From Oscillibacter sp. (GTDB taxonomy: Bacteria > Bacillota > Clostridia > Oscillospirales > Oscillospiraceae), in assembly GCA_022652815.1 (NCBI GenBank), contig JALCRR010000008.1, positions 1-61,334 on the forward strand: a stretch of 61,334 bases of DNA. Direction: 5' to 3'. Shown here piece by piece: positions 1 to 61,334 of this stretch. Numbering within the stretch: the stretch's first letter is position 1; each line of letters opens with the position of its first letter. A model generated the notes under the pieces. It did no database searches. It saw only the letters and a list, made by a program, of their open reading frames with translations, and had not been told where the DNA came from. The position numbers and the translations under genes were made by a program.

Positions 1-100
1 CGGCTAGCCACGGTATGTGCGCCGGGAAAGAAACCGGAAACGTGGCGTTCTGACAAAAGATGGTGGTAATTTCCACCAAAATTTTAAAGGAGGAAAATCC

Positions 101-2890
101 ATGAAGAAGTTCCTTTCTCTGGTACTGGCAGTTGTCATGACGTTCTCTCTTCTGACCGTCGCAGCTTCTGCTAAGACCACCTTCAGTGACAAGAGCAGCA
201 TCACCTATGGCGAAGCTGTTGATGTCCTGACCGCAATCAAGGCCATCGATGGCTACACCGATGGTTCCTTCCAGCCCACCGCAAATGTGACTCGTGGCGC
301 TGCCGCGAAGATCATCTGCAACCTGGTGCTCGGCCCCACCACCGCTTCTGCGCTGGCCGTCGACTCCAAGCCGTTCTCTGATGTTGCTGTCAGCAACGTC
401 TTTGCCGGCTACATCGCATATTGCTCTCAGCAGGGCATCATCTCCGGCTATGCTGATGGCACCTTCAAGCCGACTGCCAATGTTACTGGCTATCAGTTCC
501 TGAAGATGCTGCTCGGCGCTCTGGGCTATGACGCCAAGACCGAGGGCTTCACCGGTGCTAACTGGTCCGTTAACGTTGCAAAGCTGGCTTCTTCCCTGAA
601 GCTGACCGACGGCAACAAGGGCTTCACCGGCACCAAGGCTGCCACTCGTGAAGAGGCTTGCCTGTATGCCTTCAACACCTTGAAGGGCACCATGGTTGAG
701 TACAACAACGCTGGCACTACCGTGACCATCGGCAACACTGTTGTCTCTACCGCTGCTTCCAAGGCTTCTGATGTTGCAAACAGCACTCTGGCTGACAACA
801 CCATCAAGAAGGATGGCAAGATGCAGTTCGCTGAGAAGTACTTCCCCAAGCTGAAGCTGGCTTCCGACGGCACTGATGCTTTTGAGCGTCCCGCAAACAC
901 CTGGACCTTCGAGAGCAAGAGCGTTGGCACTTATGCCAAGGCTGCTGACCTGTCCTACACCGCTTCTGTGAAGGTTGGCACCATCTATTCTGACCTGGGC
1001 CTGTCCAAGGGCATTGCTGCTGCAAGCACCACTGTCTATGAAGATGGCCTGAATTCCACCACCAATGCAACTGCATGGACTGCATTTGATATCACCAAGG
1101 GTGATACCACTCACTCCATCGGCGGCAACGGCGCTCTGACCGAGGTCTATTATGACTCCGACGCTGGCACTGTTACCATCGTGGTTGTCAACACCTATCT
1201 GGGCAAGATCTCCGCTGCCTACGCTGCAACTGCAACGAAGGACGCATATGTTGAGTTCACTGCCAAGACTGGCTCTGGCTCCAACTATGAGACTACCGAG
1301 AGCTATGCAGTTAACGACTACGTGCTGTATACCTATTCTTCCAAGGCTGCCGACACTGGCGTTAAGTCCATGGTGAAGGCAACTTCTGCTACCGGCACCC
1401 TGACCGCTTACACCATTGCTAAGAGCGTTACCGTTGCTGGCACCACTTATTCTGCCAACACGGTTGCTGCTTCCAAGGCTACCATTGATAGCACTCTGAC
1501 CAGCGCTGTCAAGACGGACGTCACTGTCTATCTGGATACCTATGGCTATGCCATCTATGTTGATGCTACCGCTGCTTCTGACAACTATGCAGTTGTTCTG
1601 AGCTACAACGGCGTCGGCTCTGTTGGCACCAATGCAACCCGTACCGTCACCCTTCTGATGAAGGACGGCACCACCAAGACCGTTACCTCCGCTTCTAACT
1701 CTACCGCATTCTCTGGCTCTGGCAAGATGTCCGCTGGTAAAGCCGGCGATTCTGGCGATATTGATGATGGCGACATCGTCTCTTACGCCATCAACAGCGA
1801 CGGCGAGTATATCCTGAAGGAACTGTGCAACGGCGAACTGGGCAGGACCAGCGTTGCAATCATCACCAAGGGCACTGTTGCCATGAATCTGAGCACCTCC
1901 TTCGCTGGCGCTGCTGCTCAGGCAAACGGCAAGACCGTGTTCCTGTTCAAGAACGGCACCACTTACTCCGTGTACACTGGTGTTGCAAACGTTCCCACTG
2001 TTACCACCAGCGCAACTGCTAAGACCGTTGCTTCCTATGTGAAGTCTGGTTCCAACTACGCTTCTCTGGTCTTTGTTGATGTTACCGGCGCTGCCGTGAC
2101 TTCTACCAGCAAGGACGTCATCTTCGTGAAGGGCAGCTCCGATGGTGCTTCTCACGATTCTGATCTGGGCGACTATTACACCTATGACGCAGTTGTCAAC
2201 GGTGAAATCAAGTCCATCAAGACCGACACGAAGTTTGCTAACGACACCATGATCACCAGCATCGGCACCAACTCCAAGGGTGTTTACACGGTCACCAAGA
2301 CTGCTAACAACACCACTGGTAACTTCGTCGATGCAACCCAGAATCTGGGCGCAGACCTGGTTTATGCACCGTGCACCACCAGCGCAAAGAACGAGGCTGT
2401 TTCCAACGGCTCTCTGACTCTGGCTGGCAACATCGTCAGCGTTGCTTCCGACTGCAAGGTCTTCATGGTGAGCGCTGATGGCAAGACCATCACTGCTTCC
2501 TCTGTTGCAGCAATCGGCACCGACGACAACGACATGGTGTGGTACAAGACCACTACCGGCGATGTCACCACCATCGTGATCAAGAAGGTTGATCCCGCTG
2601 GCTCTGGCGTGGTTGGCACGACCACTGCTACTGTCACCGGCATTACTGCTGTGTCTGGCACGAAGGCACTGACTGTGACGGTTGCAAGCACCAGCGCTAC
2701 TGGCGCAACCACCGCTTCTGTTGCTCTGTCCATCATGAACAATCAGGGCACCTTCACCTTCCTGAAGAATGTGGATGTGACCATTGCTGCAGTCCAGACT
2801 TCTACCCCCCAGACCATCACTGGTCTGGTTACCGGCGCAACCTATCAGGTTTCTTGCAACGGCAAGACTGATGTTTGCGGTGTTAACTAA
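101..2890 (+). CDS. SLH-domain S-layer-like surface protein
   Basis: This 929-residue exported protein starts at the ATG preceded by AAAGGAGG; an earlier in-frame start lacks a ribosome site. A Lys-Lys signal peptide runs to about residue 24 (AASA-KTT). Three S-layer homology repeats follow at roughly residues 35-200, with the signatures GYTDGSFQP and GYADGTFKP and a weaker third copy. The remaining 700 residues are Thr/Ser/Ala/Val-rich beta-type sequence with no recognised catalytic domain. Codon use is extremely restricted (GGC, ACC, AAG, CTG, GCT), as expected of a very abundant protein. SLH repeats normally bind secondary cell-wall polymers, so it probably lies in the surface layer. A strong terminator follows. 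Its promoter lies outside or at the very edge of the window. Confidence 0.9.
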   Translation: MKKFLSLVLAVVMTFSLLTVAASAKTTFSDKSSITYGEAVDVLTAIKAIDGYTDGSFQPTANVTRGAAAKIICNLVLGPTTASALAVDSKPFSDVAVSNVFAGYIAYCSQQGIISGYADGTFKPTANVTGYQFLKMLLGALGYDAKTEGFTGANWSVNVAKLASSLKLTDGNKGFTGTKAATREEACLYAFNTLKGTMVEYNNAGTTVTIGNTVVSTAASKASDVANSTLADNTIKKDGKMQFAEKYFPKLKLASDGTDAFERPANTWTFESKSVGTYAKAADLSYTASVKVGTIYSDLGLSKGIAAASTTVYEDGLNSTTNATAWTAFDITKGDTTHSIGGNGALTEVYYDSDAGTVTIVVVNTYLGKISAAYAATATKDAYVEFTAKTGSGSNYETTESYAVNDYVLYTYSSKAADTGVKSMVKATSATGTLTAYTIAKSVTVAGTTYSANTVAASKATIDSTLTSAVKTDVTVYLDTYGYAIYVDATAASDNYAVVLSYNGVGSVGTNATRTVTLLMKDGTTKTVTSASNSTAFSGSGKMSAGKAGDSGDIDDGDIVSYAINSDGEYILKELCNGELGRTSVAIITKGTVAMNLSTSFAGAAAQANGKTVFLFKNGTTYSVYTGVANVPTVTTSATAKTVASYVKSGSNYASLVFVDVTGAAVTSTSKDVIFVKGSSDGASHDSDLGDYYTYDAVVNGEIKSIKTDTKFANDTMITSIGTNSKGVYTVTKTANNTTGNFVDATQNLGADLVYAPCTTSAKNEAVSNGSLTLAGNIVSVASDCKVFMVSADGKTITASSVAAIGTDDNDMVWYKTTTGDVTTIVIKKVDPAGSGVVGTTTATVTGITAVSGTKALTVTVASTSATGATTASVALSIMNNQGTFTFLKNVDVTIAAVQTSTPQTITGLVTGATYQVSCNGKTDVCGVN

Positions 2891-2983
2891 TCAGTCTAAC
2901 TGATTAGCACACTCATCAAAAACTCACTTGTGAGTTGAGATAGGGAACACCCCGCACCGAAAGGTGCGGGGTGTTCTTTTTTT
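2888..2983 (+). terminator. Triple-hairpin 3' end of the S-layer gene
   Basis: Three hairpins follow the stop codon. An inverted repeat TAATCAG/CTGATTA overlaps the stop (2888-2906), AACTCA-CTTG-TGAGTT lies at 2921-2936, and a perfect 14-bp GC-rich stem with a GAAA loop (2945-2976) is followed by seven T residues. The last is a classical intrinsic terminator; the first two may protect the mRNA 3' end. Confidence 0.9.
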
Positions 2984-3490
2984 GGTATTTGCGCATTTCA
3001 TGGAACGCAGCTTCGTAGGGCTTGCGCTTTTCCGGCAGGGCTTGTTCCAAACGGCACGAGGGCAGCACCGCTGCCGGTGCCGCTGCTGCCCGCTTTTTTC
3101 GCTTGCGGAGCTTCGACAGTCTTTCGGGGTGTAAACCCACGGGGGCCTTTTGGGGCCGGCAGGGGGCAGCAGGAGGGGCGTGGCGCGCAAGTCCGCCCCC
3201 ATGAATCCGCACACGCAAAGCGGTATATATGCAGCCATCTCCGTTGCATGCGCACGACTGACAAAAGAGAGGAAAAGCAGAGGCGCCGGACACTTGCCGG
3301 ACGCCTCTGCTTTTATGAACTGCGATGATGCTGGCTGCTTCCTCCGTTTTTACCGTCTGCTCACGTAAATTGCCGTGGGCATGCGCCAGATCCGCTTGCG
3401 CTTTGCGAAGGGCTGTTGCCCGGTGGACGGAGGAACGAAAGGAGCGGTTTGATCGCCTATTGGGGAGGAATGGCACGCAAGCGCGTTCTT
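2984..3490. other. Intergenic region, no credible gene
   Basis: About 500 bases between two convergent SLH genes. Open frames exist on both strands but have no ribosome sites or recognisable protein features. The only clear structure is the inverted repeat at 3273-3314. Confidence 0.5.
3273..3314. terminator. Bidirectional terminator-like hairpin
   Basis: Perfect 13-bp inverted repeat AAAAGCAGAGGCG/CGCCTCTGCTTTT with a 16-base loop. It has A-rich and T-rich flanks, so it could stop transcription from both sides. It lies between convergent genes; for the minus-strand SLH gene it sits about 180 bases past the stop. Confidence 0.6.
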
Positions 3491-5710
3491 TCAGCCGACC
3501 TCCACCACGCGCACAGCGCCGCCGTACACATAGAGGTTGCAGGTTGTGGAAAATGCATGTGCCTCGGACAGGGTCAGCCAACTCTTGTTTGCGCGGTTGT
3601 AGCACAGAACGGAAGAGGGAACCGTATAAGTCACGCCGCCTGCGGTGACCGCCGTCTCGCCGAGCCATGCGTTGTTTGAGATACCGGAGATCTTTGCCAA
3701 CGAAACGTAACCTGTCAAGGAGCTTCCTTCGAAAGTCAAGCCAACAAAGGTGTCGTCGGGAATCGCATAGCCCGTTTCAAAGGTTTTCACCAGTCCGTTG
3801 CCATATGTCAACTTCAGCGTGCCGGGATGAAATACGCCGCTGGAGTCCGTATAGCTCGCCACATAATCCGCTAGGCCGAACAGGTAGGTTCCTCCATAGG
3901 CATCGCCCAGGACCACAACGCTGACGCGTCCTGCCCAGTCTGTGCCCGCGTAGATAATGCCGGAGGCGGGGATGGTGGCATTGGTTAGGCTGGACAGATT
4001 GACCATACTGAGTTTTCCGGCATTGTCACGCTGATAGATGATGACGTTATCGCGCAGAGCTGTGCTGCCCAATTTTTTTGCCGTCACATCCAGCGTCCCG
4101 GAGGCCTTGCTGGTCGGACGGATCAGTGTTAAATAATCCTTCTTGCCAGAGGAGACGTTGACCAGAGCGCCGTTCAACTGGCTTGCCGTGTTTTCCGAGA
4201 TTGCCACGGTGCCCTTGACCGTGATGCCGCACAGGAGCTCCACCGTTGCGGAGGAAGACGTCACGGAGGTGGCGATGCCCAGAACGTTGCCGGTATTTCC
4301 GCTGACTGCTCCCGCCACTTGATTGTCCTCTGTCAGCAGCAGGGTGATCTGATCGCCGAGCTTGAACTTGGACAGCGTATCCCATGCGCTGGCGAGCACC
4401 GTGAACGGATGTCCCATCACCGTGATGCTGGTGGGTTCGTTCAGACTGGGGGAGCAATTCTCGTAAATGCCCGAGAGTTTATTGTCGCACACCCGGATGG
4501 TGTTGGTGGCGCTGGAGTAGGTAGCCACGTCGTTCTGGCGCAGATCGCCGGCTGTGGCCGCCACGCCGTCTTTGAAAATCGTATAGCCGGAGGTTCCCGC
4601 CAAGGCGGAAAGACCCACGGTGGAACCATTTGCGCCGATGATAACCGCCTTGCTGGCTGCCGTGCCGCCGCCGACAATCACATAATCCACGCTGCCGGAT
4701 GCGGACGTGTACAGCGTCACCGTGGTTCCGGCTCCCAGCCAGGAATAGCTTGCGCCCCAGTTGGTTTGTGCGCCGTTGTTGTAAACGGGAATATCCGAAG
4801 TCATGACATATTTCCGTCCGTTGCTGTCTTTCAAAAGCGTGGCAGACGTCTCTGCGACCATGACAATCACGGACGATTCGGTATTATCCGGCACAAAGGT
4901 CAAGGCATTGCCGGCTGCATCCAGCACCAGCGTTCCTTTCCGTCCGTTCAAGATGCCGGAGGAGGACTTATTCGCCATGGGATAGATTGAGCCGCTTGCG
5001 AGCTGCATGCAGCCTGCGGCGCCGTTGGCTGCGGTGGCATCAGAGGAGACCAGTACCGCATTTTCAACGGGTGTTCCAATGGTGGAAACATAATCTTTGC
5101 TGTCCTTGGTCTTGCAGTGCAGCAGGTTGTAGAACAGCGTCGCTGCATGTTCCCGGGTCAGCTTCGCCTGCGCAGACAAATTCAGTCCCTTGCTCAGCCC
5201 GATGGTCTGTGCCTGGGCCAGATAGCCGTCCGGCCAGACGCTGCCAATGACTTCATCCGTGTAGCCCAGAACCCGCATGAGAATCGTCACCGCCTGGGCA
5301 TAGGTGACGGCATTGTTGGGGTGAAAGTAACCGTCGGCATACCCGGCGATAATTTTTTGTCCCTTTGCCGCCAGGTTGATGTAGGAGGACGCCCAGTGGG
5401 ACGGTTTGACGTCGGGGAAAATGGTGGTAGACCGGTAGTTGCCCAGCCGGCTTGCGGCATTGCACGCATAGACCGCCATCTTGCAAAACTGCGCACGGGT
5501 CAGCGTTCCGTTGGGACGGAAGGTCCCGTTGGAGTAGCCGTCTAATACCCCCATCAGCCGCAACGTCTCAATCGCGGTCACAGATGAGCTGTCCGTTACA
5601 TCGGAAAAAGTCGCGGTCCCGGCTGTGACAGCTCCCGCCGGCATCGCCAGCAGGGAAACAGCCATGCAGACGGTTAAGACCAGAGCAAGCAGTCTTGTCC
5701 TTCTTTTCAT
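3491..5710 (-). CDS. SLH-domain surface protein
   Basis: Exported 739-residue protein with a typical signal peptide (MKRRTRLLAL, then hydrophobic core, then PAGA-VT). Three SLH repeats occupy roughly residues 35-200, with motifs GYSNGTFRP and GYADGYFHP and a degenerate third copy ending near LLHCKTK. The C-terminal 530 residues are beta-rich and carry no motif I recognise. The start ATG has AGGAGG seven bases upstream. Codon use is more relaxed than in the S-layer gene at the window start, suggesting lower expression. It is transcribed in the same direction as the larger SLH protein upstream but is separated from it by a terminator, so it is probably its own transcription unit. Confidence 0.88.
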   Translation of the reverse strand: MKRRTRLLALVLTVCMAVSLLAMPAGAVTAGTATFSDVTDSSSVTAIETLRLMGVLDGYSNGTFRPNGTLTRAQFCKMAVYACNAASRLGNYRSTTIFPDVKPSHWASSYINLAAKGQKIIAGYADGYFHPNNAVTYAQAVTILMRVLGYTDEVIGSVWPDGYLAQAQTIGLSKGLNLSAQAKLTREHAATLFYNLLHCKTKDSKDYVSTIGTPVENAVLVSSDATAANGAAGCMQLASGSIYPMANKSSSGILNGRKGTLVLDAAGNALTFVPDNTESSVIVMVAETSATLLKDSNGRKYVMTSDIPVYNNGAQTNWGASYSWLGAGTTVTLYTSASGSVDYVIVGGGTAASKAVIIGANGSTVGLSALAGTSGYTIFKDGVAATAGDLRQNDVATYSSATNTIRVCDNKLSGIYENCSPSLNEPTSITVMGHPFTVLASAWDTLSKFKLGDQITLLLTEDNQVAGAVSGNTGNVLGIATSVTSSSATVELLCGITVKGTVAISENTASQLNGALVNVSSGKKDYLTLIRPTSKASGTLDVTAKKLGSTALRDNVIIYQRDNAGKLSMVNLSSLTNATIPASGIIYAGTDWAGRVSVVVLGDAYGGTYLFGLADYVASYTDSSGVFHPGTLKLTYGNGLVKTFETGYAIPDDTFVGLTFEGSSLTGYVSLAKISGISNNAWLGETAVTAGGVTYTVPSSVLCYNRANKSWLTLSEAHAFSTTCNLYVYGGAVRVVEVG

Positions 5711-5820
5711 GAGAAATCCTCCTACAAATAAAAGCGCATTTAATCAATGATGTTTCCTTTTACGGTAGCCCACGTAAGCGGTCAAAGCAACAACAAAACA
5801 GTAACAGAATAAACAGGCAG

Positions 5821-5854
5821 GGAGACTCTCCGAAAAACGATTCGGAGAGTCTCC
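5821..5854 (-). terminator. Intrinsic terminator of the Ig-repeat SLH gene
   Basis: Perfect 14-bp stem GGAGACTCTCCGAA/TTCGGAGAGTCTCC with a 6-base loop, lying 25 bases past the stop codon of the minus-strand gene upstream. The flanking T-run is weak. Confidence 0.75.
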
Positions 5855-5878
5855 TGTGCTGCTTGATGCAGTTTTGTG

Positions 5879-8800
5879 TCAGCTGACGACAACGGGGACC
5901 GTCATGGTATAGGTTGCGGCTCCGACCCCGTTGCCCACGGTCACGGTGACGGTCAGCGTGGTGCTGACGGTGGGGCGGATGGTAATGGAGCTGGTTCCGG
6001 GATTTCCAAGTCCAATCCCGGACACCGCAACGGTTACAGGAACCGTGTCAGAACTGGCGACCGCCGTAAAGATGAGGCTGCTTCCGCTGGAGAGATACAC
6101 GGTATTACAGGCCGTGGTCTTGGCCGGAGAGAGATAGGCCGTGGCGGTATTGTTCACCTGCACTTCAAAGCGGGAAAGCGTCCCGGTGGCGGAAGATCCG
6201 CTGCCGGCGGTGGTAAAGGTGAATGTCTGATAGGTGTTGGCAAGTCCGGTTGCGTTTTTCAGATAGCCCGCGTTCAGCACGATGGTGTACAGCGTGTTGG
6301 GCGACAGCGTTCCGCTGGGGGTCATAGTGATCGTCCGTCCGGAGAGAGACACCGACATGGAGACGGATGATCCGGAGGAGGGATATCCCTGGTAGAGCTG
6401 CACGGCTCCGCCAACGACCGACGACGCAGACTGGAAGCCTGCGTAAGAGGCCGCATAGATCTCCTCGTTAAATGTCAGCGTCGGGTGGATGCTCTGGGAC
6501 ACACCGGTTGTTCCGCTGGTGGGGTTGACGGTGGGCACCAGCGTGCCGCCGTAGTTTCCTGCCGCGGTGGTAAAGGTGAATGCCTGATAGGAGTTGGTGG
6601 TGCCCAATGCGTTTTTCAGATAGCCCGCGCTGAGGACCAGCGTATAGGTGGTATTGGCATCCAGCGTTGCACTGGGAGCGAGGGTGACGGTGCGCCCGGA
6701 GATGGACACATTTGCGGCGACAGCGGAGCCCGAAGATACCGTGCCCTTATAAAGGTGAACGGCATTGGCGACCACCACAGATGCCGATTGCAGGCCGGAA
6801 TAAGATGCCGCGTAGACGTCCTCGCTGAACATGAGTTCCGGCATGACGGAGGGAAGGACGCCGGTGGCTCCGTTGGCGGGATTGGCCGTGGGCACCAGGA
6901 AGCTGCTGGCGGTGGAAGCGGAACCCGTGGTAAAGGAATAGCTCTGTGCGGTATTGAGCAGGCCGGAGGCATTCTTCACGATGCCGGCTTCCAGAAAGAT
7001 CGTATAGGTGGTATTGGGCAGAAAATCGCCGTCGGGAGTAAAGGTGACGGTACGTCCGCTGTAAGAAAGGGTTCCGGGGAAGGTAGGCCCGTTTTTGGAG
7101 GTTCCCTGGCAGATTTTCACACCGTTTCGCAAGGAGCTTTCTGCCGAGGTAAAGCCGGTATAGGAGCCTGCGTAAAGATCCTCATAGAATGTCAGCGCAG
7201 GATGGACGGAGACGGACACATTGGTGGCGCCGTTGGCCGGAGAAGCGGAGGGCATCATCGTCCCCATGCTGCCCGATGCTGTGGTGAAGGTAAAGGTCTG
7301 ATAAGTGTTCGTGGTGCCGGTGGCATTCTTCAAATACCCGCCGTTCAATACCAGAATATAGGTGTAGCCGGGGACCAAACTCACCGTGGGCACCACCGTG
7401 ACCATCCGGCCATTGAGCGAAACGGCTGCCGCAACTTGATTCCCTGCGGAAATAGAGCTTTGATAGAGTTGCACGGCACCGCTAATGACTAGAGATGCGG
7501 ACTGTAAGCCGGTATAAGCGGCGGCATAGAGATCCTCGGCAAACGTCAGCGTCGGCTGAACGGTGACGGGAATGCCGGTCGAGCCGCTGGCAGGCAGGGC
7601 AACCGGCGTCATGCCTGTGGCCGCAGCCACCGTTGTAAATGTAGATACCTGCCGGGCGCAGGTTTCACCGGAAGCGTTTTTCAATCCGCCTGCCTGCAAA
7701 ATCACGTAATAAATGGTGCTGCCCTGCAAGGCGGAGATCGGTCTGATGGCGATGGATTTCCAGTCAGAACTCACTGCTGCCGTAATCGGCACGGTTGTTC
7801 CGGTGGCGCTGCCAGCGCGCAGCTCCACAATCCCGTTGGAAATTTCGCCGGGGGAGAGGGCATACCCCGAGGCGTTCAAAAGCTCACTTGTAAACTGTAG
7901 AATAATGGTCGGCGAGGTGGAAACGCCTGTCGTGCCGCTGGTTGGGGTCACCGTAGGCACGAGCGCTCCGGTTTGCGGCTTCACGGTAGAGGCCGCCGTG
8001 CCGGACACCTTGCCCGGTGCGGTCTGATAGGTGACACCCGCCACATTTTGCACCGCCTCGGTGATGGCGCCGGTTCCCGTAAAGGCGCATACGCCGTCCA
8101 GCGTTGCCTTGGCAACCGTGGTTCCCGCACCGAGCGCCGTGGTGGTTCCGGTGGCGCCGGATTTGATGTTCAGCGCGGTAATTTTTCCGGAAGTCAAGGC
8201 GATAGCCGTGGGATTGGCGGTGCTTACCAGATCAAAGTTGCCGGAAAGCGTGGAGGTCTTGTTTTTCAGTGACGCCCCGCTCATGGAGACATTGACAAAA
8301 CCGCTGCCCGTTAGGTTTTTCTCCGTCAAGGAGGCCGGGGAGGTTAAGTAGGAATTGGTTACGCTGCCGGAGCCGGACACGGTAACTTTTGCGGTCTTGT
8401 CCGCATTGACAGACATGGCGACTACGTTGGTGTTGGGCAGATCCACCGTGCAGCCGGATTTCACCGTCAGCAGGCCCAGCAGCTTGCAGTTGCTATAAGT
8501 CAAGGTTCCGGAGGCCGGAACCGTCACGGTCAGCGGTCCGACGTAAATGTTATTTGAATACGTCTTGTTCGCCGTCGTATAGTCCACGGAGCCGTGGACG
8601 ATCTTTTCTCCGGCGCGAAGCAGGGCGATGGAGGTGGCGGTCTGCGCACGGGTCATCGCACCGTTCGGATTAAATTTTCCGTTGGAATCGGCAGTCAGAT
8701 ACCCCTTGGAAATCATCATCCGCACGGCTGTTTGGCCATAGCTCGCCACAGAGGATGCGTCTTTCAATGTGGACAGCGCCTTCAGCGTTGCCGGATTGGT

Positions 8801-9211
8801 CACGATGCGGGAAAGCATCACCGCCGCCTGCTGGCGGGTGATGGTGGTGGAAGCCCGGAAGGTGTTGTCGTTGTAACCGGAAATATAGCCGGCATAGACG
8901 GCCTTCTGGATCTCCTTATAAAAGGTATCGCCGCTTTTCACATCGGAAAAGCTGATGGTGGTCGTGGCCTCCAGGCCGAGAGCTTGATTCAGAATCTTGC
9001 AGAAGGCACCGCGGGTAACGGTGTTGTTGGGGCGGAAGGTTCCGTCCGGGTAACCGGAGATATAACCCGCGGCCACACCCTGTTCGATGTATTTTTTGGC
9101 AGGGCTGTTCCCGATGTCGGATAAGCCGGTGGCCATCGCCGCCGGAACCATCAGCGAAACAACCAGAGCGAGCGTGAGCAGAACGCGAAGCCCTTTTAAC
9201 GTTTTTTTCAT
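5879..9211 (-). CDS. SLH protein with tandem bacterial Ig-like repeats
   Basis: Large exported protein of 1110 residues. The start is the ATG of MKKTLKGLRV, with AAGGAG seven bases upstream; a start 13 codons earlier has no ribosome site. A signal peptide ends near AMA-TG. Three SLH repeats (GYPDGTFRP, GYNDNTFRA and a third ending NPNGAMTRAQ) cover about residues 30-205. A beta-helix-like Thr/Ser/Val stretch follows to about residue 420. About five roughly 120-residue Ig-like units (SbsA/Big_5 type) come next, each opening with a P-x-SGTTGV-like motif and closing with FTFTTA. The last 100 residues form a different beta domain. Likely a wall-anchored surface protein with an extended stalk, possibly adhesive (inference). 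Confidence 0.88.
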   Translation of the reverse strand: MKKTLKGLRVLLTLALVVSLMVPAAMATGLSDIGNSPAKKYIEQGVAAGYISGYPDGTFRPNNTVTRGAFCKILNQALGLEATTTISFSDVKSGDTFYKEIQKAVYAGYISGYNDNTFRASTTITRQQAAVMLSRIVTNPATLKALSTLKDASSVASYGQTAVRMMISKGYLTADSNGKFNPNGAMTRAQTATSIALLRAGEKIVHGSVDYTTANKTYSNNIYVGPLTVTVPASGTLTYSNCKLLGLLTVKSGCTVDLPNTNVVAMSVNADKTAKVTVSGSGSVTNSYLTSPASLTEKNLTGSGFVNVSMSGASLKNKTSTLSGNFDLVSTANPTAIALTSGKITALNIKSGATGTTTALGAGTTVAKATLDGVCAFTGTGAITEAVQNVAGVTYQTAPGKVSGTAASTVKPQTGALVPTVTPTSGTTGVSTSPTIILQFTSELLNASGYALSPGEISNGIVELRAGSATGTTVPITAAVSSDWKSIAIRPISALQGSTIYYVILQAGGLKNASGETCARQVSTFTTVAAATGMTPVALPASGSTGIPVTVQPTLTFAEDLYAAAYTGLQSASLVISGAVQLYQSSISAGNQVAAAVSLNGRMVTVVPTVSLVPGYTYILVLNGGYLKNATGTTNTYQTFTFTTASGSMGTMMPSASPANGATNVSVSVHPALTFYEDLYAGSYTGFTSAESSLRNGVKICQGTSKNGPTFPGTLSYSGRTVTFTPDGDFLPNTTYTIFLEAGIVKNASGLLNTAQSYSFTTGSASTASSFLVPTANPANGATGVLPSVMPELMFSEDVYAASYSGLQSASVVVANAVHLYKGTVSSGSAVAANVSISGRTVTLAPSATLDANTTYTLVLSAGYLKNALGTTNSYQAFTFTTAAGNYGGTLVPTVNPTSGTTGVSQSIHPTLTFNEEIYAASYAGFQSASSVVGGAVQLYQGYPSSGSSVSMSVSLSGRTITMTPSGTLSPNTLYTIVLNAGYLKNATGLANTYQTFTFTTAGSGSSATGTLSRFEVQVNNTATAYLSPAKTTACNTVYLSSGSSLIFTAVASSDTVPVTVAVSGIGLGNPGTSSITIRPTVSTTLTVTVTVGNGVGAATYTMTVPVVVS
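6190..7975 (-). repeat. Five tandem Ig-like coding repeats, period about 360 bp
   Basis: Equivalent positions recur near 7945, 7590, 7230, 6870 and 6510. At each, a ...NGATGV/SGTTGV... motif is followed by PTLTF-E-DLYAASY-like and QSAS-like sequence and ends in FTFTTA. The copies are diverged at DNA level, so this is an in-frame protein-domain repeat and not a recent duplication or a CRISPR array. Confidence 0.85.
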
Positions 9212-9340
9212 GACGATCTCCTTTTTCCACTTAGGACAAAGCCTCTCCAAAAGCCAGTCCGTATTCCAAGACCTATTATAACGGATTATAGTCCCTTTGT
9301 ACCGTTAAATTGTTGCAGAGAAGAAAATAATTGTAACAAA

Positions 9341-9371
9341 AATGACAGCGCAGCAATGCCGCGCTGTCATT
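9341..9371 (-). terminator. Intrinsic terminator after the O-antigen-ligase-like gene
   Basis: Perfect 11-bp inverted repeat AATGACAGCGC/GCGCTGTCATT with a 9-base loop, 12 bases beyond the minus-strand stop, followed on that strand by TTTTTGTTA. Confidence 0.85.
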
Positions 9372-9383
9372 CAGTTGAAGGCA

Positions 9384-11846
9384 TTATTGCGCGGCCAGAT
9401 AGTCGTTTAATCTGTCTGCCAGTTCGGCTTTGCTGTAATCCCCGTCTGTCAGCGTTTGAATTTCGTCCAGAAATGCTTGATTCTCGTCGGTCAGCTCAAT
9501 TTGCTGCATCCGGCCGTCGTTGCTCTGCCTGAGATCATCGGCTGTCGCCTGCACGCCGGTGCAGTATGCCACTGCATTGTCCTCCGTCAGATATTGGGAG
9601 AAGAAGGAGCGATAATCTTCAATCTGATAGTTCCAGGCGTCTTTGTTGGAGCGCTCCTGCGCGATTGCCGCCCGGGAATCTTCAAATGCGCGTTTCATTT
9701 GATTCAGCGGCAGATCATAGCACTGTGCCACATCCGAGCAGGCGGTGTACTCCTTGGCTTTTCGCAGCTGCATGGCGTAACCGTCTGCCTTGGCTCTGTA
9801 TTGCGAACTTCCGTTGGTCAGGGCGTTTCCGATATAATTGACCTTGTAGCTTTCATCGTCATAGGCGTCCAGGCGGATACAGGATGCCATGGTATGTAAA
9901 AAGTCCTCCTGCGTGATGGTATTGGTATCCAACTTGCTGTATTTGTCTGCCGCCAGCAGGTTTCCGGCGTAGGTGGCCCCGAAAAAGACGGTCACCGCCA
10001 GAGCCGCCGCCGTGAGGACTTTTGAAAAGACAGCGCCGGAGAGCTTCGCAATCGGCTTGCCGTACTGAACGATCATCGCGGCAAAGAGCAGAAATATCAG
10101 CGACTGATAGACGCCGGTGGACCAGACCACCTCGGTCAGGGAGTGGGCGGTCATCATCGTGAGGCAGGCGGCTAAAAGGGCAAATTCCGGGGCGCGTTCT
10201 TCCTTTCTGTGGCGCAGCAAGGTGACAAACGCAGCGCCCAGCAGGAATACAAAAGAGGCAAGGCCGATCAGTCCGCCCTCGTCCATGATTTGAATGAACT
10301 GATTGTGGATGTATTTGGACTCGTAGTAAAAGCTCTGTACGGAGGTGAGGCGGCCTTCCACGGCGGCAAGGCCGTAGCCGGTGAGGGGACTGCCCTTCCA
10401 AAGGGTGATGCCGTCTTTGAAAAAGACGAGCCGCTGAATAAAGTTCTGATTGGCCCGCAGTCCTTGCAGGCGATTGGAGGCAAAGCCCGGCAGCAGCGGG
10501 TAGTCCAGCTTTACCTGGGTCCCATCGGACAGGGAGAGGGAGGACAACGTCGCGCCATTGTCTGCGGACAGGTCAAACCAAACGATCCGCGAATCCTCCG
10601 GCACGGTGAACGAAGCTGCGGAGAGCGGTCCTTCGTACAGCGTGGTCTGGGTGTGCATCATCAGATCGGATTCGTTCTGGGTGTAGACCACCACCTGTAC
10701 GTCGTCGCCCTCGGCGTTAAGGGTGTAGGTCCCGGCGGCAGGATAGACCGCACGGGAAAGGGTCTGTCCTGCGGTAAGCGTGTAGCCGGTTGTGAGATTC
10801 AGCGCCAGAATCAGGTAGAGTGCCACGATGCCGCACAGCGCGGCGATGGTGACGGTAACGGCTTTTCCATGTCCGGTGAGTTTTTCAGTGAGTTTTGCTC
10901 CTGCAAAGGAGTCTAAGAGCAAGACCAGCGGTCCGCACAGCAACGCGCAGAGCATGGGTACGATGGACGCTGCGCCGGAAGTCCCCAGAAACCGGTAGGC
11001 GATAAAGGCAAACAGCACCGTTGCGACGATGGATTCCAGCATGAGCAGGAACAGGGAAAAACGGTCAGCCTTTCGTTCTGTCAGCAGATAGAGCAGGCAG
11101 GCCAGAGCGAATGCGCCCATGGCGCCCATGCTGAACGACAGGAAGAACGCCAATGCGTTGATGCCCAGCAGGAAAAAGGCCAGAATTCTTTTCCGCTGGG
11201 TTTTTGCCGTGCGCACCAGATACAGCGCGATGAGACAGCCGAAAGCCAGCACGCCGCCGGAGACATTGCCGTTTGAAAAGATGCCGGTGACACGGACGCC
11301 GGCTTCATATCCCATGGTAGAGATGTCATAGCTGGCGTGAAGCAATCCCATCAAGGCGGAGAAGCCCCGCGTGAGAAGTCCCGTGGAGGAGCCGTCGATG
11401 CTCACGAAGCCGAAGATTGCGCTGCAGCATGCCAAAATAGAAAATAGCCCGTGTACGCCGTCCTTCTTTGTGCGCATCAGCACGATCAGAAAAATGGACA
11501 ACGCGATGGAGGTCTTGATGCTCTCTTGAATGGCAGTTGCGCCAAAGTCGGAGCGCAATCCGCCAATTAACGAGAGCAGTCCGTAAAGAAGAACTGCCAG
11601 TGTCAGCGGCGTGATCCGTTCCCGTAGCCGTGTCGCCGGAGATCTGCCGATGGTAAACAGCAGGCAGAGCACAGCAAAGACGATTGCCATTGGACGGCTG
11701 ATTGCCGTACACGCCAGAAAAGTTAAAACCGGAAAGGCAATCGGCCAAATCCGATCCAGCGCGTCTGTCCGAACAGGGACGGGTATGGTTTCGACGGGCA
11801 ATTCCGCCGTGGCGATTGCCGCCGCAGCCCTTTTCTTTTTTCCCAT
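9384..11846 (-). CDS. O-antigen ligase/polymerase family membrane protein (Wzy_C type)
   Basis: This 820-residue polytopic membrane protein has about eleven hydrophobic segments. The family signature is near residues 480-520: a GSPLTGYG-like turn, then YIHNQF and DEGGLIGL, the conserved loop and His of O-antigen ligase/Wzy enzymes that polymerise or transfer lipid-linked glycans outside the membrane. Unusually, about 120 residues of beta-type soluble sequence (about 350-465) are inserted before the signature loop. A soluble C-terminal tail of about 190 helical residues follows the last segment. The start ATG has GGAG nine bases upstream. It lies 27 bases downstream of the GT4 gene and probably forms an operon with it. 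Whether it polymerises or ligates cannot be told from sequence. Confidence 0.8.
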   Translation of the reverse strand: MGKKKRAAAAIATAELPVETIPVPVRTDALDRIWPIAFPVLTFLACTAISRPMAIVFAVLCLLFTIGRSPATRLRERITPLTLAVLLYGLLSLIGGLRSDFGATAIQESIKTSIALSIFLIVLMRTKKDGVHGLFSILACCSAIFGFVSIDGSSTGLLTRGFSALMGLLHASYDISTMGYEAGVRVTGIFSNGNVSGGVLAFGCLIALYLVRTAKTQRKRILAFFLLGINALAFFLSFSMGAMGAFALACLLYLLTERKADRFSLFLLMLESIVATVLFAFIAYRFLGTSGAASIVPMLCALLCGPLVLLLDSFAGAKLTEKLTGHGKAVTVTIAALCGIVALYLILALNLTTGYTLTAGQTLSRAVYPAAGTYTLNAEGDDVQVVVYTQNESDLMMHTQTTLYEGPLSAASFTVPEDSRIVWFDLSADNGATLSSLSLSDGTQVKLDYPLLPGFASNRLQGLRANQNFIQRLVFFKDGITLWKGSPLTGYGLAAVEGRLTSVQSFYYESKYIHNQFIQIMDEGGLIGLASFVFLLGAAFVTLLRHRKEERAPEFALLAACLTMMTAHSLTEVVWSTGVYQSLIFLLFAAMIVQYGKPIAKLSGAVFSKVLTAAALAVTVFFGATYAGNLLAADKYSKLDTNTITQEDFLHTMASCIRLDAYDDESYKVNYIGNALTNGSSQYRAKADGYAMQLRKAKEYTACSDVAQCYDLPLNQMKRAFEDSRAAIAQERSNKDAWNYQIEDYRSFFSQYLTEDNAVAYCTGVQATADDLRQSNDGRMQQIELTDENQAFLDEIQTLTDGDYSKAELADRLNDYLAAQ

Positions 11847-11873
11847 AATATCAACAACTCCAATAAATTAGTT

Positions 11874-12980
11874 TCATCTTGTACAGGAGAGGTATTGCGT
11901 CATGACCTTTGACAACACCTCCGGCAGACCATACTGCCAAACGGCGGCATGGGCCAGTTTGCCGATTTGCGCCGCCCCTTCAGGCTCGTCCAGCAGATGC
12001 CGCACTTGATGTGCAAATCCGGCGCTGTCGTTGTAATTGTACAGCAGCCCGGTCTTGCCGTCCTCGATTAAGTCCGTGTGTCCCTTGACCGCGCTGGCAA
12101 CCACGGGCAATGAGCAGTACATGGCCTCCATGATGTTGAAGGGCAGCCCTTCCGATCGGCTGGCGGATACGGCGGCGTCCGCAGCCCGCAAAAAGCGGGG
12201 AATGTCGCTGCGCTGTCCGGGGAAGAGGACGCGCTCCTGCACACCCAGCGATTTCGCCTGTGCCTTGCAAGCGTCAATCAGCGCGCCGTTGCCGGGAAGC
12301 ACCAGCTTCACCAGCTCCGGAAGATTGGGCATAGCCGAGATCAGCATGGCTTGATTCTTTCGGGCGGAAAATTCCGCGGGATAGACGAGCACAAAGTCTC
12401 CCGGCGAGAACCCCAGCTCCTGCCGCAGTGCCTGTCCGTCATCAGTCGTGACCCCGTCGAATCGGGAGAAGTCCACACCCACGCCGGGGATGTTTATAAT
12501 GCGCCGTCCCAGATGGTGCGCTTTGGCCATCTCATAATCCCACTGATTCATGGTCAGCAGCAGGTCGGTCTGAGGTGCGGTGAGCTTTTCCGCCGTCAGG
12601 AGAATGGTTTTCTTCAAAATTGGAGTCTGATCGTCAAAGAGGTACCCGTGTGCCACGTTCACAATCGGTGGGCGGGGAGAAACCCCGGCAGCGGCTCTGC
12701 GGGTAAAAAACGCCGCCAGAGACGTGTGGGTGAAGACGAGGTCGTAATGGTGCTCCTGCATCAGCGAACGCAGAATCCGCTGCGCCTGGAAGTTTCCTTG
12801 CGCGGTCATTTTCTTCTCAAACGGCAGGGGAAACGCGTCGTCCGCCTCCGGAATTTCCATGGTTTCGCCGCCGCAGGCAATGTGGACGGTCCAGCCCAAA
12901 TCGTGAAATGCCCGGAGATACGGGCGGTGAAAATTGCGAATATGGGAGAAGGTGGATGCCGTAAATAAGACCGTTTTCAT
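11874..12980 (-). CDS. Glycosyltransferase family 4
   Basis: Cytoplasmic 368-residue GT-B enzyme that would transfer a sugar from a nucleotide donor to a growing lipid-linked glycan. The N-terminal acceptor half begins MKTVLFTASTFSHIRNFHRP, as in EpsD/CapM-like transferases. The C-terminal donor half contains LVYPAEFSARKNQ, the Glu-rich nucleotide-sugar motif SRSEGLPFNIMEAM and PVVAS. AGGAGGGAG precedes the ATG. Its promoter region is shared with the divergent sugar-phosphate transferase gene on plus. Donor and acceptor are unknown. Confidence 0.88.
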   Translation of the reverse strand: MKTVLFTASTFSHIRNFHRPYLRAFHDLGWTVHIACGGETMEIPEADDAFPLPFEKKMTAQGNFQAQRILRSLMQEHHYDLVFTHTSLAAFFTRRAAAGVSPRPPIVNVAHGYLFDDQTPILKKTILLTAEKLTAPQTDLLLTMNQWDYEMAKAHHLGRRIINIPGVGVDFSRFDGVTTDDGQALRQELGFSPGDFVLVYPAEFSARKNQAMLISAMPNLPELVKLVLPGNGALIDACKAQAKSLGVQERVLFPGQRSDIPRFLRAADAAVSASRSEGLPFNIMEAMYCSLPVVASAVKGHTDLIEDGKTGLLYNYNDSAGFAHQVRHLLDEPEGAAQIGKLAHAAVWQYGLPEVLSKVMTQYLSCTR

Positions 12981-13016
12981 GTTTCTTCTCCCTCCTCTCG
13001 TATCTTTATATTATAT

Positions 13017-13045
13017 TTGACACAAAGCGCAGTTTCAAGTACAAT
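13017..13045 (+). promoter_or_regulatory. Sigma-A-type promoter for the sugar-phosphate transferase gene
   Basis: TTGACA at 13017-13022 and TACAAT at 13040-13045 with a 17-bp spacer: near-consensus. The expected start site is near 13052, too close to the ATG at 13067 for a ribosome site, which supports the downstream GTG start. Confidence 0.85.
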
Positions 13046-13087
13046 ATATTATTATAATGTATAACAATGGCAGAGGAGTGTCGAGGC

Positions 13088-14464
13088 GTGATTAAGGAGA
13101 ACCAGCGTGTGCTGAACCAGCTGAATATCTTCTCTGACGGCATTCTGGTTTTTTGCGCAGTTCTGCTGGCATACTGGCTGCGGTTTCGCCTTTTTAACGG
13201 TACAACCTCTTTCCCTTTCAATAACTATCTTTTGCTGGCGCTCTGCGCATCTGCACTGTGCCTTCTGACCTATGCCTTTCTCGGTTTATATGAGTCCTAC
13301 CGGGCCATTCGCTTCTATCGGGAGGCGGCTCGGCTTTTGGTGGGGACGACGCTGGATACCATCATCCTGAGTGCCGCTCTGTTCGTCTTTCGACTGACGG
13401 AGATGTCCCGATGGATGCTGGTATTTTTCTGCATTGTGGCCTATTTGCTGTTGGTATGCAAACGGGCCTTCCTGCGCCTGTTACTCCGGCGTTACCGTGC
13501 CCGGGGCTACAACCAAAAGCACGTTTTGATCGTGGGTGACAGCCAGCAGGCGAAGGACTATCTGCTGAAAATCCGGCAGGACAAAAACCTCGGGTTTCTG
13601 GCGGATGGCTATGTGGCCAACGAGGGAAGCTGGTCGGAGTTGCCGCATCTCGGCGGCTATAACAATCTGGAAGTGCTTCTGGATGAGCGCCGTCCCGACG
13701 AGGTGATTCTGGCCATGCCAGCGGAGGACTACCGGCTGACAGGTCTGGTGATCTCCGCGTGCGAGAAAACCGGCACCAAGCTCTCCATGATTCCGTTTTA
13801 CGCAGCCTATATGCCGTCTAACCCGCAGGTGGACAATCTGGACGGTTTGCCCATGATCAACCTGCGACGGATTCCCTTAGACAACATCGGCAACGCCTTT
13901 TTGAAGCGCACGGTGGACGTTGTGGGTTCCCTCGTTTTGATTGTGCTGACTTCGCCGGTGATGCTCATTGCCGCCGTCGGCGTGAAGCTGTCCTCGCCCG
14001 GGCCGATCCTCTTCAAACAGGAGCGGGTGGGGCGGGATAAAAAGCCGTTCTATATGTACAAGTTCCGCTCCATGCGAGTCAACGCCAAGGAAAAGACCGG
14101 CTGGAGTACCGACGTGGACGACCGCAAGACAAAGTTCGGCTCCTTTATCCGCAAGTGCTCCATTGACGAATTTCCCCAGTTTTTCAACGTCCTTAGGGGT
14201 GACATGAGTCTGGTTGGGCCCCGGCCCGAAGTTCCTTTTTATGTGGAGCAGTTCAAGGAGGAGGTTCCCCGCTATATGGTCAAGCATCAGGTGCGCCCCG
14301 GTATTACCGGCTGGGCGCAGGTGTGCGGATTCCGAGGAGATACGTCCATCAAGGGGCGCATCGAACATGACATCTACTACATTGAAAACTGGAGCCTGTT
14401 CTTCGATCTAAAAATTCTGCTGATGACGGTGTTCAAAGCCGTCAACCGGGAAAAGCTGCAGTGA
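13088..14464 (+). CDS. Polyprenyl-phosphate sugar phosphotransferase (WcaJ/CpsE type)
   Basis: Integral-membrane enzyme of 458 residues that would start glycan assembly by loading a sugar-1-phosphate onto undecaprenyl phosphate. It has four N-terminal membrane helices, a nucleotide-binding-like middle domain (HVLIVGDSQQAK), a fifth hydrophobic segment (residues about 280-305) and a C-terminal Bac_transf domain. That domain shows KRTVDVVGS, FKQERVGRDKKPF, the catalytic Asp-Glu of DEFPQFFNVLRG and SLVGPRPE. I place the start at GTG 13088 (MIKENQ), because GAGGAG lies nine bases upstream; the ATG at 13067 has no ribosome site. It is transcribed divergently from the GT4 gene. Which sugar it transfers (Glc, Gal or other) is not determined. 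Confidence 0.9.
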   Translation: MIKENQRVLNQLNIFSDGILVFCAVLLAYWLRFRLFNGTTSFPFNNYLLLALCASALCLLTYAFLGLYESYRAIRFYREAARLLVGTTLDTIILSAALFVFRLTEMSRWMLVFFCIVAYLLLVCKRAFLRLLLRRYRARGYNQKHVLIVGDSQQAKDYLLKIRQDKNLGFLADGYVANEGSWSELPHLGGYNNLEVLLDERRPDEVILAMPAEDYRLTGLVISACEKTGTKLSMIPFYAAYMPSNPQVDNLDGLPMINLRRIPLDNIGNAFLKRTVDVVGSLVLIVLTSPVMLIAAVGVKLSSPGPILFKQERVGRDKKPFYMYKFRSMRVNAKEKTGWSTDVDDRKTKFGSFIRKCSIDEFPQFFNVLRGDMSLVGPRPEVPFYVEQFKEEVPRYMVKHQVRPGITGWAQVCGFRGDTSIKGRIEHDIYYIENWSLFFDLKILLMTVFKAVNREKLQ

Positions 14465-14920
14465 GCAAATCACAGACTAGTTTTGCCTTTGAATTTTAAC
14501 CAGATCTTCTATGCTTTGAAGAATTTATTTGATGTGCAGACACCTGGAGGCAGTCAGCCATGCTCCTGATTTGATGGGATTCTCCGTAGGTTTTTCCCAT
14601 ATAACGATCGATGCATGATGTAAGAGAATGCGGCTGTGTGTTTCAAGATTATGATAGATCCTATTACCACGAGAGCATGAAGAGAGAATTTGACAGGAAT
14701 TGACGTAGTTTGACATTGGGATATGCGTAAAGTATACTGTGTAATTGCAATGTACGTGTAATAGATCGGTGGAGAATGTGGATAAAAAAGCAGCCACTCT
14801 AAAGCAGCTGCACGTTTTTCACGCAAAATTATTCATTTTATATTTATGTAACTGGTAAGCGAACTCAACTATATCAAAAAAACAAAGATTATTTTATGAT
14901 AAAAAGAGAGGAACAAAACA
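14465..14920 (+). other. AT-rich leader region upstream of the polysaccharide cluster
   Basis: No credible gene. It holds a near-consensus promoter (14710-14738) and therefore a roughly 175-base untranslated leader. In the leader, AAGCAGC and GCTGC (about 14789-14813) could pair just before a GTTTTT run, an attenuator-like arrangement. No known riboswitch class was recognised. Confidence 0.5.
14710..14738 (+). promoter_or_regulatory. Sigma-A-type promoter of the polysaccharide operon
   Basis: TTGACA (14710-14715), 17-bp spacer, TATACT (14733-14738). It points into the long plus-strand run of genes starting at 14921 and implies a start site near 14745. Confidence 0.88.
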
Positions 14921-15964
14921 ATGAATAAAAAGACAGTAATGGTTTCGGGCAATCTGGGTTATATCGGCTCCGTCATGGTGCCCATGCTGATCGAAAAGGG
15001 CTACGACGTGGTGGGCTACGACGCGGGCTATTATGAGGACTGCTATCTGGTGGACAGCCATCCTGCACTGAAAAAGCAGATCAAAAAAGACGTGCGGGAC
15101 TGCACTCCCGAGGATTTTGAGGGCGTGGATTATCTCATCCATCTGGCGGCGCTGTCCAACGATCCGTTGGGCGATTTTGACGAGGCACTGACCTATGCCA
15201 TCAACTACGAAGGCACCATGAAGATGGCGAAGTGCGCCAAGGCCGCAGGTGTCAAGCGCATGGCCTATGCCTCCTCCCAGAGCGTGTATGGTATTTCTGA
15301 CGTCAGCAAGGCCGCCGATGAAGAGGGCGAGAAGAACCCCATCACTGCCTATGCCAAGACCAAGTGGAGATGCGAGTGCGAACTGCGGGATGTGTGCGAC
15401 GATACCTTCTCCATCACCTATCTGCGTCCTGCAACGGCCTACGGTGCCAGCCCCAATCAGCGCTGCGACATCGTTTTCAACGCCTTTGTGGCCTATGCCT
15501 ATACCAGCAAGCTTATTGAGATTAAAAGCGATGGCACGCCCTGGCGCCCCATGTCCCATGTCCGGGACATCAGTGCCGCGTTCATCGCTGTGCTGGAAGC
15601 GCCCGTGGAACTGGTGCGCAACCAGAGTTTTAATGTAGGCACCGATAACAACAACTATCAGGTCAAGGATCTGGCTGTTGCCGCCCAGAGCGCCGTTCCC
15701 GGCTGCGGTCTGACCTTTACCGGTGAGCATACCGACCCCCGCAGCTATCGCGTCTCTGCCGAGAAGATTCTGACCACGCTGAAGGACTATTACAAACCCC
15801 AGTGGGACATCTCCAAGGGCGGTAAGCAGCTGATGGACTACTATGCCTCCATCGGTTTTACCCGCGAGACCTTCGACAGCTACAAGTGCAACCGGCTCAA
15901 GGCACTGAAAAAGCGGATTGCAGACGGCACCATGGACGAAAACCTGCGGGTTATTGAGAAATAA
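14921..15964 (+). CDS. Extended SDR, NAD-dependent sugar epimerase/dehydratase family
   Basis: Cytoplasmic 347-residue short-chain dehydrogenase acting on a nucleotide sugar. It shows the NAD-binding GNLGYIGS motif at residues 10-17 and the catalytic Ser of YASSQSVYG. The Tyr-Lys pair is in YAKTK, and the C-terminal substrate half contains FNVGTDNNNYQ. AGAGAGGAA precedes the ATG. It heads the operon and is followed 24 bases later by the TPP-dependent enzyme, then CDP-glucose 4,6-dehydratase. A role in the same nucleotide-sugar branch is therefore likely, for example reducing or epimerising a keto intermediate. The exact substrate cannot be read from sequence. Confidence 0.85.
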   Translation: MNKKTVMVSGNLGYIGSVMVPMLIEKGYDVVGYDAGYYEDCYLVDSHPALKKQIKKDVRDCTPEDFEGVDYLIHLAALSNDPLGDFDEALTYAINYEGTMKMAKCAKAAGVKRMAYASSQSVYGISDVSKAADEEGEKNPITAYAKTKWRCECELRDVCDDTFSITYLRPATAYGASPNQRCDIVFNAFVAYAYTSKLIEIKSDGTPWRPMSHVRDISAAFIAVLEAPVELVRNQSFNVGTDNNNYQVKDLAVAAQSAVPGCGLTFTGEHTDPRSYRVSAEKILTTLKDYYKPQWDISKGGKQLMDYYASIGFTRETFDSYKCNRLKALKKRIADGTMDENLRVIEK

Positions 15965-15988
15965 GATCGCAAAAAGGAGCGAAACGAC

Positions 15989-17704
15989 ATGACGGTTTCT
16001 GAATACATTTTTAACTTTCTGCGGGAAAAGGGGACGGATACGGTGTTTATGGTATCCGGCAGTTCAGCCATGTGGCTGACAGACGCCCTGTGCCGCAATG
16101 AAAAGCTGCAGGCCATCTGCAACCATCACGAACAGGCTGCCGTCATGTCTGCGGACATTCGCGCCCGCCTGACGGGTACGCTGGGCGCGGCTCTGGTCAC
16201 CATCGGCCCCGGCGCCACCAACGCCATCACTGGCGTGGCGCAGGCATTTACGGATTCCAGCGCGGTAATGGTGGTTTCCGGGCAGGTCAACTCCAGACTG
16301 CTGAAGTATGAAGAGGACACCGGTATCCGGCAGCACGGCACCCAGAGTCTGAATCTAAAGCCCGTTGTCAGCCCCATTACCAAGTATTTTGCCGCGGTCA
16401 TGGACCCTTCCGATATCCGTTATCACATGGAGCGGGCGTATTACGAGGCAATGAACGGTCGCAAGGGGCCCGTGTGGATTGACGTGCCGGTGGACATCCA
16501 GAACAAGCAGATTCCAGAGGAGATGAAGGGCTTCACTCCTCCTGCGCAGACGTATGAAACGGTGGATGCCGCCCAAATTGCTGCCCGGCTGGCCAAGTGC
16601 AAAAAGCCGCTGATTCTCGCCGGAGGCGGCGCAGAGCAAGCGGATATTACGGCGCTGAGTCATCAGCTCCACATCCCCGTGGTCACCTCCCGCATGGGCA
16701 TCGGCTGCATCTGCTCCGACGACCCGTATTTTGTGGGCAGACCCGGCTCCAACGGCCAACGCGCCGCCCACTTTGCCATCCAGCAGGCGGATTTGCTGCT
16801 GATTCTGGGCTGCCGTCTGTCAGTGTCCACCATTGGCTACTATCCCGACCGTTTTGCCGGCAACGCCTATAAGATTCAGGTGGACGTCGACCAGAAGGAG
16901 CTGGACAAGCACGATGTGCCGGTGGATTGCCATATCCGCACCACGGTTTCCGCTTTTGTCAGCGCAGTTTCCACTCTGCCTGCCGCAGACAGTGACGAAT
17001 GGGTGGCACATTGTCAGGCCATGCGGGAGAAGTATCCCGTGGTGCTGCCGGAATACCGGGATGCAAAGCCGCTGAATTCCTACTACTTTACGCAGCTTCT
17101 GTCCAACGAAGCGCCGGAGGGTGCGGTCATCACCGTGGATACCGGCAGCGTGTGCAACGTGGTGTCCCAAACTTGGAATTTGAAAAAGGATCAGCGCTAC
17201 TTCATCTCTGGCGGACTGTCCTGCATGGGCTTCTGGGCGGGTTCTATCGGCTGCATGCACAAGCCGGTTCTGGCGCTGTCGGGTGACGGCAGCGTGTCCA
17301 TGAATATTCAGGAGTTTGCCACACTGGCGTACAATCATCTGCCGGTGAAGCTGTTTGTTTACCAAAATAACGGCTATCTGCTCATTCGACACAATCAGCA
17401 CAATTATATGAACGACCGTTTTCTGGGCGTCGGCCCGGAGAGCGGACTGAAAACGCCGGACTTCTGCCGTGTGGCGGCAGCCTACGATATTCCCAGCGTC
17501 CGGATTACCGCCGAGGACGACATTCCCGCCAAAATCCGTCAGGTGCTGGTGATGGATGGTCCCGTGGTCTGTGAGGTCATGTTGGAGCAGTTTGGTCCGC
17601 TGGCGCCTCGCATTGCCTCCCGGGTCATGCCGGACGGCAGCCTGAAGGCGGCGGAATACGACGATTTGGCGCCGTTTCTGGAAAAAGACGAAAAGGGAGA
17701 GTAA
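15989..17704 (+). CDS. Thiamine-diphosphate-dependent enzyme, acetolactate-synthase-like
   Basis: This 571-residue protein has the three-domain layout of TPP enzymes. The N-terminal pyrimidine-binding domain has the catalytic Glu in HHEQAA (about residue 48) and GPGATNAITG. A central domain follows, and the C-terminal diphosphate-binding motif GDGSVSMN ends in QNNGY. No valine or isoleucine pathway genes are nearby. It sits between an SDR and CDP-glucose 4,6-dehydratase, and ends 3 bases before the latter. By analogy with YerE of the yersiniose pathway, it may add a two-carbon unit from pyruvate to a CDP-4-keto sugar to make a branched sugar (inference). Alternative: an acetolactate synthase homologue or another 2-oxoacid decarboxylase. 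Confidence 0.85.
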   Translation: MTVSEYIFNFLREKGTDTVFMVSGSSAMWLTDALCRNEKLQAICNHHEQAAVMSADIRARLTGTLGAALVTIGPGATNAITGVAQAFTDSSAVMVVSGQVNSRLLKYEEDTGIRQHGTQSLNLKPVVSPITKYFAAVMDPSDIRYHMERAYYEAMNGRKGPVWIDVPVDIQNKQIPEEMKGFTPPAQTYETVDAAQIAARLAKCKKPLILAGGGAEQADITALSHQLHIPVVTSRMGIGCICSDDPYFVGRPGSNGQRAAHFAIQQADLLLILGCRLSVSTIGYYPDRFAGNAYKIQVDVDQKELDKHDVPVDCHIRTTVSAFVSAVSTLPAADSDEWVAHCQAMREKYPVVLPEYRDAKPLNSYYFTQLLSNEAPEGAVITVDTGSVCNVVSQTWNLKKDQRYFISGGLSCMGFWAGSIGCMHKPVLALSGDGSVSMNIQEFATLAYNHLPVKLFVYQNNGYLLIRHNQHNYMNDRFLGVGPESGLKTPDFCRVAAAYDIPSVRITAEDDIPAKIRQVLVMDGPVVCEVMLEQFGPLAPRIASRVMPDGSLKAAEYDDLAPFLEKDEKGE

Positions 17705-17706
17705 TC

Positions 17707-18786
17707 ATGGCGAAAGATTGCAATCTGAAAAACAAGGCGTTTTATAAGGGCAAGCGGGTCTTTGTCACCGGGCACACCGGCTATAAGGGCGCGTGGCTGG
17801 CTGCCATGTTAAGCGAGTTGGGCGCGCAGGCCACCTGCTACGCGCTGGAAGCGCCGGCGGGCAGTATGTTTGAAAAGATGCACGGCGAGGAAATGGTTCA
17901 CAGCGTCATCGGCGATGTGCGGGACTATGACAAGCTTCATGCCGCCATGCAGGAAGCCCAGCCCGAGATCGTGCTGCATCTGGCAGCGCAGGCCATCGTC
18001 AACGACTGTTTCCAAAATCCCCGCTACGCCTACGAGAGCAACGTGATGGGTACCGTCAACCTGCTGGAGGCCGTCCGCGCGTGCCCCAGCGTGAAGAGCG
18101 TGATGGTGGTCACCACCGATAAAGTCTATGAGAACAAGGGCGACGGTGCGCTGTATGTGGAAACCGACCCGTTGGGCGGCGTAGATCCCTATTCCAGCAG
18201 CAAGACCTGCATGGAGTATATCACCGACACCTATAAGCGCTCCTATCTACAAACGCCGGAGCGGATGGTGGGCGTGTGTACCGCCCGAGCCAGCAACGTG
18301 TTGGGCGGCGGCGACTATGTGCAGTCCCGGCTGATTCCGTCCATCTTGAGATCCATCGCCGAGGGCAAGCCTGTGGAGCTTCGCCATCCCCACCAGACCC
18401 GGCCGTGGCAGTCTATGATGGACGCCCTTAACGGCTATCTGTCTCTGGGACGCCTGGCCTATGAGGAGCCCGAAAAATACTCCAGCCAGTGGAACATCGG
18501 CCCCACCAAGGACGGTATCAAGGACGTTTTGTGGGTGGTGGAGAAAATGCAGGCCTACTACGCCGACACCCACTATGTGGTGGGCGGTGCGTTCGATGTA
18601 AAGGAATCCGGAACGTTGGGGCTGGATATTACCAAATCCCTGCAACATCTGGACTGGGAGCCGCTGCTTACCTGCGATAAGATGCTTTACAATATCGTGG
18701 AGTATTACAAGCTGGAGCGCAGCGGAATGCCGGTACGGGAGATCGTACAAAAGCAGATTCGGGAATTCTTTGAGATCGACGGGTAA
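17707..18786 (+). CDS. rfbG: CDP-glucose 4,6-dehydratase
   Basis: This 359-residue SDR converts CDP-glucose to CDP-4-keto-6-deoxyglucose. The family fingerprint VFVTGHTGYKGAWL includes the NAD-binding loop. TTDKVYENK carries the catalytic Thr/Asp region, YSSSKTCME the Tyr-Lys pair, and RPWQSMMDALNGYL is a typical C-terminal motif. GGAGAG precedes the ATG and the gene follows the TPP enzyme by 3 bases. Its partner, glucose-1-phosphate cytidylyltransferase, is encoded 9 kb downstream at 27326 and not next door as is common. This split suggests rearrangement of an originally compact CDP-sugar set. Confidence 0.93.
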   Translation: MAKDCNLKNKAFYKGKRVFVTGHTGYKGAWLAAMLSELGAQATCYALEAPAGSMFEKMHGEEMVHSVIGDVRDYDKLHAAMQEAQPEIVLHLAAQAIVNDCFQNPRYAYESNVMGTVNLLEAVRACPSVKSVMVVTTDKVYENKGDGALYVETDPLGGVDPYSSSKTCMEYITDTYKRSYLQTPERMVGVCTARASNVLGGGDYVQSRLIPSILRSIAEGKPVELRHPHQTRPWQSMMDALNGYLSLGRLAYEEPEKYSSQWNIGPTKDGIKDVLWVVEKMQAYYADTHYVVGGAFDVKESGTLGLDITKSLQHLDWEPLLTCDKMLYNIVEYYKLERSGMPVREIVQKQIREFFEIDG

Positions 18787-18791
18787 GTAAC

Positions 18792-19724
18792 ATGAAAAGA
18801 GCCATTGTTTCCGGCGCCGCAGGCTTTGTCGGCAGTGCCGTGGTCGCCGCTTTGGAACAGCATGGCGTGGAAGTTTGTGCTGTGGTGCCGCCTGACTTTG
18901 CCACCGGACCCAAACAATTCCGTCTGGAACGCAGTCAGGCCACCATCGTGGAATGCGATCTGCGAGATTACGCCACGCTGGATAAGCTGCTTCCCTGGGA
19001 CAGCGCCGATGTGTTTTATCAGCTTGCATGGGAGGGATTGTCCCCTCAGCAGATTACCGACTGGTCTTTACAGCTGGAAAATGTTGGTTGGAATATGAAC
19101 GCGATTGTTGTGGCTGCAAAATTGGGCTGTAAGGCATTTATCGGTGCGGGAACCATCTCCCAGGACGAACTGGCCACTGCCGAAGGGCGCAGGTATCAGC
19201 AGGATCGACACAGAGTATTTCGCGTTGCAGCGCAGTCCTGTGAGGACATGGGGCGCAGCGTGGCAATGGAGCAAGGTATTTCTTTTTTCTGGCCCATAAT
19301 CTCAAACGTGTACGGCGAAGGGGAACGGATGCCCCGATTGGTTACCAATTTGTGTAAAAGCCTGTTGCGAGGAGAATCCGTGGCATTGAGCGCTGGAACC
19401 CAGCTTTATGATTTCATTTACCGCTCAGACGCCGGAGAAGCCTTTTACCGCATCGGCGAATATGGGAAAGAGGGACGACGCTACAATATTTCCAGCGGAG
19501 ACTCCAAGCCGCTGAAAGAGTATCTGTCCCAGCTGCGAGACGTGGTTGCGCCAGACAGTACGCTGGAGTTCGGGGCACGGCCTTTTGCCGGGATTCCCCT
19601 GCCAAAAGAGAGCTTCGACATCACCGCTTTGACGGAGGATACCGGTTTCCTCCCCGCTGTGTCCTTTCAAGAGGGCGTAGCACGTGTCCGCGACTGGCTG
19701 ACGGCTTCACAATCACAGCCATGA
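18792..19724 (+). CDS. SDR-family protein with degenerate catalytic motif
   Basis: This 310-residue protein folds like an NAD-dependent epimerase/dehydratase. GAAGFVGS (residues 8-15) is the nucleotide-binding loop, and FYQLAWEG and FIGAGT match the family core. At the place where the active-site Tyr-x-x-x-Lys should stand (about residues 143-147), the sequence is Phe-Arg-Val-Ala-Ala. Both catalytic residues therefore appear to be missing. The reading frame is intact and lies 5 bases after rfbG, so the gene is probably expressed. It may bind NAD or a nucleotide sugar without SDR catalysis, or use another mechanism. It could work beside the CDP-sugar enzymes. Confidence 0.75.
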   Translation: MKRAIVSGAAGFVGSAVVAALEQHGVEVCAVVPPDFATGPKQFRLERSQATIVECDLRDYATLDKLLPWDSADVFYQLAWEGLSPQQITDWSLQLENVGWNMNAIVVAAKLGCKAFIGAGTISQDELATAEGRRYQQDRHRVFRVAAQSCEDMGRSVAMEQGISFFWPIISNVYGEGERMPRLVTNLCKSLLRGESVALSAGTQLYDFIYRSDAGEAFYRIGEYGKEGRRYNISSGDSKPLKEYLSQLRDVVAPDSTLEFGARPFAGIPLPKESFDITALTEDTGFLPAVSFQEGVARVRDWLTASQSQP

Positions 19725-19797
19725 TTTGCAATCTGTGCGGGATGCCTTGACGGACAGAAAAAGAGACTGAAATTTTCATTGATTGAGGAAAAATCTG

Positions 19798-21249
19798 ATG
19801 CAAAACTATGATGTCATCATCGTGGGCGGCGGCGCAGTGGGCTGTGCTGTGGCGTACACGCTGTCTCAATATGATTTGAAGGTTGCCCTGCTGGAGAGAA
19901 ATGGCGATGTGGCCATGGGGACCTCCGGTAAAAATAGCGCCGTGGTGCATGCGGGCTTTAACAATCGCCCCGGCTCCTTGATGGCCCATCTGTGTGTAGA
20001 TGGAAATCAGCATTTTGCTGAAATCTGCCACCGACTGGACGTACCCTACCGCGCCTGCGGAAAGCTGGTGGTGGGCTTTGATGACCAGGACATGGAGATT
20101 CTGCGGGGGCTGGTAGAAACGGGACGGCAGAACGGCTGCCGCGGGCTGGAGCTGATCGATCAGGCGGAAATGCAGCGGTTGGAGCCGGGCATGGGCGGCG
20201 TAGGCGCCATGTTCTCGAAAAGCACCGCCATCACCAATCCGTTTCTATACACCATCCACCTGTGTGAGGCGGCGATGCTGGGCGGTGTGGAATGTTTCAT
20301 GAATCAAGAGGTCTGCAAGATTGAACCGCAGCCGAACGGATTTGCGGTTCTGACCCAAACGGAAACCTATCGGTGCAAGACGCTCATCAACGCAGCCGGT
20401 CTTTATTCCGACAAGGTTGCCGCCATGGCCGGGGACGATCGGTTTTGTATTTACCCCTGCCGGGGTGAGTATTTGATCTTGGATCAGCACGCCTCTACCA
20501 TGATTTCCCGCCCGATCTATCCTGCGCCTCACAAGGGTGTGGGCGGTCTTGGTGTCCACCTGACCACCACCATGTCCGGCAACGTACTGATCGGCCCCAA
20601 CGCCGAGTACATCGACGATAAGAACGATTATGCCACAAAGCCCGCGGTGCTGGAGCAGCTTTTTGCCGAGGCGCAGCAGCTTTGCCCACAATTGACCCGT
20701 AATCTCATCATCGGCCAGTACACCGGCATTCGCTCGAAGTTGGTGGCCAAGGGCGAGAAGAACTTTGGAGATTTTATCATCGAAGAGAGTGACCGAGTTC
20801 CCGGGCTGATCAACCTCATCGGTATCGAGTCCCCCGGGCTGACGGCATCGCTGCCCATTGCGCGGATGGTTGCAGATATCATCGGGCGCAAGCAGGAACT
20901 TCGTCCCAATGGGCAGTTTCAGGCGGAATACCGCGGTCCTGTCCGTTTCCGAGAGCAATCCCGGGAGGCGCAAGATGCCCTGATTGCTCAAAATCCGGAT
21001 TACGGCGAAATTGTCTGCCGGTGCGAAAGTGTGACAAAGGCGGAAATTGTGCAGGCACTGCACAATCCGCTTGGGGCACACAGCATCGTCAGCATCAAAA
21101 ACCGGCTCCGCGCGACTATGGGGCGGTGTCAGGGCGGCTACTGCACGCCGAAAATCGTAAACTTGATGATGGAAGAGCTGGGAGTTGCGCCGCAGGAGAT
21201 TGATTTTCGGCACAGCGGCGATATGCCGTTCCCGGGCAGGGTGAAATAA
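19798..21249 (+). CDS. FAD-dependent oxidoreductase with C-terminal BFD-type [2Fe-2S] domain (GlpA-like)
   Basis: This 483-residue flavoprotein is of the anaerobic glycerol-3-phosphate dehydrogenase/2-hydroxyglutarate oxidase type. DVIIVGGGAVGCAVAYTLS is the N-terminal FAD loop, GTSGKNSAVVHAGF is the substrate-side signature, and the C-terminal 70 residues carry Cys-x-Cys (IVCRCES) and Cys-x4-Cys (GRCQGGYC) as in BFD-like iron-sulfur domains. I choose the ATG at 19798 (GAGGAA eight bases upstream) over a TTG five codons earlier. It forms a tight trio with the next two genes (1-bp gap, then 4-bp overlap), the usual arrangement in clostridial glycerol-3-phosphate dehydrogenase loci. Its presence inside a polysaccharide cluster is unusual. 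Confidence 0.85.
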   Translation: MQNYDVIIVGGGAVGCAVAYTLSQYDLKVALLERNGDVAMGTSGKNSAVVHAGFNNRPGSLMAHLCVDGNQHFAEICHRLDVPYRACGKLVVGFDDQDMEILRGLVETGRQNGCRGLELIDQAEMQRLEPGMGGVGAMFSKSTAITNPFLYTIHLCEAAMLGGVECFMNQEVCKIEPQPNGFAVLTQTETYRCKTLINAAGLYSDKVAAMAGDDRFCIYPCRGEYLILDQHASTMISRPIYPAPHKGVGGLGVHLTTTMSGNVLIGPNAEYIDDKNDYATKPAVLEQLFAEAQQLCPQLTRNLIIGQYTGIRSKLVAKGEKNFGDFIIEESDRVPGLINLIGIESPGLTASLPIARMVADIIGRKQELRPNGQFQAEYRGPVRFREQSREAQDALIAQNPDYGEIVCRCESVTKAEIVQALHNPLGAHSIVSIKNRLRATMGRCQGGYCTPKIVNLMMEELGVAPQEIDFRHSGDMPFPGRVK

Positions 21250-21250
21250 G

Positions 21251-22486
21251 ATGAAAGAGATCGTATGCGACGTGGCCGTCATCGGCGGCGGACCTGCGGG
21301 CATGGCAGCAGCGCTCTCAGCGGCTGCAGAGGGCGCGCAGGTTCTGTTGATTGAGCGAAACGAAGGTTTAGGCGGCATTTTGAATCAGTGCATCCACGAC
21401 GGATTTGGAATTCACCGTTTTGGCGAGCTGTTGACCGGTCCGGAGTATGCTGGGCGATTTGCACAGCAGGTAGCGGCAGCGGAAGGGATTCAGGTTCTGT
21501 CTCATGCATTGGTGACAGAGGTTGGTGCAGATCACACGGTATTCTGCACCACGCCGAAGGGCATGCTTACCTGCCATGCCAAAGCAATCGTGCTGGCGGT
21601 GGGCTGCTATGAACGCACCCGCGGCGCCATCACCATTGCCGGAACCCGTCCGGCGGGCGTTTATACGGCGGGCACGGCACAGCACCTGATTAATCTGGAC
21701 AATGTTGCCATTGGCAAGCGGGCAGTTATTCTCGGTTCCGGCGATATTGGGCTGATTATGGCCCGACGGTTGACGCTGGAGGGCGTGGAAGTCGTCTGTG
21801 TGCTGGAAAAAATGCCGATTTGCAACGGCCTGCCCAGAAATGTACAGCAGTGCCTGAAGGACTTTGGCATCCCGCTGTACCTTAATCGCACGGTAACGGA
21901 GCTGCGGGGCCGCAACCATTTGGAGCAGGTGGTGGTCTGCGATGTGGACGATCGGGGTGCAACCATTCCGGAAACCACCGAAACCATCGACTGCGATACG
22001 CTGATTCTCTCCGTGGGGCTGATTCCGGAAACCGAGCTGCTGCGCAGCGCGGGACTTCCTGTGGCGCGTATGACCAACAGCACCCCGGTAAACAGCCATC
22101 TGGAAACCGAAGTGGCGGGCATTTTTGCCTGCGGCAACGGGCTGCATGTCAATGACTTGGTGGACAACGTCAGCGCCGAAGGCGAGTGCGCCGGGAAGTG
22201 GGCGGCACGCTATGCGGCGGGGGAGCGAGCAGGAAGCGCCATCCCGGTGGAATGCGGAACAAACGTCCGCTACACGATGCCGCAAACGCTGCTGCCGGGC
22301 GAAACAGCGCGACTTTCCCTGCGGGTGCTGCGGGAGGCGCGGGAACAAACACTGGTGGTGCGTGGTGATGGAGACATCCTCTTTTCCCGCAAATTATCCC
22401 ATGTGACCCCGGCGCAGATGGTCTGCGTGGAACTTCCCGGCATCGTAGGGATCAATAGCGGAAAGGTGGAGGTGTCGGTGGAATGA
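21251..22486 (+). CDS. NAD(P)/FAD-dependent oxidoreductase, partner of the GlpA-like protein
   Basis: This 411-residue two-dinucleotide-fold flavoprotein shows VAVIGGGPAGMAAA at the N-terminus, GLGGILNQCIHDGFG with a conserved Cys, a second nucleotide loop VILGSGDIG near residue 160, and the C-terminal FAD motif GIFACGNGLHVNDLVD. It starts 1 base after the GlpA-like gene and overlaps the DUF1667 gene by 4 bases (ATGA), so the three are translationally coupled. In other Firmicutes this trio is thought to pass electrons from glycerol-3-phosphate through iron-sulfur and flavin centres. The electron acceptor here is not known. Confidence 0.85.
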   Translation: MKEIVCDVAVIGGGPAGMAAALSAAAEGAQVLLIERNEGLGGILNQCIHDGFGIHRFGELLTGPEYAGRFAQQVAAAEGIQVLSHALVTEVGADHTVFCTTPKGMLTCHAKAIVLAVGCYERTRGAITIAGTRPAGVYTAGTAQHLINLDNVAIGKRAVILGSGDIGLIMARRLTLEGVEVVCVLEKMPICNGLPRNVQQCLKDFGIPLYLNRTVTELRGRNHLEQVVVCDVDDRGATIPETTETIDCDTLILSVGLIPETELLRSAGLPVARMTNSTPVNSHLETEVAGIFACGNGLHVNDLVDNVSAEGECAGKWAARYAAGERAGSAIPVECGTNVRYTMPQTLLPGETARLSLRVLREAREQTLVVRGDGDILFSRKLSHVTPAQMVCVELPGIVGINSGKVEVSVE

Positions 22487-22854
22487 AGCAAAATCTGGTT
22501 TGTTTTCTCTGTCCCAACAGCTGCGAGCTGACAGTGGAGGAAACCGAGAGCGGTCTTGCGGTCCGAGGCAACCGGTGTCCCCGCGGCGAGGCGTTTGCAA
22601 AGCAGGAGCTGTTGGACCCCCAGCGGACATTAACGTCCTCGGTTCGGATTCACGGGGCGGAGTTTCCGCTGCTGAGTGTGCGCAGTGATCGCCCAGTGAA
22701 AAAACGGGAGCTACTGCCCCTGATGCAGCAGCTGCGCAGCGTGGAATGCACTGCACCGATCAAGCAGGGCGACATCATTTTATCCGGTGTAGGGGAAACA
22801 GCTGTCAATATCATCGCCACCCGAACCATGGCAGCAAAAGTACGGGGTCGTTGA
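22483..22854 (+). CDS. DUF1667-type small cysteine-rich protein
   Basis: This 123-residue protein has Cys residues spaced as in CFLCPNSC (Cys-x2-Cys-x3-Cys) followed by a fourth Cys in GNRCPRGE, which suggests a bound metal or iron-sulfur cluster. This pattern and its place behind two flavoproteins match the DUF1667 family, the small third member of clostridial GlpA-type loci. The ATG overlaps the preceding stop codon. It is the last gene of the higher-G+C half of the cluster; 144 bases without a gene follow before rfbA. Confidence 0.82.
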   Translation: MKQNLVCFLCPNSCELTVEETESGLAVRGNRCPRGEAFAKQELLDPQRTLTSSVRIHGAEFPLLSVRSDRPVKKRELLPLMQQLRSVECTAPIKQGDIILSGVGETAVNIIATRTMAAKVRGR

Positions 22855-22998
22855 AAGAGCATTGGACGGGACAGTATCTGTTTCTGCTGCATCCTGTTAC
22901 GCGAAAGCAGCCTTGTGATATGGAAAAACATGTACGGTTGCCTTCCAAAATACGCAGGTGGATCAGAATACGGATATGCATGATATGAGGAGTTTTTT

Positions 22999-23877
22999 AT
23001 GAAGGGAATCGTTCTTGCGGGTGGTAGTGGTACGCGCCTGTATCCTCTGACTTTGGTGACAAGTAAGCAACTCCTTCCCGTGTATGATAAACCGATGATC
23101 TACTATCCTTTGGCCGTGCTGATGTTGGCCGGCATTCGGGATATTCTTTTGATTTCCACACCTGCGGATCAGCCAAATTTTAAGCGGCTTTTTGGGGATG
23201 GCTCCGCCTTTGGAATCCATCTCTCTTATCAGGTGCAGCCGTCACCGGATGGCTTGGCACAGGCCTTCCTTCTGGGCGAGAAATTTATTGATGGTGACAG
23301 GTGTGCCATGGTGCTTGGTGACAATATATTTCACGGGGCAGGGTTGACAAAACATCTGAAAGAAGCTTCCGCTATTGAGCATGGAGCTACGGTGTTCGGG
23401 TATTATGTGGAGGATCCGCAACGGTTTGGCGTTGTGGAATTCAATGAAAAAGGGCAGGCTGTTTCGTTGGAGGAAAAGCCCCTGATCCCTAAATCTAATT
23501 ATGCGGTTACTGGTTTGTATTTCTATGATGAACGGGTCTGTGCACGGGCAGCCAGCTTAAAACCTTCGTCTCGTGGAGAATTGGAGATTACGGATTTGAA
23601 CCGTATGTACTTAGAAGATGGCAGCCTAAATGTTATCACTCTTGGCCGAGGCTATGCGTGGATGGATGCGGGTACGGTAGAGGCACTGGATGAAGCCGGG
23701 GAATTTGTTCGCGTAGTGGAGTCACGGGAGGGTATACAGATTGCCGCCTTAGAAGAGATCAGTTATAAGAACGGTTGGATAGACCGAGCACAACTTCTAA
23801 GAGCCGCAGCTGCGTACGGTAAGTCGTTATATGGGCGGCATCTTCAGAACGTAGCTGACGGAAAGATTATATATTGA
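22999..23877 (+). CDS. rfbA: Glucose-1-phosphate thymidylyltransferase
   Basis: This 292-residue enzyme makes dTDP-glucose from dTTP and glucose-1-phosphate, the first step to dTDP-L-rhamnose. The nucleotide loop [11 protein letters not shown] is at residues 8-18, [12 protein letters not shown] carries the catalytic Lys, and [11 protein letters not shown] is a typical C-terminal signature. Length matches the usual RmlA size. TGAGGAG lies eight bases before the ATG. Its stop codon overlaps the leader of rfbC. It opens a block with clearly lower G+C than the upstream genes. Confidence 0.95.
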
Positions 23878-23885
23878 GGCTAAGT

Positions 23886-24431
23886 ATGGATTTTATAAAA
23901 ACAGAAATTGATGGTGTTGTCATTGTCGAGCCTGCTGTATTTGGTGATCATCGAGGCTTTTTTATGGAGAGCTGGTCGAAACGTTCTTTTGAGGAAGCTG
24001 GGTTTGACTATGACTTTGTGCAGGATAACCATTCGCTGTCCACTGTAAAGGGCACTCTGAGAGGGATTCACTTCCAGTGCGGAGCGTACGCCCAAGCGAA
24101 GCTTGTGCGCTGCGTTCAGGGCTCTGTTTTGGATGTGGCTGTTGATTTGCGGCCTTTTAGCGCAACATACAAAAAATGGGTGGCAGTGGAGCTTTCAGCG
24201 GAGAATAAACGTCAACTTCTGATTCCGCGTGGCTTCGGACACGGGTTTGTCACGCTGACAGATAAAGCAGAATTTCTCTATAAGGTGGACCAAAATTACG
24301 CTCCGAAAAATGAGGGCGGCATCCGATGGAACGATCCTGAACTGGCCATTGACTGGGGTGTCACTGCGCCAATTCTGTCATCAAAAGATCAATCATTGCC
24401 GTTTTTAAGGGATGCGGATACCGGATTTTAA
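23886..24431 (+). CDS. rfbC: dTDP-4-dehydrorhamnose 3,5-epimerase
   Basis: This 181-residue cupin enzyme performs the double epimerisation in dTDP-rhamnose synthesis. It shows FGDHRGFFMESW near the N-terminus and the catalytic His in LRGIHFQ, with the Arg/Lys cluster KLVRCVQGS. PRGFGHGFVTL and the terminal NDPELAIDW box complete the family pattern. The ATG has GAGG six bases upstream; a TTG four codons earlier overlaps the rfbA stop and is less likely. Confidence 0.93.
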   Translation: MDFIKTEIDGVVIVEPAVFGDHRGFFMESWSKRSFEEAGFDYDFVQDNHSLSTVKGTLRGIHFQCGAYAQAKLVRCVQGSVLDVAVDLRPFSATYKKWVAVELSAENKRQLLIPRGFGHGFVTLTDKAEFLYKVDQNYAPKNEGGIRWNDPELAIDWGVTAPILSSKDQSLPFLRDADTGF

Positions 24432-24443
24432 GGAGTGTCTAAC

Positions 24444-25445
24444 ATGAAAATTGTTGTCACAGGCGGCGCAGGATTCATTGGTGGAAACTTCATCCATTAT
24501 ATGTTAAAGACGCATTGCGAAGATGATCTGATCTGCGTAGACAAATTAACCTATGCCGGAGATATGGAAACATTAGAGGCTGCGCTAAAGGCGCCCAATT
24601 TTCATTTTGCAAAGTTGGATATATGCGATCGGCAGAAGATATATGATTTATTTGAAGCGGAAAAGCCAGATGCGGTTATCAATTTCGCAGCAGAGAGCCA
24701 TGTAGACAGATCCATTGAAAATCCATCTGTTTTTTTACAGACAAACGTAATGGGGACGGCTGTTCTGTTGGATGCCTGCCGTAAGTTTCATGTTGGACGG
24801 TTTCATCAGGTATCAACGGATGAAGTATACGGTGACCTCCCTTTGGACAGACCTGATTTGTTCTTTACCGAGAAAACATCATTATGTGCTTCGTCACCGT
24901 ATTCCGCGTCCAAGGCGTCGGCGGATCTGCTTTGTATGGCGTATCACAGAACCTATGGCATGCCGATTACAGTCTCTCGTTGTTCAAACAACTATGGCAG
25001 GTATCAGTTTCCGGAGAAACTAATCCCCCTGATGATTATAAACGCCCTATCAAATAAGCCGCTGCCGGTTTACGGTACGGGCGAAAATGTACGTGATTGG
25101 CTGTATGTAGAGGATCACTGCCGCGCCATTGATCTGATTCTCAGAAAAGGGCGGGAGGGTCAGGTATACAACATTGGTGGACATCATGAGCAGCGTAATA
25201 TTGACATTGTAAGATCCATTCTGGCCACTCTTGATAAGCCAGAGAGCCTGATAACCTATGTCGCTGATCGCAAAGGGCATGATCGACGCTATGCAATAGA
25301 CCCAACCTTGATCCGCCAGGAACTGGGCTGGCAGCCAGAAATGAAATTTGAGGATGGACTAAAAAAGACCATTCGTTGGTATCTGGATAACCGTCTCTGG
25401 TGGGAGCATATTCTGACGGGAGAATATGAGGGCTATCATGGATAA
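24444..25445 (+). CDS. rfbB: dTDP-glucose 4,6-dehydratase
   Basis: This 333-residue SDR forms dTDP-4-keto-6-deoxyglucose. GGAGFIGGNF is the NAD loop, STDEVYGDL contains the catalytic Asp-Glu pair, YSASKASAD the Tyr-Lys pair, and NDWLY-type sequence (RDWLYVEDHC) the C-terminal signature. AGGAG stands eight bases before the chosen ATG; the GTG three codons earlier lies inside that site. The last 8 bases overlap the next gene's start region. Confidence 0.95.
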   Translation: MKIVVTGGAGFIGGNFIHYMLKTHCEDDLICVDKLTYAGDMETLEAALKAPNFHFAKLDICDRQKIYDLFEAEKPDAVINFAAESHVDRSIENPSVFLQTNVMGTAVLLDACRKFHVGRFHQVSTDEVYGDLPLDRPDLFFTEKTSLCASSPYSASKASADLLCMAYHRTYGMPITVSRCSNNYGRYQFPEKLIPLMIINALSNKPLPVYGTGENVRDWLYVEDHCRAIDLILRKGREGQVYNIGGHHEQRNIDIVRSILATLDKPESLITYVADRKGHDRRYAIDPTLIRQELGWQPEMKFEDGLKKTIRWYLDNRLWWEHILTGEYEGYHG

Positions 25446-26424
25446 GCATGTGAAAACGGATAGACCGTGTATTTCCATTGTAATGTCGGTGTATGATCCG
25501 CGGCTGGACTGGCTGCAGGAACAGCTTGAGTCGCTGAATCGACAGACATATCCGAATTTAGAACTGAGAATCGCAGACGATTGTTCCCCGACTGTGCCGT
25601 TGGAATGCATTGAAAAATTGGTGTGTCAATGCATCACTTCTTTTCCGTATACCATCCAGCGCAACCCCAAAAACCTCGGTTATAATGCATCTTTTCAAAA
25701 CCTGACAGCGCTTGCGCAAGGAAAATATATCGCTTACTGTGATCAGGATGATATTTGGCTGCCAGAGAAGTTGACGTCACTTTACGATAGCATGATGGCT
25801 GAGAAATCAGAACTGGCCTGCTCGGATATGTACATCATTGATGGCGAAGGAAAACGGATTGCGAACAGCATCACCGAGATTCGGCGACACCACATTTTCC
25901 GCAGTGGCGAGGGACTGTGTTCAACACTTTGGTATTCCAATTTTGCATCTGGCTGTGCACTTTTGGTCAATAGCACAACTGCAAAGGAAGCCATTCCCTT
26001 TAATCCATACATGTACTACGATCACTATATTACTCTTTTTAGTGCCAATAAAGGAAGAATCTCATTTGTAGATCGTCCGCTGATTATGCACAGAGAGCAT
26101 GGCAAAAATCAGAGTAGCACCATGCAGGGTGTTGTGGACAAGGACAGCTATATTCGGCTTAGAATCGAAACGGTGTGCCGCGCAGTGGAATGGCTGTCCG
26201 ATCATTTCCCAAGTCCACCAGAACTCAAAGCGGTTTTGGAGGAAGGGCGCATATGGATGGAAGCGCGGCTTGCGTATGCAAACGGCAATCACAAATATGC
26301 AAAGGCCATTTGGAAGCATCGGAAAATATCTCCGGCTGCTTCATTATTTGAAATAGCGATGCCATGGATGCCAAACATTGTGTTCAAAGCAGCAATATGG
26401 GCAAGCAGCAAAAATTATATTTGA
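25438..26424 (+). CDS. Glycosyltransferase family 2
   Basis: GT-A enzyme of 328 residues, likely adding a sugar (rhamnose is a fair guess from the neighbours) to a lipid-linked chain. The N-terminal ISIVMSVYDPRLDWL, the donor-site ADDCS and the metal-binding CDQDDIW motif (about residue 105) are typical of rhamnosyl/glucosyltransferases of the GT2 family. No C-terminal membrane helices are apparent. Two starts are possible: ATG 25438 with GAGGG upstream, which I choose, or ATG 25426. Both overlap the end of rfbB, implying translational coupling. Confidence 0.85.
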   Translation: MDKHVKTDRPCISIVMSVYDPRLDWLQEQLESLNRQTYPNLELRIADDCSPTVPLECIEKLVCQCITSFPYTIQRNPKNLGYNASFQNLTALAQGKYIAYCDQDDIWLPEKLTSLYDSMMAEKSELACSDMYIIDGEGKRIANSITEIRRHHIFRSGEGLCSTLWYSNFASGCALLVNSTTAKEAIPFNPYMYYDHYITLFSANKGRISFVDRPLIMHREHGKNQSSTMQGVVDKDSYIRLRIETVCRAVEWLSDHFPSPPELKAVLEEGRIWMEARLAYANGNHKYAKAIWKHRKISPAASLFEIAMPWMPNIVFKAAIWASSKNYI

Positions 26425-26440
26425 TTTGGGGATGGTTTCT

Positions 26441-27280
26441 ATGATTTTAGTTACGGGAGCCACTGGCCAACTTGGATACGATGTTTGCCGCTGTCTCAAG
26501 ATGCGCGGAATGGAGTATACAGGCCTTGGCTCTGCGGACTGTGACATAACAGACCTTTTGGCAGTGAGGAGAGTATTCCGAGAAAAAGCTCCCCATGCCA
26601 TCATCCACTGTGCCGCCTACACGCAAGTGGACCGGGCAGAGGACGAGCCGGAAAAATGCATGGCTGTCAACGCCGCAGGGACTCAAAATCTTGCGTTGGC
26701 CTGTCGTGATAGTGGCGCAAAAATGTTGTATATTTCTTCAGATTATGTCTTTCCAGGAAATGGGGACGGTTTTTACAAACCTGATGATGAAACAAATCCT
26801 CAGAATATTTACGGAAAGAGCAAACTGGCGGGTGAAATTGCTGTCAGGGAATTGGTGAAGCAACATTTTATCGTTCGCACATCCTGGGTATTTGGGAAGA
26901 ACGGTGGAAACTTTATTAAAACAATGCTTCAGCTTGCGCAAACGCATGATCAGCTAAACGTTGTAGGGGATCAAGTTGGATCACCTACATATTCAGCCGA
27001 CCTTGCCATCCTTCTTTGCGATATGATCGAAACGGAAAAGTATGGCATCTATCACGCCACTAACGAGGGAACCTGCTCTTGGGCAGAGTTGGCAGCGGAG
27101 ACGTTCCGCCTTGCCGGGAAAAACGTACGGGTCAAGGCTGTCACCACGGAACAATACGGTGCAAAGGCTGCAAGACCACATAACTCCAGAATGAGCAAGG
27201 ACAAGCTGGATCTGATGGGATTTTCAAGACTTCCCGTTTGGACAGACGCAGTGCAAAGATTTTTGATAGAGAATAAATAA
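26441..27280 (+). CDS. rfbD: dTDP-4-dehydrorhamnose reductase
   Basis: This 279-residue SDR catalyses the last step to dTDP-L-rhamnose. MILVTGATGQLG is the nucleotide loop, CAAYTQVDRAEDEP and SSDYVFPG are RmlD signatures, YGKSK is the catalytic pair, and RTSWVFGKNGGNFIKTM follows. I start at MILVT because an upstream extension of 21 residues overlaps the GT gene without a ribosome site; GGGGA lies upstream of the chosen ATG. With rfbA, rfbC and rfbB it completes the rhamnose pathway. Confidence 0.94.
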   Translation: MILVTGATGQLGYDVCRCLKMRGMEYTGLGSADCDITDLLAVRRVFREKAPHAIIHCAAYTQVDRAEDEPEKCMAVNAAGTQNLALACRDSGAKMLYISSDYVFPGNGDGFYKPDDETNPQNIYGKSKLAGEIAVRELVKQHFIVRTSWVFGKNGGNFIKTMLQLAQTHDQLNVVGDQVGSPTYSADLAILLCDMIETEKYGIYHATNEGTCSWAELAAETFRLAGKNVRVKAVTTEQYGAKAARPHNSRMSKDKLDLMGFSRLPVWTDAVQRFLIENK

Positions 27281-27325
27281 CAAGAAGAACTTGCGAAATA
27301 GAAACGCAGAGTAGAGGAGGAAACT

Positions 27326-28099
27326 ATGAAAGTTGTGATTCTTGCCGGAGGATTGGGTACCCGCATTTCAGAAGAAAGCCATTTGCGTCCCAAGCCTATG
27401 ATAGAGATCGGTGATCAGCCCATCCTTTGGCACATTATGAAGACCTATTCTTCATACGGCTTCAATGAGTTTATCATTTGTGCAGGATATAAGCAGCATG
27501 TTATCAAGGAGTATTTCGCAAATTATTTCCTCCATAATAGCGATGTTACGTTTGATTTTATGTCAGGCGGAGAAGTCACTGTCCACACCAATGCAGCAGA
27601 GCCGTGGAAGGTAACAGTTGTGGATACCGGGCTGAACACGATGACCGGCGGTAGAATCAAGAGAATTCGCGATTATATCAATGACGAACCGTTTCTGCTT
27701 ACCTATGGAGACGGACTTTGCTCAGTTGACATCAATGCCCTGGTAAAGTTTCACAGTCAAGCCGGAAAGTTAGTGACACTCACGGCGATACAGCCCGGAA
27801 TGCGCTTTGGTACTTTGAAAATATCTGAAAAGAACAGTGTGGAAGCTTTTGCGGAAAAGAGAAAAGAAGACGGCGGATGGATCAACGGCGGTTTCATGGT
27901 CATTGAGCCTCAGTTTATTGATTTTATCGAGGATGACACTACGATTCTGGAGCAGTATCCGCTGGAGCACGCAGCAGAGATTGGGCAGCTCACTGCATTC
28001 AAACACGATGGCTTCTGGCAGTGTATGGACACCATGAGAGACAAACAGCTTCTTGAATCTCTCTGGGCATCTGGGAAAGCCCCTTGGAAAAAGTGGTGA
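27326..28099 (+). CDS. rfbF: Glucose-1-phosphate cytidylyltransferase
   Basis: This 257-residue enzyme makes CDP-glucose from CTP and glucose-1-phosphate. AGGLGTRISEES and RPKPMIEIGDQPILWHIM form the family-specific active site, and QCMDTMRDKQLLESLW is a typical C-terminus. AGAGGAGG precedes the ATG. It feeds rfbG (17707), so the CDP-sugar pathway is complete to CDP-4-keto-6-deoxyglucose within the window even though the two genes are 9 kb apart. The three downstream genes are the best candidates for finishing that sugar. Confidence 0.95.
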   Translation: MKVVILAGGLGTRISEESHLRPKPMIEIGDQPILWHIMKTYSSYGFNEFIICAGYKQHVIKEYFANYFLHNSDVTFDFMSGGEVTVHTNAAEPWKVTVVDTGLNTMTGGRIKRIRDYINDEPFLLTYGDGLCSVDINALVKFHSQAGKLVTLTAIQPGMRFGTLKISEKNSVEAFAEKRKEDGGWINGGFMVIEPQFIDFIEDDTTILEQYPLEHAAEIGQLTAFKHDGFWQCMDTMRDKQLLESLWASGKAPWKKW

Positions 28100-28103
28100 T
28101 ATT

Positions 28104-28664
28104 ATGCCATTTAGTATTGAAAATACCGAAATCTCCGGCCTAAAAGTCATACACCCCCATGTATTTCGCGATCAGCGCGGCTATTTTATCAAAGACTTTG
28201 ACCGGGAATTCTTTGAATTGAATGGTCTGCCAACGGAATTTGGCGAGTGTAACGAGTCCGAATCACAAAAAGGGACGCTCAGAGGAATCCATTTTCAGAC
28301 AAAATTTCCACAGGGAAAGCTGATCCGTGTCTCTAAGGGACGGGCATACTATGTAACTATCGATTTGAGAGAGGACAGCGCGAGTTTCGGAAAGTGGAAA
28401 GGTTTCTACCTAAGCGGAGAAGAACCTTTGGTTGTACATATTCCGCCACGGTTCGGGCATGGTTTTCTCGCCTTGGAGGATCACACCGTTTTTACCTATA
28501 AATGCACGGAGAGATTTGCTCCAGATTATGACTGCGGGATCCTTTATAATGACCCGGAACTTGCTATATCCTGGCCCATGGAAGGCTTGGATGAGATCAT
28601 CATTTCTGATAAGGACAAAAAACAGCTGAGTTTCTCCGATTATAAAAAGACCCTTCTGCCATAA
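28104..28664 (+). CDS. RmlC-like nucleotide-sugar 3,5-epimerase, second copy
   Basis: This 186-residue cupin of the dTDP-4-dehydrorhamnose 3,5-epimerase family is clearly diverged from the rfbC product at 23886. It retains HVFRDQRGYF, the catalytic His of LRGIHFQ, KLIRVSKGRAYY, PPRFGHGFLAL and NDPELAISW. It starts 4 bases after the rfbF stop. Its position directly behind the cytidylyltransferase suggests it acts on CDP-4-keto-6-deoxyglucose and not on the dTDP sugar (inference). That would give an L-configured CDP-6-deoxyhexose after reduction by a following SDR. Confidence 0.85.
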   Translation: MPFSIENTEISGLKVIHPHVFRDQRGYFIKDFDREFFELNGLPTEFGECNESESQKGTLRGIHFQTKFPQGKLIRVSKGRAYYVTIDLREDSASFGKWKGFYLSGEEPLVVHIPPRFGHGFLALEDHTVFTYKCTERFAPDYDCGILYNDPELAISWPMEGLDEIIISDKDKKQLSFSDYKKTLLP

Positions 28665-28680
28665 AGTAAAGGAGAATGGA

Positions 28681-29568
28681 ATGCCACATGCATTGTTAAC
28701 GGGAGCTACGGGCTATATCGGTTCCCATGTTGCACTGGAGTTGCAGAAAAACGGTTGGGATATTGGTATTATTGCAAGAGAAAGCAGCCGTCTGGACCGG
28801 CTTGAAGCTATGGGAGTCACAGCGGATTGTCATATTTACGATGGGACGTTGGATTCCCTTATTGGGGCAATGACCCCAAAGCCGGATGCCGTTTTTCATC
28901 TGGCTGTTTATCCAGTGGCACAGCATAAGACAGAGGCAGACATCAGAAATCTCATATCCGTTGATGTCCTATTTGGCACGTTTTTGCTGGAGGCAATGAG
29001 GTGCTGTGGTGTGCAAAGATTGATCTATGCATCAACCGTGTGGCAGCAGATCGGCGGTGGATATGCCCCGAACAGCCTTTATACGGCGACCAAACAGGCA
29101 TATGAGGACATTGTGGAGTACTATTGCCGCTGTCAGGGAATTCGCGCCCTTTCCTTACGCCTTACAGATAATTTTGGAAAGGACGATACAAGGCGGAAAG
29201 TATTCAATCTGATAAGGAACTCGGCACAGAGCGGGGAACTTTTGAAGATGTCACCCGGAGGGCAAGAACTGGACGTTCTCTATATAGATGATATTGCCGG
29301 GGGCTTTGTGCAGGCTGCCGACATTACAGAGCATGAGGATTGCTGCAATCGCAAGTACACCCTAACCTCGGGTCAGGTAATAACGCTACGGGAATTTGCC
29401 GAAGAGTATGAGAGAATCTCGGGGCAGCATCCCAATATCGCATGGGGAAGCCTGCCATACAGAGAACACGAAATTATGAAGGTTGATCTTCCCGACAACG
29501 TCTTGCCGGGATGGAAACCAACGGTATCTCTTTTACAGGGCATCAAAAGATTTGCGGAGGAATCATAA
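28681..29568 (+). CDS. SDR-family nucleotide-sugar reductase/epimerase
   Basis: This 295-residue protein has the NAD(P) loop GATGYIGS (residues 8-15), the substrate-side Ser/Thr of YASTVWQQ and the catalytic pair in YTATK. It resembles CDP-4-keto-sugar reductases such as those for abequose or 6-deoxyaltrose. Following rfbF and an epimerase, it is a good candidate for reducing the 4-keto group of the CDP sugar. AAGGAG precedes the ATG. The sugar stereochemistry cannot be predicted. Confidence 0.83.
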   Translation: MPHALLTGATGYIGSHVALELQKNGWDIGIIARESSRLDRLEAMGVTADCHIYDGTLDSLIGAMTPKPDAVFHLAVYPVAQHKTEADIRNLISVDVLFGTFLLEAMRCCGVQRLIYASTVWQQIGGGYAPNSLYTATKQAYEDIVEYYCRCQGIRALSLRLTDNFGKDDTRRKVFNLIRNSAQSGELLKMSPGGQELDVLYIDDIAGGFVQAADITEHEDCCNRKYTLTSGQVITLREFAEEYERISGQHPNIAWGSLPYREHEIMKVDLPDNVLPGWKPTVSLLQGIKRFAEES

Positions 29569-30474
29569 TTGGAGAAATTACTGATTACCGGAGCCAGCGG
29601 TTTCATCGGAACAGAAATCGTTCGCCGATTAGCACAGGAAAACAAGTGGGATATTTATGCGGTTTCAAGCGGCAGGAAACCTTCCTGTTTTCCAACAGGC
29701 GTACATCCTGTAGTTGCCAATCTTCTGGATGGTTCGGATAGAGAAGCGGTTATGCGCAGTGTGCGCCCTGATATCATGATTCACCTTGCATGGGCATTGG
29801 AAACAGGAAAATTTCTCAACTCCCCTAAAAATCTGTTGTGGTTAGAGGCCAGTCTACATCTGTTGCGACTGTTCTGCGATGGAGGCAGGCGTTTTATCTT
29901 TTCCGGTTCCAGTTCTGAGTATGTCGAGCGGGACGATGGCATGTGTCAGGAAGACGAATTCGGCAAACCCAAAAACCTGTATGGAAAATGCAAGCTTGCC
30001 TTTTCCACCACGGCAGCGGAATATTGCGGTCAAGTCGGTACAGACTTTGCTGTCATGCGCTTTTTTTCTGTTTATGGGGAAAATGATGTGCGTCCCTCCG
30101 CTCTGCCAACTGCCATACAGTCTTTTCTTCGTGGTGAAGAGATGACCTGCAAGGCCCCGAATAACCAGTGGGATTATGTCTATATAAAGGATGTGTCAGA
30201 AGCGGCACTGCGGGTTGTGGATAGCAACTTGTGCGGTATCGTGAACGTCGGAAGCGGCAGGCCTCAACGGATGGAGGATGCCTTTCGACTCATCGCAGAA
30301 AAGATGGGATGCCCAGAGCTTCTTCGTATTGAGAATGCAGATCTTCCCGGGAAAATTCTTGTGGCAGATACTGCAAAGCTCAAACAGATTTGCGGTATCA
30401 CCTGTGACACGGATTTCTCAACAGGGCTTGATGCGACGATCAACTGGTGGAAAAGCAGGCTCATAGAAAACTGA
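29569..30474 (+). CDS. SDR-family nucleotide-sugar epimerase/reductase
   Basis: This 301-residue protein has the loop GASGFIGT (residues 7-14), the serine-rich FIFSGSSSEYV and the pair YGKCK. It has RFFSVYGENDVRP and a C-terminal DTAKL box like other sugar-nucleotide SDRs. The gene uses a TTG start immediately after the previous stop codon, with GGAGGA eight to nine bases upstream inside the preceding gene, indicating coupling. Two consecutive SDRs after an epimerase could act at different carbons (C4 and a second keto position). This would agree with a modified or branched deoxyhexose, but the order is unproven. Confidence 0.82.
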   Translation: MEKLLITGASGFIGTEIVRRLAQENKWDIYAVSSGRKPSCFPTGVHPVVANLLDGSDREAVMRSVRPDIMIHLAWALETGKFLNSPKNLLWLEASLHLLRLFCDGGRRFIFSGSSSEYVERDDGMCQEDEFGKPKNLYGKCKLAFSTTAAEYCGQVGTDFAVMRFFSVYGENDVRPSALPTAIQSFLRGEEMTCKAPNNQWDYVYIKDVSEAALRVVDSNLCGIVNVGSGRPQRMEDAFRLIAEKMGCPELLRIENADLPGKILVADTAKLKQICGITCDTDFSTGLDATINWWKSRLIEN

Positions 30475-30656
30475 GGTTTTTTGCTGAGACAACTTTGAAG
30501 AGATTGCTTAAAAGATTGAAAATCGGACATGCCTGATCATTGCGAGTTCCTTGATGTCAGCAAAGGGATTATTGCGGCAAACAGTATTTCGAGAACGTTT
30601 TCAATCAAAAAGAAAGTCATTTTTGCAATCGAATTATATTGACAGGATATGGAAAA

Positions 30657-32111
30657 ATGGTTGAGAAGAAAACAATTCAAAAAGCCGCACTGTACTCTAT
30701 TCTTATATTTGCCATCGTTGCTGTATTTTTTTATTACGCCGGCGGTGAGCAATTTAAGAGTAGAGACGTTAGTACAGACGATCCAGTCGTGGCAACAGGA
30801 GGGCTGCCGGAAATTACAGCAGGCCATATTGTCAAACAGCCATTTACACTGGATGCCGATAACATCTCACAGGTCAAACTGACCATGGCGACGTACGACC
30901 GTGTAAATACTGGTGTGTTGATCGTAAGTATTCGGCATGGGGAAAGTATATTGGGCAGCGCAACCGTGCAACTTGAAAGCATTCAGGACAACACGGATCT
31001 TACCGTCGTATTTGAGCGTCCAATCAATATCACCCCGGGTGAAGAGCTGGAGTTGTGCCTTGAGTCTGACGGTGAAACCGGCAACGCTGTGACGGCGTAC
31101 TATGGCAGTGAGATATCGTTGGCCAAGGGGAGTGTTGAAAAGCCACTGTCCAAAGAAGATCTGGCCCAATTTGACGAGACGCCAATCGATGGTATTCTCT
31201 GCTTTCAGGTTAGTGGTAGGGAGTCTCTTGTATTTGGTCAATTTTATTGGTATGGGGTCGCTGCATTATTTGTGCTGCTCGTCTTATATTGGCTTGTTGT
31301 GATTAAAAGGCTGAACCGAGGGAAAACATCCATGTCGGTGCTTTTTATCATCGCAATGAAGAAGTACAAGTTCCTTATTAAACAGCTTGTATCCCGGGAT
31401 TTCAAGGCAAAATATAAGCGCAGTGTGCTTGGCGTCATGTGGAGTTTTTTAAACCCTATATTAATGATGACCGTTCAATATATCGTTTTTTCCACGCTAT
31501 TCAAATCAAGTATTCCAAACTTTTCTGCGTACCTTTTTATAGGCATTGTCTGTTTCAACTTTTTCAGCGAGGCAACCTCCATGTCCCTTCAGTCAATTTC
31601 AGGTAATGCGGCGCTGATAACGAAGGTGTATATCCCGAAATATATATATCCCGTCAGCCGCGTGATATCCAGTTGCATTAACTTGTTACTTTCCCTCATA
31701 CCACTGTTGGGCGTTCTGCTGATTACCGGCAATCACATCAGCCTACGTTCTCTTCTGACTGTATTTGGTCTCGTATGTCTTGTGGCGTTAGCGCTGGGCA
31801 TTGGCATGATATTGGCAAGCATGATGGTTTTTTTCCGTGACACTCAATTTCTATGGGGTGTAATAATCACGATATGGAACTTTGCAACTCCGATTTTCTA
31901 TCCGGAGAGCATCATTCCTGCCCAATACATGACAGTGTATAAAATGAATCCATTGTACCATATCGTCCGATTTATGCGTATCGTTCTGATGGACGGTGTT
32001 TCGCCGGATCCCAAAGCATATCTGTTTTGCATCCTTGCCTCCTTTATTCCGTTGGCACTGGGTATTTTGATCTTTAAAAAATGTCAGGACAGGTTTGCTT
32101 TGTATGTGTAG
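30657..32111 (+). CDS. Polysaccharide ABC exporter permease (Wzm-like) with N-terminal extracytoplasmic domain
   Basis: This 484-residue membrane protein has ABC2-type permease sequence in residues 225-484: KYKFLIKQLVSRDFKAKYKR as the cytosolic lead, six hydrophobic segments and NPLYHIVRFMR near the end. This is the usual Wzm/RgpC/TagG pattern. It differs from the family norm of about 260 residues by an extra 220 N-terminal residues. These are one helix (about 10-30), a beta-rich domain (about 40-205, exposed outside) and a second helix. ATG 30657 has AGGA nine bases upstream. It pairs with the ATPase gene 10 bases downstream to export a lipid-linked glycan. The extra domain could contact the exported glycan or a partner (inference). 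Confidence 0.88.
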   Translation: MVEKKTIQKAALYSILIFAIVAVFFYYAGGEQFKSRDVSTDDPVVATGGLPEITAGHIVKQPFTLDADNISQVKLTMATYDRVNTGVLIVSIRHGESILGSATVQLESIQDNTDLTVVFERPINITPGEELELCLESDGETGNAVTAYYGSEISLAKGSVEKPLSKEDLAQFDETPIDGILCFQVSGRESLVFGQFYWYGVAALFVLLVLYWLVVIKRLNRGKTSMSVLFIIAMKKYKFLIKQLVSRDFKAKYKRSVLGVMWSFLNPILMMTVQYIVFSTLFKSSIPNFSAYLFIGIVCFNFFSEATSMSLQSISGNAALITKVYIPKYIYPVSRVISSCINLLLSLIPLLGVLLITGNHISLRSLLTVFGLVCLVALALGIGMILASMMVFFRDTQFLWGVIITIWNFATPIFYPESIIPAQYMTVYKMNPLYHIVRFMRIVLMDGVSPDPKAYLFCILASFIPLALGILIFKKCQDRFALYV

Positions 32112-32121
32112 GAGTGGTCTT

Positions 32122-32847
32122 ATGATGCTGGATGTAAAAAATGTATCAATAGCATTTCGGCTTTCGGCAGATCGGGTGACCAGCCTGAAAGAATATGCGC
32201 TTCGGGCCGTTACCGGAAAGCTGCGATACAAGGAGTTTTTGGCTCTAAAGGATATCTCGTTTTCTGTTAAAAAAGGAGAGACCTTTGGCATTATCGGAAA
32301 AAATGGTGCAGGCAAATCCACATTGCTGAAAGTAGTTTCTGGGATTCTCAAGCCCACAACGGGAAGCGTATGCGCCAACGGATCCATCGTCCCCATGCTG
32401 GAACTGGGTGCGGGTTTCGATATGGATTTGACAGGGCGGGAAAACATCTATTTGAATGGGGCTATTTTAGGCTATGAAGAGGCCTTCCTAAACTCGAAAT
32501 ACGATGAGATTGTTGACTTCTCGGAACTGGGACAATTCATTGATGAACCAATACGGAACTATTCCTCCGGCATGATGGCCAGACTTGCATTTTCAATCGC
32601 AGCCGTGGTTCAACCGGATATCCTGATTGTAGATGAAATTCTCGGAGTGGGTGACTCGGATTTTCAGAAAAAAAGCAAAGACCGCATGTTAGAACTGATG
32701 GGCGGGGGTACTACCGTGCTCTTCGTCTCTCACAGCATTGAGCAAATACAGGAGATGTGCAGCCGTGTTTTGTGGATAGATCATGGTAAAGTTGTTATGT
32801 TGGGCGGCGCTGAAAAGGTGTGTACTGCCTATCTGTCAAACCAGTGA
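32122..32847 (+). CDS. Polysaccharide ABC exporter ATPase (Wzt/RgpD-like)
   Basis: This 241-residue ATP-binding subunit shows Walker A GKNGAGKST, signature YSSGMMARL, Walker B ILIVDEIL and the switch His of FVSHS. ELGAGFDMDLTGRENIYLNG between them is the hallmark of polysaccharide/teichoic acid exporters. It lacks the C-terminal carbohydrate-binding domain found in some Wzt proteins, so export should not depend on recognition of a capped chain end by that route. AGGAG stands seven bases before ATG 32122. Confidence 0.92.
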   Translation: MMLDVKNVSIAFRLSADRVTSLKEYALRAVTGKLRYKEFLALKDISFSVKKGETFGIIGKNGAGKSTLLKVVSGILKPTTGSVCANGSIVPMLELGAGFDMDLTGRENIYLNGAILGYEEAFLNSKYDEIVDFSELGQFIDEPIRNYSSGMMARLAFSIAAVVQPDILIVDEILGVGDSDFQKKSKDRMLELMGGGTTVLFVSHSIEQIQEMCSRVLWIDHGKVVMLGGAEKVCTAYLSNQ

Positions 32848-32894
32848 TTTGCAAACCAGCGCAGATAGATCATAGATTGAGTGAGGTTAAAAAA

Positions 32895-34892
32895 ATGGGT
32901 GGAAACCAACAGCCAACGCGCTTGGCAATTTATGCGTTCTATGACAAGGACGGAATCGTTGATGACTATGTAACATATCTGCTAAATGATCTTATGACCG
33001 TGGTCACAGATATGATTGTGGTCTGTAACGGAAAGTTGACAAGTGCCGGGCGGCATAAGCTGATGTCCATCACGCCAAACGTTGTATGTCGTGATGACGA
33101 CGGCTTTGATGTCGCAGCTTGGAAATACGCTATGACGGAGTATTGGGACTGGGATAAAATCGATGCGTACGATGAGCTGGTGCTGCTGAATGACAGCTTT
33201 TTTGGCCCGCTCTATCCATTTAAGCAGGTATTTGATAAGATGTCACAGCGGGATGTTGATTTTTGGGGACTCTCCGCCCACGGAAGGCTCGATGGGAAAG
33301 GTCTCTGCAAATACGGGTATGTACCAGCCCATATACAGACCTATTTTATCGTATATCGGGAGCAGATCCATCGTTCCGTTGAGTTTAAAAGATTTTGGAA
33401 CACGCAACCGGAATATAAGACATTTCACGAATCTGTATTTAATTTTGAAACGGTTCTCACCAAGCATTTTGAGGACTGTGGTTTTAGCTGGGATGTTTTG
33501 ATCGATACTACCTCCATGGATGAAGAAGGCGCTGGTGTTAATCATTATCTAAACGATCAACATAATTTACTAAAGCGTGGCTTTCCCGTCATTAAGCGAA
33601 AAAATTTCTCGATTTCGTTACATGACTCTCTTATGTACAGTTTGTCAATAGATTTAAATCGGTGTCTGCATTTTGTGGAGCAAGAAACAAATTATGATAC
33701 CGCATTGATCTGGCACAACATACTCCGCATTTACAATATTGCTGACATCTATTATGCGCTGCATCTTGATTTCATCCTTCCTGACACCTTGCATCAGCAG
33801 CGCCTGGAACAACCGCGGCCCAAGACGGTGGTCATCTACCATACCACATATATGGATCTGTTGGATCAAACTGAGGAATACTTATCGCACATTCCGGAGG
33901 ATATGGATATCATCGTTACCACAAAGCCAGAAAAGAAAAAACAGCTTGTGGAGGAGCGTCTTTCAAAAAAATTTGGTTCACGACTACGGGTGCTGTTGGC
34001 CCCAGAGCGCGGAAGGGATATATCGGCTTTTTTAGTTTCTGCCGCCCCTTATCTCAGAAACTATGAGTATTTCGCATTTTGCCATGACAAAAAATCCGTC
34101 CAAATGAAAAATGCCATACAAGGTCATGATTTTCAATCCATTTGCCTTGATAATATGCTTGCCAGCAAGAGTTACATAGCGCAGATCATTGATCTCTTTG
34201 AGCGAGATAAAGCCCTTGGCCTTCTTATTCCGCCTCTTCCCATGTTTGGTCAACTCATTTTCTGCTGTGCCAACACATGGACAATCAATTATCCCAATAC
34301 GAAAAAGTTGGCAGAAAAGCTAAAAATCTCAGCAAATATTTCCGAAAGTCGCCAACCAATTGCCATTGGTACCTGTTTCTGGGCCAGAAGGAGCGCATTT
34401 GACAAATTGCTCAATTATAAATGGGAGGAAACAGACTTTCCAGAGGAGCCTCACCCGCTTGATGGAACAATTGGTCATGCGGTCGAGCGGATTCTTCCCT
34501 TTGTGGCGCAGGACGCAGGCTGTTATACGGGTGTGGCCATGACACCTGAACATGCTGCCACAACAAGAATCAACGCCCAGTATATGTTTGGCGAGACATT
34601 TTCCATTTTAAGTCATATCAATGGCGTTCCAAGAGAAAACTATGGTGTGTTTCGTGCCGCCATTCTTGACCTTGCTGGTATGCCAAAACCAGAGAATAAC
34701 GATACGTCATATGGAAGTTCCGCCGTTTTCAGCCCTAATATTGGTGTGAAGGGCGCATTTAAAATATTTGTACACAAGCACATCCCGTTTCTTTACAAAA
34801 ATGCCCTGCCGTATCCGGGCTTTGTTCCAAATGTCGGACTGAAGGGTGCACTAAAGAATTACTTCTCAAAAAGCAACAAGAGAATGCGTTAA
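32895..34892 (+). CDS. RgpF-like rhamnan/polysaccharide synthesis protein
   Basis: This 665-residue protein matches the rhamnan-synthesis F (RgpF) family. It has RLAIYAFYDKDGIVDDYV at the N-terminus, ELVLLNDSFFGPLYPF and WGLSAHG in the first domain, a second domain beginning VVIYHTTYMDLLD, and FCHDKKS in the core. Such proteins take part in making rhamnose-rich wall polymers and are thought to be glycosyltransferases. GAGG lies eight bases before ATG 32895. The C-terminus carries two short copies of a motif (PNIGVKGAFK and PNVGLKGALK). It is the last gene of the polysaccharide cluster; phage-derived genes on the other strand follow. Confidence 0.88.
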   Translation: MGGNQQPTRLAIYAFYDKDGIVDDYVTYLLNDLMTVVTDMIVVCNGKLTSAGRHKLMSITPNVVCRDDDGFDVAAWKYAMTEYWDWDKIDAYDELVLLNDSFFGPLYPFKQVFDKMSQRDVDFWGLSAHGRLDGKGLCKYGYVPAHIQTYFIVYREQIHRSVEFKRFWNTQPEYKTFHESVFNFETVLTKHFEDCGFSWDVLIDTTSMDEEGAGVNHYLNDQHNLLKRGFPVIKRKNFSISLHDSLMYSLSIDLNRCLHFVEQETNYDTALIWHNILRIYNIADIYYALHLDFILPDTLHQQRLEQPRPKTVVIYHTTYMDLLDQTEEYLSHIPEDMDIIVTTKPEKKKQLVEERLSKKFGSRLRVLLAPERGRDISAFLVSAAPYLRNYEYFAFCHDKKSVQMKNAIQGHDFQSICLDNMLASKSYIAQIIDLFERDKALGLLIPPLPMFGQLIFCCANTWTINYPNTKKLAEKLKISANISESRQPIAIGTCFWARRSAFDKLLNYKWEETDFPEEPHPLDGTIGHAVERILPFVAQDAGCYTGVAMTPEHAATTRINAQYMFGETFSILSHINGVPRENYGVFRAAILDLAGMPKPENNDTSYGSSAVFSPNIGVKGAFKIFVHKHIPFLYKNALPYPGFVPNVGLKGALKNYFSKSNKRMR

Positions 34893-34989
34893 TGTATTTC
34901 AGGGCAGGCGGAATGCTGCATGAACACATTGCCCTCCGCACTTTTTGTGCCTGGTCGTGACAACAGGGAAGAAATTGAATAAGCCACAA

Positions 34990-35036
34990 TGCGCCCGCAT
35001 GTGTCCGGCAGATTCTCCGGCCCATGCGGGCGCATG
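34990..35036. terminator. Large hairpin between the polysaccharide cluster and the phage remnant
   Basis: Perfect 13-bp inverted repeat ATGCGCCCGCATG/CATGCGGGCGCAT with a 21-base loop containing a smaller CCGG/CCGG pairing. There is no clear T-run on either side, so termination is likely but not certain. It lies between convergent genes. Confidence 0.5.
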
Positions 35037-35044
35037 TGCACCAC

Positions 35045-35122
35045 TCAGATGAAGATGATCCTGTAGCGTGGGTCAAGCAGCAGGCGTTGCTTGGCGGGTA
35101 AACATTCGCGGGCCTTTCGCAC
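35045..35122 (-). CDS. Possible 25-codon phage ORF in frame after the XkdX-like gene
   Basis: A GTG-started open stretch of 25 codons ends in DPRYRIIFI. It is in the same frame as the preceding small gene, two codons after its TGA. The peptide looks more protein-like than random. It could be a tiny gene, a 3' remnant of a longer protein, or a readthrough extension. There is no good ribosome site. Confidence 0.25.
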   Translation of the reverse strand: MRKARECLPAKQRLLLDPRYRIIFI

Positions 35123-35128
35123 AAGCGC

Positions 35129-35272
35129 TCACTGGTTCAAAAGGCCGGTCAGTGTCTGATAGTCCTCCGCGCTCAGTCGGTCGGCGGCAAAATATACGTC
35201 CATCTTCCCCTGCAATCCGGCGGTTTTTCCTCGCTGAATCAGCAGCTTACACAGGTTAAAAACTGTAACCAT
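35129..35272 (-). CDS. XkdX-like small phage tail-region protein
   Basis: This 47-residue protein starts at an ATG with AAAGGGGGG eight bases upstream. It has the small helix-turn character of XkdX proteins that end phage tail modules: an N-terminal helix (VFNLCKLLIQRGKT), then FAADRLSAEDYQTLTGLL. Its location right after tail-type genes agrees. Function in phages of this family is not well defined. Confidence 0.6.
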   Translation of the reverse strand: MVTVFNLCKLLIQRGKTAGLQGKMDVYFAADRLSAEDYQTLTGLLNQ

Positions 35273-35288
35273 TGGTATCCCCCCTTTC

Positions 35289-35642
35289 TCATGCAGACAT
35301 AAGTTCCATCATGCAGATGCGTTCCTCGTGATCAGCCAGCATCTCCAACGTAACATTTTCCACAGAGATTGAAGTAGGCCGCGCCGCCTGGTCGGCTACA
35401 ATCTCCTCATTTGTACGCAGATGACATGCGCCGTCATTGTATTGCCACCGGCAAATGCCGTCGGTGGTATACAGCCCACCGTCAAAATAGTGAGACTGGC
35501 ACAGGTGGTAGCGGTCGCCGATGCCCTCGTCAATATACGTCCATCCAGTCAAATCGGAAGGTGTCGTGTAGCCTCCCTCACAGCGGGTAACACGCCCATC
35601 CACGTCAGTCTGGATGTAAACCTTACTTTTTGCAATTTCCAT
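35289..35642 (-). CDS. Hypothetical phage tail-region protein
   Basis: This 117-residue protein has a strong ribosome site (AGGGGAGG) before its ATG. The N-terminus (KSKVYIQTDVDGRVTRCEGG) and a run of aromatic beta-type sequence resemble short proteins encoded next to tail fibres in Firmicutes prophages. No catalytic motif or membrane segment is visible. It lies 14 bases after the tail protein gene and 16 bases before the XkdX-like gene, so it belongs to the same transcription unit. Confidence 0.6.
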   Translation of the reverse strand: MEIAKSKVYIQTDVDGRVTRCEGGYTTPSDLTGWTYIDEGIGDRYHLCQSHYFDGGLYTTDGICRWQYNDGACHLRTNEEIVADQAARPTSISVENVTLEMLADHEERICMMELMSA

Positions 35643-35656
35643 TGTGGTTCCTCCCC

Positions 35657-36862
35657 TTATAGATCTGCAGTGGCGGCAAACGAAAGGATTCCCAGATAAG
35701 TAGAAATATCTCCGTTTTTGTATACCATGATACCGTTTGCTGTTGTATCTGTTGTAATTTGATTGAGGTTGGTCCCATTGGTCAAAATTACGCTTGGTGC
35801 GGTACGCATGGTAACCGGAAACTGCAATGAAGCGGTCTGGTTGTCCTGACTGCCCATTTTATAGAGGTACAACCAGCCTTGATGGACAAAATAGTATCGC
35901 TGGCATTTTGCCAGTGTTTCGGCAAAGTTCGCAGGCGGGTCGTTGGCCAACGTGGACACGCTGCCTCGCTCCAGCTTCATGGTCCGTAGTGTGACGGAAC
36001 CGCCACGGGGAACGACAAATCGGATGGCAAGCGTCCCAGAGGGCGTTCCAGAGGCTGCGCAGATGCCGGGAATGAGCGGGGTCTGAAGTTCGTTTTCCTC
36101 GCCGGAAATTACCATGCCTTGTGTTCCGGTTGTCGAGACAACATGGGTGGAAACTGTATAAAGCTGGCCGTCAAAGGGATGTTCACAGTACTGGGTCAGC
36201 CACGCTTGATCTGCCGTGGATTCGTCAGGCACTGAAAAGGTGATGGTTCCGTCATCATTGACGCTTAGGGTCGCGCAGTTTCCGGAATCCTCAATTTTCA
36301 GGCGGTCAATGGTGTATCCGTTGCCGGTATAGGTGGATTGGCTCCGCTGGTTCACCGGATTGCGAAAATCCCAGTTGTCCAGCAGATTGCGGTTGGGCAG
36401 CAGCGCCCGTTCCGCCAAAACATCTGCCACGGTGGCAAGCCCCGCCGGGGAGGGGGTCACCGTCAACGATTTCAGCGAAGTCACCGTGTATGAGAGCAAA
36501 AACCGTAACACTGTGGTGGAATTGGGGGATACCGTTACCGGTGCGTCCAGCGCATATACGCAAAAAAGCACTTCTGCGCCGTCAGCGCCCTTGGCAAACA
36601 CTCCCAACTCTGTCAGAGCGTAATTGCTTTTTGCCAGTGCCGCTGTCAATACAGCGGAAAAGGTTGCCGTTGCTGCCGTTGCATCCACTGTGGCGGGCAG
36701 CAGCGCCAGCGCTTGCATTTGATTTGAAAATTCCACGGCATTTGCGGCGTTTTCCGTGGCTCCCGCCCCTGCCATTACCCGGGTGATGGTCACGCTGCCA
36801 CCTGCGGTAGCCTGTGCCAGCAGAGCAAGCCCTTGGGCGGTATAGGTTCCTGTCAGTTCCAT
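35657..36862 (-). CDS. Phage tail fibre/tail-collar-like protein
   Basis: This 401-residue protein opens with a module common in phage tail-fibre proteins: TGTYTAQGLALLAQATAGG, then TRVMAGAG and YALTELGVFAKG. After a linker with a LLDNWDFRNPVNQR motif, the C-terminal half is beta-rich, like receptor-binding or carbohydrate-binding tips. It probably formed the distal tail of the phage that left this remnant. AGGAGGG precedes the ATG. The frame is complete. Confidence 0.75.
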   Translation of the reverse strand: MELTGTYTAQGLALLAQATAGGSVTITRVMAGAGATENAANAVEFSNQMQALALLPATVDATAATATFSAVLTAALAKSNYALTELGVFAKGADGAEVLFCVYALDAPVTVSPNSTTVLRFLLSYTVTSLKSLTVTPSPAGLATVADVLAERALLPNRNLLDNWDFRNPVNQRSQSTYTGNGYTIDRLKIEDSGNCATLSVNDDGTITFSVPDESTADQAWLTQYCEHPFDGQLYTVSTHVVSTTGTQGMVISGEENELQTPLIPGICAASGTPSGTLAIRFVVPRGGSVTLRTMKLERGSVSTLANDPPANFAETLAKCQRYYFVHQGWLYLYKMGSQDNQTASLQFPVTMRTAPSVILTNGTNLNQITTDTTANGIMVYKNGDISTYLGILSFAATADL

Positions 36863-36872
36863 ACGTCCCTCC

Positions 36873-37163
36873 TCATCTCAGCCGCTGGATGCCGCGCTTG
36901 GCTCGCTGGGGCCCCGGTGGTGTCACCACCGGGGATTTTTCCGGCAGACGGGAACGAACATCCTGAGAAAGCGCCGCCTGATAGGTTTTGACAAAGGTGC
37001 CAACCCGTCCATCCGTATCTCCGTCGTCCCCGCCGATCAGCAGCGCGGCAAATTCCGCCGGAACGCCTGCAGTGTCCAATGCCGTACGGGCGCGCTCAGT
37101 CTGCTCCCGGGCGGTCTTTTCCCGGCGCAGCGTCTCCAGTTCCTGTTTTTCTTCTTCGCTCAT
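36873..37163 (-). CDS. Small scaffold-like phage protein (DUF4355-like)
   Basis: This 96-residue charged helical protein has an N-terminal coiled segment (MSEEEKQELETLRREKTARE), an Ala-rich middle and a Pro-rich, basic tail. These features and its place directly after the portal gene resemble short capsid-scaffold/DUF4355 proteins, although typical members are longer and are followed by a major capsid gene, which is absent here. AGGAGG precedes the ATG. Confidence 0.55.
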   Translation of the reverse strand: MSEEEKQELETLRREKTAREQTERARTALDTAGVPAEFAALLIGGDDGDTDGRVGTFVKTYQAALSQDVRSRLPEKSPVVTPPGPQRAKRGIQRLR

Positions 37164-37187
37164 GGGTTTACCTCCTACATTTGTTTG

Positions 37188-38444
37188 TTATTCCGCCGTA
37201 GCGGTTTCTTCTTTTTTTCGTTTCAGCTCCTCGTCCACGTCCGTCACCCACGGCAAATTTTCCAGAATCGTGCGGTGGGAGAGGATGCCCTCCAAGCTCA
37301 AAAGCGTCTCACACAAGGCGTCGGTGTTCTGGGGCAGGTTCTTGTAGAACGTGGCGGTGCCGTCCATCGCAACATTCCGTCCCAGTACCGAAAATCCGCC
37401 GGAGATGGCGGCAAGCAGCCGGCGCAGGGACAGCGTGAACTGCCGCTCCTTGGCGGCACGCACCTGTTCGATGCCCCAGAGCTTGTATTGCAGAGCAACA
37501 CCGGATGCGTTTCCGGAAAAGCTCTCGTCGGAGAGATCCGGCGTCATGGAAAGCTGCAAAATGCTGCGGCGCAGATTGCCCTCCAGCGTGTTCAGCGCGT
37601 CCTGATTCAGGTTTTTCACCACGAATTCCGCCCGTCCGCCCTCGCTGAGGGAGAGGATGCGGGTGCGGTTGGCCTCGTCAATGTCCTTTTGTGTGGTGCC
37701 CTGCATGCCGTAAAGCGCCAGAAACGCATTGGCCACAGACTGCATGTCATCCATGGCGCCGGAAAGTAGCAAATTGTAGGCGTCAACCAGCCCGGTCACG
37801 CCGGCAAAGTCGCCGGTGGCGTCCAGATTGTTGGAAAAGGGAATGAGAGACAGCTTGTGCAGCAGGTTTTCCTCGCTGCCGTCCCAACGGAGATTGCTCC
37901 CGTCCCAGGTGAAAAAGCGGAGCTGCTCCGGCAGGTACAAAATGCCCTCCGTCACGCCGTCCGGCCGCTGATAGAGGCGCACGGTTGCCCGCAGGGGATT
38001 GCCCGCCGTGGCGTCATGGATGCAAAAGCAGTCCTGCGGGTCGCAGCGGGAGATGCGCAGGCCGCTGCGCTCCAGCCACACGAGAAGAAAGCCGGTGCCG
38101 CAGATGCTCATGTCCCGGGCGGCGGCAAACAGCAGCCCCGGCAGGCCTTCGGCGCCGCTGACCTCGGCATAGGCCTCCGTATCTGCGGATGTGGGGAAGG
38201 TCAGCGTAGGCGGCACACCCAGAAAATAGCCGGTGTGTACCTCGGTGATGTAGCGGGGAAAGGGAACGTGGAGCCGGTTGTCGGGTCTGCCCCGGACGGC
38301 CTCGCCTTTGGGCACGGGCTGCTGCCCGGCGTAGTAGTCATAGAGCCTCTGGCGCTCCGGGCGAACCGTGCGGAAGAACTCTGCCACCGCGCTGCCCAGC
38401 GTTTGCTCGTCCAGAACCCCGGCGCAAATGATGTCCTGATTCAA
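37188..38444 (-). CDS. Phage portal protein, SPP1 Gp6-like
   Basis: This 418-residue protein has the portal layout: RLYDYYAGQQPVPKGE near the N-terminus, VPFPRYITEVHTGYFLGVPP, an aromatic/Asp core, the SGNASGVALQYKLWG motif typical of Gp6/portal proteins near residue 305, and a charged C-terminus (EELKRKKEE). Portal rings form the DNA entry channel of phage heads. The gene uses a TTG start with AAGGAGG ten bases upstream. It is complete and undamaged although most head genes are missing. Confidence 0.85.
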   Translation of the reverse strand: MNQDIICAGVLDEQTLGSAVAEFFRTVRPERQRLYDYYAGQQPVPKGEAVRGRPDNRLHVPFPRYITEVHTGYFLGVPPTLTFPTSADTEAYAEVSGAEGLPGLLFAAARDMSICGTGFLLVWLERSGLRISRCDPQDCFCIHDATAGNPLRATVRLYQRPDGVTEGILYLPEQLRFFTWDGSNLRWDGSEENLLHKLSLIPFSNNLDATGDFAGVTGLVDAYNLLLSGAMDDMQSVANAFLALYGMQGTTQKDIDEANRTRILSLSEGGRAEFVVKNLNQDALNTLEGNLRRSILQLSMTPDLSDESFSGNASGVALQYKLWGIEQVRAAKERQFTLSLRRLLAAISGGFSVLGRNVAMDGTATFYKNLPQNTDALCETLLSLEGILSHRTILENLPWVTDVDEELKRKKEETATAE

Positions 38445-38535
38445 TGGAACATTCCTCCTTGTTGAGTTTCTCCAAGAATAACAGGGAAGTCACGACCAAC
38501 AACCTGAATCGCTTCCACAAAACCCGACGCAAAAA

Positions 38536-38564
38536 GAAAAGCCCCGGTACCGTAAGATACCGGG
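38536..38564 (-). terminator. Intrinsic terminator downstream of the HD-GYP/GGDEF gene
   Basis: Stem CCCGGTA/TACCGGG (38543-38549 with 38558-38564); on the minus strand it is followed by GGCTTTTCTTTTT. It lies about 200 bases past the stop codon of the signalling gene and before the portal gene. Confidence 0.75.
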
Positions 38565-38716
38565 AACTGACTGTGCTGATTGTGCAGACAGGGGAGGGGA
38601 AGTCCCGCTCCTTTCGGGCAGGACTCACGTGAGTTTGCTTGCAATGTCATGTTTGTAAAGTGCATATGCTTGCCACTTTGGCTTTTTCAGAAATGCTTTT
38701 ACTTGTGCTATGCAGC

Positions 38717-38747
38717 TGCTCACTTTGCCAGAAAGGAGCATTTTTTT
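38717..38747 (+). terminator. Plus-strand terminator-like hairpin with no plus gene upstream
   Basis: TGCTC-a-CTTT pairs with AAAG-GAGCA around a GCCAG loop and is followed by seven T residues. It is a convincing plus-strand intrinsic terminator, yet the nearest plus-strand gene is far away, which hints at a short plus-strand transcript from 38570-38720. Confidence 0.55.
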
Positions 38748-38762
38748 ACTCTTGTGCCATTT

Positions 38763-41483
38763 CTACCGCGGTTCCTTCTGAGAGGATGCTGATGGAGTTA
38801 CATCTTTGCTACAAATTTTTTCTGTTTCGTAATGGACGTTCACATTTTTTCCGGAATACCGCTTGTAAAAATTCCGAATGATTCGCTGTACGATCTCATG
38901 AACCTTAGAGGCATCCGCCTGTAAAAGAATGATCAGATGCTGAATGCTGCTAAAGCGGAGGGTCACATCTACGCTGCGTAAAGAACTTTTGATCGCTTCC
39001 TGCATGTATTCCATGATAAGCTCCTGCTGCTCCACATCAATTTCTTCGGTGCTCTCGTCCTGCACCGTAATCATGACAAATTCCAGTTCATAATGATAGC
39101 GCGTGGCAAGATTTTGCGTATAGTTAAAAACCTGCGCAAATTCACGGTATTTCAAAGAAAACGCTCCCTGATAGTCACCTTGTTGCAAAAGTGCTTCCAC
39201 TAAGCGGTGCAAATCAGGTGCAGCGCCGCCCGATTTTCCCAGCAGGGCGCTCTGATAGAAGGCACTCCCTGCTTTTCCCGTCTGCTTGATGTAGTACAGC
39301 GCACGGTCAGCATTCCGGAATGCCGTTTCGTAAGAATATCCCTTTTGCGTCATACACATTCCTACGGACAGAGATGTTTTGGCCAACACCTCGGTTTCTT
39401 TCTTGCGCTGGGCATATTCCGCAACCAGCTGTGAAACCAGACAACTTGCTTCTTCCTGAGATCGCTTGCCGGCAAAACCCAGAAATTCATCTCCGCCAAG
39501 GCGAGAAAAACAGACGGTATCCCGGTGTGCGCCAAGCACCTCGCCCAGTACCTTGAGCGCATAATCTCCAGCCAGATGCCCGTGCAGGTCGTTAATCAGC
39601 TTCAGGTTGTCCATATCCAAGATCAGGATGCAGCCATCCTGCTCCAGCATGAGCTCCTTGATTCGCTTTTCTCCGGCTTTTCTCGAGTATAACTGCGTGA
39701 GATAATCGTGCTCGTCCTCCATTACCCGGGATTCATTCATCTGACTTAAAATCTTTTGCATGAGTGCTCCGCCGGCTTCTGCGGCGGTTTCACCGATAAA
39801 CGCTTCTTCGCTTGTTTCAGCATCCTCTCCCAGTGCTCCCTCATCGAAAAGTCTTAAAAAAACGTCCAAAAGTTCGGGATCAAACTGTTTTCCGCGCCCC
39901 TCTATCAGCTGTTGGCGAATCTGATCCGGTGCGATCTTCTCACGGTATACACGGTTGCTGTTCATCGCATCATACGCATCTGCTATGCAGATGATCCGAG
40001 AAGCTAAGGGGATCTGTGTACCGCGTAGTCCACTGGGATATCCGGTCCCATCAAAACGCTCATGATGATATTGGGCGCCATCCGAGGCATGCTCGATAAT
40101 GACGATATCCCGCAAAATCTCGCCGCCAATCACGGTGTGCGATCGAATCAGCTCAACCTCAACCGGCGTCAAACGACCGGGCTTATTCAGCACGGAGTCT
40201 GGTACGCCAATTTTGCCGATGTCATGAAGAAGTGCTATATATTTAAGGTTTTGCACTTTTTCCTGCTCCCAACCGAGCTCTTGCGCAATCTGTGCGCTGT
40301 ATTTTGCGACTCGAACCGAATGGCCCTTTGTATAGGGATCCTTGGCATCAATGGTATTGGCAATGGTGGAAATGGCCTGCAGGGTAATGCGTTCCAACTG
40401 TTTAGATTTTATATTTAATTGATTGGTCAGTCGTTGCCCCATTGCATCCAACTCCTCGAGGCGCTTGGACTCCTGGGAAATGTCATTTAAAAAACAAATG
40501 ACGCAGTAAATTTCGCCATGATCGTCATAAATTGTAGTGGCATGGAGGGCACAGGTTCTATGCGTATTCCTGGAGACAAGACACGCGCTCTTTGTTTGCG
40601 TCGTGTGCTGCAGTTCGTCCCAAAGCGCTTTCTCCTGCTCTTGCGTCATTTCAAAAAGCTGAGAAATCCGGTAAACATCTGCTTCCTTTACGCCGAAAAA
40701 TTGCTCGGTATAGCTGTTAAGACTGACAATTTGTCCTTGATAGTTTAACACCAGCACGGGGTACTCTGCGTATTGATACGTATAAGTACCAATGTTGCGC
40801 ATTGACAGCGTGAAGGCGTTGTGTCGGATGGACATTGCATAAATGATTAAATACGCGAGGGCGGCGCCATATGCGGATGTAGGCAGGGAAGGCCGCTGCA
40901 AAACCGGCATCACCGTATCTGGAATGGAGCCCAGTAGAATGACGATATTCACAAGGAACATGATTTCGACCTGCTTCTTTTCCCGTTTCAGCACGCAACG
41001 GCGAAACCAAAGAATCCCAACGGTACACAAGAATACAAACACTGCGGCAATGCACAGGCCATGAAAAGACCGTGCAAAGGTTGCATCTGCAAAATAGCTT
41101 GTGCGATCTCCTTCCCGGATAAATCGCAGCGCGCTTCCGTTGGAAAAGAGCAGATAATCAATGATTCCCAAGAGAATCACAAGCCCTGCCGCGATTTTAC
41201 TGTTTCGCGGGGACATGCACGAGGACATCCGTAATGCAAACAGGGTTTCCGTCACTAAGAATGCGATAACACCAAACAGTCCAATGTTGCGGAAGATCAG
41301 CGCAAGATGAAAGTCCGCTGTCATGCCCATCATGCCATAGCCGAAGCACCACAAAAAGGTCAAAACGCCCATCAGCATCAAGTAAAAGTTGACGGCATGA
41401 AAATGAGACTCCTTTAAGAAATATGAAATTGAAATCGTCAGTGCAACAGCACCGAGTATCAGTAAGTTCGAATGAATCCACAT
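38763..41483 (-). CDS. 7TM-PAS-HD-GYP-GGDEF cyclic-di-GMP signalling protein
   Basis: This 906-residue membrane sensor has about seven N-terminal hydrophobic segments (residues 1-220) of the histidine-kinase 7TM input type. A PAS-like domain follows (about 235-340), then an HD-GYP phosphodiesterase domain (about 365-545) with LLHDIGKIG at 419-427 and HHERFDGTGYPSG at 473-485. A GGDEF diguanylate-cyclase domain (about 595-750) has RLGGDEF at 661-667. About 150 C-terminal residues have no family I recognise. Both catalytic motifs look intact, so the protein could make and break cyclic-di-GMP. AAGGAG stands ten bases before the ATG. It is a monocistronic unit that separates phage-derived segments. 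Confidence 0.92.
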   Translation of the reverse strand: MWIHSNLLILGAVALTISISYFLKESHFHAVNFYLMLMGVLTFLWCFGYGMMGMTADFHLALIFRNIGLFGVIAFLVTETLFALRMSSCMSPRNSKIAAGLVILLGIIDYLLFSNGSALRFIREGDRTSYFADATFARSFHGLCIAAVFVFLCTVGILWFRRCVLKREKKQVEIMFLVNIVILLGSIPDTVMPVLQRPSLPTSAYGAALAYLIIYAMSIRHNAFTLSMRNIGTYTYQYAEYPVLVLNYQGQIVSLNSYTEQFFGVKEADVYRISQLFEMTQEQEKALWDELQHTTQTKSACLVSRNTHRTCALHATTIYDDHGEIYCVICFLNDISQESKRLEELDAMGQRLTNQLNIKSKQLERITLQAISTIANTIDAKDPYTKGHSVRVAKYSAQIAQELGWEQEKVQNLKYIALLHDIGKIGVPDSVLNKPGRLTPVEVELIRSHTVIGGEILRDIVIIEHASDGAQYHHERFDGTGYPSGLRGTQIPLASRIICIADAYDAMNSNRVYREKIAPDQIRQQLIEGRGKQFDPELLDVFLRLFDEGALGEDAETSEEAFIGETAAEAGGALMQKILSQMNESRVMEDEHDYLTQLYSRKAGEKRIKELMLEQDGCILILDMDNLKLINDLHGHLAGDYALKVLGEVLGAHRDTVCFSRLGGDEFLGFAGKRSQEEASCLVSQLVAEYAQRKKETEVLAKTSLSVGMCMTQKGYSYETAFRNADRALYYIKQTGKAGSAFYQSALLGKSGGAAPDLHRLVEALLQQGDYQGAFSLKYREFAQVFNYTQNLATRYHYELEFVMITVQDESTEEIDVEQQELIMEYMQEAIKSSLRSVDVTLRFSSIQHLIILLQADASKVHEIVQRIIRNFYKRYSGKNVNVHYETEKICSKDVTPSASSQKEPR

Positions 41484-42171
41484 AGCAAATTATCTCCTTC
41501 GTACAACACTACTCCAGACCGCAAGCAGTTTACCGGTGCATTCGTGTCGCATCGCAATGCTGTACAGCGGCCAAGTCACCGATCCTATACGCAATCTCAC
41601 AGTCTGCCCGCATGCAACGGCCTCTTTTTCCAATCAGTCACCAAAAGGCGACTTTCGAACAGGCAATTGCCTTTTCATTGTATGAAGCCCCCGTTTCGCT
41701 GTCCGAGACAGCAAAACAAAAACGTCCGTTTGTATGTGGCTGTATTTTTCGGTGGGTTGGAAGGTCACTGTATTCAATGGGTAAAGGACAGTTACCGTCA
41801 AGGGCAGCCTGCCTCCATTTTTCCCATCGTGCAATTCGTCGTCCAGCCGTCCCGGGCAGCTTGCACCGTGCGGATTTTTTCAGGAGATCGCCTGCGTGTT
41901 CCATCTGCAAAGCCGCTTCCCAGCTTCAAAAGAGAAGTGGTTCCGCGGAGGATGCGGTAGGGCAAGAGCGCCCATCTTTATTTAATTGTTCATTTTAACA
42001 TGATCAAAAAATTTTGTAATCAATCCAAAGGATGAAAACGACTTTTTTTGCAACTGTCAGTTGAAGGATCTTCACACGAGCGCTGGTGCGAGGTTTTGCG
42101 CCATACCGACCGGAAAGGAAACAGCAAAGAGAGTAACTCTGGAGCTGAAGCGACTAATGTGTAAATCACAT
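41484..42171. other. Long gene-free region with several inverted repeats
   Basis: No open frame has both a ribosome site and protein-like composition. Structures seen include AAAAGGC/GCCTTTT around a central AGGCAATTGCCT palindrome (41644-41676), CAACTG-T-CAGTTG (about 42051-42063), a GGTGCG/CGCACC-like pairing near 42090 and AGAG/CTCT near 42130. It may contain promoter elements for the signalling gene or a structured RNA. I looked for a cyclic-di-GMP riboswitch and did not find its conserved core. Confidence 0.45.
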
Positions 42172-42217
42172 AAGAAGAACATCCCCAACATCAGGTGATA
42201 TTGGGGATGTTCTTCTT
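42172..42217. terminator. Strong intrinsic terminator after the holin-like gene
   Basis: Perfect 17-bp stem AAGAAGAACATCCCCAA/TTGGGGATGTTCTTCTT with a 12-base loop, 2 bases past the holin-like stop codon. A- and T-rich ends would allow function in both directions. Confidence 0.85.
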
Positions 42218-42219
42218 TC

Positions 42220-42402
42220 TCAGAATCTGCTCCGATCCGTGGGGTTGTTCATGACGCCCAGCGCCGCCATCAGGGACAGCAGGGCGTTATAGATCACGTC
42301 CATCTGACCGGGCAGGGCAGTACTGCCTGTGAGCATGCGCCCTGTCAGCAGAGCCAGCGCCGCCAGTGCGCACCAGAGTACCGGGCTTTTCAGTCGATTC
42401 AT
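42220..42402 (-). CDS. Holin-like small membrane protein
   Basis: This 60-residue protein starts at the ATG with AAAGGAGG eight bases upstream. A longer frame upstream lacks a ribosome site. It has two hydrophobic stretches (VLWCALAALALLTG and a second around residues 35-52) and the C-terminal MNNPTDRSRF typical of short phage holins (NNPT box). Holins permeabilise the membrane for lysins, but no lysin gene lies nearby. It could be a leftover of the prophage or the membrane-acting end of the adjacent GHKL module. Confidence 0.7.
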   Translation of the reverse strand: MNRLKSPVLWCALAALALLTGRMLTGSTALPGQMDVIYNALLSLMAALGVMNNPTDRSRF

Positions 42403-42550
42403 TGCAAGTCCTCCTTTGCTGTTTTCCTCATGGTAGCAAGGGTTTCGGCAGGAGCCATTTGAACCGTTTCCACGTTTCCGTTCCATTGAGCAAGTGCAAG
42501 GGGCGTTTTTTGATTGGTTTGCTCTTCGATTTTCTTATTTGTTCTCTTCC

Positions 42551-42934
42551 TCAACCGTTGGGCGGGAGGGCTCGGGGCCGGTAAACCCGGTCCCGGTGGT
42601 ACTTCTCCGCCTTGCGGACGTCACCCAACACCTGTGACAATTCGTCAGTCAACTTCCCCTTCGACGCAGCGCTCAGAAATGCAGCCAGCGGTTCCAATTC
42701 TTCCATCCAGTCCTTGTATGCCCGCCGGGACATCAACACTGTCCGCAGCTCCGTTGCCAGATGGCACCGATAGCGATCATCCTGTCCATAAAGCTCAATA
42801 TAATGGATCAAATCCTGCTCTTTCAGCTGCACCTTTTGAAGCTCCGCCTGACAGTGCTGGTACTCCTTTTCGCAGCTGCGCAAAAAGGTGATAAGTTCAG
42901 ACAGTCTGTCAGAAAGCTTTTGTTCCTCGTCCAT
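42551..42934 (-). CDS. Small helical protein of unknown function, GHKL module
   Basis: This 127-residue, strongly helical and charged protein starts with MDEEQKLSDRLSELITFLRS. I choose the ATG at 42934, with AGAGGGG just upstream, 8 bases after the GHKL gene's stop codon; an upstream extension overlaps that gene and is unlikely. It contains LMSRRAYKDWMEELEPL and a Lys/Arg-rich end (RKAEKYHRDRVYRPR), similar in style to regulatory or DNA-proximal proteins of Firmicutes prophages, but I do not recognise the family. Tight spacing suggests it acts with the GHKL ATPase. Confidence 0.6.
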   Translation of the reverse strand: MDEEQKLSDRLSELITFLRSCEKEYQHCQAELQKVQLKEQDLIHYIELYGQDDRYRCHLATELRTVLMSRRAYKDWMEELEPLAAFLSAASKGKLTDELSQVLGDVRKAEKYHRDRVYRPRALPPNG

Positions 42935-42942
42935 TTCCCCTC

Positions 42943-44448
42943 TCACGCCACGGGCGGGTACTCGAGGCCCTCGTCCCGCCACGTCTCCAGCAGGAAGTTG
43001 TAGGGCTTGCCGTCGGGGCCGCACATCCGGTTGGTGATGTCCACCAGCTTGCGCACGCTGTCCGGGTGGCGGGACGCAATCAAAATCGCCTCCCGGGGAC
43101 AGATGCCGTCCACCACGCAGCCGTCCCAGTACATCCGCAGCTGATAGATATCCCTGGGCTGGGTTGCATCCTTCTTGCCCTCATAAATGCAGGCCAGACC
43201 GTTTTCGTTGGTGAACAGATCCATCCGCACCTTTTCGCCCAGCGATTGATAGGCAAACTCCTCCGTGGAGACCCGGCAGGGGGAGCGGAGCGTCCGCTCC
43301 TTCTCCCCGGCGAGCTGGGTAAACAGCGCCCGCTCCACTGCTGCTGCCGTCTGACGATCCGGCTTGGGCACTGCACAGCGAATCCAGCGGTACAGGCTCT
43401 CCAGACGGGCGTCACCCTCGCGGAAGCCGTTCTTGGCCGTCCGGGTCGGCGGCACAGCGCCTGCGCAGTTCGTCTCCAGATTGACCTGCGCCAGAAAGAG
43501 GTTTTGAGAGGGGTGCTTTTCGCACTTCCAGATGGACTTGAACAGGCCGAACGTCACCGCGCGGCCGTTGACCCGCAGCTCCACGCCGGAGGACGCCATG
43601 TTGCCCCGGTAGTAGCGGTTGTTTTCCTCGGAGGGGATGATCTGCCCGTACTTGCAGGTGATCTTGACCTCGCCGCCGCCCAGATCGTAGAGCGCCGGTT
43701 CCAGCTCTACCGGCGGCTCCTCTTCGTCCCACACCGGGTCCAGCGGTGTGACCATCACGTCCTTAAGCTGCTCGCCCCGGCTGTTTTCCGCCAGCAGGCG
43801 GATCCGCAGCCGATTGTCCCGCAGCAGGGGGCCGTAAGTGAAGCCCAGCTCCTCCGCCAGCATCATGACAAGATCGACGAACTTGACCGATTGCTGATGC
43901 CGTCCGTCTTGAAGCGTCTCAAACATCCGGCGGCCGCAGCCGAAGCGAATGATGGTGCCTGTTGCGCCCAGTGTGCCGTCCCAGCCCTCCAGATATTCTC
44001 CGGAGAACCCGTCTTTTGAGAGCATGTAAGGCGCACTGACTTTACGGCTGCGGTTGGCCTTTGCGTCCTCTTCCGTGCGTGTCACAATGCTCCAGTCGTT
44101 GTTTTCCGGGTTGGCGGAGGCCAGCGCATGCTTCAGGCCGAAGCCGTGCTCGTTGAGAATCGTCTCCTGCGCCCCCATACCTGCCAGCGTCAGGGCGTTG
44201 CTCAAATCGGCAATGCCAGTACCGCCGTCCTCCACCGTGACATACACGGTATCGCCCTCGTCCCGCACGGTCATGCGCACCTCCCGGGAAAGGCGGGTGT
44301 CGGCCGCGTGCACCGCGTAGTTGGACAGTGCATCGTCCACGAACTCGTTGACGATCTGGGCGCAGTGGCTGAAGTTGCCGGCGATGCTCTCCCAGAGCGC
44401 CCCGCCCCGGGGCATGTTGCTGATTGCAAACGTCTTGATGTCTTCCAT
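42943..44448 (-). CDS. GHKL-family ATPase with putative C-terminal PD-(D/E)XK nuclease-like domain
   Basis: This 501-residue protein carries the full ATP-binding fold of the Hsp90/MutL/histidine-kinase group: N-box NEFVDDALSNY (E35, D39, N43), G1 box DGGTG at 74-78 and G2 box HGFGLKHA at 101-108. The middle (about 190-390) resembles the transducer part of such ATPases only in position. Near the end, D410 in RMDLF, then E423 and K425 in IYEGKKD, then QLRMYWDG, match the spacing of a PD-(D/E)XK nuclease core. Prokaryotic MutL/MORC-like ATPases with nucleases are known from restriction and conflict systems. AGAGGT precedes the ATG. It has its own divergent regulator and regulated promoter, so it forms a discrete module. 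Activity is inferred only. Confidence 0.75.
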   Translation of the reverse strand: MEDIKTFAISNMPRGGALWESIAGNFSHCAQIVNEFVDDALSNYAVHAADTRLSREVRMTVRDEGDTVYVTVEDGGTGIADLSNALTLAGMGAQETILNEHGFGLKHALASANPENNDWSIVTRTEEDAKANRSRKVSAPYMLSKDGFSGEYLEGWDGTLGATGTIIRFGCGRRMFETLQDGRHQQSVKFVDLVMMLAEELGFTYGPLLRDNRLRIRLLAENSRGEQLKDVMVTPLDPVWDEEEPPVELEPALYDLGGGEVKITCKYGQIIPSEENNRYYRGNMASSGVELRVNGRAVTFGLFKSIWKCEKHPSQNLFLAQVNLETNCAGAVPPTRTAKNGFREGDARLESLYRWIRCAVPKPDRQTAAAVERALFTQLAGEKERTLRSPCRVSTEEFAYQSLGEKVRMDLFTNENGLACIYEGKKDATQPRDIYQLRMYWDGCVVDGICPREAILIASRHPDSVRKLVDITNRMCGPDGKPYNFLLETWRDEGLEYPPVA

Positions 44449-44570
44449 AATAAGTACCTCTTTTCCAAATTTGGAAACAAAAGAACGCCATGCAGGTTCT
44501 GAAAACCCTACACGGCGCGAGGTAACAAGGAAGATCGGTCAATCCGGGCAGAAAATGCGCATTTCGGTTC

Positions 44571-44599
44571 TTGTGCAAGGCGCAAAAACCGTGTATACT
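44571..44599 (+). promoter_or_regulatory. Plus-strand promoter facing the GHKL leader
   Basis: TTGTGC (44571-44576), 17-bp spacer, TATACT (44594-44599). It directs a transcript to the right, opposite to the GHKL mRNA leader, with a start near 44606. Confidence 0.6.
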
Positions 44600-44605
44600 A
44601 TCTTC

Positions 44606-44700
44606 TGCAGTGCGGACTTGTCCGTTGTGTAGGTGTTGCGATCACCTGCGCAGGTATCAGAGGGTTGCAGCCCTCTGATACTGCTGCGTTATTTTGTTTT
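44606..44700 (+). ncRNA. Candidate structured antisense RNA opposite the GHKL leader
   Basis: Between the plus-strand promoter and a T-rich stretch lie three hairpins in a row: CGGAC-TT-GTCCG, AGGTG-(7)-CACCT and the perfect 11-bp stem GTATCAGAGGG/CCCTCTGATAC with loop TTGCAG (44654-44681), then GTTATTTTGTTTT. Flanking GCAG/CTGC could close them. The RNA would be fully complementary to the 5' leader of the GHKL mRNA. Prediction only. Confidence 0.45.
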
Positions 44701-44708
44701 CTGAGGAT

Positions 44709-44737
44709 AGTATAACACGCAGCACACTATGTGTCAA
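44709..44737 (-). promoter_or_regulatory. Consensus promoter of the GHKL operon
   Basis: On the minus strand TTGACA (44737-44732), exactly 17 bp, TATACT (44714-44709). The predicted start near 44702 gives a leader of about 250 bases before the GHKL ATG, containing the 11-bp hairpin. Confidence 0.85.
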
Positions 44738-44744
44738 TATATTT

Positions 44745-44761
44745 TATTGATTTTTTCAATA
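44745..44761. promoter_or_regulatory. Putative operator between divergent promoters
   Basis: Perfect inverted repeat TATTGA-TTTTT-TCAATA. It sits midway between the -35 boxes of the GHKL promoter and the regulator promoter, the expected place for binding by the neighbouring XRE-type protein. Confidence 0.55.
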
Positions 44762-44766
44762 TTTCA

Positions 44767-44794
44767 TTGACATTTTTACTTAATATCTTATAAT
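44767..44794 (+). promoter_or_regulatory. Consensus promoter of the XRE regulator gene
   Basis: TTGACA (44767-44772), 16-bp spacer, TATAAT (44789-44794), about 30 bp before the ATG. Confidence 0.85.
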
Positions 44795-44825
44795 ACCTTT
44801 AAAGGTTAAGAGAGGGGAGGACGCT

Positions 44826-45044
44826 ATGAGTTGGTCCTATAAGCCGCTTTGGATTCTGTTAATTCAGAAAGATATGAAACGAACTGACCTATTGAGCGTA
44901 GCAGGCCTAACCTCCAATGCTTTGGCCAAGATGGGGAAAAACGAGCCCACTACCATGGACAATCTTGCCCGCATCTGCCAGACCCTGCACTGCCGGGTGG
45001 AGGACATCGTGGAGTTTATTCCGGATTCTCCGGAAAACGAATAA
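44826..45044 (+). CDS. XRE-family helix-turn-helix regulator (Cro/CI type)
   Basis: This 72-residue protein is essentially one DNA-binding domain: WILLIQKDMKRTDLLSVAGL forms the first helices, SNALAKMGKNEPTTMDNLARI the recognition part and CQTLHCRVEDIVEFI the last helix. Small XRE proteins of this kind (YozG/HTH_26 type) control neighbouring promoters. It is transcribed divergently from the GHKL operon, with a symmetrical site between them, so it very probably represses that operon and perhaps itself. AGAGGGGAGG precedes the ATG. A strong terminator follows. Confidence 0.85.
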   Translation: MSWSYKPLWILLIQKDMKRTDLLSVAGLTSNALAKMGKNEPTTMDNLARICQTLHCRVEDIVEFIPDSPENE

Positions 45045-45073
45045 ACGTAAATCTTAAGAGCCTGTAACATACA

Positions 45074-45115
45074 AAAGCCCGTTGGAGAAATCATTCGATT
45101 TCTCCAACGGGCTTT
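45074..45115. terminator. Intrinsic terminator after the XRE gene
   Basis: Perfect 19-bp stem starting AAAGCCCGTTGGAG with a 4-base ATTC loop, ending GGGCTTT. It closes the module on the right. Confidence 0.9.
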
Positions 45116-45299
45116 AGCTATTTGTGATGATTGGACGTTTCTTTCAAGTTTTCAATGTATTTTAGCTCTTGCAATGCCTGCACAATTCGCAAAATCCGCC
45201 TGAATTTGCACAAACAGATTTTGCAGTGAAGTCTTTCTTGGAATTGCACAGATTTTCTTAAAAAAGTTATGTCATTTACACAAAAATTAAGAAAAGCAT

Positions 45300-45313
45300 A
45301 GTAAACGGTTACC
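45300..45313 (+). promoter_or_regulatory. Possible cre site (CcpA-type catabolite control)
   Basis: The symmetric core GTAAACGGTTAC matches most of the Firmicutes cre consensus (TGWAANCGNTNWCA) except at the two outer bases. It lies just upstream of the -35 box of the sugar operon. Confidence 0.45.
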
Positions 45314-45318
45314 TCAAC

Positions 45319-45378
45319 TTGACTTTTTTTAGGTGGGTGCTATCATAAATTTGATATTTAATTAAGTTACTTAATAAA
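45319..45378 (+). promoter_or_regulatory. Promoter and operator of the ROK/sugar operon
   Basis: TTGACT (45319-45324), 16-bp spacer, TATCAT (45341-45346). Just downstream is the palindrome ATTAAGT-T-ACTTAAT (45361-45375) within an AT-rich flank, placed to block initiation. It is the likely binding site of the ROK repressor encoded next. Confidence 0.65.
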
Positions 45379-45396
45379 TGCAGCAGGAGATTTGTT

Positions 45397-46491
45397 ATGC
45401 CATTTGTTGCAGCCAATCTCAAATATATGAACCGCCGTGAAGTATACGAGCTGGTGCGCCAGAGTGGGGAGATCTCCCGGGCGGAAATCAGCCGTATTAC
45501 GGGCATCAGCGCCCCCACCGTGCTGAAAATTGTGGACTACCTCAAGCAGGCCGGCTGTGTTCTGGAAATCGGAGCGGGGGAGTCCTCGCTGGGACGCAAG
45601 CCGCAGCTGCTGCGGTTTAATCCGGACGCAGGCTATGCCGTGGGCGTGGATTTTTCCGGTGTGGAGCTGAAAATTGGCATTGTGGACTATGGGGAAAAAA
45701 TCCGCTATCTTTCCACGACTTCCGTTGTGCCTGACATCTCGTTGATTGCGGGCGATGCCTTTGCGGAAATGATCTCCTCGGCGGTCACCGCCTCCGGCAT
45801 CGACTCCGAGCGGATTCACGGAATCTGCATCGGTCTGCCCGGCGTGGTCAACCGGGAACTGGGAACCATCGAGCTTGCGCCGCTGGTGGGCGTCAGCGAT
45901 AAGATCTCCTATCAGGGCGTGATTCAAAAGCTCTCCGAGCGGCTGGGCCTTCCCATTTTGGTGGAGAACGACGCAAACCTCTCCGCGCTGGGGGAATTCG
46001 CGGCCAGCGGATACGCCGACAGCGACGATCTGCTGATGATCCGCACTGGTAAAGGTCTGGGCGCAGGCATCATTTTAAACGGTCAGCTGCGCCGGGGCAA
46101 GGAGTTCTTTGCAGGCGAGCTTGGCTACATGGTGTTTGACGGAAGCTATCACATCGGAAAAAGTCAAGGCGGCTGGCTTGAGACAACCCTTGGCCTTGAT
46201 GAACTGCATCGCGGCAGCATCACGCCGGAGACGACGGAGCGGCTGGCGCAGAATCTGGCGCTGGCCATTGTCAACGTGTGTATGCCGCTGGACATTCAAA
46301 ATGCCGTTCTGGCGCGATTTTCGAAGCGGGCAGTATATGACGCGGTACTCTCGTCCATCAACGAACATCTTCAGCAGTATGCGGGACAGGATATTCGCTG
46401 CCGTGCGCCGCTGTGTCCCGAGCCGGGGATTCTGGGTGCCGCCGGTCTGGTGATTGGCCGGGCGGTGGAGGAGCTTTTAAAAGCCGACTGA
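45397..46491 (+). CDS. ROK-family transcriptional repressor
   Basis: This 364-residue regulator has an N-terminal winged helix (residues about 10-65, with ISRAEISRITGISAPTVLKIV) followed by a ROK sugar-kinase-like domain (about 80-360). The latter shows GVDFSGVELKIGIV, ICIGLPGVV, VENDANLSALGE and GKGLGAGIIL. The Cys-rich zinc motif of many ROK proteins is absent, which is common among clostridial ROK repressors. CAGGAGA precedes the ATG. It leads a sugar-uptake operon, and a palindrome overlaps its own promoter, so it likely represses the whole operon until a sugar or sugar phosphate binds. Confidence 0.9.
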   Translation: MPFVAANLKYMNRREVYELVRQSGEISRAEISRITGISAPTVLKIVDYLKQAGCVLEIGAGESSLGRKPQLLRFNPDAGYAVGVDFSGVELKIGIVDYGEKIRYLSTTSVVPDISLIAGDAFAEMISSAVTASGIDSERIHGICIGLPGVVNRELGTIELAPLVGVSDKISYQGVIQKLSERLGLPILVENDANLSALGEFAASGYADSDDLLMIRTGKGLGAGIILNGQLRRGKEFFAGELGYMVFDGSYHIGKSQGGWLETTLGLDELHRGSITPETTERLAQNLALAIVNVCMPLDIQNAVLARFSKRAVYDAVLSSINEHLQQYAGQDIRCRAPLCPEPGILGAAGLVIGRAVEELLKAD

Positions 46492-46573
46492 ACACGATTT
46501 CCAGCGGGTGAAAAACCGCCCGTGAAGAAATAAAAATCCAGCAACGCATTTCACTATATTGAGGAGGAAAAGT

Positions 46574-47878
46574 ATGAAAAAGTTAGCAAAGACACTCTCT
46601 TGCGGACTTCTCGCCGCGCTGATGGTTCTGTCCATCGCAGGCTGCGGGTCCAAGGCATCCACTACCGGCAGCACCTCTGCGGCAGCCTCCGCCAGCGGTG
46701 AGGAAGTCACCCTGAACGCCCTGTTTATGAAGCAGGCCGGTTACAGCGAGGACGACGTCAACGCCATGACGGCAGACTTTATGGCTGCCAACCCCGGCAT
46801 CAAGGTCAACGTGACCTTCGTGGCCTATGAAGAGCTGGAGCCCAAGATTCTGACCTCCGCACAGAGCGGCGGCTACGATGTGGTCTTAGGCGACTGCATT
46901 TGGCCGGCACAGTTCGCAAAGGCCGGACTGGTGCTGGACGTCACCGACCGCATGGCCGATCTGGACACCTCCGATATCTATGAGGGCGCTCTGGATTCCA
47001 CCAAGTACGAGGGCCGTTACTATGGTATTCCATGGCTGAACGATGTCAAGTACATGTTCTGCAACACCGCCATGCTGGCACAGGCTGGCATCAACACCGT
47101 CCCCACCACTTGGGATGAGCTGGTCGCTGACGCCAAGATCCTCAAGGATCAGGGCATCGTGGAATATCCCATCGCTGCCTGCTATGCACAGGCAGAGTGC
47201 CTGATCTGCGACTACACCTGCATCTCCGGCGCATTCGGCGGCAGCTTCGTGGACGCAGACAACAACCCCACCCTGAACAGCCCCGAAAACGTTGCCGCTC
47301 TGGACTTTATGTATCAGACCGTGGCCGATGGCCTGACCAACCCCAAGTCTCTGGAGATGATCGAGGACGATGTTCTGAGCACCTTCACTGCAGGCAACGC
47401 GGCCTTCGCCTTGAACTGGACCTACATGAACGCCTCCATGAACGATGAAGCAGCATCCTCTGTCGCCGGTCAGGCGGTCATCGCCCCCATTCCCGGCACC
47501 GACAAGGCTGTTTCCGCAACCGTCAATGGCGGTATGCCTCTGATGATTACCGCAGGCTCCAAGCATCCCGACGAAGCATGGGCCTATATGTCCTTCCTGG
47601 CCTCCAAGGATACCCAGAGCAAGTATTGCGCCGACGCTCTGCCCATCTGGAAGTCTCTGTACTCCGATCCTGCTGTGATCGCTGCCGGCGGTGAGGACGT
47701 GGTCAACGCCTCCAACACGCAGTATCAGTACATCGTGAACCGTCCGCAGGTGGCCTACTACAACGAGCTGTCTACCGAAATGCAGACCGAGCTGCAGAAC
47801 GTGCTGCTGGGCAAAACCACGGCGCAGGCTGCTCTGGACGGACTGCAGGCACAGGCAGAAGAGCTGGCCAAGGGTTAA
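46574..47878 (+). CDS. Sugar ABC transporter substrate-binding lipoprotein (family 1)
   Basis: This 434-residue exported lipoprotein has the lipobox LSIAGC (Cys near residue 22), then a Ser/Thr/Ala linker and the two-lobed family 1 fold with YDVVLGDCIW, GIPWLNDVKYMFCN, TTWDELVADAKIL and a C-terminal ATAQAALDGLQAQ helix. It would capture an oligosaccharide or monosaccharide outside the membrane and pass it to the two permeases. I use the ATG with TTGAGGAGG upstream, not the TTG inside that site. No ATPase gene is present, so a shared MsmK-type ATPase encoded elsewhere is presumably used. Codon bias is strong, indicating high expression. Confidence 0.92.
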   Translation: MKKLAKTLSCGLLAALMVLSIAGCGSKASTTGSTSAAASASGEEVTLNALFMKQAGYSEDDVNAMTADFMAANPGIKVNVTFVAYEELEPKILTSAQSGGYDVVLGDCIWPAQFAKAGLVLDVTDRMADLDTSDIYEGALDSTKYEGRYYGIPWLNDVKYMFCNTAMLAQAGINTVPTTWDELVADAKILKDQGIVEYPIAACYAQAECLICDYTCISGAFGGSFVDADNNPTLNSPENVAALDFMYQTVADGLTNPKSLEMIEDDVLSTFTAGNAAFALNWTYMNASMNDEAASSVAGQAVIAPIPGTDKAVSATVNGGMPLMITAGSKHPDEAWAYMSFLASKDTQSKYCADALPIWKSLYSDPAVIAAGGEDVVNASNTQYQYIVNRPQVAYYNELSTEMQTELQNVLLGKTTAQAALDGLQAQAEELAKG

Positions 47879-47915
47879 GCCCTCTGTAACGTTCTAAAGA
47901 GATCACATAGTGGCA

Positions 47916-47949
47916 GGAGGGTCTGCGAAACAAACCGCGCAGACCCTCC
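47916..47949 (+). terminator. Hairpin between binding-protein and permease genes
   Basis: Stem GGAGGGTCTGCG/CGCAGACCCTCC with a 10-base loop, followed by CCTGTTTTC. Such partial terminators commonly make binding-protein mRNA more abundant than permease mRNA. Confidence 0.75.
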
Positions 47950-48013
47950 GCCTGTTTTCCGCAAGTTCTCCGGGAGGGAAAGCGTCTCCCCGGTTTTGGA
48001 AAGGGGTATTTCC

Positions 48014-48898
48014 ATGAAGCTTCAGAAGTCGGAGGGCCGCTACGCAGCGGCGTTGATCTCTCCCGCCTTGATTGTGGTGTTCGGAATCATCGTCGCGCCA
48101 ATTCTCGCCACACTGGTATACAGCGTGGTAAACAACAATATGCTCTCGTCCCAGTACGGGCAGTTCATGGGGTTACATTTTTATATCAAAGCGCTGACTT
48201 CCGGCGATTTCTGGCCGGATCTGGGGCGCACGCTTTACTATACGATTTTCTCGACGGTGATCGAGACCTTCGGCGGTCTGCTGATCGCGCTGCTGCTGAA
48301 TGAAAAGTTCCCCGGCGTCAAGTTCCTGCGGGGAATCATCATCATTCCCTGGGCCATTCCCACCGTGGTGAACGGCAGCCTGTGGAAACTGATCTTCAAC
48401 GGCGAATACGGCGTTTTGAACGCCATTTTGACCAAGCTGCACCTGTTTGCAACCTACCAGTCCTGGCTGGGCGACCCCAAGACAGCCATGAACGTGGTCA
48501 TCGCGGCAGATGCGTGGAAGATGACGCCGCTGGCGGTGATTTTCTTCCTCGCCGCGCTCCAGGGCTTTGACCGGGCAACCTATGAGGCAGCCATGGTGGA
48601 CGGAGCCAGCGTGTTCCGCCGGTTCTTCTCGCTGACACTGCCCAACCTGAAGCCCACCATTTTGATCATCGTGGTCATGCGTACGGTGGAAAAATTCAAG
48701 GCCTTCGACATCTTCTATCTGATGACTCGCGGTGGCCCTGCAGACGCCACCAAGACCCTGATGTACGACACGTACTTAGAGGCCTTTACAAATTTGAATT
48801 ATTCAGACGCGGCAACCTACGCGTACTTAATTGCACTGATCGTAGCGCTGCTGACGCTGTTGTATGTAAACATCATGAAGCGAGGTGACGAGGAATGA
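48014..48898 (+). CDS. Sugar ABC transporter permease (MalF-like)
   Basis: This 294-residue polytopic membrane protein has six hydrophobic segments and the cytosolic EAA loop EAAMVDGAS (about residue 196) that docks the ATPase. FLRGIIIIPWAIPTVV and RGGPADATKTLMYDTY are typical of family 1 sugar permeases. I choose ATG 48014, with AAAGGGG seven to eight bases upstream. The stop codon overlaps the next gene's ATG (ATGA), coupling the two permeases in equal amounts. Confidence 0.92.
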   Translation: MKLQKSEGRYAAALISPALIVVFGIIVAPILATLVYSVVNNNMLSSQYGQFMGLHFYIKALTSGDFWPDLGRTLYYTIFSTVIETFGGLLIALLLNEKFPGVKFLRGIIIIPWAIPTVVNGSLWKLIFNGEYGVLNAILTKLHLFATYQSWLGDPKTAMNVVIAADAWKMTPLAVIFFLAALQGFDRATYEAAMVDGASVFRRFFSLTLPNLKPTILIIVVMRTVEKFKAFDIFYLMTRGGPADATKTLMYDTYLEAFTNLNYSDAATYAYLIALIVALLTLLYVNIMKRGDEE

Positions 48899-49773
48899 CC
48901 GAGCGCAGATTAAAGCCCCACATGAGCCGCTCGAAGCGCAATCAGCGCATTGTGGAGTATATTTTCGGCGTCATTCTCGCCATCGGCGTGCTGGCACCTG
49001 TTCTGTGGATGTTCCTGACCAGTATCATGTACCCCAAGGATCTGACGGCAAAGCCCTTGAGCCTGATCCCGTCCTCTGTGACGTTTTCCCGCTATGCGGA
49101 GGTGTTTTCCTCCACCAGCGCCAGCGACTCGGGCTATATCTTTAGGGCCGCCATGAAAAACAGTCTCATCATCGCCGTGTTTGTCACGCTGCTCTCCCTT
49201 GTCATTGGTACGCTGGCGGCCTATGCGTTTGCGCGCCTGCGTTTCCGGGGTCGCGGCGTTTTGATGCTGCTGATTCTGTTCACCTATATGCTGCCTCCGG
49301 CGGCGCTGGTGATTCCCCTGTACCGCATTTACAATTCTCTGGGTCTGCTGGATAAAAAATGGCCGATGGTCATCCTGTATCTGTCCTTTATCATCCCGTT
49401 TATCATCTGGGTCATGCAGGGCTTCTTCGGCTCCATCTCCAAGTCTTACGAGGAGGCGGCGCAGATCGACGGCGCCACCCGGTTCCAAACCCTTTTGTAT
49501 ATTTTCTTTCCCATTGCCCGACCCGGCGCCATCGCCACCGGCATTCTGGCGTTTTTGATGTCTTGGGACGAATTTTTCTACTCCCTGATCTTCACCACCC
49601 AGAACGCCAAGACGATTCCCGTGGCCATTGCGGAGTTCAACGGCAAATTCACTATTGACTACGGCATGATTTCCGTGGCCGGCATTCTGGGATCGCTGAT
49701 TCCGGTGCTGATTACGCTGATTTTCCAAAAGTACATTGTCATGGGCATGACTGCCGGCGGCGTCAAGGAATGA
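48895..49773 (+). CDS. Sugar ABC transporter permease (MalG-like)
   Basis: This 292-residue membrane protein has six hydrophobic segments, ending ...QKYIVMGMTAGGVKE, the typical C-terminus of MalG-type permeases. The EAA loop reads YEEAAQIDGATRF (about residue 185). It overlaps the preceding permease by 4 bases and forms the second half of the channel. Confidence 0.92.
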   Translation: MTERRLKPHMSRSKRNQRIVEYIFGVILAIGVLAPVLWMFLTSIMYPKDLTAKPLSLIPSSVTFSRYAEVFSSTSASDSGYIFRAAMKNSLIIAVFVTLLSLVIGTLAAYAFARLRFRGRGVLMLLILFTYMLPPAALVIPLYRIYNSLGLLDKKWPMVILYLSFIIPFIIWVMQGFFGSISKSYEEAAQIDGATRFQTLLYIFFPIARPGAIATGILAFLMSWDEFFYSLIFTTQNAKTIPVAIAEFNGKFTIDYGMISVAGILGSLIPVLITLIFQKYIVMGMTAGGVKE

Positions 49774-49805
49774 CCGGCTGGCAAACGAGCGGGAGGTGAT
49801 GTTTC

Positions 49806-51083
49806 GTGCAGGACTGTCAAAAGAAAGCCGTGGATTTTCTGTCCTCTCACGGAATGTATTATAAGGAGATTGCACCCGAGAAAGAGCTTCAGAAATTTCT
49901 GGGCGAAATGGCAGACGGGCTGGCGGGGAAGCCAAGCTCTCTGAAAATGATTCCCACCTATTTGCAGGAGACGGATTTCACCAAGTCCGAGCCGGTCATC
50001 GTGCTGGACATCGGCGGAACCCATGTCCGCTCGGCTGTGGTGCGCCTTGAAAAAGGGCAGCCGCCGAAAATCAGCGGGCATTTGGAGTTTCCAACGCCGG
50101 GGGTCAATCGCTCCATGTGTGCGCGGGAATTTTTTCGCATCATCGCCCAGGGAATCGCGCCTATTGTCGACCAGTCTGATCGCATCGGCATCTGCTTTTC
50201 TCTGGCGACCAAGCCGCAGAAGGACAAGGACGCCATCGTGGTGGCAGGCGGCAAGCAGCTGCAGGTGCCGGATCTTCTGGGCAACCGCGTGGGCGAGTGT
50301 CTGCGCACGGGTCTGCGGGAGGCGGGACTCGATGACCGTAAATCCGTGGTGGTCATCAACGACTCCGTGGCGGCAACGCTGGGCGGGCGTACTATGGCCA
50401 GCGACCGGGATTTCGGCGGCTATATTGGCTTCATCTACGGCACGGGCACCAACATCTGTTATAGCGAACCCATGGGCTTTGGCGGCGAGAGCATGATTAT
50501 CAATGTGGAGTCCGGCGCTTACTGTGGCTTTCCCACCGGAGACATTGACGACCGATATGACGCCGGCTTGATCGACGTGGGACAGGATCGCTTTGAAAAG
50601 ATGGTCTCCGGCGGCTATCAAGGCGGACTGATGACCTGTATTCTCCGTCAAGCCGCAGGGGAACAGCTTTTTACGTCAGGTTGCTGCGAGGGGCTGAACA
50701 GCATACAAGGTCTGAAGCCCAAGGAAATTGACGAATTTTTAAACCGCCCCTGCGGCAGCGGTCGACTGGCTGCGTGCTGCGCAGCGGATGACGACCGCAC
50801 GACGCTTTATGCGCTGATGGATCTGATTACCGAGCGCTCGGCGCTGCTGTGCGCAATTTCGCTGTGCGCCGCGCAGATGCGTGCCGGAATCGGGCAGGAT
50901 CCCTGCCATCCCGCCTTTATCACGGCGGAGGGTTCCACGTTCTACTTTTCCAAGGACTTCCGCGCCAAACTGGACTGCCAGATGCGCCTTTTGGGTCGGG
51001 AGAAGCTGGGACTGTATGCGGAATTTTTCCATGTGCCGGAAGTGACGCTGGCAGGTACGGCCATCGCCGGGCTGAGTATTTAA
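49806..51083 (+). CDS. Hexokinase family (eukaryotic-type fold)
   Basis: This 425-residue sugar kinase shows the ATP phosphate loop VLDIGGTHVRSAVV (about residue 67), GICFSLATKPQKD, the catalytic Asp in INDSVAATLGG, the second phosphate loop FIYGTGTNICYSE and INVESGAYCGF. This pattern is the classical hexokinase family, not the ROK glucokinase family usual in Firmicutes. It would phosphorylate the imported hexose or hexosamine at O6. GTG start with GGGAGG eight to nine bases upstream. Next to a SIS-domain gene, glucosamine is an attractive substrate (inference). Confidence 0.85.
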   Translation: MQDCQKKAVDFLSSHGMYYKEIAPEKELQKFLGEMADGLAGKPSSLKMIPTYLQETDFTKSEPVIVLDIGGTHVRSAVVRLEKGQPPKISGHLEFPTPGVNRSMCAREFFRIIAQGIAPIVDQSDRIGICFSLATKPQKDKDAIVVAGGKQLQVPDLLGNRVGECLRTGLREAGLDDRKSVVVINDSVAATLGGRTMASDRDFGGYIGFIYGTGTNICYSEPMGFGGESMIINVESGAYCGFPTGDIDDRYDAGLIDVGQDRFEKMVSGGYQGGLMTCILRQAAGEQLFTSGCCEGLNSIQGLKPKEIDEFLNRPCGSGRLAACCAADDDRTTLYALMDLITERSALLCAISLCAAQMRAGIGQDPCHPAFITAEGSTFYFSKDFRAKLDCQMRLLGREKLGLYAEFFHVPEVTLAGTAIAGLSI

Positions 51084-51105
51084 CTGATAAAAAGGGGAGA
51101 CTTTT

Positions 51106-52146
51106 ATGGAACAGGAACCCATGATGTGGCGGGAAATTTTAGAGCAGCCTGCCGCCTTGAAGCGTTGTCTGGAACAAAACCGGGCAACGACGCAGAAAAT
51201 TGCGGGGGAAGTGCAGGCTCGGGGACTTAACCAGATCGTCATTGCCGCCCGCGGCACCTCTGACCACGCAGCTATTTACGGAAAATACGTGCTGGAGCTG
51301 CTGACCGGGATTCCGGTGAGTCTGGCAGCGCCGTCCATTCTGACCATGTATCACGCAGCCATTCGCGTATCAGGTGCCCTTGTCATCGGCATTTCCCAGT
51401 CCGGCGCCACCAATGACGTGACGGAGCTGTTGGAAGAGGCCAACCGGCAGGGGGCTCTGACCGTGGGCGTCTCCAATACGGAGGATTCTCCCATGCTGGC
51501 TGTCGCCGGGGAGCATTTGCTCTGCTCCGCCGGAGAAGAGGTCAGTGTGGCAGCCACCAAGACCTTCACAACGGAAATGGCCGCGCTGCTCATGCTGGCC
51601 GCGACGATTGCCGGACGGCAGGATATTCTGGAGGAGCTGTCGGGCGTTCCCGCTGCTTTGGAGGCAACCTTCGCTGGGGCGGATGCTCTGAAGAGCGCCG
51701 CCGACCGACTGCGCGACATGCAAAATGCCTTCGTTCTCTCCCGCGGCACCAACTACGCCGTGGCGATGGAAAGCGCCCTGAAGCTTCAGGAAACAACCTA
51801 CATTCCCGCCAAGGCCTTCGCCATTTCTGACTTTTACCACGGCCCCATCGCCATGGTAGAAAAAGACACGCCCGTCATTGTCTATGGCATGAAAGGTCCG
51901 TCTCTTCAGGAGGCGCAGGAGCTGCTGGACAAGCTGGAGGGGCGGGAAGCCGCCATTCTGGTGATTTCCAACGATGCCGGCCTGTGTGCCCGGGGCGAAA
52001 TGTCCTTCTTCATTCCCTTTGAGGGCAGCGACTTTGTGACGCCCTTCTGCACCGCTGCTGCGGCGCAGATGCTGGCCTGCCGGATCGCGCTGGCCCGCGG
52101 CAACAACCCCGACCATCCCCGTGGCCTGCATAAAATCACGGGATAA
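51106..52146 (+). CDS. SIS-domain protein, GlmS-isomerase/NagB-II-like
   Basis: This 346-residue protein has two tandem SIS sugar-phosphate domains without the glutaminase part of GlmS. The first holds ARGTSDHAA, SQSGATNDV and AATKTFT. The second holds SRGTNYAVAMESALKLQE with the catalytic Glu, and DFYHGPIAMV with the active-site His. It ends NPDHPRGLHKITG as in GlmS relatives. Such proteins are either glucosamine-6-phosphate deaminases or sugar-amine deglycases. Coupled to the hexokinase upstream, a glucosamine to GlcN-6-P to fructose-6-P plus ammonia route fits. Alternative: FrlB-like deglycation of Amadori products. Confidence 0.87.
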   Translation: MEQEPMMWREILEQPAALKRCLEQNRATTQKIAGEVQARGLNQIVIAARGTSDHAAIYGKYVLELLTGIPVSLAAPSILTMYHAAIRVSGALVIGISQSGATNDVTELLEEANRQGALTVGVSNTEDSPMLAVAGEHLLCSAGEEVSVAATKTFTTEMAALLMLAATIAGRQDILEELSGVPAALEATFAGADALKSAADRLRDMQNAFVLSRGTNYAVAMESALKLQETTYIPAKAFAISDFYHGPIAMVEKDTPVIVYGMKGPSLQEAQELLDKLEGREAAILVISNDAGLCARGEMSFFIPFEGSDFVTPFCTAAAAQMLACRIALARGNNPDHPRGLHKITG

Positions 52147-52152
52147 ACCGCC

Positions 52153-53313
52153 ATGCATAACCTGTCTGGAGAGCGCCGCAGCCGTGGGATGCTGTGCGGC
52201 ATTTATCTGGCGTTTATCGGGCTGGGCCTTCCCAACGGACTTCTGGGCATCGTCTGGCCCAGTATGCGCCGCGAGCTTGGGCTTCCGCTGGAGGCCGGCG
52301 GCGTCTTAAGCGGCGTGATTCTCTGCTCCTCCGCAGCCGCCTGCCTGTTTTTGCCGCGCTTTCTCAAGCGATACCGGGCAGCGGAGCTGGCACTGCTTGG
52401 CTCTGGGTTGGCCGCGGTCAGCCTGTTGAGTTTTCGGTTTGCGCCGTCCTACCTCGTGCTTGTGGTGGCATGCGTGCCGCTGGGTGCGGGGCAGGGCGTG
52501 CTTGATTTGGCCTTAAACCATCATGTTGCCGGAAGATACAGCTCCCGCAGCGTCAGCTGGCTGCATACCTGTTGGTGTGTCGGAGCCGGTGGGGGCGTAC
52601 TGCTGGCTCCCCGGGCGATGAAATGGTTCGGGAGCTGGAGGGACTGCTACACGCTGCTGGGTCTTGTGCAGCTTTGTATGACGGCAGCCTTTTTTGCCGC
52701 GTTTCTGCTCTGGGGCAGGGACGATGCGCCGGACAACGCAGAGGCAGTCAAGCCGGATTTTTCGATTCTGAAGGACACCGCCATCTGGTCGTGCGTGCTG
52801 ATCGTATTTCTCTATTCCGGTGCAGAGTGCAGCGTCAGCATGTGGGCCAACAGCCTTCTGGTGGAGGCGCGGCAGCTTTCGCCGGCCACGGCGTCAGCGT
52901 GTATGTCCGCCTTCTTTGCGGCGCTGCTGATCGGGCGGTTTCTCTCCGGCGTGCTTGTCAATCGGCTGGGTGACCGACGGATGATCGCCGCCGGCATCGC
53001 CGTTTCCGGGACTGCTTCCGTCTTTTTATGCATTGGTTCTATCCCGGCTTTCAGCACCGTCGGGATTGCGCTGTTCGGGCTGGGTCTTGCGCCCATCATG
53101 CCCTGCATGGTGCATCTGACAGCGGAACATTTCGGTGCGGAGCGCGCCGCCGATGTGCAGGGACTTCAATTCTGCATTTCCTATCTGGGCGGGTCAATTC
53201 TCTCCACCGTACTGGGCGCGCTCTATGCCCACACCACGCTGGAGGCCTTTGCGCCGTCTATGATCGCGCTGCTTTTGGGCATGGTGGTTTTGTTTCGCCG
53301 CTTCGGCAAATAA
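52153..53313 (+). CDS. Major facilitator superfamily transporter
   Basis: This 386-residue membrane protein has twelve predicted hydrophobic segments and the MFS repeat signature, for example GRFLSGVLVNRLGDRRM between helices 8 and 9. The N-terminal IYLAFIGLGLPNGLLG resembles the FucP/sugar MFS subgroup. It starts 6 bases after the SIS gene with a weak ribosome site, so it depends on coupling. As the last gene of the operon it may import or export a related sugar. A terminator follows. Confidence 0.85.
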   Translation: MHNLSGERRSRGMLCGIYLAFIGLGLPNGLLGIVWPSMRRELGLPLEAGGVLSGVILCSSAAACLFLPRFLKRYRAAELALLGSGLAAVSLLSFRFAPSYLVLVVACVPLGAGQGVLDLALNHHVAGRYSSRSVSWLHTCWCVGAGGGVLLAPRAMKWFGSWRDCYTLLGLVQLCMTAAFFAAFLLWGRDDAPDNAEAVKPDFSILKDTAIWSCVLIVFLYSGAECSVSMWANSLLVEARQLSPATASACMSAFFAALLIGRFLSGVLVNRLGDRRMIAAGIAVSGTASVFLCIGSIPAFSTVGIALFGLGLAPIMPCMVHLTAEHFGAERAADVQGLQFCISYLGGSILSTVLGALYAHTTLEAFAPSMIALLLGMVVLFRRFGK

Positions 53314-53328
53314 CCGGAATTCAAAGAG

Positions 53329-53362
53329 AATGACGCACCCGACACGGGGTGCGTCATTTTTC
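53329..53362 (+). terminator. Intrinsic terminator of the sugar operon
   Basis: Perfect 12-bp stem AATGACGCACCC/GGGTGCGTCATT with a 6-base loop, followed by TTTTC. Confidence 0.9.
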
Positions 53363-53583
53363 TTATACTCGCTTTAATTCAGCGGAATCCACACTAACCG
53401 GAGGAATGCAACTCTGCCGAACAGGATGGATCAGCCACCCGGCGCTGCCTTTATTTCCCATGCAGATCTGACACTTGGGATAGCTTAAAGTGTGGGGAGG
53501 TTGATTTTTCCGTCGTCGGCAGTTTCGTCTACGGCGTCCAAGTGCAGCGTCTCCAGCTTCAAAAGAGCGGCATCTTCTGTCAT
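53363..53583 (-). pseudogene. galT remnant (galactose-1-phosphate uridylyltransferase)
   Basis: An ATG 4 bases after the galE stop codon, with GAGGG upstream, opens a frame that ends after 32 residues (MTEDAALLKL... to TAA at 53485). Shifting by one base near 53490-53500 restores YPKCQICMGNKGSAG and HPVRQS, the Cys-rich signature of Firmicutes GalT (YPKCQLCMENEGYAG...HPARQN). About 40 codons later the similarity stops at a stop codon near the terminator. So the gene has lost most of its length and carries a one-base deletion. It cannot make an enzyme. Confidence 0.75.
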
Positions 53584-53587
53584 CGTC

Positions 53588-54577
53588 TTATCCCTCATAG
53601 CCGTTGGGGTGCGCCTTGTGCCAGTTCCAGGCGGTTTCGATGATGGTGTGCAAGTCGGCGTACTCCGGCTTCCAGCCCAGCACGGACTTGATCTTCTCGG
53701 AGGACGCGATCAGTTGGGCGGGGTCGCCTGCCCGGCGGGGCTGCATCACTGCGGGAATGGCGTGACCAGTGACGCTGCGCGTCTCCTCAATGACCTCCTT
53801 GACGGAAAAGCCCACGCCGTTGCCCAGATTAAAGACGTTGTTCTCGCCGCCGTCCATCAGATAGTTCAGCGCCAAGATGTGCGCCTGCGCCAGATCGCAG
53901 ACGTGAATGTAGTCCCGGATGCAGGTGCCGTCCGGAGTGGGATAGTCGTCACCGAAAATTGAGATCATCCCCCGCTGGCCGTTTGGAACCTGCAAAATGA
54001 GCGGAATAAGATGTGTTTCTGGATTGTGCGCCTCGCCGATGGAGCTGTCTGGCTGTGCGCCGCAAGCGTTGAAATAGCGCAGGGCAACATAGCGAAGGCC
54101 GTGAGCCACCGATGTCCACTTCATCATCTTTTCCATGGAGAGCTTCGTCTCGCCGTAGCAGTTGGTGGGCTCGGTTTTGTCAGTCTCCAGAATGGGAACC
54201 CGCTCCGGCTCGCCGTAAGTGGCGGCGGTGGAGGAAAATACGATCTTGCCCACGCCGTGGGCCACCATGCTCTCCAGCAGCACCCGGGTGCCGCCCATGT
54301 TGTTGGCGTAATATTTGAGGGGGTTGGTCATGCTCTCCCCCACCTGAGAATTGGCAGCGAAGTGGATGACACCCTCGATGTGTTCATTTTCAAAAAGAGA
54401 GTCGCAGAACGTACGCTGACGGATATCTCCCTGATAAAATCGGGCCTTTGCAGGTACAGCCGCCCGAAACCCCGTCTCCAGACTGTCTGCCACTACCACG
54501 TCGCATCCGGCGTTCACCAGCGCCAGTGCGGTGTGGGAGCCGATGTACCCGGCGCCGCCCAAAATCAGAATCGACAT
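53588..54577 (-). CDS. galE: UDP-glucose 4-epimerase
   Basis: This 329-residue SDR interconverts UDP-glucose and UDP-galactose. It has ILGGAGYIGSHTALAL at the N-terminus, FAANSQVGES, the catalytic Ser in SSTAATYG and Tyr-Lys in YGETK, DYIHVCDLA and a C-terminal W-HK end, all standard for GalE. CAGGAGGA precedes the ATG. The frame is fully intact while the flanking galK and galT genes are ruined. That suggests it is kept for supplying UDP-galactose to the surface glycans encoded elsewhere in the window. Confidence 0.95.
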   Translation of the reverse strand: MSILILGGAGYIGSHTALALVNAGCDVVVADSLETGFRAAVPAKARFYQGDIRQRTFCDSLFENEHIEGVIHFAANSQVGESMTNPLKYYANNMGGTRVLLESMVAHGVGKIVFSSTAATYGEPERVPILETDKTEPTNCYGETKLSMEKMMKWTSVAHGLRYVALRYFNACGAQPDSSIGEAHNPETHLIPLILQVPNGQRGMISIFGDDYPTPDGTCIRDYIHVCDLAQAHILALNYLMDGGENNVFNLGNGVGFSVKEVIEETRSVTGHAIPAVMQPRRAGDPAQLIASSEKIKSVLGWKPEYADLHTIIETAWNWHKAHPNGYEG

Positions 54578-54604
54578 AGAAATTTCCTCCTGTCAGAAAT
54601 AAAT

Positions 54605-55087
54605 TCAATCTGTGTTTTCAGCCCAGAACTGCGCCGCCCACCGGGCGGATGTGCAGGAAATGGCAGCGCCATCGCCCAAAATTGCTTCCATGCCCGTGCG
54701 GAACGTCTCGACCTGCTCCAGCGGGACGTAGGCCTGAATGGTTCCGGCAAAGCCGCCGCCGTGGACGCGAACCGCGCCCCGTTCGTTCAGAAGGTGCTCC
54801 GCCGCCGCAATCGCCACCGGCACCGCCTGCTCCTTTGGATGACCGTCACACCACAGATTTTGTAGGTGCAGGGCGGAGGACTCGCCGGATTGGCGCACCA
54901 AACGCAAAAACTCTTCAAATTTCTCCCGCTCTAAGGTCTCCGCCTGTCGAATGGCCAACACGAATCCGTGCTGATGGTCGGTGTGGTTGCCGCCCAGCTC
55001 CGTGCGGTCCGGACCGGAGAAAAATTTGGCGGAGCCGCAATCCGGGAAGGCCGTCTCAAAGCGCTCCAGCAGGTGGGCAAAAAGCGC
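54605..55087 (-). pseudogene. galK remnant (galactokinase), internally deleted
   Basis: A 160-codon open stretch joins an N-terminal galactokinase piece (FSGPDRTELGGNHTDHQHG) directly to the C-terminal part (ESSALHLQNL, then RVHGGGFAGTIQAYVPL). More than half of a normal galactokinase is missing, including the ATP-binding centre. It has no start codon: the frame begins right behind the TAG of the LacI-type gene. Near 54660-54670 a base loss shifts the frame so that the true end (a HIRPVGGAVLG-like sequence) is read out of frame. Three independent lesions make this clearly dead. Confidence 0.85.
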
Positions 55088-56104
55088 CTATTTCCGGGGC
55101 GGAGCCACACTCTCTCGCTCAATGAGCGCAGGGGGAACTACCAGCTTCAGCGGCAGCTGTTTGCGGCCCGTGCGGATGCGAGAGGCCAGCAGATCGATGG
55201 CGGTTTCGCTCATCAGCTCCACATGGGTGGAGATGCTGGTCAGCGGAGGATCGGTCAGCGCGCTCAGTGGCGTATCGTTGAAGCTGATGATGGACACGTC
55301 CTGGGGCACGCGCAGGCCGTTTTCCCGCAAGCCTCTGACCGCGCCAATGGCGGTTTCCTCGTTGGCGACCAGCAGGGCTGTGGGCAGGGAGTCCCCGCTT
55401 TGTGCCAGCCGTCCCACGGCGGAGCGGGTGTCCATGCTGCACTCCAACAGCAGGGCGGGGTCAAAGAGTTCCCGGCTCTTCATGTAGTCGATAAAATGCT
55501 GCCGACGCACCTCCGGCGCAGGGCGCTTGAGGCAGTTCAGCTTCCGGTCCGGGCCGAGGAAGCCGATGCGTCGATGACCCAGCGCCAGCAGGTGATCCAG
55601 CCCCAGCTCGATGCCGAGGTCGAAGTCCAGTACCACGGAATCGCAGCGCGTGGGGTCGGGGCAGGAGTCCAGAAACACCAGATTGTCGCTGAGTGCGCTC
55701 AGACTTTTGACCTGCTCGCAGTCAAAAATGCCGATAGCCAGAATGCCGCCCGGCGTCTGCCCGGAGGGTGCCTGATAGCCGCGAGCTGTCTCTCCCAGCC
55801 GAATTGTGGCAAGCCAATTATCTTTACAGTGCTTCTGCGCGTACGTTTTCAGATAGAGATAGTAGGGGTTGGAGAGCTGCTCCACCGGAGTCAGCATTTC
55901 CGCGAAGGCGATGGACGCTCCGGCGGTTTTGGGCGCACTCCGCCTGGGACGGGTCGTACTCTGGTAGTGCAGTTTTCCTGCGGCGTCTAAGATCGCCGCC
56001 CGGGTGGCGGACTGCACACTGATGGTCGGGTCGTCGTTCAGAACCCGGGAAATGGTGGTAATGGAAAAGCCGGTATGCTCCGACAGCACACGCAGTGTTG
56101 CCAT
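55088..56104 (-). CDS. LacI-family regulator, probably GalR
   Basis: This 338-residue repressor has an N-terminal helix-turn-helix (residues 3-25, VLSEHTGFSITTISRVLNDD) and a periplasmic-binding-like ligand domain with GHRRIGFLGP and ISFNDTPLSALTDPPLTSIS. It ends APPRK. I start at MATLRV (GGGAG eight to nine bases upstream); 47 codons upstream also stay open but have no ribosome site. It heads the remains of a gal operon (galK'-galE-galT'), so it likely responded to galactose. A symmetric site overlaps its own promoter. Confidence 0.9.
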   Translation of the reverse strand: MATLRVLSEHTGFSITTISRVLNDDPTISVQSATRAAILDAAGKLHYQSTTRPRRSAPKTAGASIAFAEMLTPVEQLSNPYYLYLKTYAQKHCKDNWLATIRLGETARGYQAPSGQTPGGILAIGIFDCEQVKSLSALSDNLVFLDSCPDPTRCDSVVLDFDLGIELGLDHLLALGHRRIGFLGPDRKLNCLKRPAPEVRRQHFIDYMKSRELFDPALLLECSMDTRSAVGRLAQSGDSLPTALLVANEETAIGAVRGLRENGLRVPQDVSIISFNDTPLSALTDPPLTSISTHVELMSETAIDLLASRIRTGRKQLPLKLVVPPALIERESVAPPRK

Positions 56105-56124
56105 ACTTGTCGCTCCCACTTGTT

Positions 56125-56153
56125 TTTTACCATTATACCTATTTTTAGTAAAA
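56125..56153 (-). promoter_or_regulatory. Promoter/operator of the LacI-type gene
   Basis: On the minus strand a TATAAT box (56137-56132) lies inside an inverted repeat TTTTAC/GTAAAA (56125-56130 and 56148-56153). This arrangement suits autorepression. The -35 element is not obvious. Confidence 0.5.
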
Positions 56154-56297
56154 TTACAATGCGGCGTTTGCCGCAGGTTGTGTGCGACGTAGTTATCAAT
56201 AACCCAGTTGCACTTGAGAAGGGGACCGTCCACACGCGGATACAAATTTTGAAAAGCGTGCAGAAAAATAATATGGCCAGTAACTTGGCAAAAGTAA

Positions 56298-56338
56298 GAC
56301 CGGACTCAAGTGCCTTTTTCAAGGACTTGTGTCCGGTC
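56298..56338. terminator. Terminator hairpin downstream of the interrupted gene
   Basis: GACCGGAC-tc-AAGT pairs with ACTT-gt-GTCCGGTC around a 13-base loop; T-rich tails occur on both strands. It lies between the minus-strand pseudogene and the LacI-type gene. The stretch 56154-56297 shows nothing else. Confidence 0.65.
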
Positions 56339-56405
56339 ATCATTTTATTATTGTAGCCATAGCTACGCTAAGCACAGGTTATTCGTCCAGCCGCCGCAGA
56401 AAAAA

Positions 56406-56993
56406 TCACTGCAAATTAAGGAATCCTTCACTAAAATTTAAAAACTCCTGGGCGTTATCCAACACGCTGCTGACATGCCGGTGGTTGAGACCGGAGGCCT
56501 CAGTCAAAATTGCCTCCAGCTGCGCCAGATTGATGGACTTTCCCCACATGGTCAAAATCGTCTTGGTTAGATTTGAAGCACGCTCTTCTCGAATTTTGCA
56601 GTCCTCCTGTCCCAAATCCAGAAGCGTTCTTGCAAAATTGAGCCAGTATCTGGCCTCGGTCAAAATTCCGTGCAGATACAGCGATCTGCCGTATTGCTCC
56701 GCTGTACCGGCAATGAATTCAGCCTGTGGACGGTTGATTTTGTCCTGGCCTTCCGTCAGAAGGGCGTCGATCAGATCAGAGCGAAATGCCGCTTCATTTT
56801 CTTCCTTCTCCTGATATTATCGATCCCAGTCCTTGTGAGCCATCTGATTGTGCCGCTCAACCTCGACACGATTCCACTCCGCACTTTCTTTTGCATCCAG
56901 AACCGCATCATCTGGGAGAACAGATGCCGGATGCACCGTATGTTCGTACGCTTCGCTTCTGATCTTTTCATTCAGCATTTTAAAATCCATCAT
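56406..56993 (-). pseudogene. Unknown helical protein gene interrupted by one stop codon
   Basis: Starting at ATG 56993 (MMDFKMLNEKIRSEAYEH), the frame runs 58 codons to TAA at 56817-56819. It then continues in the same frame for another 136 codons to a proper stop at 56406. Both halves look like coding sequence (charged helices; HNQMAHKDWDR before, YQEKEENEAAF after), so the intact protein would have about 195 residues. I do not recognise the family. A single nonsense mutation is the simplest view; two separate genes are less likely because the second half has no start near the stop. Confidence 0.65.
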
Positions 56994-57062
56994 AGAGCTC
57001 CGTCACCTCGAAAATTTTGATATTTCTTTATATGATACCATCAAATTATCATTTAATCAACA

Positions 57063-57150
57063 CAGAGTATCAAAGGATTGGTTTTGTCAGGCATTATCGG
57101 AGGTTTTGACGGCGTCCATTTCCAGCACACATCTTGATAAGAAGGTCTAA
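57063..57150 (+). pseudogene. 3' fragment of a paralogue of the gene at 57245
   Basis: The short frame reading KDWFCQALSEVLTASI and ending HLDKKV-stop matches the KWFCRELSEALEQIAQQI segment of the 243-residue protein encoded just downstream. The rest of this copy is missing. It points to duplication followed by decay. Confidence 0.55.
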
Positions 57151-57244
57151 TTTTTTATATGCTTATCTACTTTGCGCAGCTGTGCTAACGCGATAAGCTT
57201 ATTTTTTTAAAAAAAGCCATCAAAAAAAGGAAGGAATTTGTCGC

Positions 57245-57976
57245 ATGAATGACAAAAAAATGATGCCGGAAGCACGGCAGACCGCGGAGAAAGTGGAGGG
57301 TATCTGCAACAGAATGGGCGGCATCTGCCGCCGCATCATCCAGCGCAATGACGCGGAGGGCCCCGATTTTTATGGCGACGCCAAGCGTCTGCGGGGACTG
57401 CTGATCGACCTATATATGGTGTATCTTGCGCTGATCCGCTATGCCTGTTTATGCCTGCTGGACGGGGAAAATCTGACAAAATTGCTTGCGGAACTGCCCC
57501 TGGAGGAGCGTCAGAACGTGGAAGTGCGCGCGGTGGTTCTGCACGGCATGCTTTTGATTAAGCTGCCGCTTTTTCCGTCCAGATTTCAGGCAAAGGAGGG
57601 CAAAAAGGCGCAGCATTACAAGTGGTTTTGTCGCGAATTATCGGAGGCTTTGGAGCAAATTGCCCAGCAGATTCCAGAGTTTCGGAAGCGACAATTTAGC
57701 TATCTGTTTGTGATTTCTTCCGGGGGAAAATGCGTCTGCGACAGTGATAATTATGACGTTAAGGGCATCACGGACACGGTTGCGCACTATTTTCCCGGCG
57801 GAGATTCTCCGCTGTTTACCAGCTTTTTTTACTGCAGCGTCGACAAAAAAGAGTATGACTTACCGGAAGGAACCTATCTGACGGTGTACGATCAATTTGA
57901 TAATTCTTTGTCCCTTGACCGGCAGATTTTTCTCTGTGGGGAGGTGTTTTCATGCGCAAAACCCACGTCAGACTAA
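57245..57976 (+). CDS. Hypothetical protein, possibly DUF6100-like
   Basis: This 243-residue, mostly helical protein starts MNDKKMMPEARQTAEKVEGI with AAGGAAGG upstream. It contains GPDFYGDAKRLRGLLIDLYM, a Leu/Ile-rich segment YLALIRYACLCLL that may be semi-buried, and a beta-type C-terminal third. It resembles DUF6100-type proteins often carried by integrative elements of Lachnospiraceae/Oscillospiraceae, but I cannot confirm the family. No catalytic motif is seen. A fragment of a paralogue lies just upstream. It stands alone in a degraded region. Confidence 0.6.
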   Translation: MNDKKMMPEARQTAEKVEGICNRMGGICRRIIQRNDAEGPDFYGDAKRLRGLLIDLYMVYLALIRYACLCLLDGENLTKLLAELPLEERQNVEVRAVVLHGMLLIKLPLFPSRFQAKEGKKAQHYKWFCRELSEALEQIAQQIPEFRKRQFSYLFVISSGGKCVCDSDNYDVKGITDTVAHYFPGGDSPLFTSFFYCSVDKKEYDLPEGTYLTVYDQFDNSLSLDRQIFLCGEVFSCAKPTSD

Positions 57977-58175
57977 GCCCCGCATTTTGCGCATGAAAAC
58001 GGCGGTAAAGTCTTGGCGCACCAACGAATCACAGCGCAAAGATGTAGGGGAGTACACAGGCCTTTTGACACGGCCATTTTTGCTTTTTCCATTCTGTCTG
58101 CTTGGGAATTAGTTGTCAACTTTTTTTATACAAACATCAAAAGCCAACCTACCAAAGGTGTTTTCACAAAACAGC
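57977..58175. other. Gap after the DUF6100-like gene
   Basis: No gene or clear signal, apart from a weak GGCC/GGCC pairing near 58059-58076 followed by ATTTTTGCTTTTT that may end the preceding transcript. Confidence 0.4.
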
Positions 58176-58209
58176 AAGAAGGCCGGTGGTAGATACCCCC
58201 GGCCTTCTT
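58176..58209 (-). terminator. Intrinsic terminator after a truncated gene
   Basis: Stem AAGAAGGCCGG/CCGGCCTTCTT with a 12-base loop; followed on the minus strand by GCTGTTTTGTG. It terminates the gene whose 3' end remains at 58231. Confidence 0.75.
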
Positions 58210-58230
58210 AGATTGCCTGATAGGAATTGC

Positions 58231-58341
58231 TTACTTCTCAACAACATTCAGAATGTCTGTTTTCGGACGGCTCTTGAGAATGTACTTGTCGTTATAGTCG
58301 TTGTAGATCTTCATGAACACGCCAGACAGCGCCAGCGCCGA
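58231..58341 (-). pseudogene. 3' end of an unidentified gene
   Basis: A 36-codon piece ends in KIYNDYNDKYILKSRP...NVVEK-stop and is followed by its own terminator, so it looks like the true 3' end of a lost gene. A preceding hydrophobic run (SALALSGVF) suggests a membrane protein such as a transporter. There is no start codon or ribosome site; upstream the sequence changes into another hairpin. Confidence 0.5.
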
Positions 58342-58358
58342 GGATGAATAAGTACGAG

Positions 58359-58375
58359 CCGGCGAGAAGCCGGCC
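58359..58375 (-). terminator. Short GC hairpin
   Basis: GCCGGC-GAGAA-GCCGGC, a stable 6-bp stem. On the minus strand it follows another truncated gene end: a frame ending in GKENGAFFRW-stop near 58409. Confidence 0.5.
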
Positions 58376-58540
58376 CGTTTTCCGTATCAGTTGGTCAATC
58401 GCCCCAGCTTACCATCTGAAGAAGGCACCGTTCTCTTTACCCTTTGCGACAACTGCTTTTCCTTCACACCGCCTCTATTTTCAGCAGTCTCACGTGAGGC
58501 GCGTCCGAAAGGGCAGGACCTTTTCCCGGGAAAGGGGCGC
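58376..58540 (-). other. Scrap region with a second truncated 3' end
   Basis: On the minus strand a short frame (about 17 codons, ending GKENGAFFRW, stop 58409-58411) resembles the end of a protein gene but has no start. Nothing else is supported. Confidence 0.35.
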
Positions 58541-58948
58541 TCACAGCGCCTTGGGCATCTCCAACCTCCAATCGGTCACGTACGCCAGATACGGGTACAG
58601 CGCACGCAGCAGACTGTCTGCGCCGTAAGCCTTCCAGCCACTGAACCCGGCGTAGTGGGCATACCAGCAGCAATGATACCGCACGGCTTCCGTGTCGCCG
58701 CCTGTGTAGATCAGGCGCAAAACGGCGCCCCGCCGAATCTGCGGCTCCACGGCGGTCAGCTCTTCGGCCAGCCGTTCCAACTGTTCACGGCATGGGAAAT
58801 TCTTTGGGGCTGTCGCTGCGCGTACACCATTGCTGTGCAAAATAGCGCGGCCTTTTTGGGTCTGCGCATACGTTGTCTCTCCGGCGGCGCGGGACAGTGG
58901 ACTTCCGGGCATTTCACGGAGAAAACCGCTCTGCAATTTGAACCTCAC
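58541..58948 (-). CDS. Hypothetical protein
   Basis: This open frame of 135 residues lies on the minus strand. The second half looks like a real folded protein (CREQLERLAEELTAVEPQIRRG, then VRYHCCWYAHYAGFSGWKAYG, then ALYPYLAYVTDWRLEMPK). The first 40 residues are less convincing and there is no clear ribosome site, so the true start may be later or the gene may be 5'-truncated. No family recognised. Neighbours are gene fragments and a transposase. Confidence 0.4.
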   Translation of the reverse strand: MRFKLQSGFLREMPGSPLSRAAGETTYAQTQKGRAILHSNGVRAATAPKNFPCREQLERLAEELTAVEPQIRRGAVLRLIYTGGDTEAVRYHCCWYAHYAGFSGWKAYGADSLLRALYPYLAYVTDWRLEMPKAL

Positions 58949-59023
58949 CCCGTCAAGAGGGCAATGAAATAATATAAAATTTTCACGGCCAATAGCAGGA
59001 GGAAACCTGCTGCTGGCTGCTTT

Positions 59024-59869
59024 TTATGCAGCGAACGTCAGGTTGTGCTTCTCCATCGGCGTCAACACCCCCAAACCTCGCTGCACACGCCGACTGTTAT
59101 AATAGGCAATGTAGCTGCGAATCATGACGATGAGCTCTTGCTTGGAGGTGAAGCGTTTTCCGTAGTAGCGTTCCCGCTTCAGAATGCCCCAGAAGCCCTC
59201 CATGGGACCGTTGTCAATGCAATGCGCTACACGGGACATGCTCTGTGTCATGCCTGCTTTCTCCAGCTTGTGGTGAAATGCCCGGTTGGTGTACTGGTAG
59301 CCACGGTCACTGTGGAACAGCGGGTGTGCATCCGGGCAGGCTTTCACCGCCTTGTCGAAGGTTTTAAACACAAGCGGATTGTCATTGCGCTCACTGCTTT
59401 CAAACGCCACAATGCGTCTGTCGCAGAGGTCCAAAATGGCACTGAGATAGACCTTATGTACTTCAAAGCCCTCGTACCACTTGAATTCCGTCACATCGGT
59501 CAGCCACTTCTCGTTGATGTGGGATGCGTGGAATTGCCGATTCAGAAGATTCTCCGCAAGGTATTGCGGATTCTTCGCCTGCCGAGTGCAGCCGTGGCTG
59601 GCGTACTTGATGGTAGACTTGATGCCGCTTGCCCGGCAGATGCGCAGAACCCGCTTGTCGTTGACGTGGACGTTCTGGTCGTGCCGCAGGTCGTCATTGA
59701 TGCGGCGGTACCCCTTATCCGGGCTGTCCATGTGAATCTCCTCAATTTTTGCAGCAAGTCGTTCATTCTCGGCGGTTCTTGGGCTGGGCTTGCCGGAAAC
59801 CCATTTGTTATAAGCACTGCGGGACACGCTACCGGCGGCTTGCTGGGCCTTACCGGGCTGGCTTCCCAC
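59024..59869 (-). CDS. IS3-family transposase OrfB (IS150 group)
   Basis: This 281-residue integrase-core protein has the DDE triad in WLTDVTEF, HSDRGYQYTN and GPMEGFWGILKRERYY, the helix-turn-helix region YRRINDDLRHDQNVHVNDKRV before it, and the ending RRVQRGLGVLTPMEKHN typical of IS150-like OrfB. In intact IS3 elements OrfB is made by frameshifting from an upstream orfA. Here the sequence upstream of about 59880 shows no orfA and no inverted terminal repeat, so the element is truncated and the protein probably is not produced as a working transposase. Confidence 0.85.
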   Translation of the reverse strand: MGSQPGKAQQAAGSVSRSAYNKWVSGKPSPRTAENERLAAKIEEIHMDSPDKGYRRINDDLRHDQNVHVNDKRVLRICRASGIKSTIKYASHGCTRQAKNPQYLAENLLNRQFHASHINEKWLTDVTEFKWYEGFEVHKVYLSAILDLCDRRIVAFESSERNDNPLVFKTFDKAVKACPDAHPLFHSDRGYQYTNRAFHHKLEKAGMTQSMSRVAHCIDNGPMEGFWGILKRERYYGKRFTSKQELIVMIRSYIAYYNSRRVQRGLGVLTPMEKHNLTFAA

Positions 59870-60017
59870 CAGCTATACATTCAGCACCGAACCGGCGCAC
59901 GCCTTCTATCTACAGTATACCAGATTTCGGCGTATCCTCGCAGCCCTATTTTCATCCCCAGTTGTGATAGCGTTTCATGAGGCGTTGACAACCGAATACG
60001 GCACCGCCGAAAACATG
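59870..60017. other. Sequence upstream of the transposase gene
   Basis: No orfA, no terminal inverted repeat and no other gene were recognised. It abuts the promoter of the small coiled-coil gene. Confidence 0.4.
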
Positions 60018-60047
60018 TTGACTCCACACACTCGCAGATGCTAAGAT
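60018..60047 (+). promoter_or_regulatory. Promoter of the small coiled-coil gene
   Basis: TTGACT (60018-60023), 18-bp spacer, TAAGAT (60042-60047), about 20 bp before the ATG. Confidence 0.6.
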
Positions 60048-60066
60048 AGAAAGCGAGGTGAAAACC

Positions 60067-60321
60067 ATGTTAGACGAAAAAGATTTACAGGCCATCGCAC
60101 AGCTGATGAACCAGCAAACAGCAAAAATCAATCTCACGATTGAAAACGAGATTAGGCCACAACTCAGAGCGCTGGCAGAGGGTCAGAAAACGGTCTTAAA
60201 AAAGCTTGATGATCTGACACCCAAGAGTAAAACGGAACAGCTCGAAGATCAATTGGAAATGATGAAGCAAGTAATCAAGCTCCATAGTCAGGAAATCGCA
60301 GAATTAAAGAAAGCCCAGTAA
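60067..60321 (+). CDS. Small coiled-coil protein of unknown function
   Basis: This 84-residue protein is nearly all amphipathic helix: LDEKDLQAIAQLMNQQ, then a Leu-rich heptad stretch to the end (LEMMKQVIKLHSQEIAELKK). Such short coiled-coil proteins are widespread in clostridia without assigned function. GAGGTG lies six bases before ATG 60067. It has its own promoter and a strong terminator, so it is a complete single-gene unit. Confidence 0.7.
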   Translation: MLDEKDLQAIAQLMNQQTAKINLTIENEIRPQLRALAEGQKTVLKKLDDLTPKSKTEQLEDQLEMMKQVIKLHSQEIAELKKAQ

Positions 60322-60336
60322 ATAGAGAATCTACAT

Positions 60337-60372
60337 AGACGGTTACCGTTATCGGTGCCGTCTGTTTTTTTT
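60337..60372 (+). terminator. Intrinsic terminator of the coiled-coil gene
   Basis: AGACGG/CCGTCT outer stem with inner ACCG-TTAT-CGGT, followed by GTTTTTTTT. Confidence 0.9.
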
Positions 60373-60671
60373 GAGTTCGGAAACCTCAGGCTCTGCCGGA
60401 GGAGGTATCCCGCAAAAAGGCTTTAGCTTCAAGCGTCGAGCGAAGCGAGATACTAAAAAGCAAACTGAAAAATTGAAACAGCTCTGTTGAGTGGTAAGAT
60501 ACCCGTTTACGGGCGGCAGGGCAAATGATGCAACTTATATTTTGTGAGCTTCTTTTGCTCCATCAACTCATTGACGTTCATTAAGCGTCACCTGCCTTTC
60601 AATGCCATTATAACGGTTGACCATGATAATGGCATTGTGTATCATACAATTCCAACATAGGTAACCTGCTC
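60373..60671. other. Gene-free region with a 12-bp inverted repeat
   Basis: No supported gene. The clearest element is CAATGCCATTAT/ATAATGGCATTG (60600-60611 and 60626-60637) around a 14-base loop. A smaller TGACG/CGTCA pair lies at 60572-60590. They could be an operator, a weak terminator for the minus-strand gene or remains of a mobile element end. Confidence 0.4.
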
Positions 60672-61073
60672 CTATATAAACGTCAGCGTGATACGCTCCG
60701 GCGGGTCTCCATGCCGCAAAGTATTTATGCACTCCATCGCCCGTACAGCAAACTTGCGGCTCTTTATCGCGTCGTTGTCCGCAAGGACGATGATCTCGGC
60801 TTCGCCTTTTATGAGGTCAAAGCGCAGCTCGCCCCATGTGCCGTCGTAGTCCGCGATGTACTCGTAGACAGCGGCGGCTGTTCTTTTGCCGCGCTTCTTT
60901 CGGCTTTTAAGCCGCAGCTCCACGGTTTGAAGCTCGCCCTCGGACACAAGCAGCTTGGTCAGCATATCCTCGGCGGCGGCAAACCGTTTTTCCGTGATAA
61001 CGACCCATAGCTCATGCCGGATGGCAGACAGAGACTTCTTCTCCTGTATCTCCGCTCTGCTGACGTGCGTGCT
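60672..61073 (-). pseudogene. Hypothetical protein, probably 5'-truncated
   Basis: About 133 codons of good protein-like sequence: RAEIQEKKSLSAIRHELWVV, then AAEDMLTKLLVSEGELQTVEL, then TWGELRFDLIKGEAEIIVLAD, ending RITLTFI. Upstream the frame stays open to 61238 but turns into Cys- and Tyr-rich sequence that does not look coding and has no ribosome site, and no ATG begins the credible part. I read it as a gene that lost its 5' end. Similar proteins occur on integrative elements, but I cannot name the family. Confidence 0.5.
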
Positions 61074-61118
61074 TTTTTTATGAAAAGAACAAAATCCAGC
61101 AAATAACTGGCAATTATC

Positions 61119-61147
61119 TTGCGTTTTGACAAACAAATTCTTATAAT
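61119..61147 (+). promoter_or_regulatory. Promoter of the gene at the window end
   Basis: TTGCGT (61119-61124), 17-bp spacer, TATAAT (61142-61147). A TTGACA at 61126 is too close to that -10 box to be used with it. Confidence 0.6.
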
Positions 61148-61207
61148 AAAAATATTCACAACAGACATATGACTTCACTGGTGGACAACAAAAAGGAGCG
61201 CATCCAC

Positions 61208-61334
61208 ATGACGAAAAAGCTGGTAACAAAACACACATTGCTGCTCTCTGCTTTTGGATTGGGGCTGAACATCCTTCTGGTTTGGTGCACCGATGTCTTT
61301 TCCATTCCGCTGTATCTGGATTCCATCGGTACCA
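61208..61334 (+). CDS. Membrane protein, partial at window end
   Basis: The first 42 codons of a gene that runs out of the window. AAGGAG lies nine bases before the ATG. The N-terminus has a hydrophobic helix (LLLSAFGLGLNILLVW) followed by IPLYLDSIGT, a sequence style seen at the start of ECF-type transporter components and of some membrane-bound sensor proteins. Function cannot be settled from this piece. Confidence 0.7.
   Translation, partial: MTKKLVTKHTLLLSAFGLGLNILLVWCTDVFSIPLYLDSIGT

Follow-up and report, generated by a model that had tools for sequence, protein, structure and literature searches.

Which kind of system is formed by the four genes at positions 42220-45115 of the window (the whole 61,334-nucleotide stretch of an Oscillibacter contig analyzed here), and how would their nuclease be kept silent? 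A preliminary description had read the genes as a self-contained module of an XRE repressor, a GHKL ATPase-nuclease, a small helical protein and a holin-like protein, with a possible anti-phage or abortive-infection role.

Architecture of the GHKL-Nuclease

The largest gene (42943-44448, minus strand; ORF, alignments and model) encodes a paraMORC3-like protein of 501 amino acids, with a GHKL ATPase, probably including an S5 domain, and a C-terminal PD-(D/E)XK nuclease domain. Both the G1 box, D74-x-G76-x-G78, and the G2 box, NEHGFG, were invariant in 38 aligned relatives. The N box is non-canonical, EFVDD, with Asp in place of the usual Asn (family consensus in the alignment, EFIDN), so that of the three complete boxes described earlier, G1 and G2 were borne out and the N box is present in altered form. 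The nuclease domain, delimited by alignments and profile to residues 362-501 (42946-43365, minus strand), contains a near-invariant E396 followed by D410, E423-x-K425 and Q436. The pattern D410-(12)-E423-x-K425...Q436, already noticed in the preliminary description, was invariant across the 38 relatives, and in a further set of 37 nuclease domains, many of them from more distant loci, its D, E-x-K and Q likewise did not vary; because the pattern is invariant in both sets, it is not a chance occurrence. A profile of the nuclease domain (A7, comprising the window and 36 of the 66 listed fragments) matched NucS in the PDB with an E-value of 1.9e-4. The full-length predicted model (pLDDT 89.9) gave structural matches to SMCHD1, MORC3, Hsp90 and GyrB, all of them to the ATPase part, and aligned over about 400 columns to the ATPase modules of SMCHD1, MORC3 and GyrB taken whole, transducer/S5 region included. 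These results supported the earlier assignment of the protein as a GHKL ATPase fused to a C-terminal PD-(D/E)XK nuclease. Genome contigs gave no matches when the single protein was the query, and 64 loci when the alignment was. Relatives are also carried by two viral contigs, and a partial copy in locus L014, outside A7, is devoid of ExK and Q.

The statement that the module could not be matched to a named system was too strong, since there are two near matches. The available text on paraMORC3 (Iyer, Abhiman and Aravind 2008; PMC2292703) describes GHKL motifs, an S5 domain and a C-terminal RE-fold domain with E-D-ExK, in proteins of wide and patchy distribution, a subset of which stands alone without conserved neighbors. 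The 501-residue protein resembles them in its GHKL motifs and C-terminal E-D-ExK domain, a likeness drawn from the features described in that portion of the source rather than from published sequences. The second near match, VcSduA (Shedu type I-D), joins in a single protein an N-terminal GHKL ATPase to a C-terminal PD-(D/E)xK nuclease; it probably acts directly on phage DNA, and it blocks phage (PMC12137116); the likeness is at the level of architecture. The Shedu signature DUF4263/SduA_C (PF14082) was not among the Pfam matches of the 501-residue protein (E-values up to 10, with filters that drop most above 0.1), and a search of the window's genome for SduA_C gave nothing at E ≤ 0.001; PADLOC contains no Shedu model. 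When two Shedu-domain proteins, both other than VcSduA, were compared with the 501-residue protein, one aligned to the nuclease motifs very weakly (probability 2.2%, E = 0.022), and the other gave no match. By analogy with VcSduA, the effector would most likely restrict phage or other incoming DNA. The earlier idea of an anti-phage or abortive-infection role is thus plausible, given the paraMORC3 architecture and the blocking of phage by VcSduA, and it is drawn from a similar protein.

Extent of the Module

Palindromic terminators, recognized as self-inverse matches, close the operon (42172-42217) and follow the XRE gene (45074-45115), as had been described. Downstream of the nuclease gene, profile matches identified the small helical protein (42551-42934, minus strand) as a relative of the phage family phrog_2717 (5.5e-14). 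The short membrane protein (42220-42402, minus strand) showed weak similarity to phiLC3-type holins in Pfam (0.0027) and TIGR01598 (9e-4), both under the cut-off, and in phrog_297 (1.2e-5). It reached neither the curated cut-off for the phiLC3-type holin (19.4 against 39.7 bits) nor that for Phage_holin_1 (18.6 against 22), and the label "holin-like" therefore claimed too much. In tblastn searches of 97 loci (E ≤ 1), the small protein was absent beyond the window's own loci, and the membrane protein had no relative better than E = 0.78. Neighbor conservation, on which the preliminary description itself had made its reading depend, thus failed for two of the four genes, and the notion of a self-contained four-gene module did not hold. 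The small protein recurs with a near-identical nuclease relative (97% and 86% identity); both longest contigs measure 14370 bases, and the two genes therefore probably lie on one contig. Another small-protein relative, of 35% identity, lies in a different, RNA-linked helicase operon.

The phrog_2717 and weak holin matches, together with the GHKL relatives on viral contigs, could suggest the remains of a decayed prophage, composed of a repressor, a DNA-processing protein, a small phage protein and a holin. However, none of the four module proteins matched a phage structural or packaging protein, the small protein and the holin were not found beside GHKL genes in the other loci searched, the holin scores stayed under the curated cut-offs, and the ORFs are intact with terminators at both ends. 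We consider this origin highly improbable.

A Predicted Structured Antisense RNA in the Intergenic Region

The 377-bp intergenic region had been read as promoters and an operator, and it does contain promoter sequences and a symmetric site; a conserved structured RNA within it had been overlooked. This RNA (44604-44701, plus strand; models R1 and R2) is about 98 nt long and, according to alignment and covariation, forms a perfect four-way junction with three hairpins and a U-rich tail. In the alignment, 94.4% of cells were paired and 32 of 35 pairs had changed on both sides, which was reached by none of 500 shuffles. G-U cells outnumbered A-C cells by 554 to 45, and the plus-strand fold was the more stable one in 125/125, indicating that plus is the functional strand. 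The same counts, with the promoter and U-tail that the plus strand itself possesses, led us to reject a reading as a riboswitch or minus-strand leader. An RNA antitoxin of a type III toxin-antitoxin system was also set aside, as the RNA is antisense to a leader and many copies lie beside surface-protein genes.

No Rfam family matched the RNA, and in that sense the family is new. With the window's own genome included in each count, it was detected in 50 of 86 genus genomes and 55 of 150 sampled family genomes at E ≤ 0.001, and in 11 of 291 sampled class genomes at E ≤ 1e-6. From the fetched genus regions, which cover part of the genus matches, 105 matches in 100 regions were obtained and 104 kept (the weakest, L227, was excluded), and to these were added 20 regions from the family hits and 14 from the class hits. 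For neighbor counts, 89 of the 104 copies were usable on the 5' side and 98 on the 3' side (91 of these 98 entered the Pfam scan), those with no gene or one below 60 aa being dropped and the window copy being excluded. The adjacent gene lay on the strand opposite to the RNA in 81 of 89 copies. Most copies adjoin genes other than GHKL-nucleases, many of them surface- or secreted-protein genes of gut bacteria, beside which the RNA lies in antisense orientation.

Linkage of the RNA to GHKL-Nuclease Loci

All ten full-length GHKL-nuclease loci that we found, eight from the 86 genus genomes and two further ones from the 150-genome family sample, carry the RNA in antisense orientation to the operon's 5' leader. 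In the seven genomes with such loci, 10 of 12 RNA copies are at the GHKL locus. The four-gene order is not conserved; the conserved partner of the nuclease operon is the structured RNA. An eleventh locus, MT836507, found with window positions 44560-44830 as the query, of which only the element matched, contains GHKL, the RNA, a ribbon-helix-helix-type protein and an integrase. Among the loci scanned outside the family, only L008 gave a clear RNA hit, on the far side at a distance of 3.2 kb. The counts exclude the weak matches of R1 to Gemmiger-type loci (E = 0.006-0.12). In five of the ten loci, the RNA and GHKL are separated by an integrase, MazF-like or HTH_3 gene, and therefore GHKL is not always the first target of the RNA. 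Genes in the loci were called with our own codon-scored, uncurated caller, a longest-ORF caller having misplaced genes in GC-rich loci. Outside the family, where 43 loci were scanned after exclusion of near-duplicate or partial ones, the neighbors were mixed, each of the 25 PADLOC models listed matching at most 2 of 141 neighbor proteins.

These neighborhoods bear on the possibility that the GHKL-nuclease serves a small integrative element in its maintenance, excision or replication rather than acting as a defence effector, which would explain copy-control-like regulation beside integrases. Tyrosine integrases are present in six of the ten GHKL operons (L141, L150, L169, L171, L172 and L244) as well as in MT836507, and the RNA-XRE pair of the window recurs at L145 with an integrase, a NikA-like mobilisation protein, a RecD-like helicase and a protein clustering with MazF-like ones; moreover, plasmids use the same control logic on Rep (PMC4981023). 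On the other hand, the window module contains neither integrase nor relaxase, integrases accounted for only 9 of the 141 neighbor proteins scanned at the 43 loci outside the family, and the architecture equals that of a validated anti-phage protein. We therefore regard a role in element maintenance as unlikely and prefer that of a restricting effector. A comparison with empty insertion sites was precluded, as the ROK neighbor found no counterpart (E ≤ 1e-60) among the remaining 85 genomes of the genus.

Promoters, Leader Terminator and a Candidate Switch

Two sigma70-like promoters converge across the copies of the RNA. In the window, the predicted promoter of the small RNA is TTGTGC-N17-TATACT (44571-44599, plus strand), and that of the GHKL operon mRNA, TTGACA-N17-TATACT (44709-44737, minus strand), would give a transcript that crosses the complement of the small RNA. 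A -10 box with at least five of six matches was present in 122/123 copies on the plus strand and 105/123 on the minus strand, as compared with 10 and 16 of 123 in shuffled controls. Promoters were counted in 123 of 126 copies, and terminators and arms in 122, the excluded ones lying at contig ends or containing N.

Further along the leader, a terminator hairpin (44485-44518, minus strand), GCGCCGTGTAGGG...CCTGCATGGCGT, precedes a T-rich run that extends to about 44476. Such a leader terminator was found in 107 of 122 copies, compared with 30 in shuffled sequences and 11 on the opposite strand, and in 112 of 122 under slightly different criteria. The sequence GTGTAGG in the small RNA (44627-44633), CCUACAC in the mRNA leader, can pair with the 5' arm of the terminator (44507-44513) and is a candidate anti-terminator. 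The terminator 5' arm often repeats an RNA arm: with classes set post hoc and ancestry uncorrected, A/A was seen 29 times, B/B 34, A/B 0 and B/A 1, while 48 of the 112 terminator-bearing leaders lay outside this two-by-two table. The leader complement was more open than the RNA arm in 101/102. Within type A, an arm paired with its own terminator no better than with mismatched ones (169 of 300 shuffles reached the value). In equilibrium folding of the 112 leaders, the terminator probability was 0.90 free and 0.93 with the target masked, so that no switch was visible; masking raised it by more than 0.1 in nine leaders and lowered it in two. A thermodynamic anti-terminator was rejected on these grounds, and a switch must therefore be kinetic or absent.

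The RNA might instead be an independent, trans-acting small RNA that merely adjoins the operon, with an ordinary leader promoter and terminator and with XRE alone controlling the nuclease. Its own promoter and terminator tail, the many copies beside unrelated genes and the lack of a switch in equilibrium folding agree with this. However, a trans-acting RNA would not be expected to keep a constant orientation, opposite to the neighboring gene, nor to be faced by a promoter whose position is constant and accompanied, at constant spacing, by a leader terminator with which it shares arms. We judge such independence quite improbable. The DNA sequence strongly supports an anatomy of antisense RNA, convergent promoters, leader terminator and repressor like that of plasmid copy control, here placed on a nuclease operon, in which an attenuation switch may operate.

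Repressor and Operator-Like Site

Directly after the small RNA lies a gene for a small XRE DNA-binding protein (44826-45044, plus strand), an earlier assignment confirmed by its HTH_26 match (E = 3e-15), for which we propose a CopR-like role. Its predicted promoter reads TTGACA-N16-TATAAT (44767-44794, plus strand). The divergent GHKL and XRE promoters enclose with their -35 boxes a symmetric operator-like region (44732-44772), a candidate operator, with the arms TGTCAAT/ATTGACA at 44732-44738 and 44766-44772. The XRE gene and symmetric region of the preliminary description are thus present; control by XRE alone would be incomplete, as the leader is overlapped by an antisense RNA that has a promoter of its own. 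No repeated site above chance was found in the repressor region of the window (18 of 40 shuffles reached it). A small DNA-binding-protein gene follows the RNA in nine of the ten GHKL loci. The repressor is a probable ribbon-helix-helix protein in eight of the ten (Pfam matches under cut-offs) and XRE in the window, and six of nine ribbon-helix-helix loci contain repeated 14-mer sites. In pMV158-type control, the ribbon-helix-helix repressor CopG is paired with an antisense RNA. The eight loci resemble this arrangement in their pairing of repressor and antisense RNA, and differ in that no Rep gene was found.

Proposed Mechanism

Copy control of pIP501 combines CopR, antisense RNAIII and an attenuated repR leader, and acts on Rep (PMC4981023). 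Judged by sequence features, the cassette of the window shares with it a small DNA-binding repressor, an antisense RNA, convergent sense and antisense promoters and a long leader with a terminator. It differs in lying on a chromosomal contig, in driving a nuclease operon rather than a replication initiator (no Rep match was found among the window and locus proteins scanned), and in its RNA, a four-way junction of a family without Rfam match. The available portion of the paraMORC3 description (PMC2292703) contains neither an RNA nor copy-control-like regulation, in contrast to the present locus. The best explanation, which we hold to be probable, is a mobile-type cassette in which a paraMORC3-like nuclease is under a chromosomal version of plasmid copy control, with antisense RNA, leader attenuation and a repressor.

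According to this explanation, the GHKL-S5 ATPase would act as a clamp coupling ATP binding to the C-terminal DNase. The predicted sense promoter would give an mRNA with a leader of about 254 nt, and the convergent promoter would give the antisense RNA over approximately the first 100 nt of this leader, the predicted terminator lying about 85-120 nt beyond the antisense target. During transcription, leader CCUACAC, the copy of an RNA hairpin-2 arm, may pair with the terminator 5' arm GUGUAGG and keep transcription open, and binding of the antisense RNA would remove this pairing, presumably by a kinetic route, and lead to termination. Acting at the symmetric site, the XRE protein (in most sister loci, a probable ribbon-helix-helix protein) would keep the sense promoter repressed and, like CopR, may also shield synthesis of the antisense RNA against convergent transcription. 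The expected outcome is a very low nuclease level in the settled state, and fast derepression when the antisense RNA or repressor drops, for example upon arrival in a naive cell or upon infection.

A more speculative extension, which we consider rather doubtful, is that with this RNA begins a new family of clostridial cis-antisense attenuators, which mobile elements carry and which surface-protein genes have come to reuse. On elements with a nuclease, the RNA might serve as an entry or copy sensor, whereby a naive cell containing neither antisense RNA nor repressor would allow a nuclease burst against competing DNA, followed by shut-off as the RNA builds up, and loss of the antisense RNA in infection would re-arm the nuclease. 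Defence nucleases need silence without slowness, and the cassette would place a GHKL nuclease of immune type under plasmid-style antisense attenuation and a small repressor, offering a directly testable regulatory circuit. The RNA is widespread, and since numerous genes for secreted proteins in gut bacteria have it in antisense orientation beside them, it may give access to a further level of regulation in these organisms. A phage or plasmid origin of the element was not borne out: when we searched for the element itself, plasmids gave no match and viral contigs no exact match to one pattern of it, and the phage-side search found one phage-labelled fecal contig.

GHKL-Nuclease Protein

Within 42220-45115, the minus strand holds three ORFs, for the 501-aa GHKL-nuclease (42943-44448), a small protein and a 60-aa membrane protein; the plus strand holds one, for the 72-aa XRE protein. 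Pfam gave only weak HATPase matches for the 501-aa protein, and at least 350 relatives were found at E ≤ 0.001 among 8000 scored candidates. The GHKL G1 and G2 boxes, as well as D410, E423-x-K425 and Q436, were invariant across 38 aligned relatives, which bears out the C-terminal D-(12)-E-x-K pattern followed by Q proposed in the preliminary description. Its reading of complete N, G1 and G2 boxes holds for G1 and G2, but is inexact for the N box, since the window protein carries Asp in place of the N-box Asn. The AlphaFold model of the full protein had a mean pLDDT of 89.9, and matched SMCHD1, MORC3, Hsp90 and GyrB in the PDB through the ATPase part. A profile of 37 nuclease domains, comprising that of the window and 36 of 66 listed fragments, found the PD-(D/E)XK nuclease NucS (E = 1.9e-4).

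This GHKL plus nuclease architecture is described as paraMORC3 in the account of Iyer and co-workers, in which a subset, marked by a C-terminal nuclease, occurs without conserved neighbors (PMC2292703). The GHKL-nuclease is a new member of an already described kind of protein. VcSduA of Vibrio cholerae, which has GHKL and PD-(D/E)xK in common with the window protein, is described as conferring phage protection that needs both its ATPase and its nuclease residues (PMC12137116). The DUF4263/SduA_C domain was, however, not detectable in the window's 501-aa protein, which we therefore class as working like VcSduA and not as a Shedu member.

Distribution and Gene Neighbors

An alignment search of one-per-species genomes gave 64 loci, including Clostridia, Actinobacteria, Bacteroidota, Proteobacteria, Spirochaetes, Chloroflexi, candidate phyla and archaea; two relatives were found in viral contigs. 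The 141 neighbor proteins from 43 loci outside Oscillospiraceae were mixed, nine being phage integrases, and at most two of them matched any one PADLOC model among the 25 listed of 123. Several distant copies of the GHKL-nuclease were found in Gemmiger- and Fournierella-type genomes (L026-L059), some with a recurrent neighbor set (clusters 1, 3, 4, 7 and 11).

Within the genus, 6 of 86 genomes had matches. The ten match rows represented eight full-length loci, one adjacent C-terminal fragment and one ATPase-domain match of 54 positions (E = 8e-4). A partial C-terminal nuclease copy without ExK and Q (L171, G013:C3:31372-31758) lies directly behind a full-length gene. The seven other genus operons all encoded an HTH_3 protein, three a MazF-like toxin and five a tyrosine integrase; an integrase was also present at the GHKL locus of the family genome G212.

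The locus had been regarded as a self-contained four-gene module, a view that did not survive the comparison of loci, in which neighbor sets differed. The window's small protein and holin-like protein were not found in the other loci searched, but the small protein does recur, probably beside a near-identical relative of the window's GHKL-nuclease. Since other genes replace these two in sister operons, the four-gene module is not the conserved unit. As to the proposed small helical and holin-like proteins, the former proved to be a relative of the phage family phrog_2717, while the holin similarity of the 60-aa protein fell below curated cut-offs. The module sits between a large sensor protein with PAS, HD and GGDEF domains and a ROK regulator (flanks 38763-41483 and 45397-47878), a predicted solute-binding protein coming next after the latter. 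A search of the 85 other genus genomes at E ≤ 1e-60 found nothing that matched the ROK gene.

A Structured RNA of the Intergenic Region

A DNA search with the locus revealed that an intergenic stretch of about 130 bp repeats in many genus genomes, mostly without a GHKL gene. The fold of the element, which is about 98 nt (44604-44701, plus strand), is a perfect four-way junction (z = -5.5), and 12 of the 35 pairs in 14 aligned copies showed compensatory changes. Among 105 copies, in an alignment fitted to the model and thereby favoring the structure, 94.4% of cells were paired, and changes on both sides were seen in 32 of the 35 pairs; no shuffle reached this, and slid controls were at most 58.4% paired. 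The plus strand is the structured one, with 554 G-U versus 45 A-C cells and the lower folding energy in all 125 copies. No Rfam family matched the element. The first covariance model found the RNA in 50 of 86 genus genomes; the second found it in 55 of 150 family genomes, and in 11 of 291 genomes of the Clostridia sample at E ≤ 1e-6. The RNA is a new family, and deserves attention in its own right. Two single genomes carried 27 (G206) and 14 (G114) copies, some within the loci L246-L255; in G206, a contig begins no more than 300 bp from at least nine copies, which suggests that the DNA on their 5' side is repeated.

Association of the RNA with GHKL Loci

In all eight full-length genus GHKL loci, the RNA lies 5' of the GHKL operon and is encoded on the strand opposite to it. 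It was also present, about 150 bp away, at two further full-length loci of the family sample, G212 and G124 (the GHKL gene of the latter being in two pieces); four other family rows, ATPase-domain-only matches at E 1e-4 to 7e-4, were left uncounted. The distance from RNA to GHKL gene in these ten loci ranged from 150 to 1571 bp, and in five of them the two are separated by a gene for an integrase, a MazF-like or an HTH_3 protein. Four of the ten RNA copies belonged to the set on which the first model was built; the models found the remaining six. The seven genomes with these loci had 12 RNA copies, of which 10 were at a GHKL locus. A query with 44560-44830 of the window, matching through the element alone, found the 12.6 kb fecal contig MT836507 (L269), which encodes, besides the RNA, a GHKL protein (44%), an integrase and a ribbon-helix-helix-type protein. 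This contig (MT836507.1), unannotated and labelled 'Bacteriophage sp.', is perhaps not a phage but an integrative element. When GHKL loci outside the family were scanned with the model, a clear match was seen in L008 only, 3.2 kb off and on the other side; the RNA-GHKL link thus characterizes this lineage. One RNA-linked operon (L168, genome G082) carries genes for a RecD-like helicase, for a 131-aa protein and for a protein related to the small protein of the window (35% identity), and adjoins two ORFs resembling, by eye, transposase parts.

Predicted Promoters, Leader Terminator and Shared Arm

When all copies were set in the direction of the RNA, 122 of 123 had a TATAAT-like box (at least 5/6) upstream of it, in most cases at 9-10 bp, and 105 of 123 had another, opposite-facing box just beyond its 3' end; shuffled controls gave 10 and 16 of 123. 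A 5'-side neighbor gene of at least 60 aa was present in 89 copies, and in 81 of these it is encoded on the strand opposite to the RNA; the RNA is thus antisense to the leader of that gene. A terminator-like hairpin with a T-run was found on the leader strand in 107 of 122 copies, whereas shuffled sequences gave 30 and the opposite strand 11; under second criteria the count was 112 of 122, with the T-run at a median of 114 nt past the element. In the window, this terminator is at 44485-44518 on the minus strand.

The 5' arm of the terminator often repeats that of RNA hairpin 2. The RNA and terminator arms were both GTGTAGG-type (type A) in 29 copies and both TTGAG-type (type B) in 34, with 0 and 1 mixed; these classes were picked after inspection, kinship is uncorrected and 48 terminator copies fall outside them. 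Match length was 6.12 in own pairs versus 5.08 in mismatched pairs, a difference reached by none of 300 shuffles. The own-pair effect was reached by 0/300 shuffles within type B, was weak among the rest (9/300), and was reached by 169/300 within type A, which is nearly uniform. As the RNA's complement is part of the leader, pairing of arms within the leader could hold the terminator open: the leader arm would pair with the terminator 5' arm. Conserved G-U pairs of the RNA become C-A mismatches on the leader strand, so that the leader copy is expected to be more open; the leader complement was predicted to be unpaired at 0.50 versus 0.09 for the RNA arm, and more open in 101 of 102 cases. This idea is opposed by equilibrium folding of 112 leaders, which gave a terminator probability of 0.90 free versus 0.93 with the target masked; any antitermination switch must therefore be kinetic.

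Putative Repressors and Likeness to Plasmid Copy Control

In eight of the ten GHKL loci, the RNA is directly followed on the same strand by the gene of a 62-69-aa, probable ribbon-helix-helix protein (Pfam below cut-offs). This position is taken by XRE in the window and by neither type in the most divergent locus, G084:C20. Scanning 126 RNA copies with both profiles, by which other repressor types would be missed, we found the ribbon-helix-helix type in those eight only, and the window's XRE type only in the window and L145. The L145 element encodes an integrase, a NikA-like protein, a RecD-like helicase and a protein clustering with MazF-like ones, a gene set that points to mobile elements. 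Of nine ribbon-helix-helix loci, MT836507 (L269) being counted among the nine, six had a repeated site (13-14/14) that no shuffle reaches within 130 bp past the RNA; of the other three, L269 had a marginal site (3/40 shuffles), and L148 and L172 had none. A repeated 13/14 site also occurred in 9 of 60 other RNA copies. The window's repressor region had no such repeat beyond shuffles (18/40); a symmetric sequence, lying between the two divergent -35 boxes, is the candidate operator there.

These parts correspond to those of pIP501 copy control, where CopR is described as repressing the sense promoter and preventing convergent transcription, and antisense RNAIII as attenuating the 329-bp repR leader (PMC4981023); the controlled gene here is, in contrast, the nuclease operon. 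The proposed control of a nuclease by a new RNA family with copy-control anatomy would be a new form of an already known arrangement. The papers listed by searches of an open-licence library included no relevant antisense RNA from this bacterial family or linked to GHKL proteins.

Genes Adjacent to Other RNA Copies

The 5'-side neighbor genes included SLH-domain (16 of 89), LRR_5/BspA-type (four), DUF4230 (four) and beta-lactamase-like (three) genes. A simple heuristic for signal peptides marked 43 of 86 5'-side genes as apparently exported; the other side had 12 of 111, and the set of all called genes 138 of 938. In the genus genomes (L128-L227), the RNA could be a general cell-surface regulator of these gut bacteria. 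In other Clostridia families, the neighbor, judged by eye, was often a small protein of about 100 aa or a recombinase-like ORF. By the same inspection, the RNA is antisense to mutually similar ORFs of 93-140 aa at L277, L278, L279, L282, L283, L285 and L286, and the longest nearby ORF at L280 and L284 resembles a serine recombinase.
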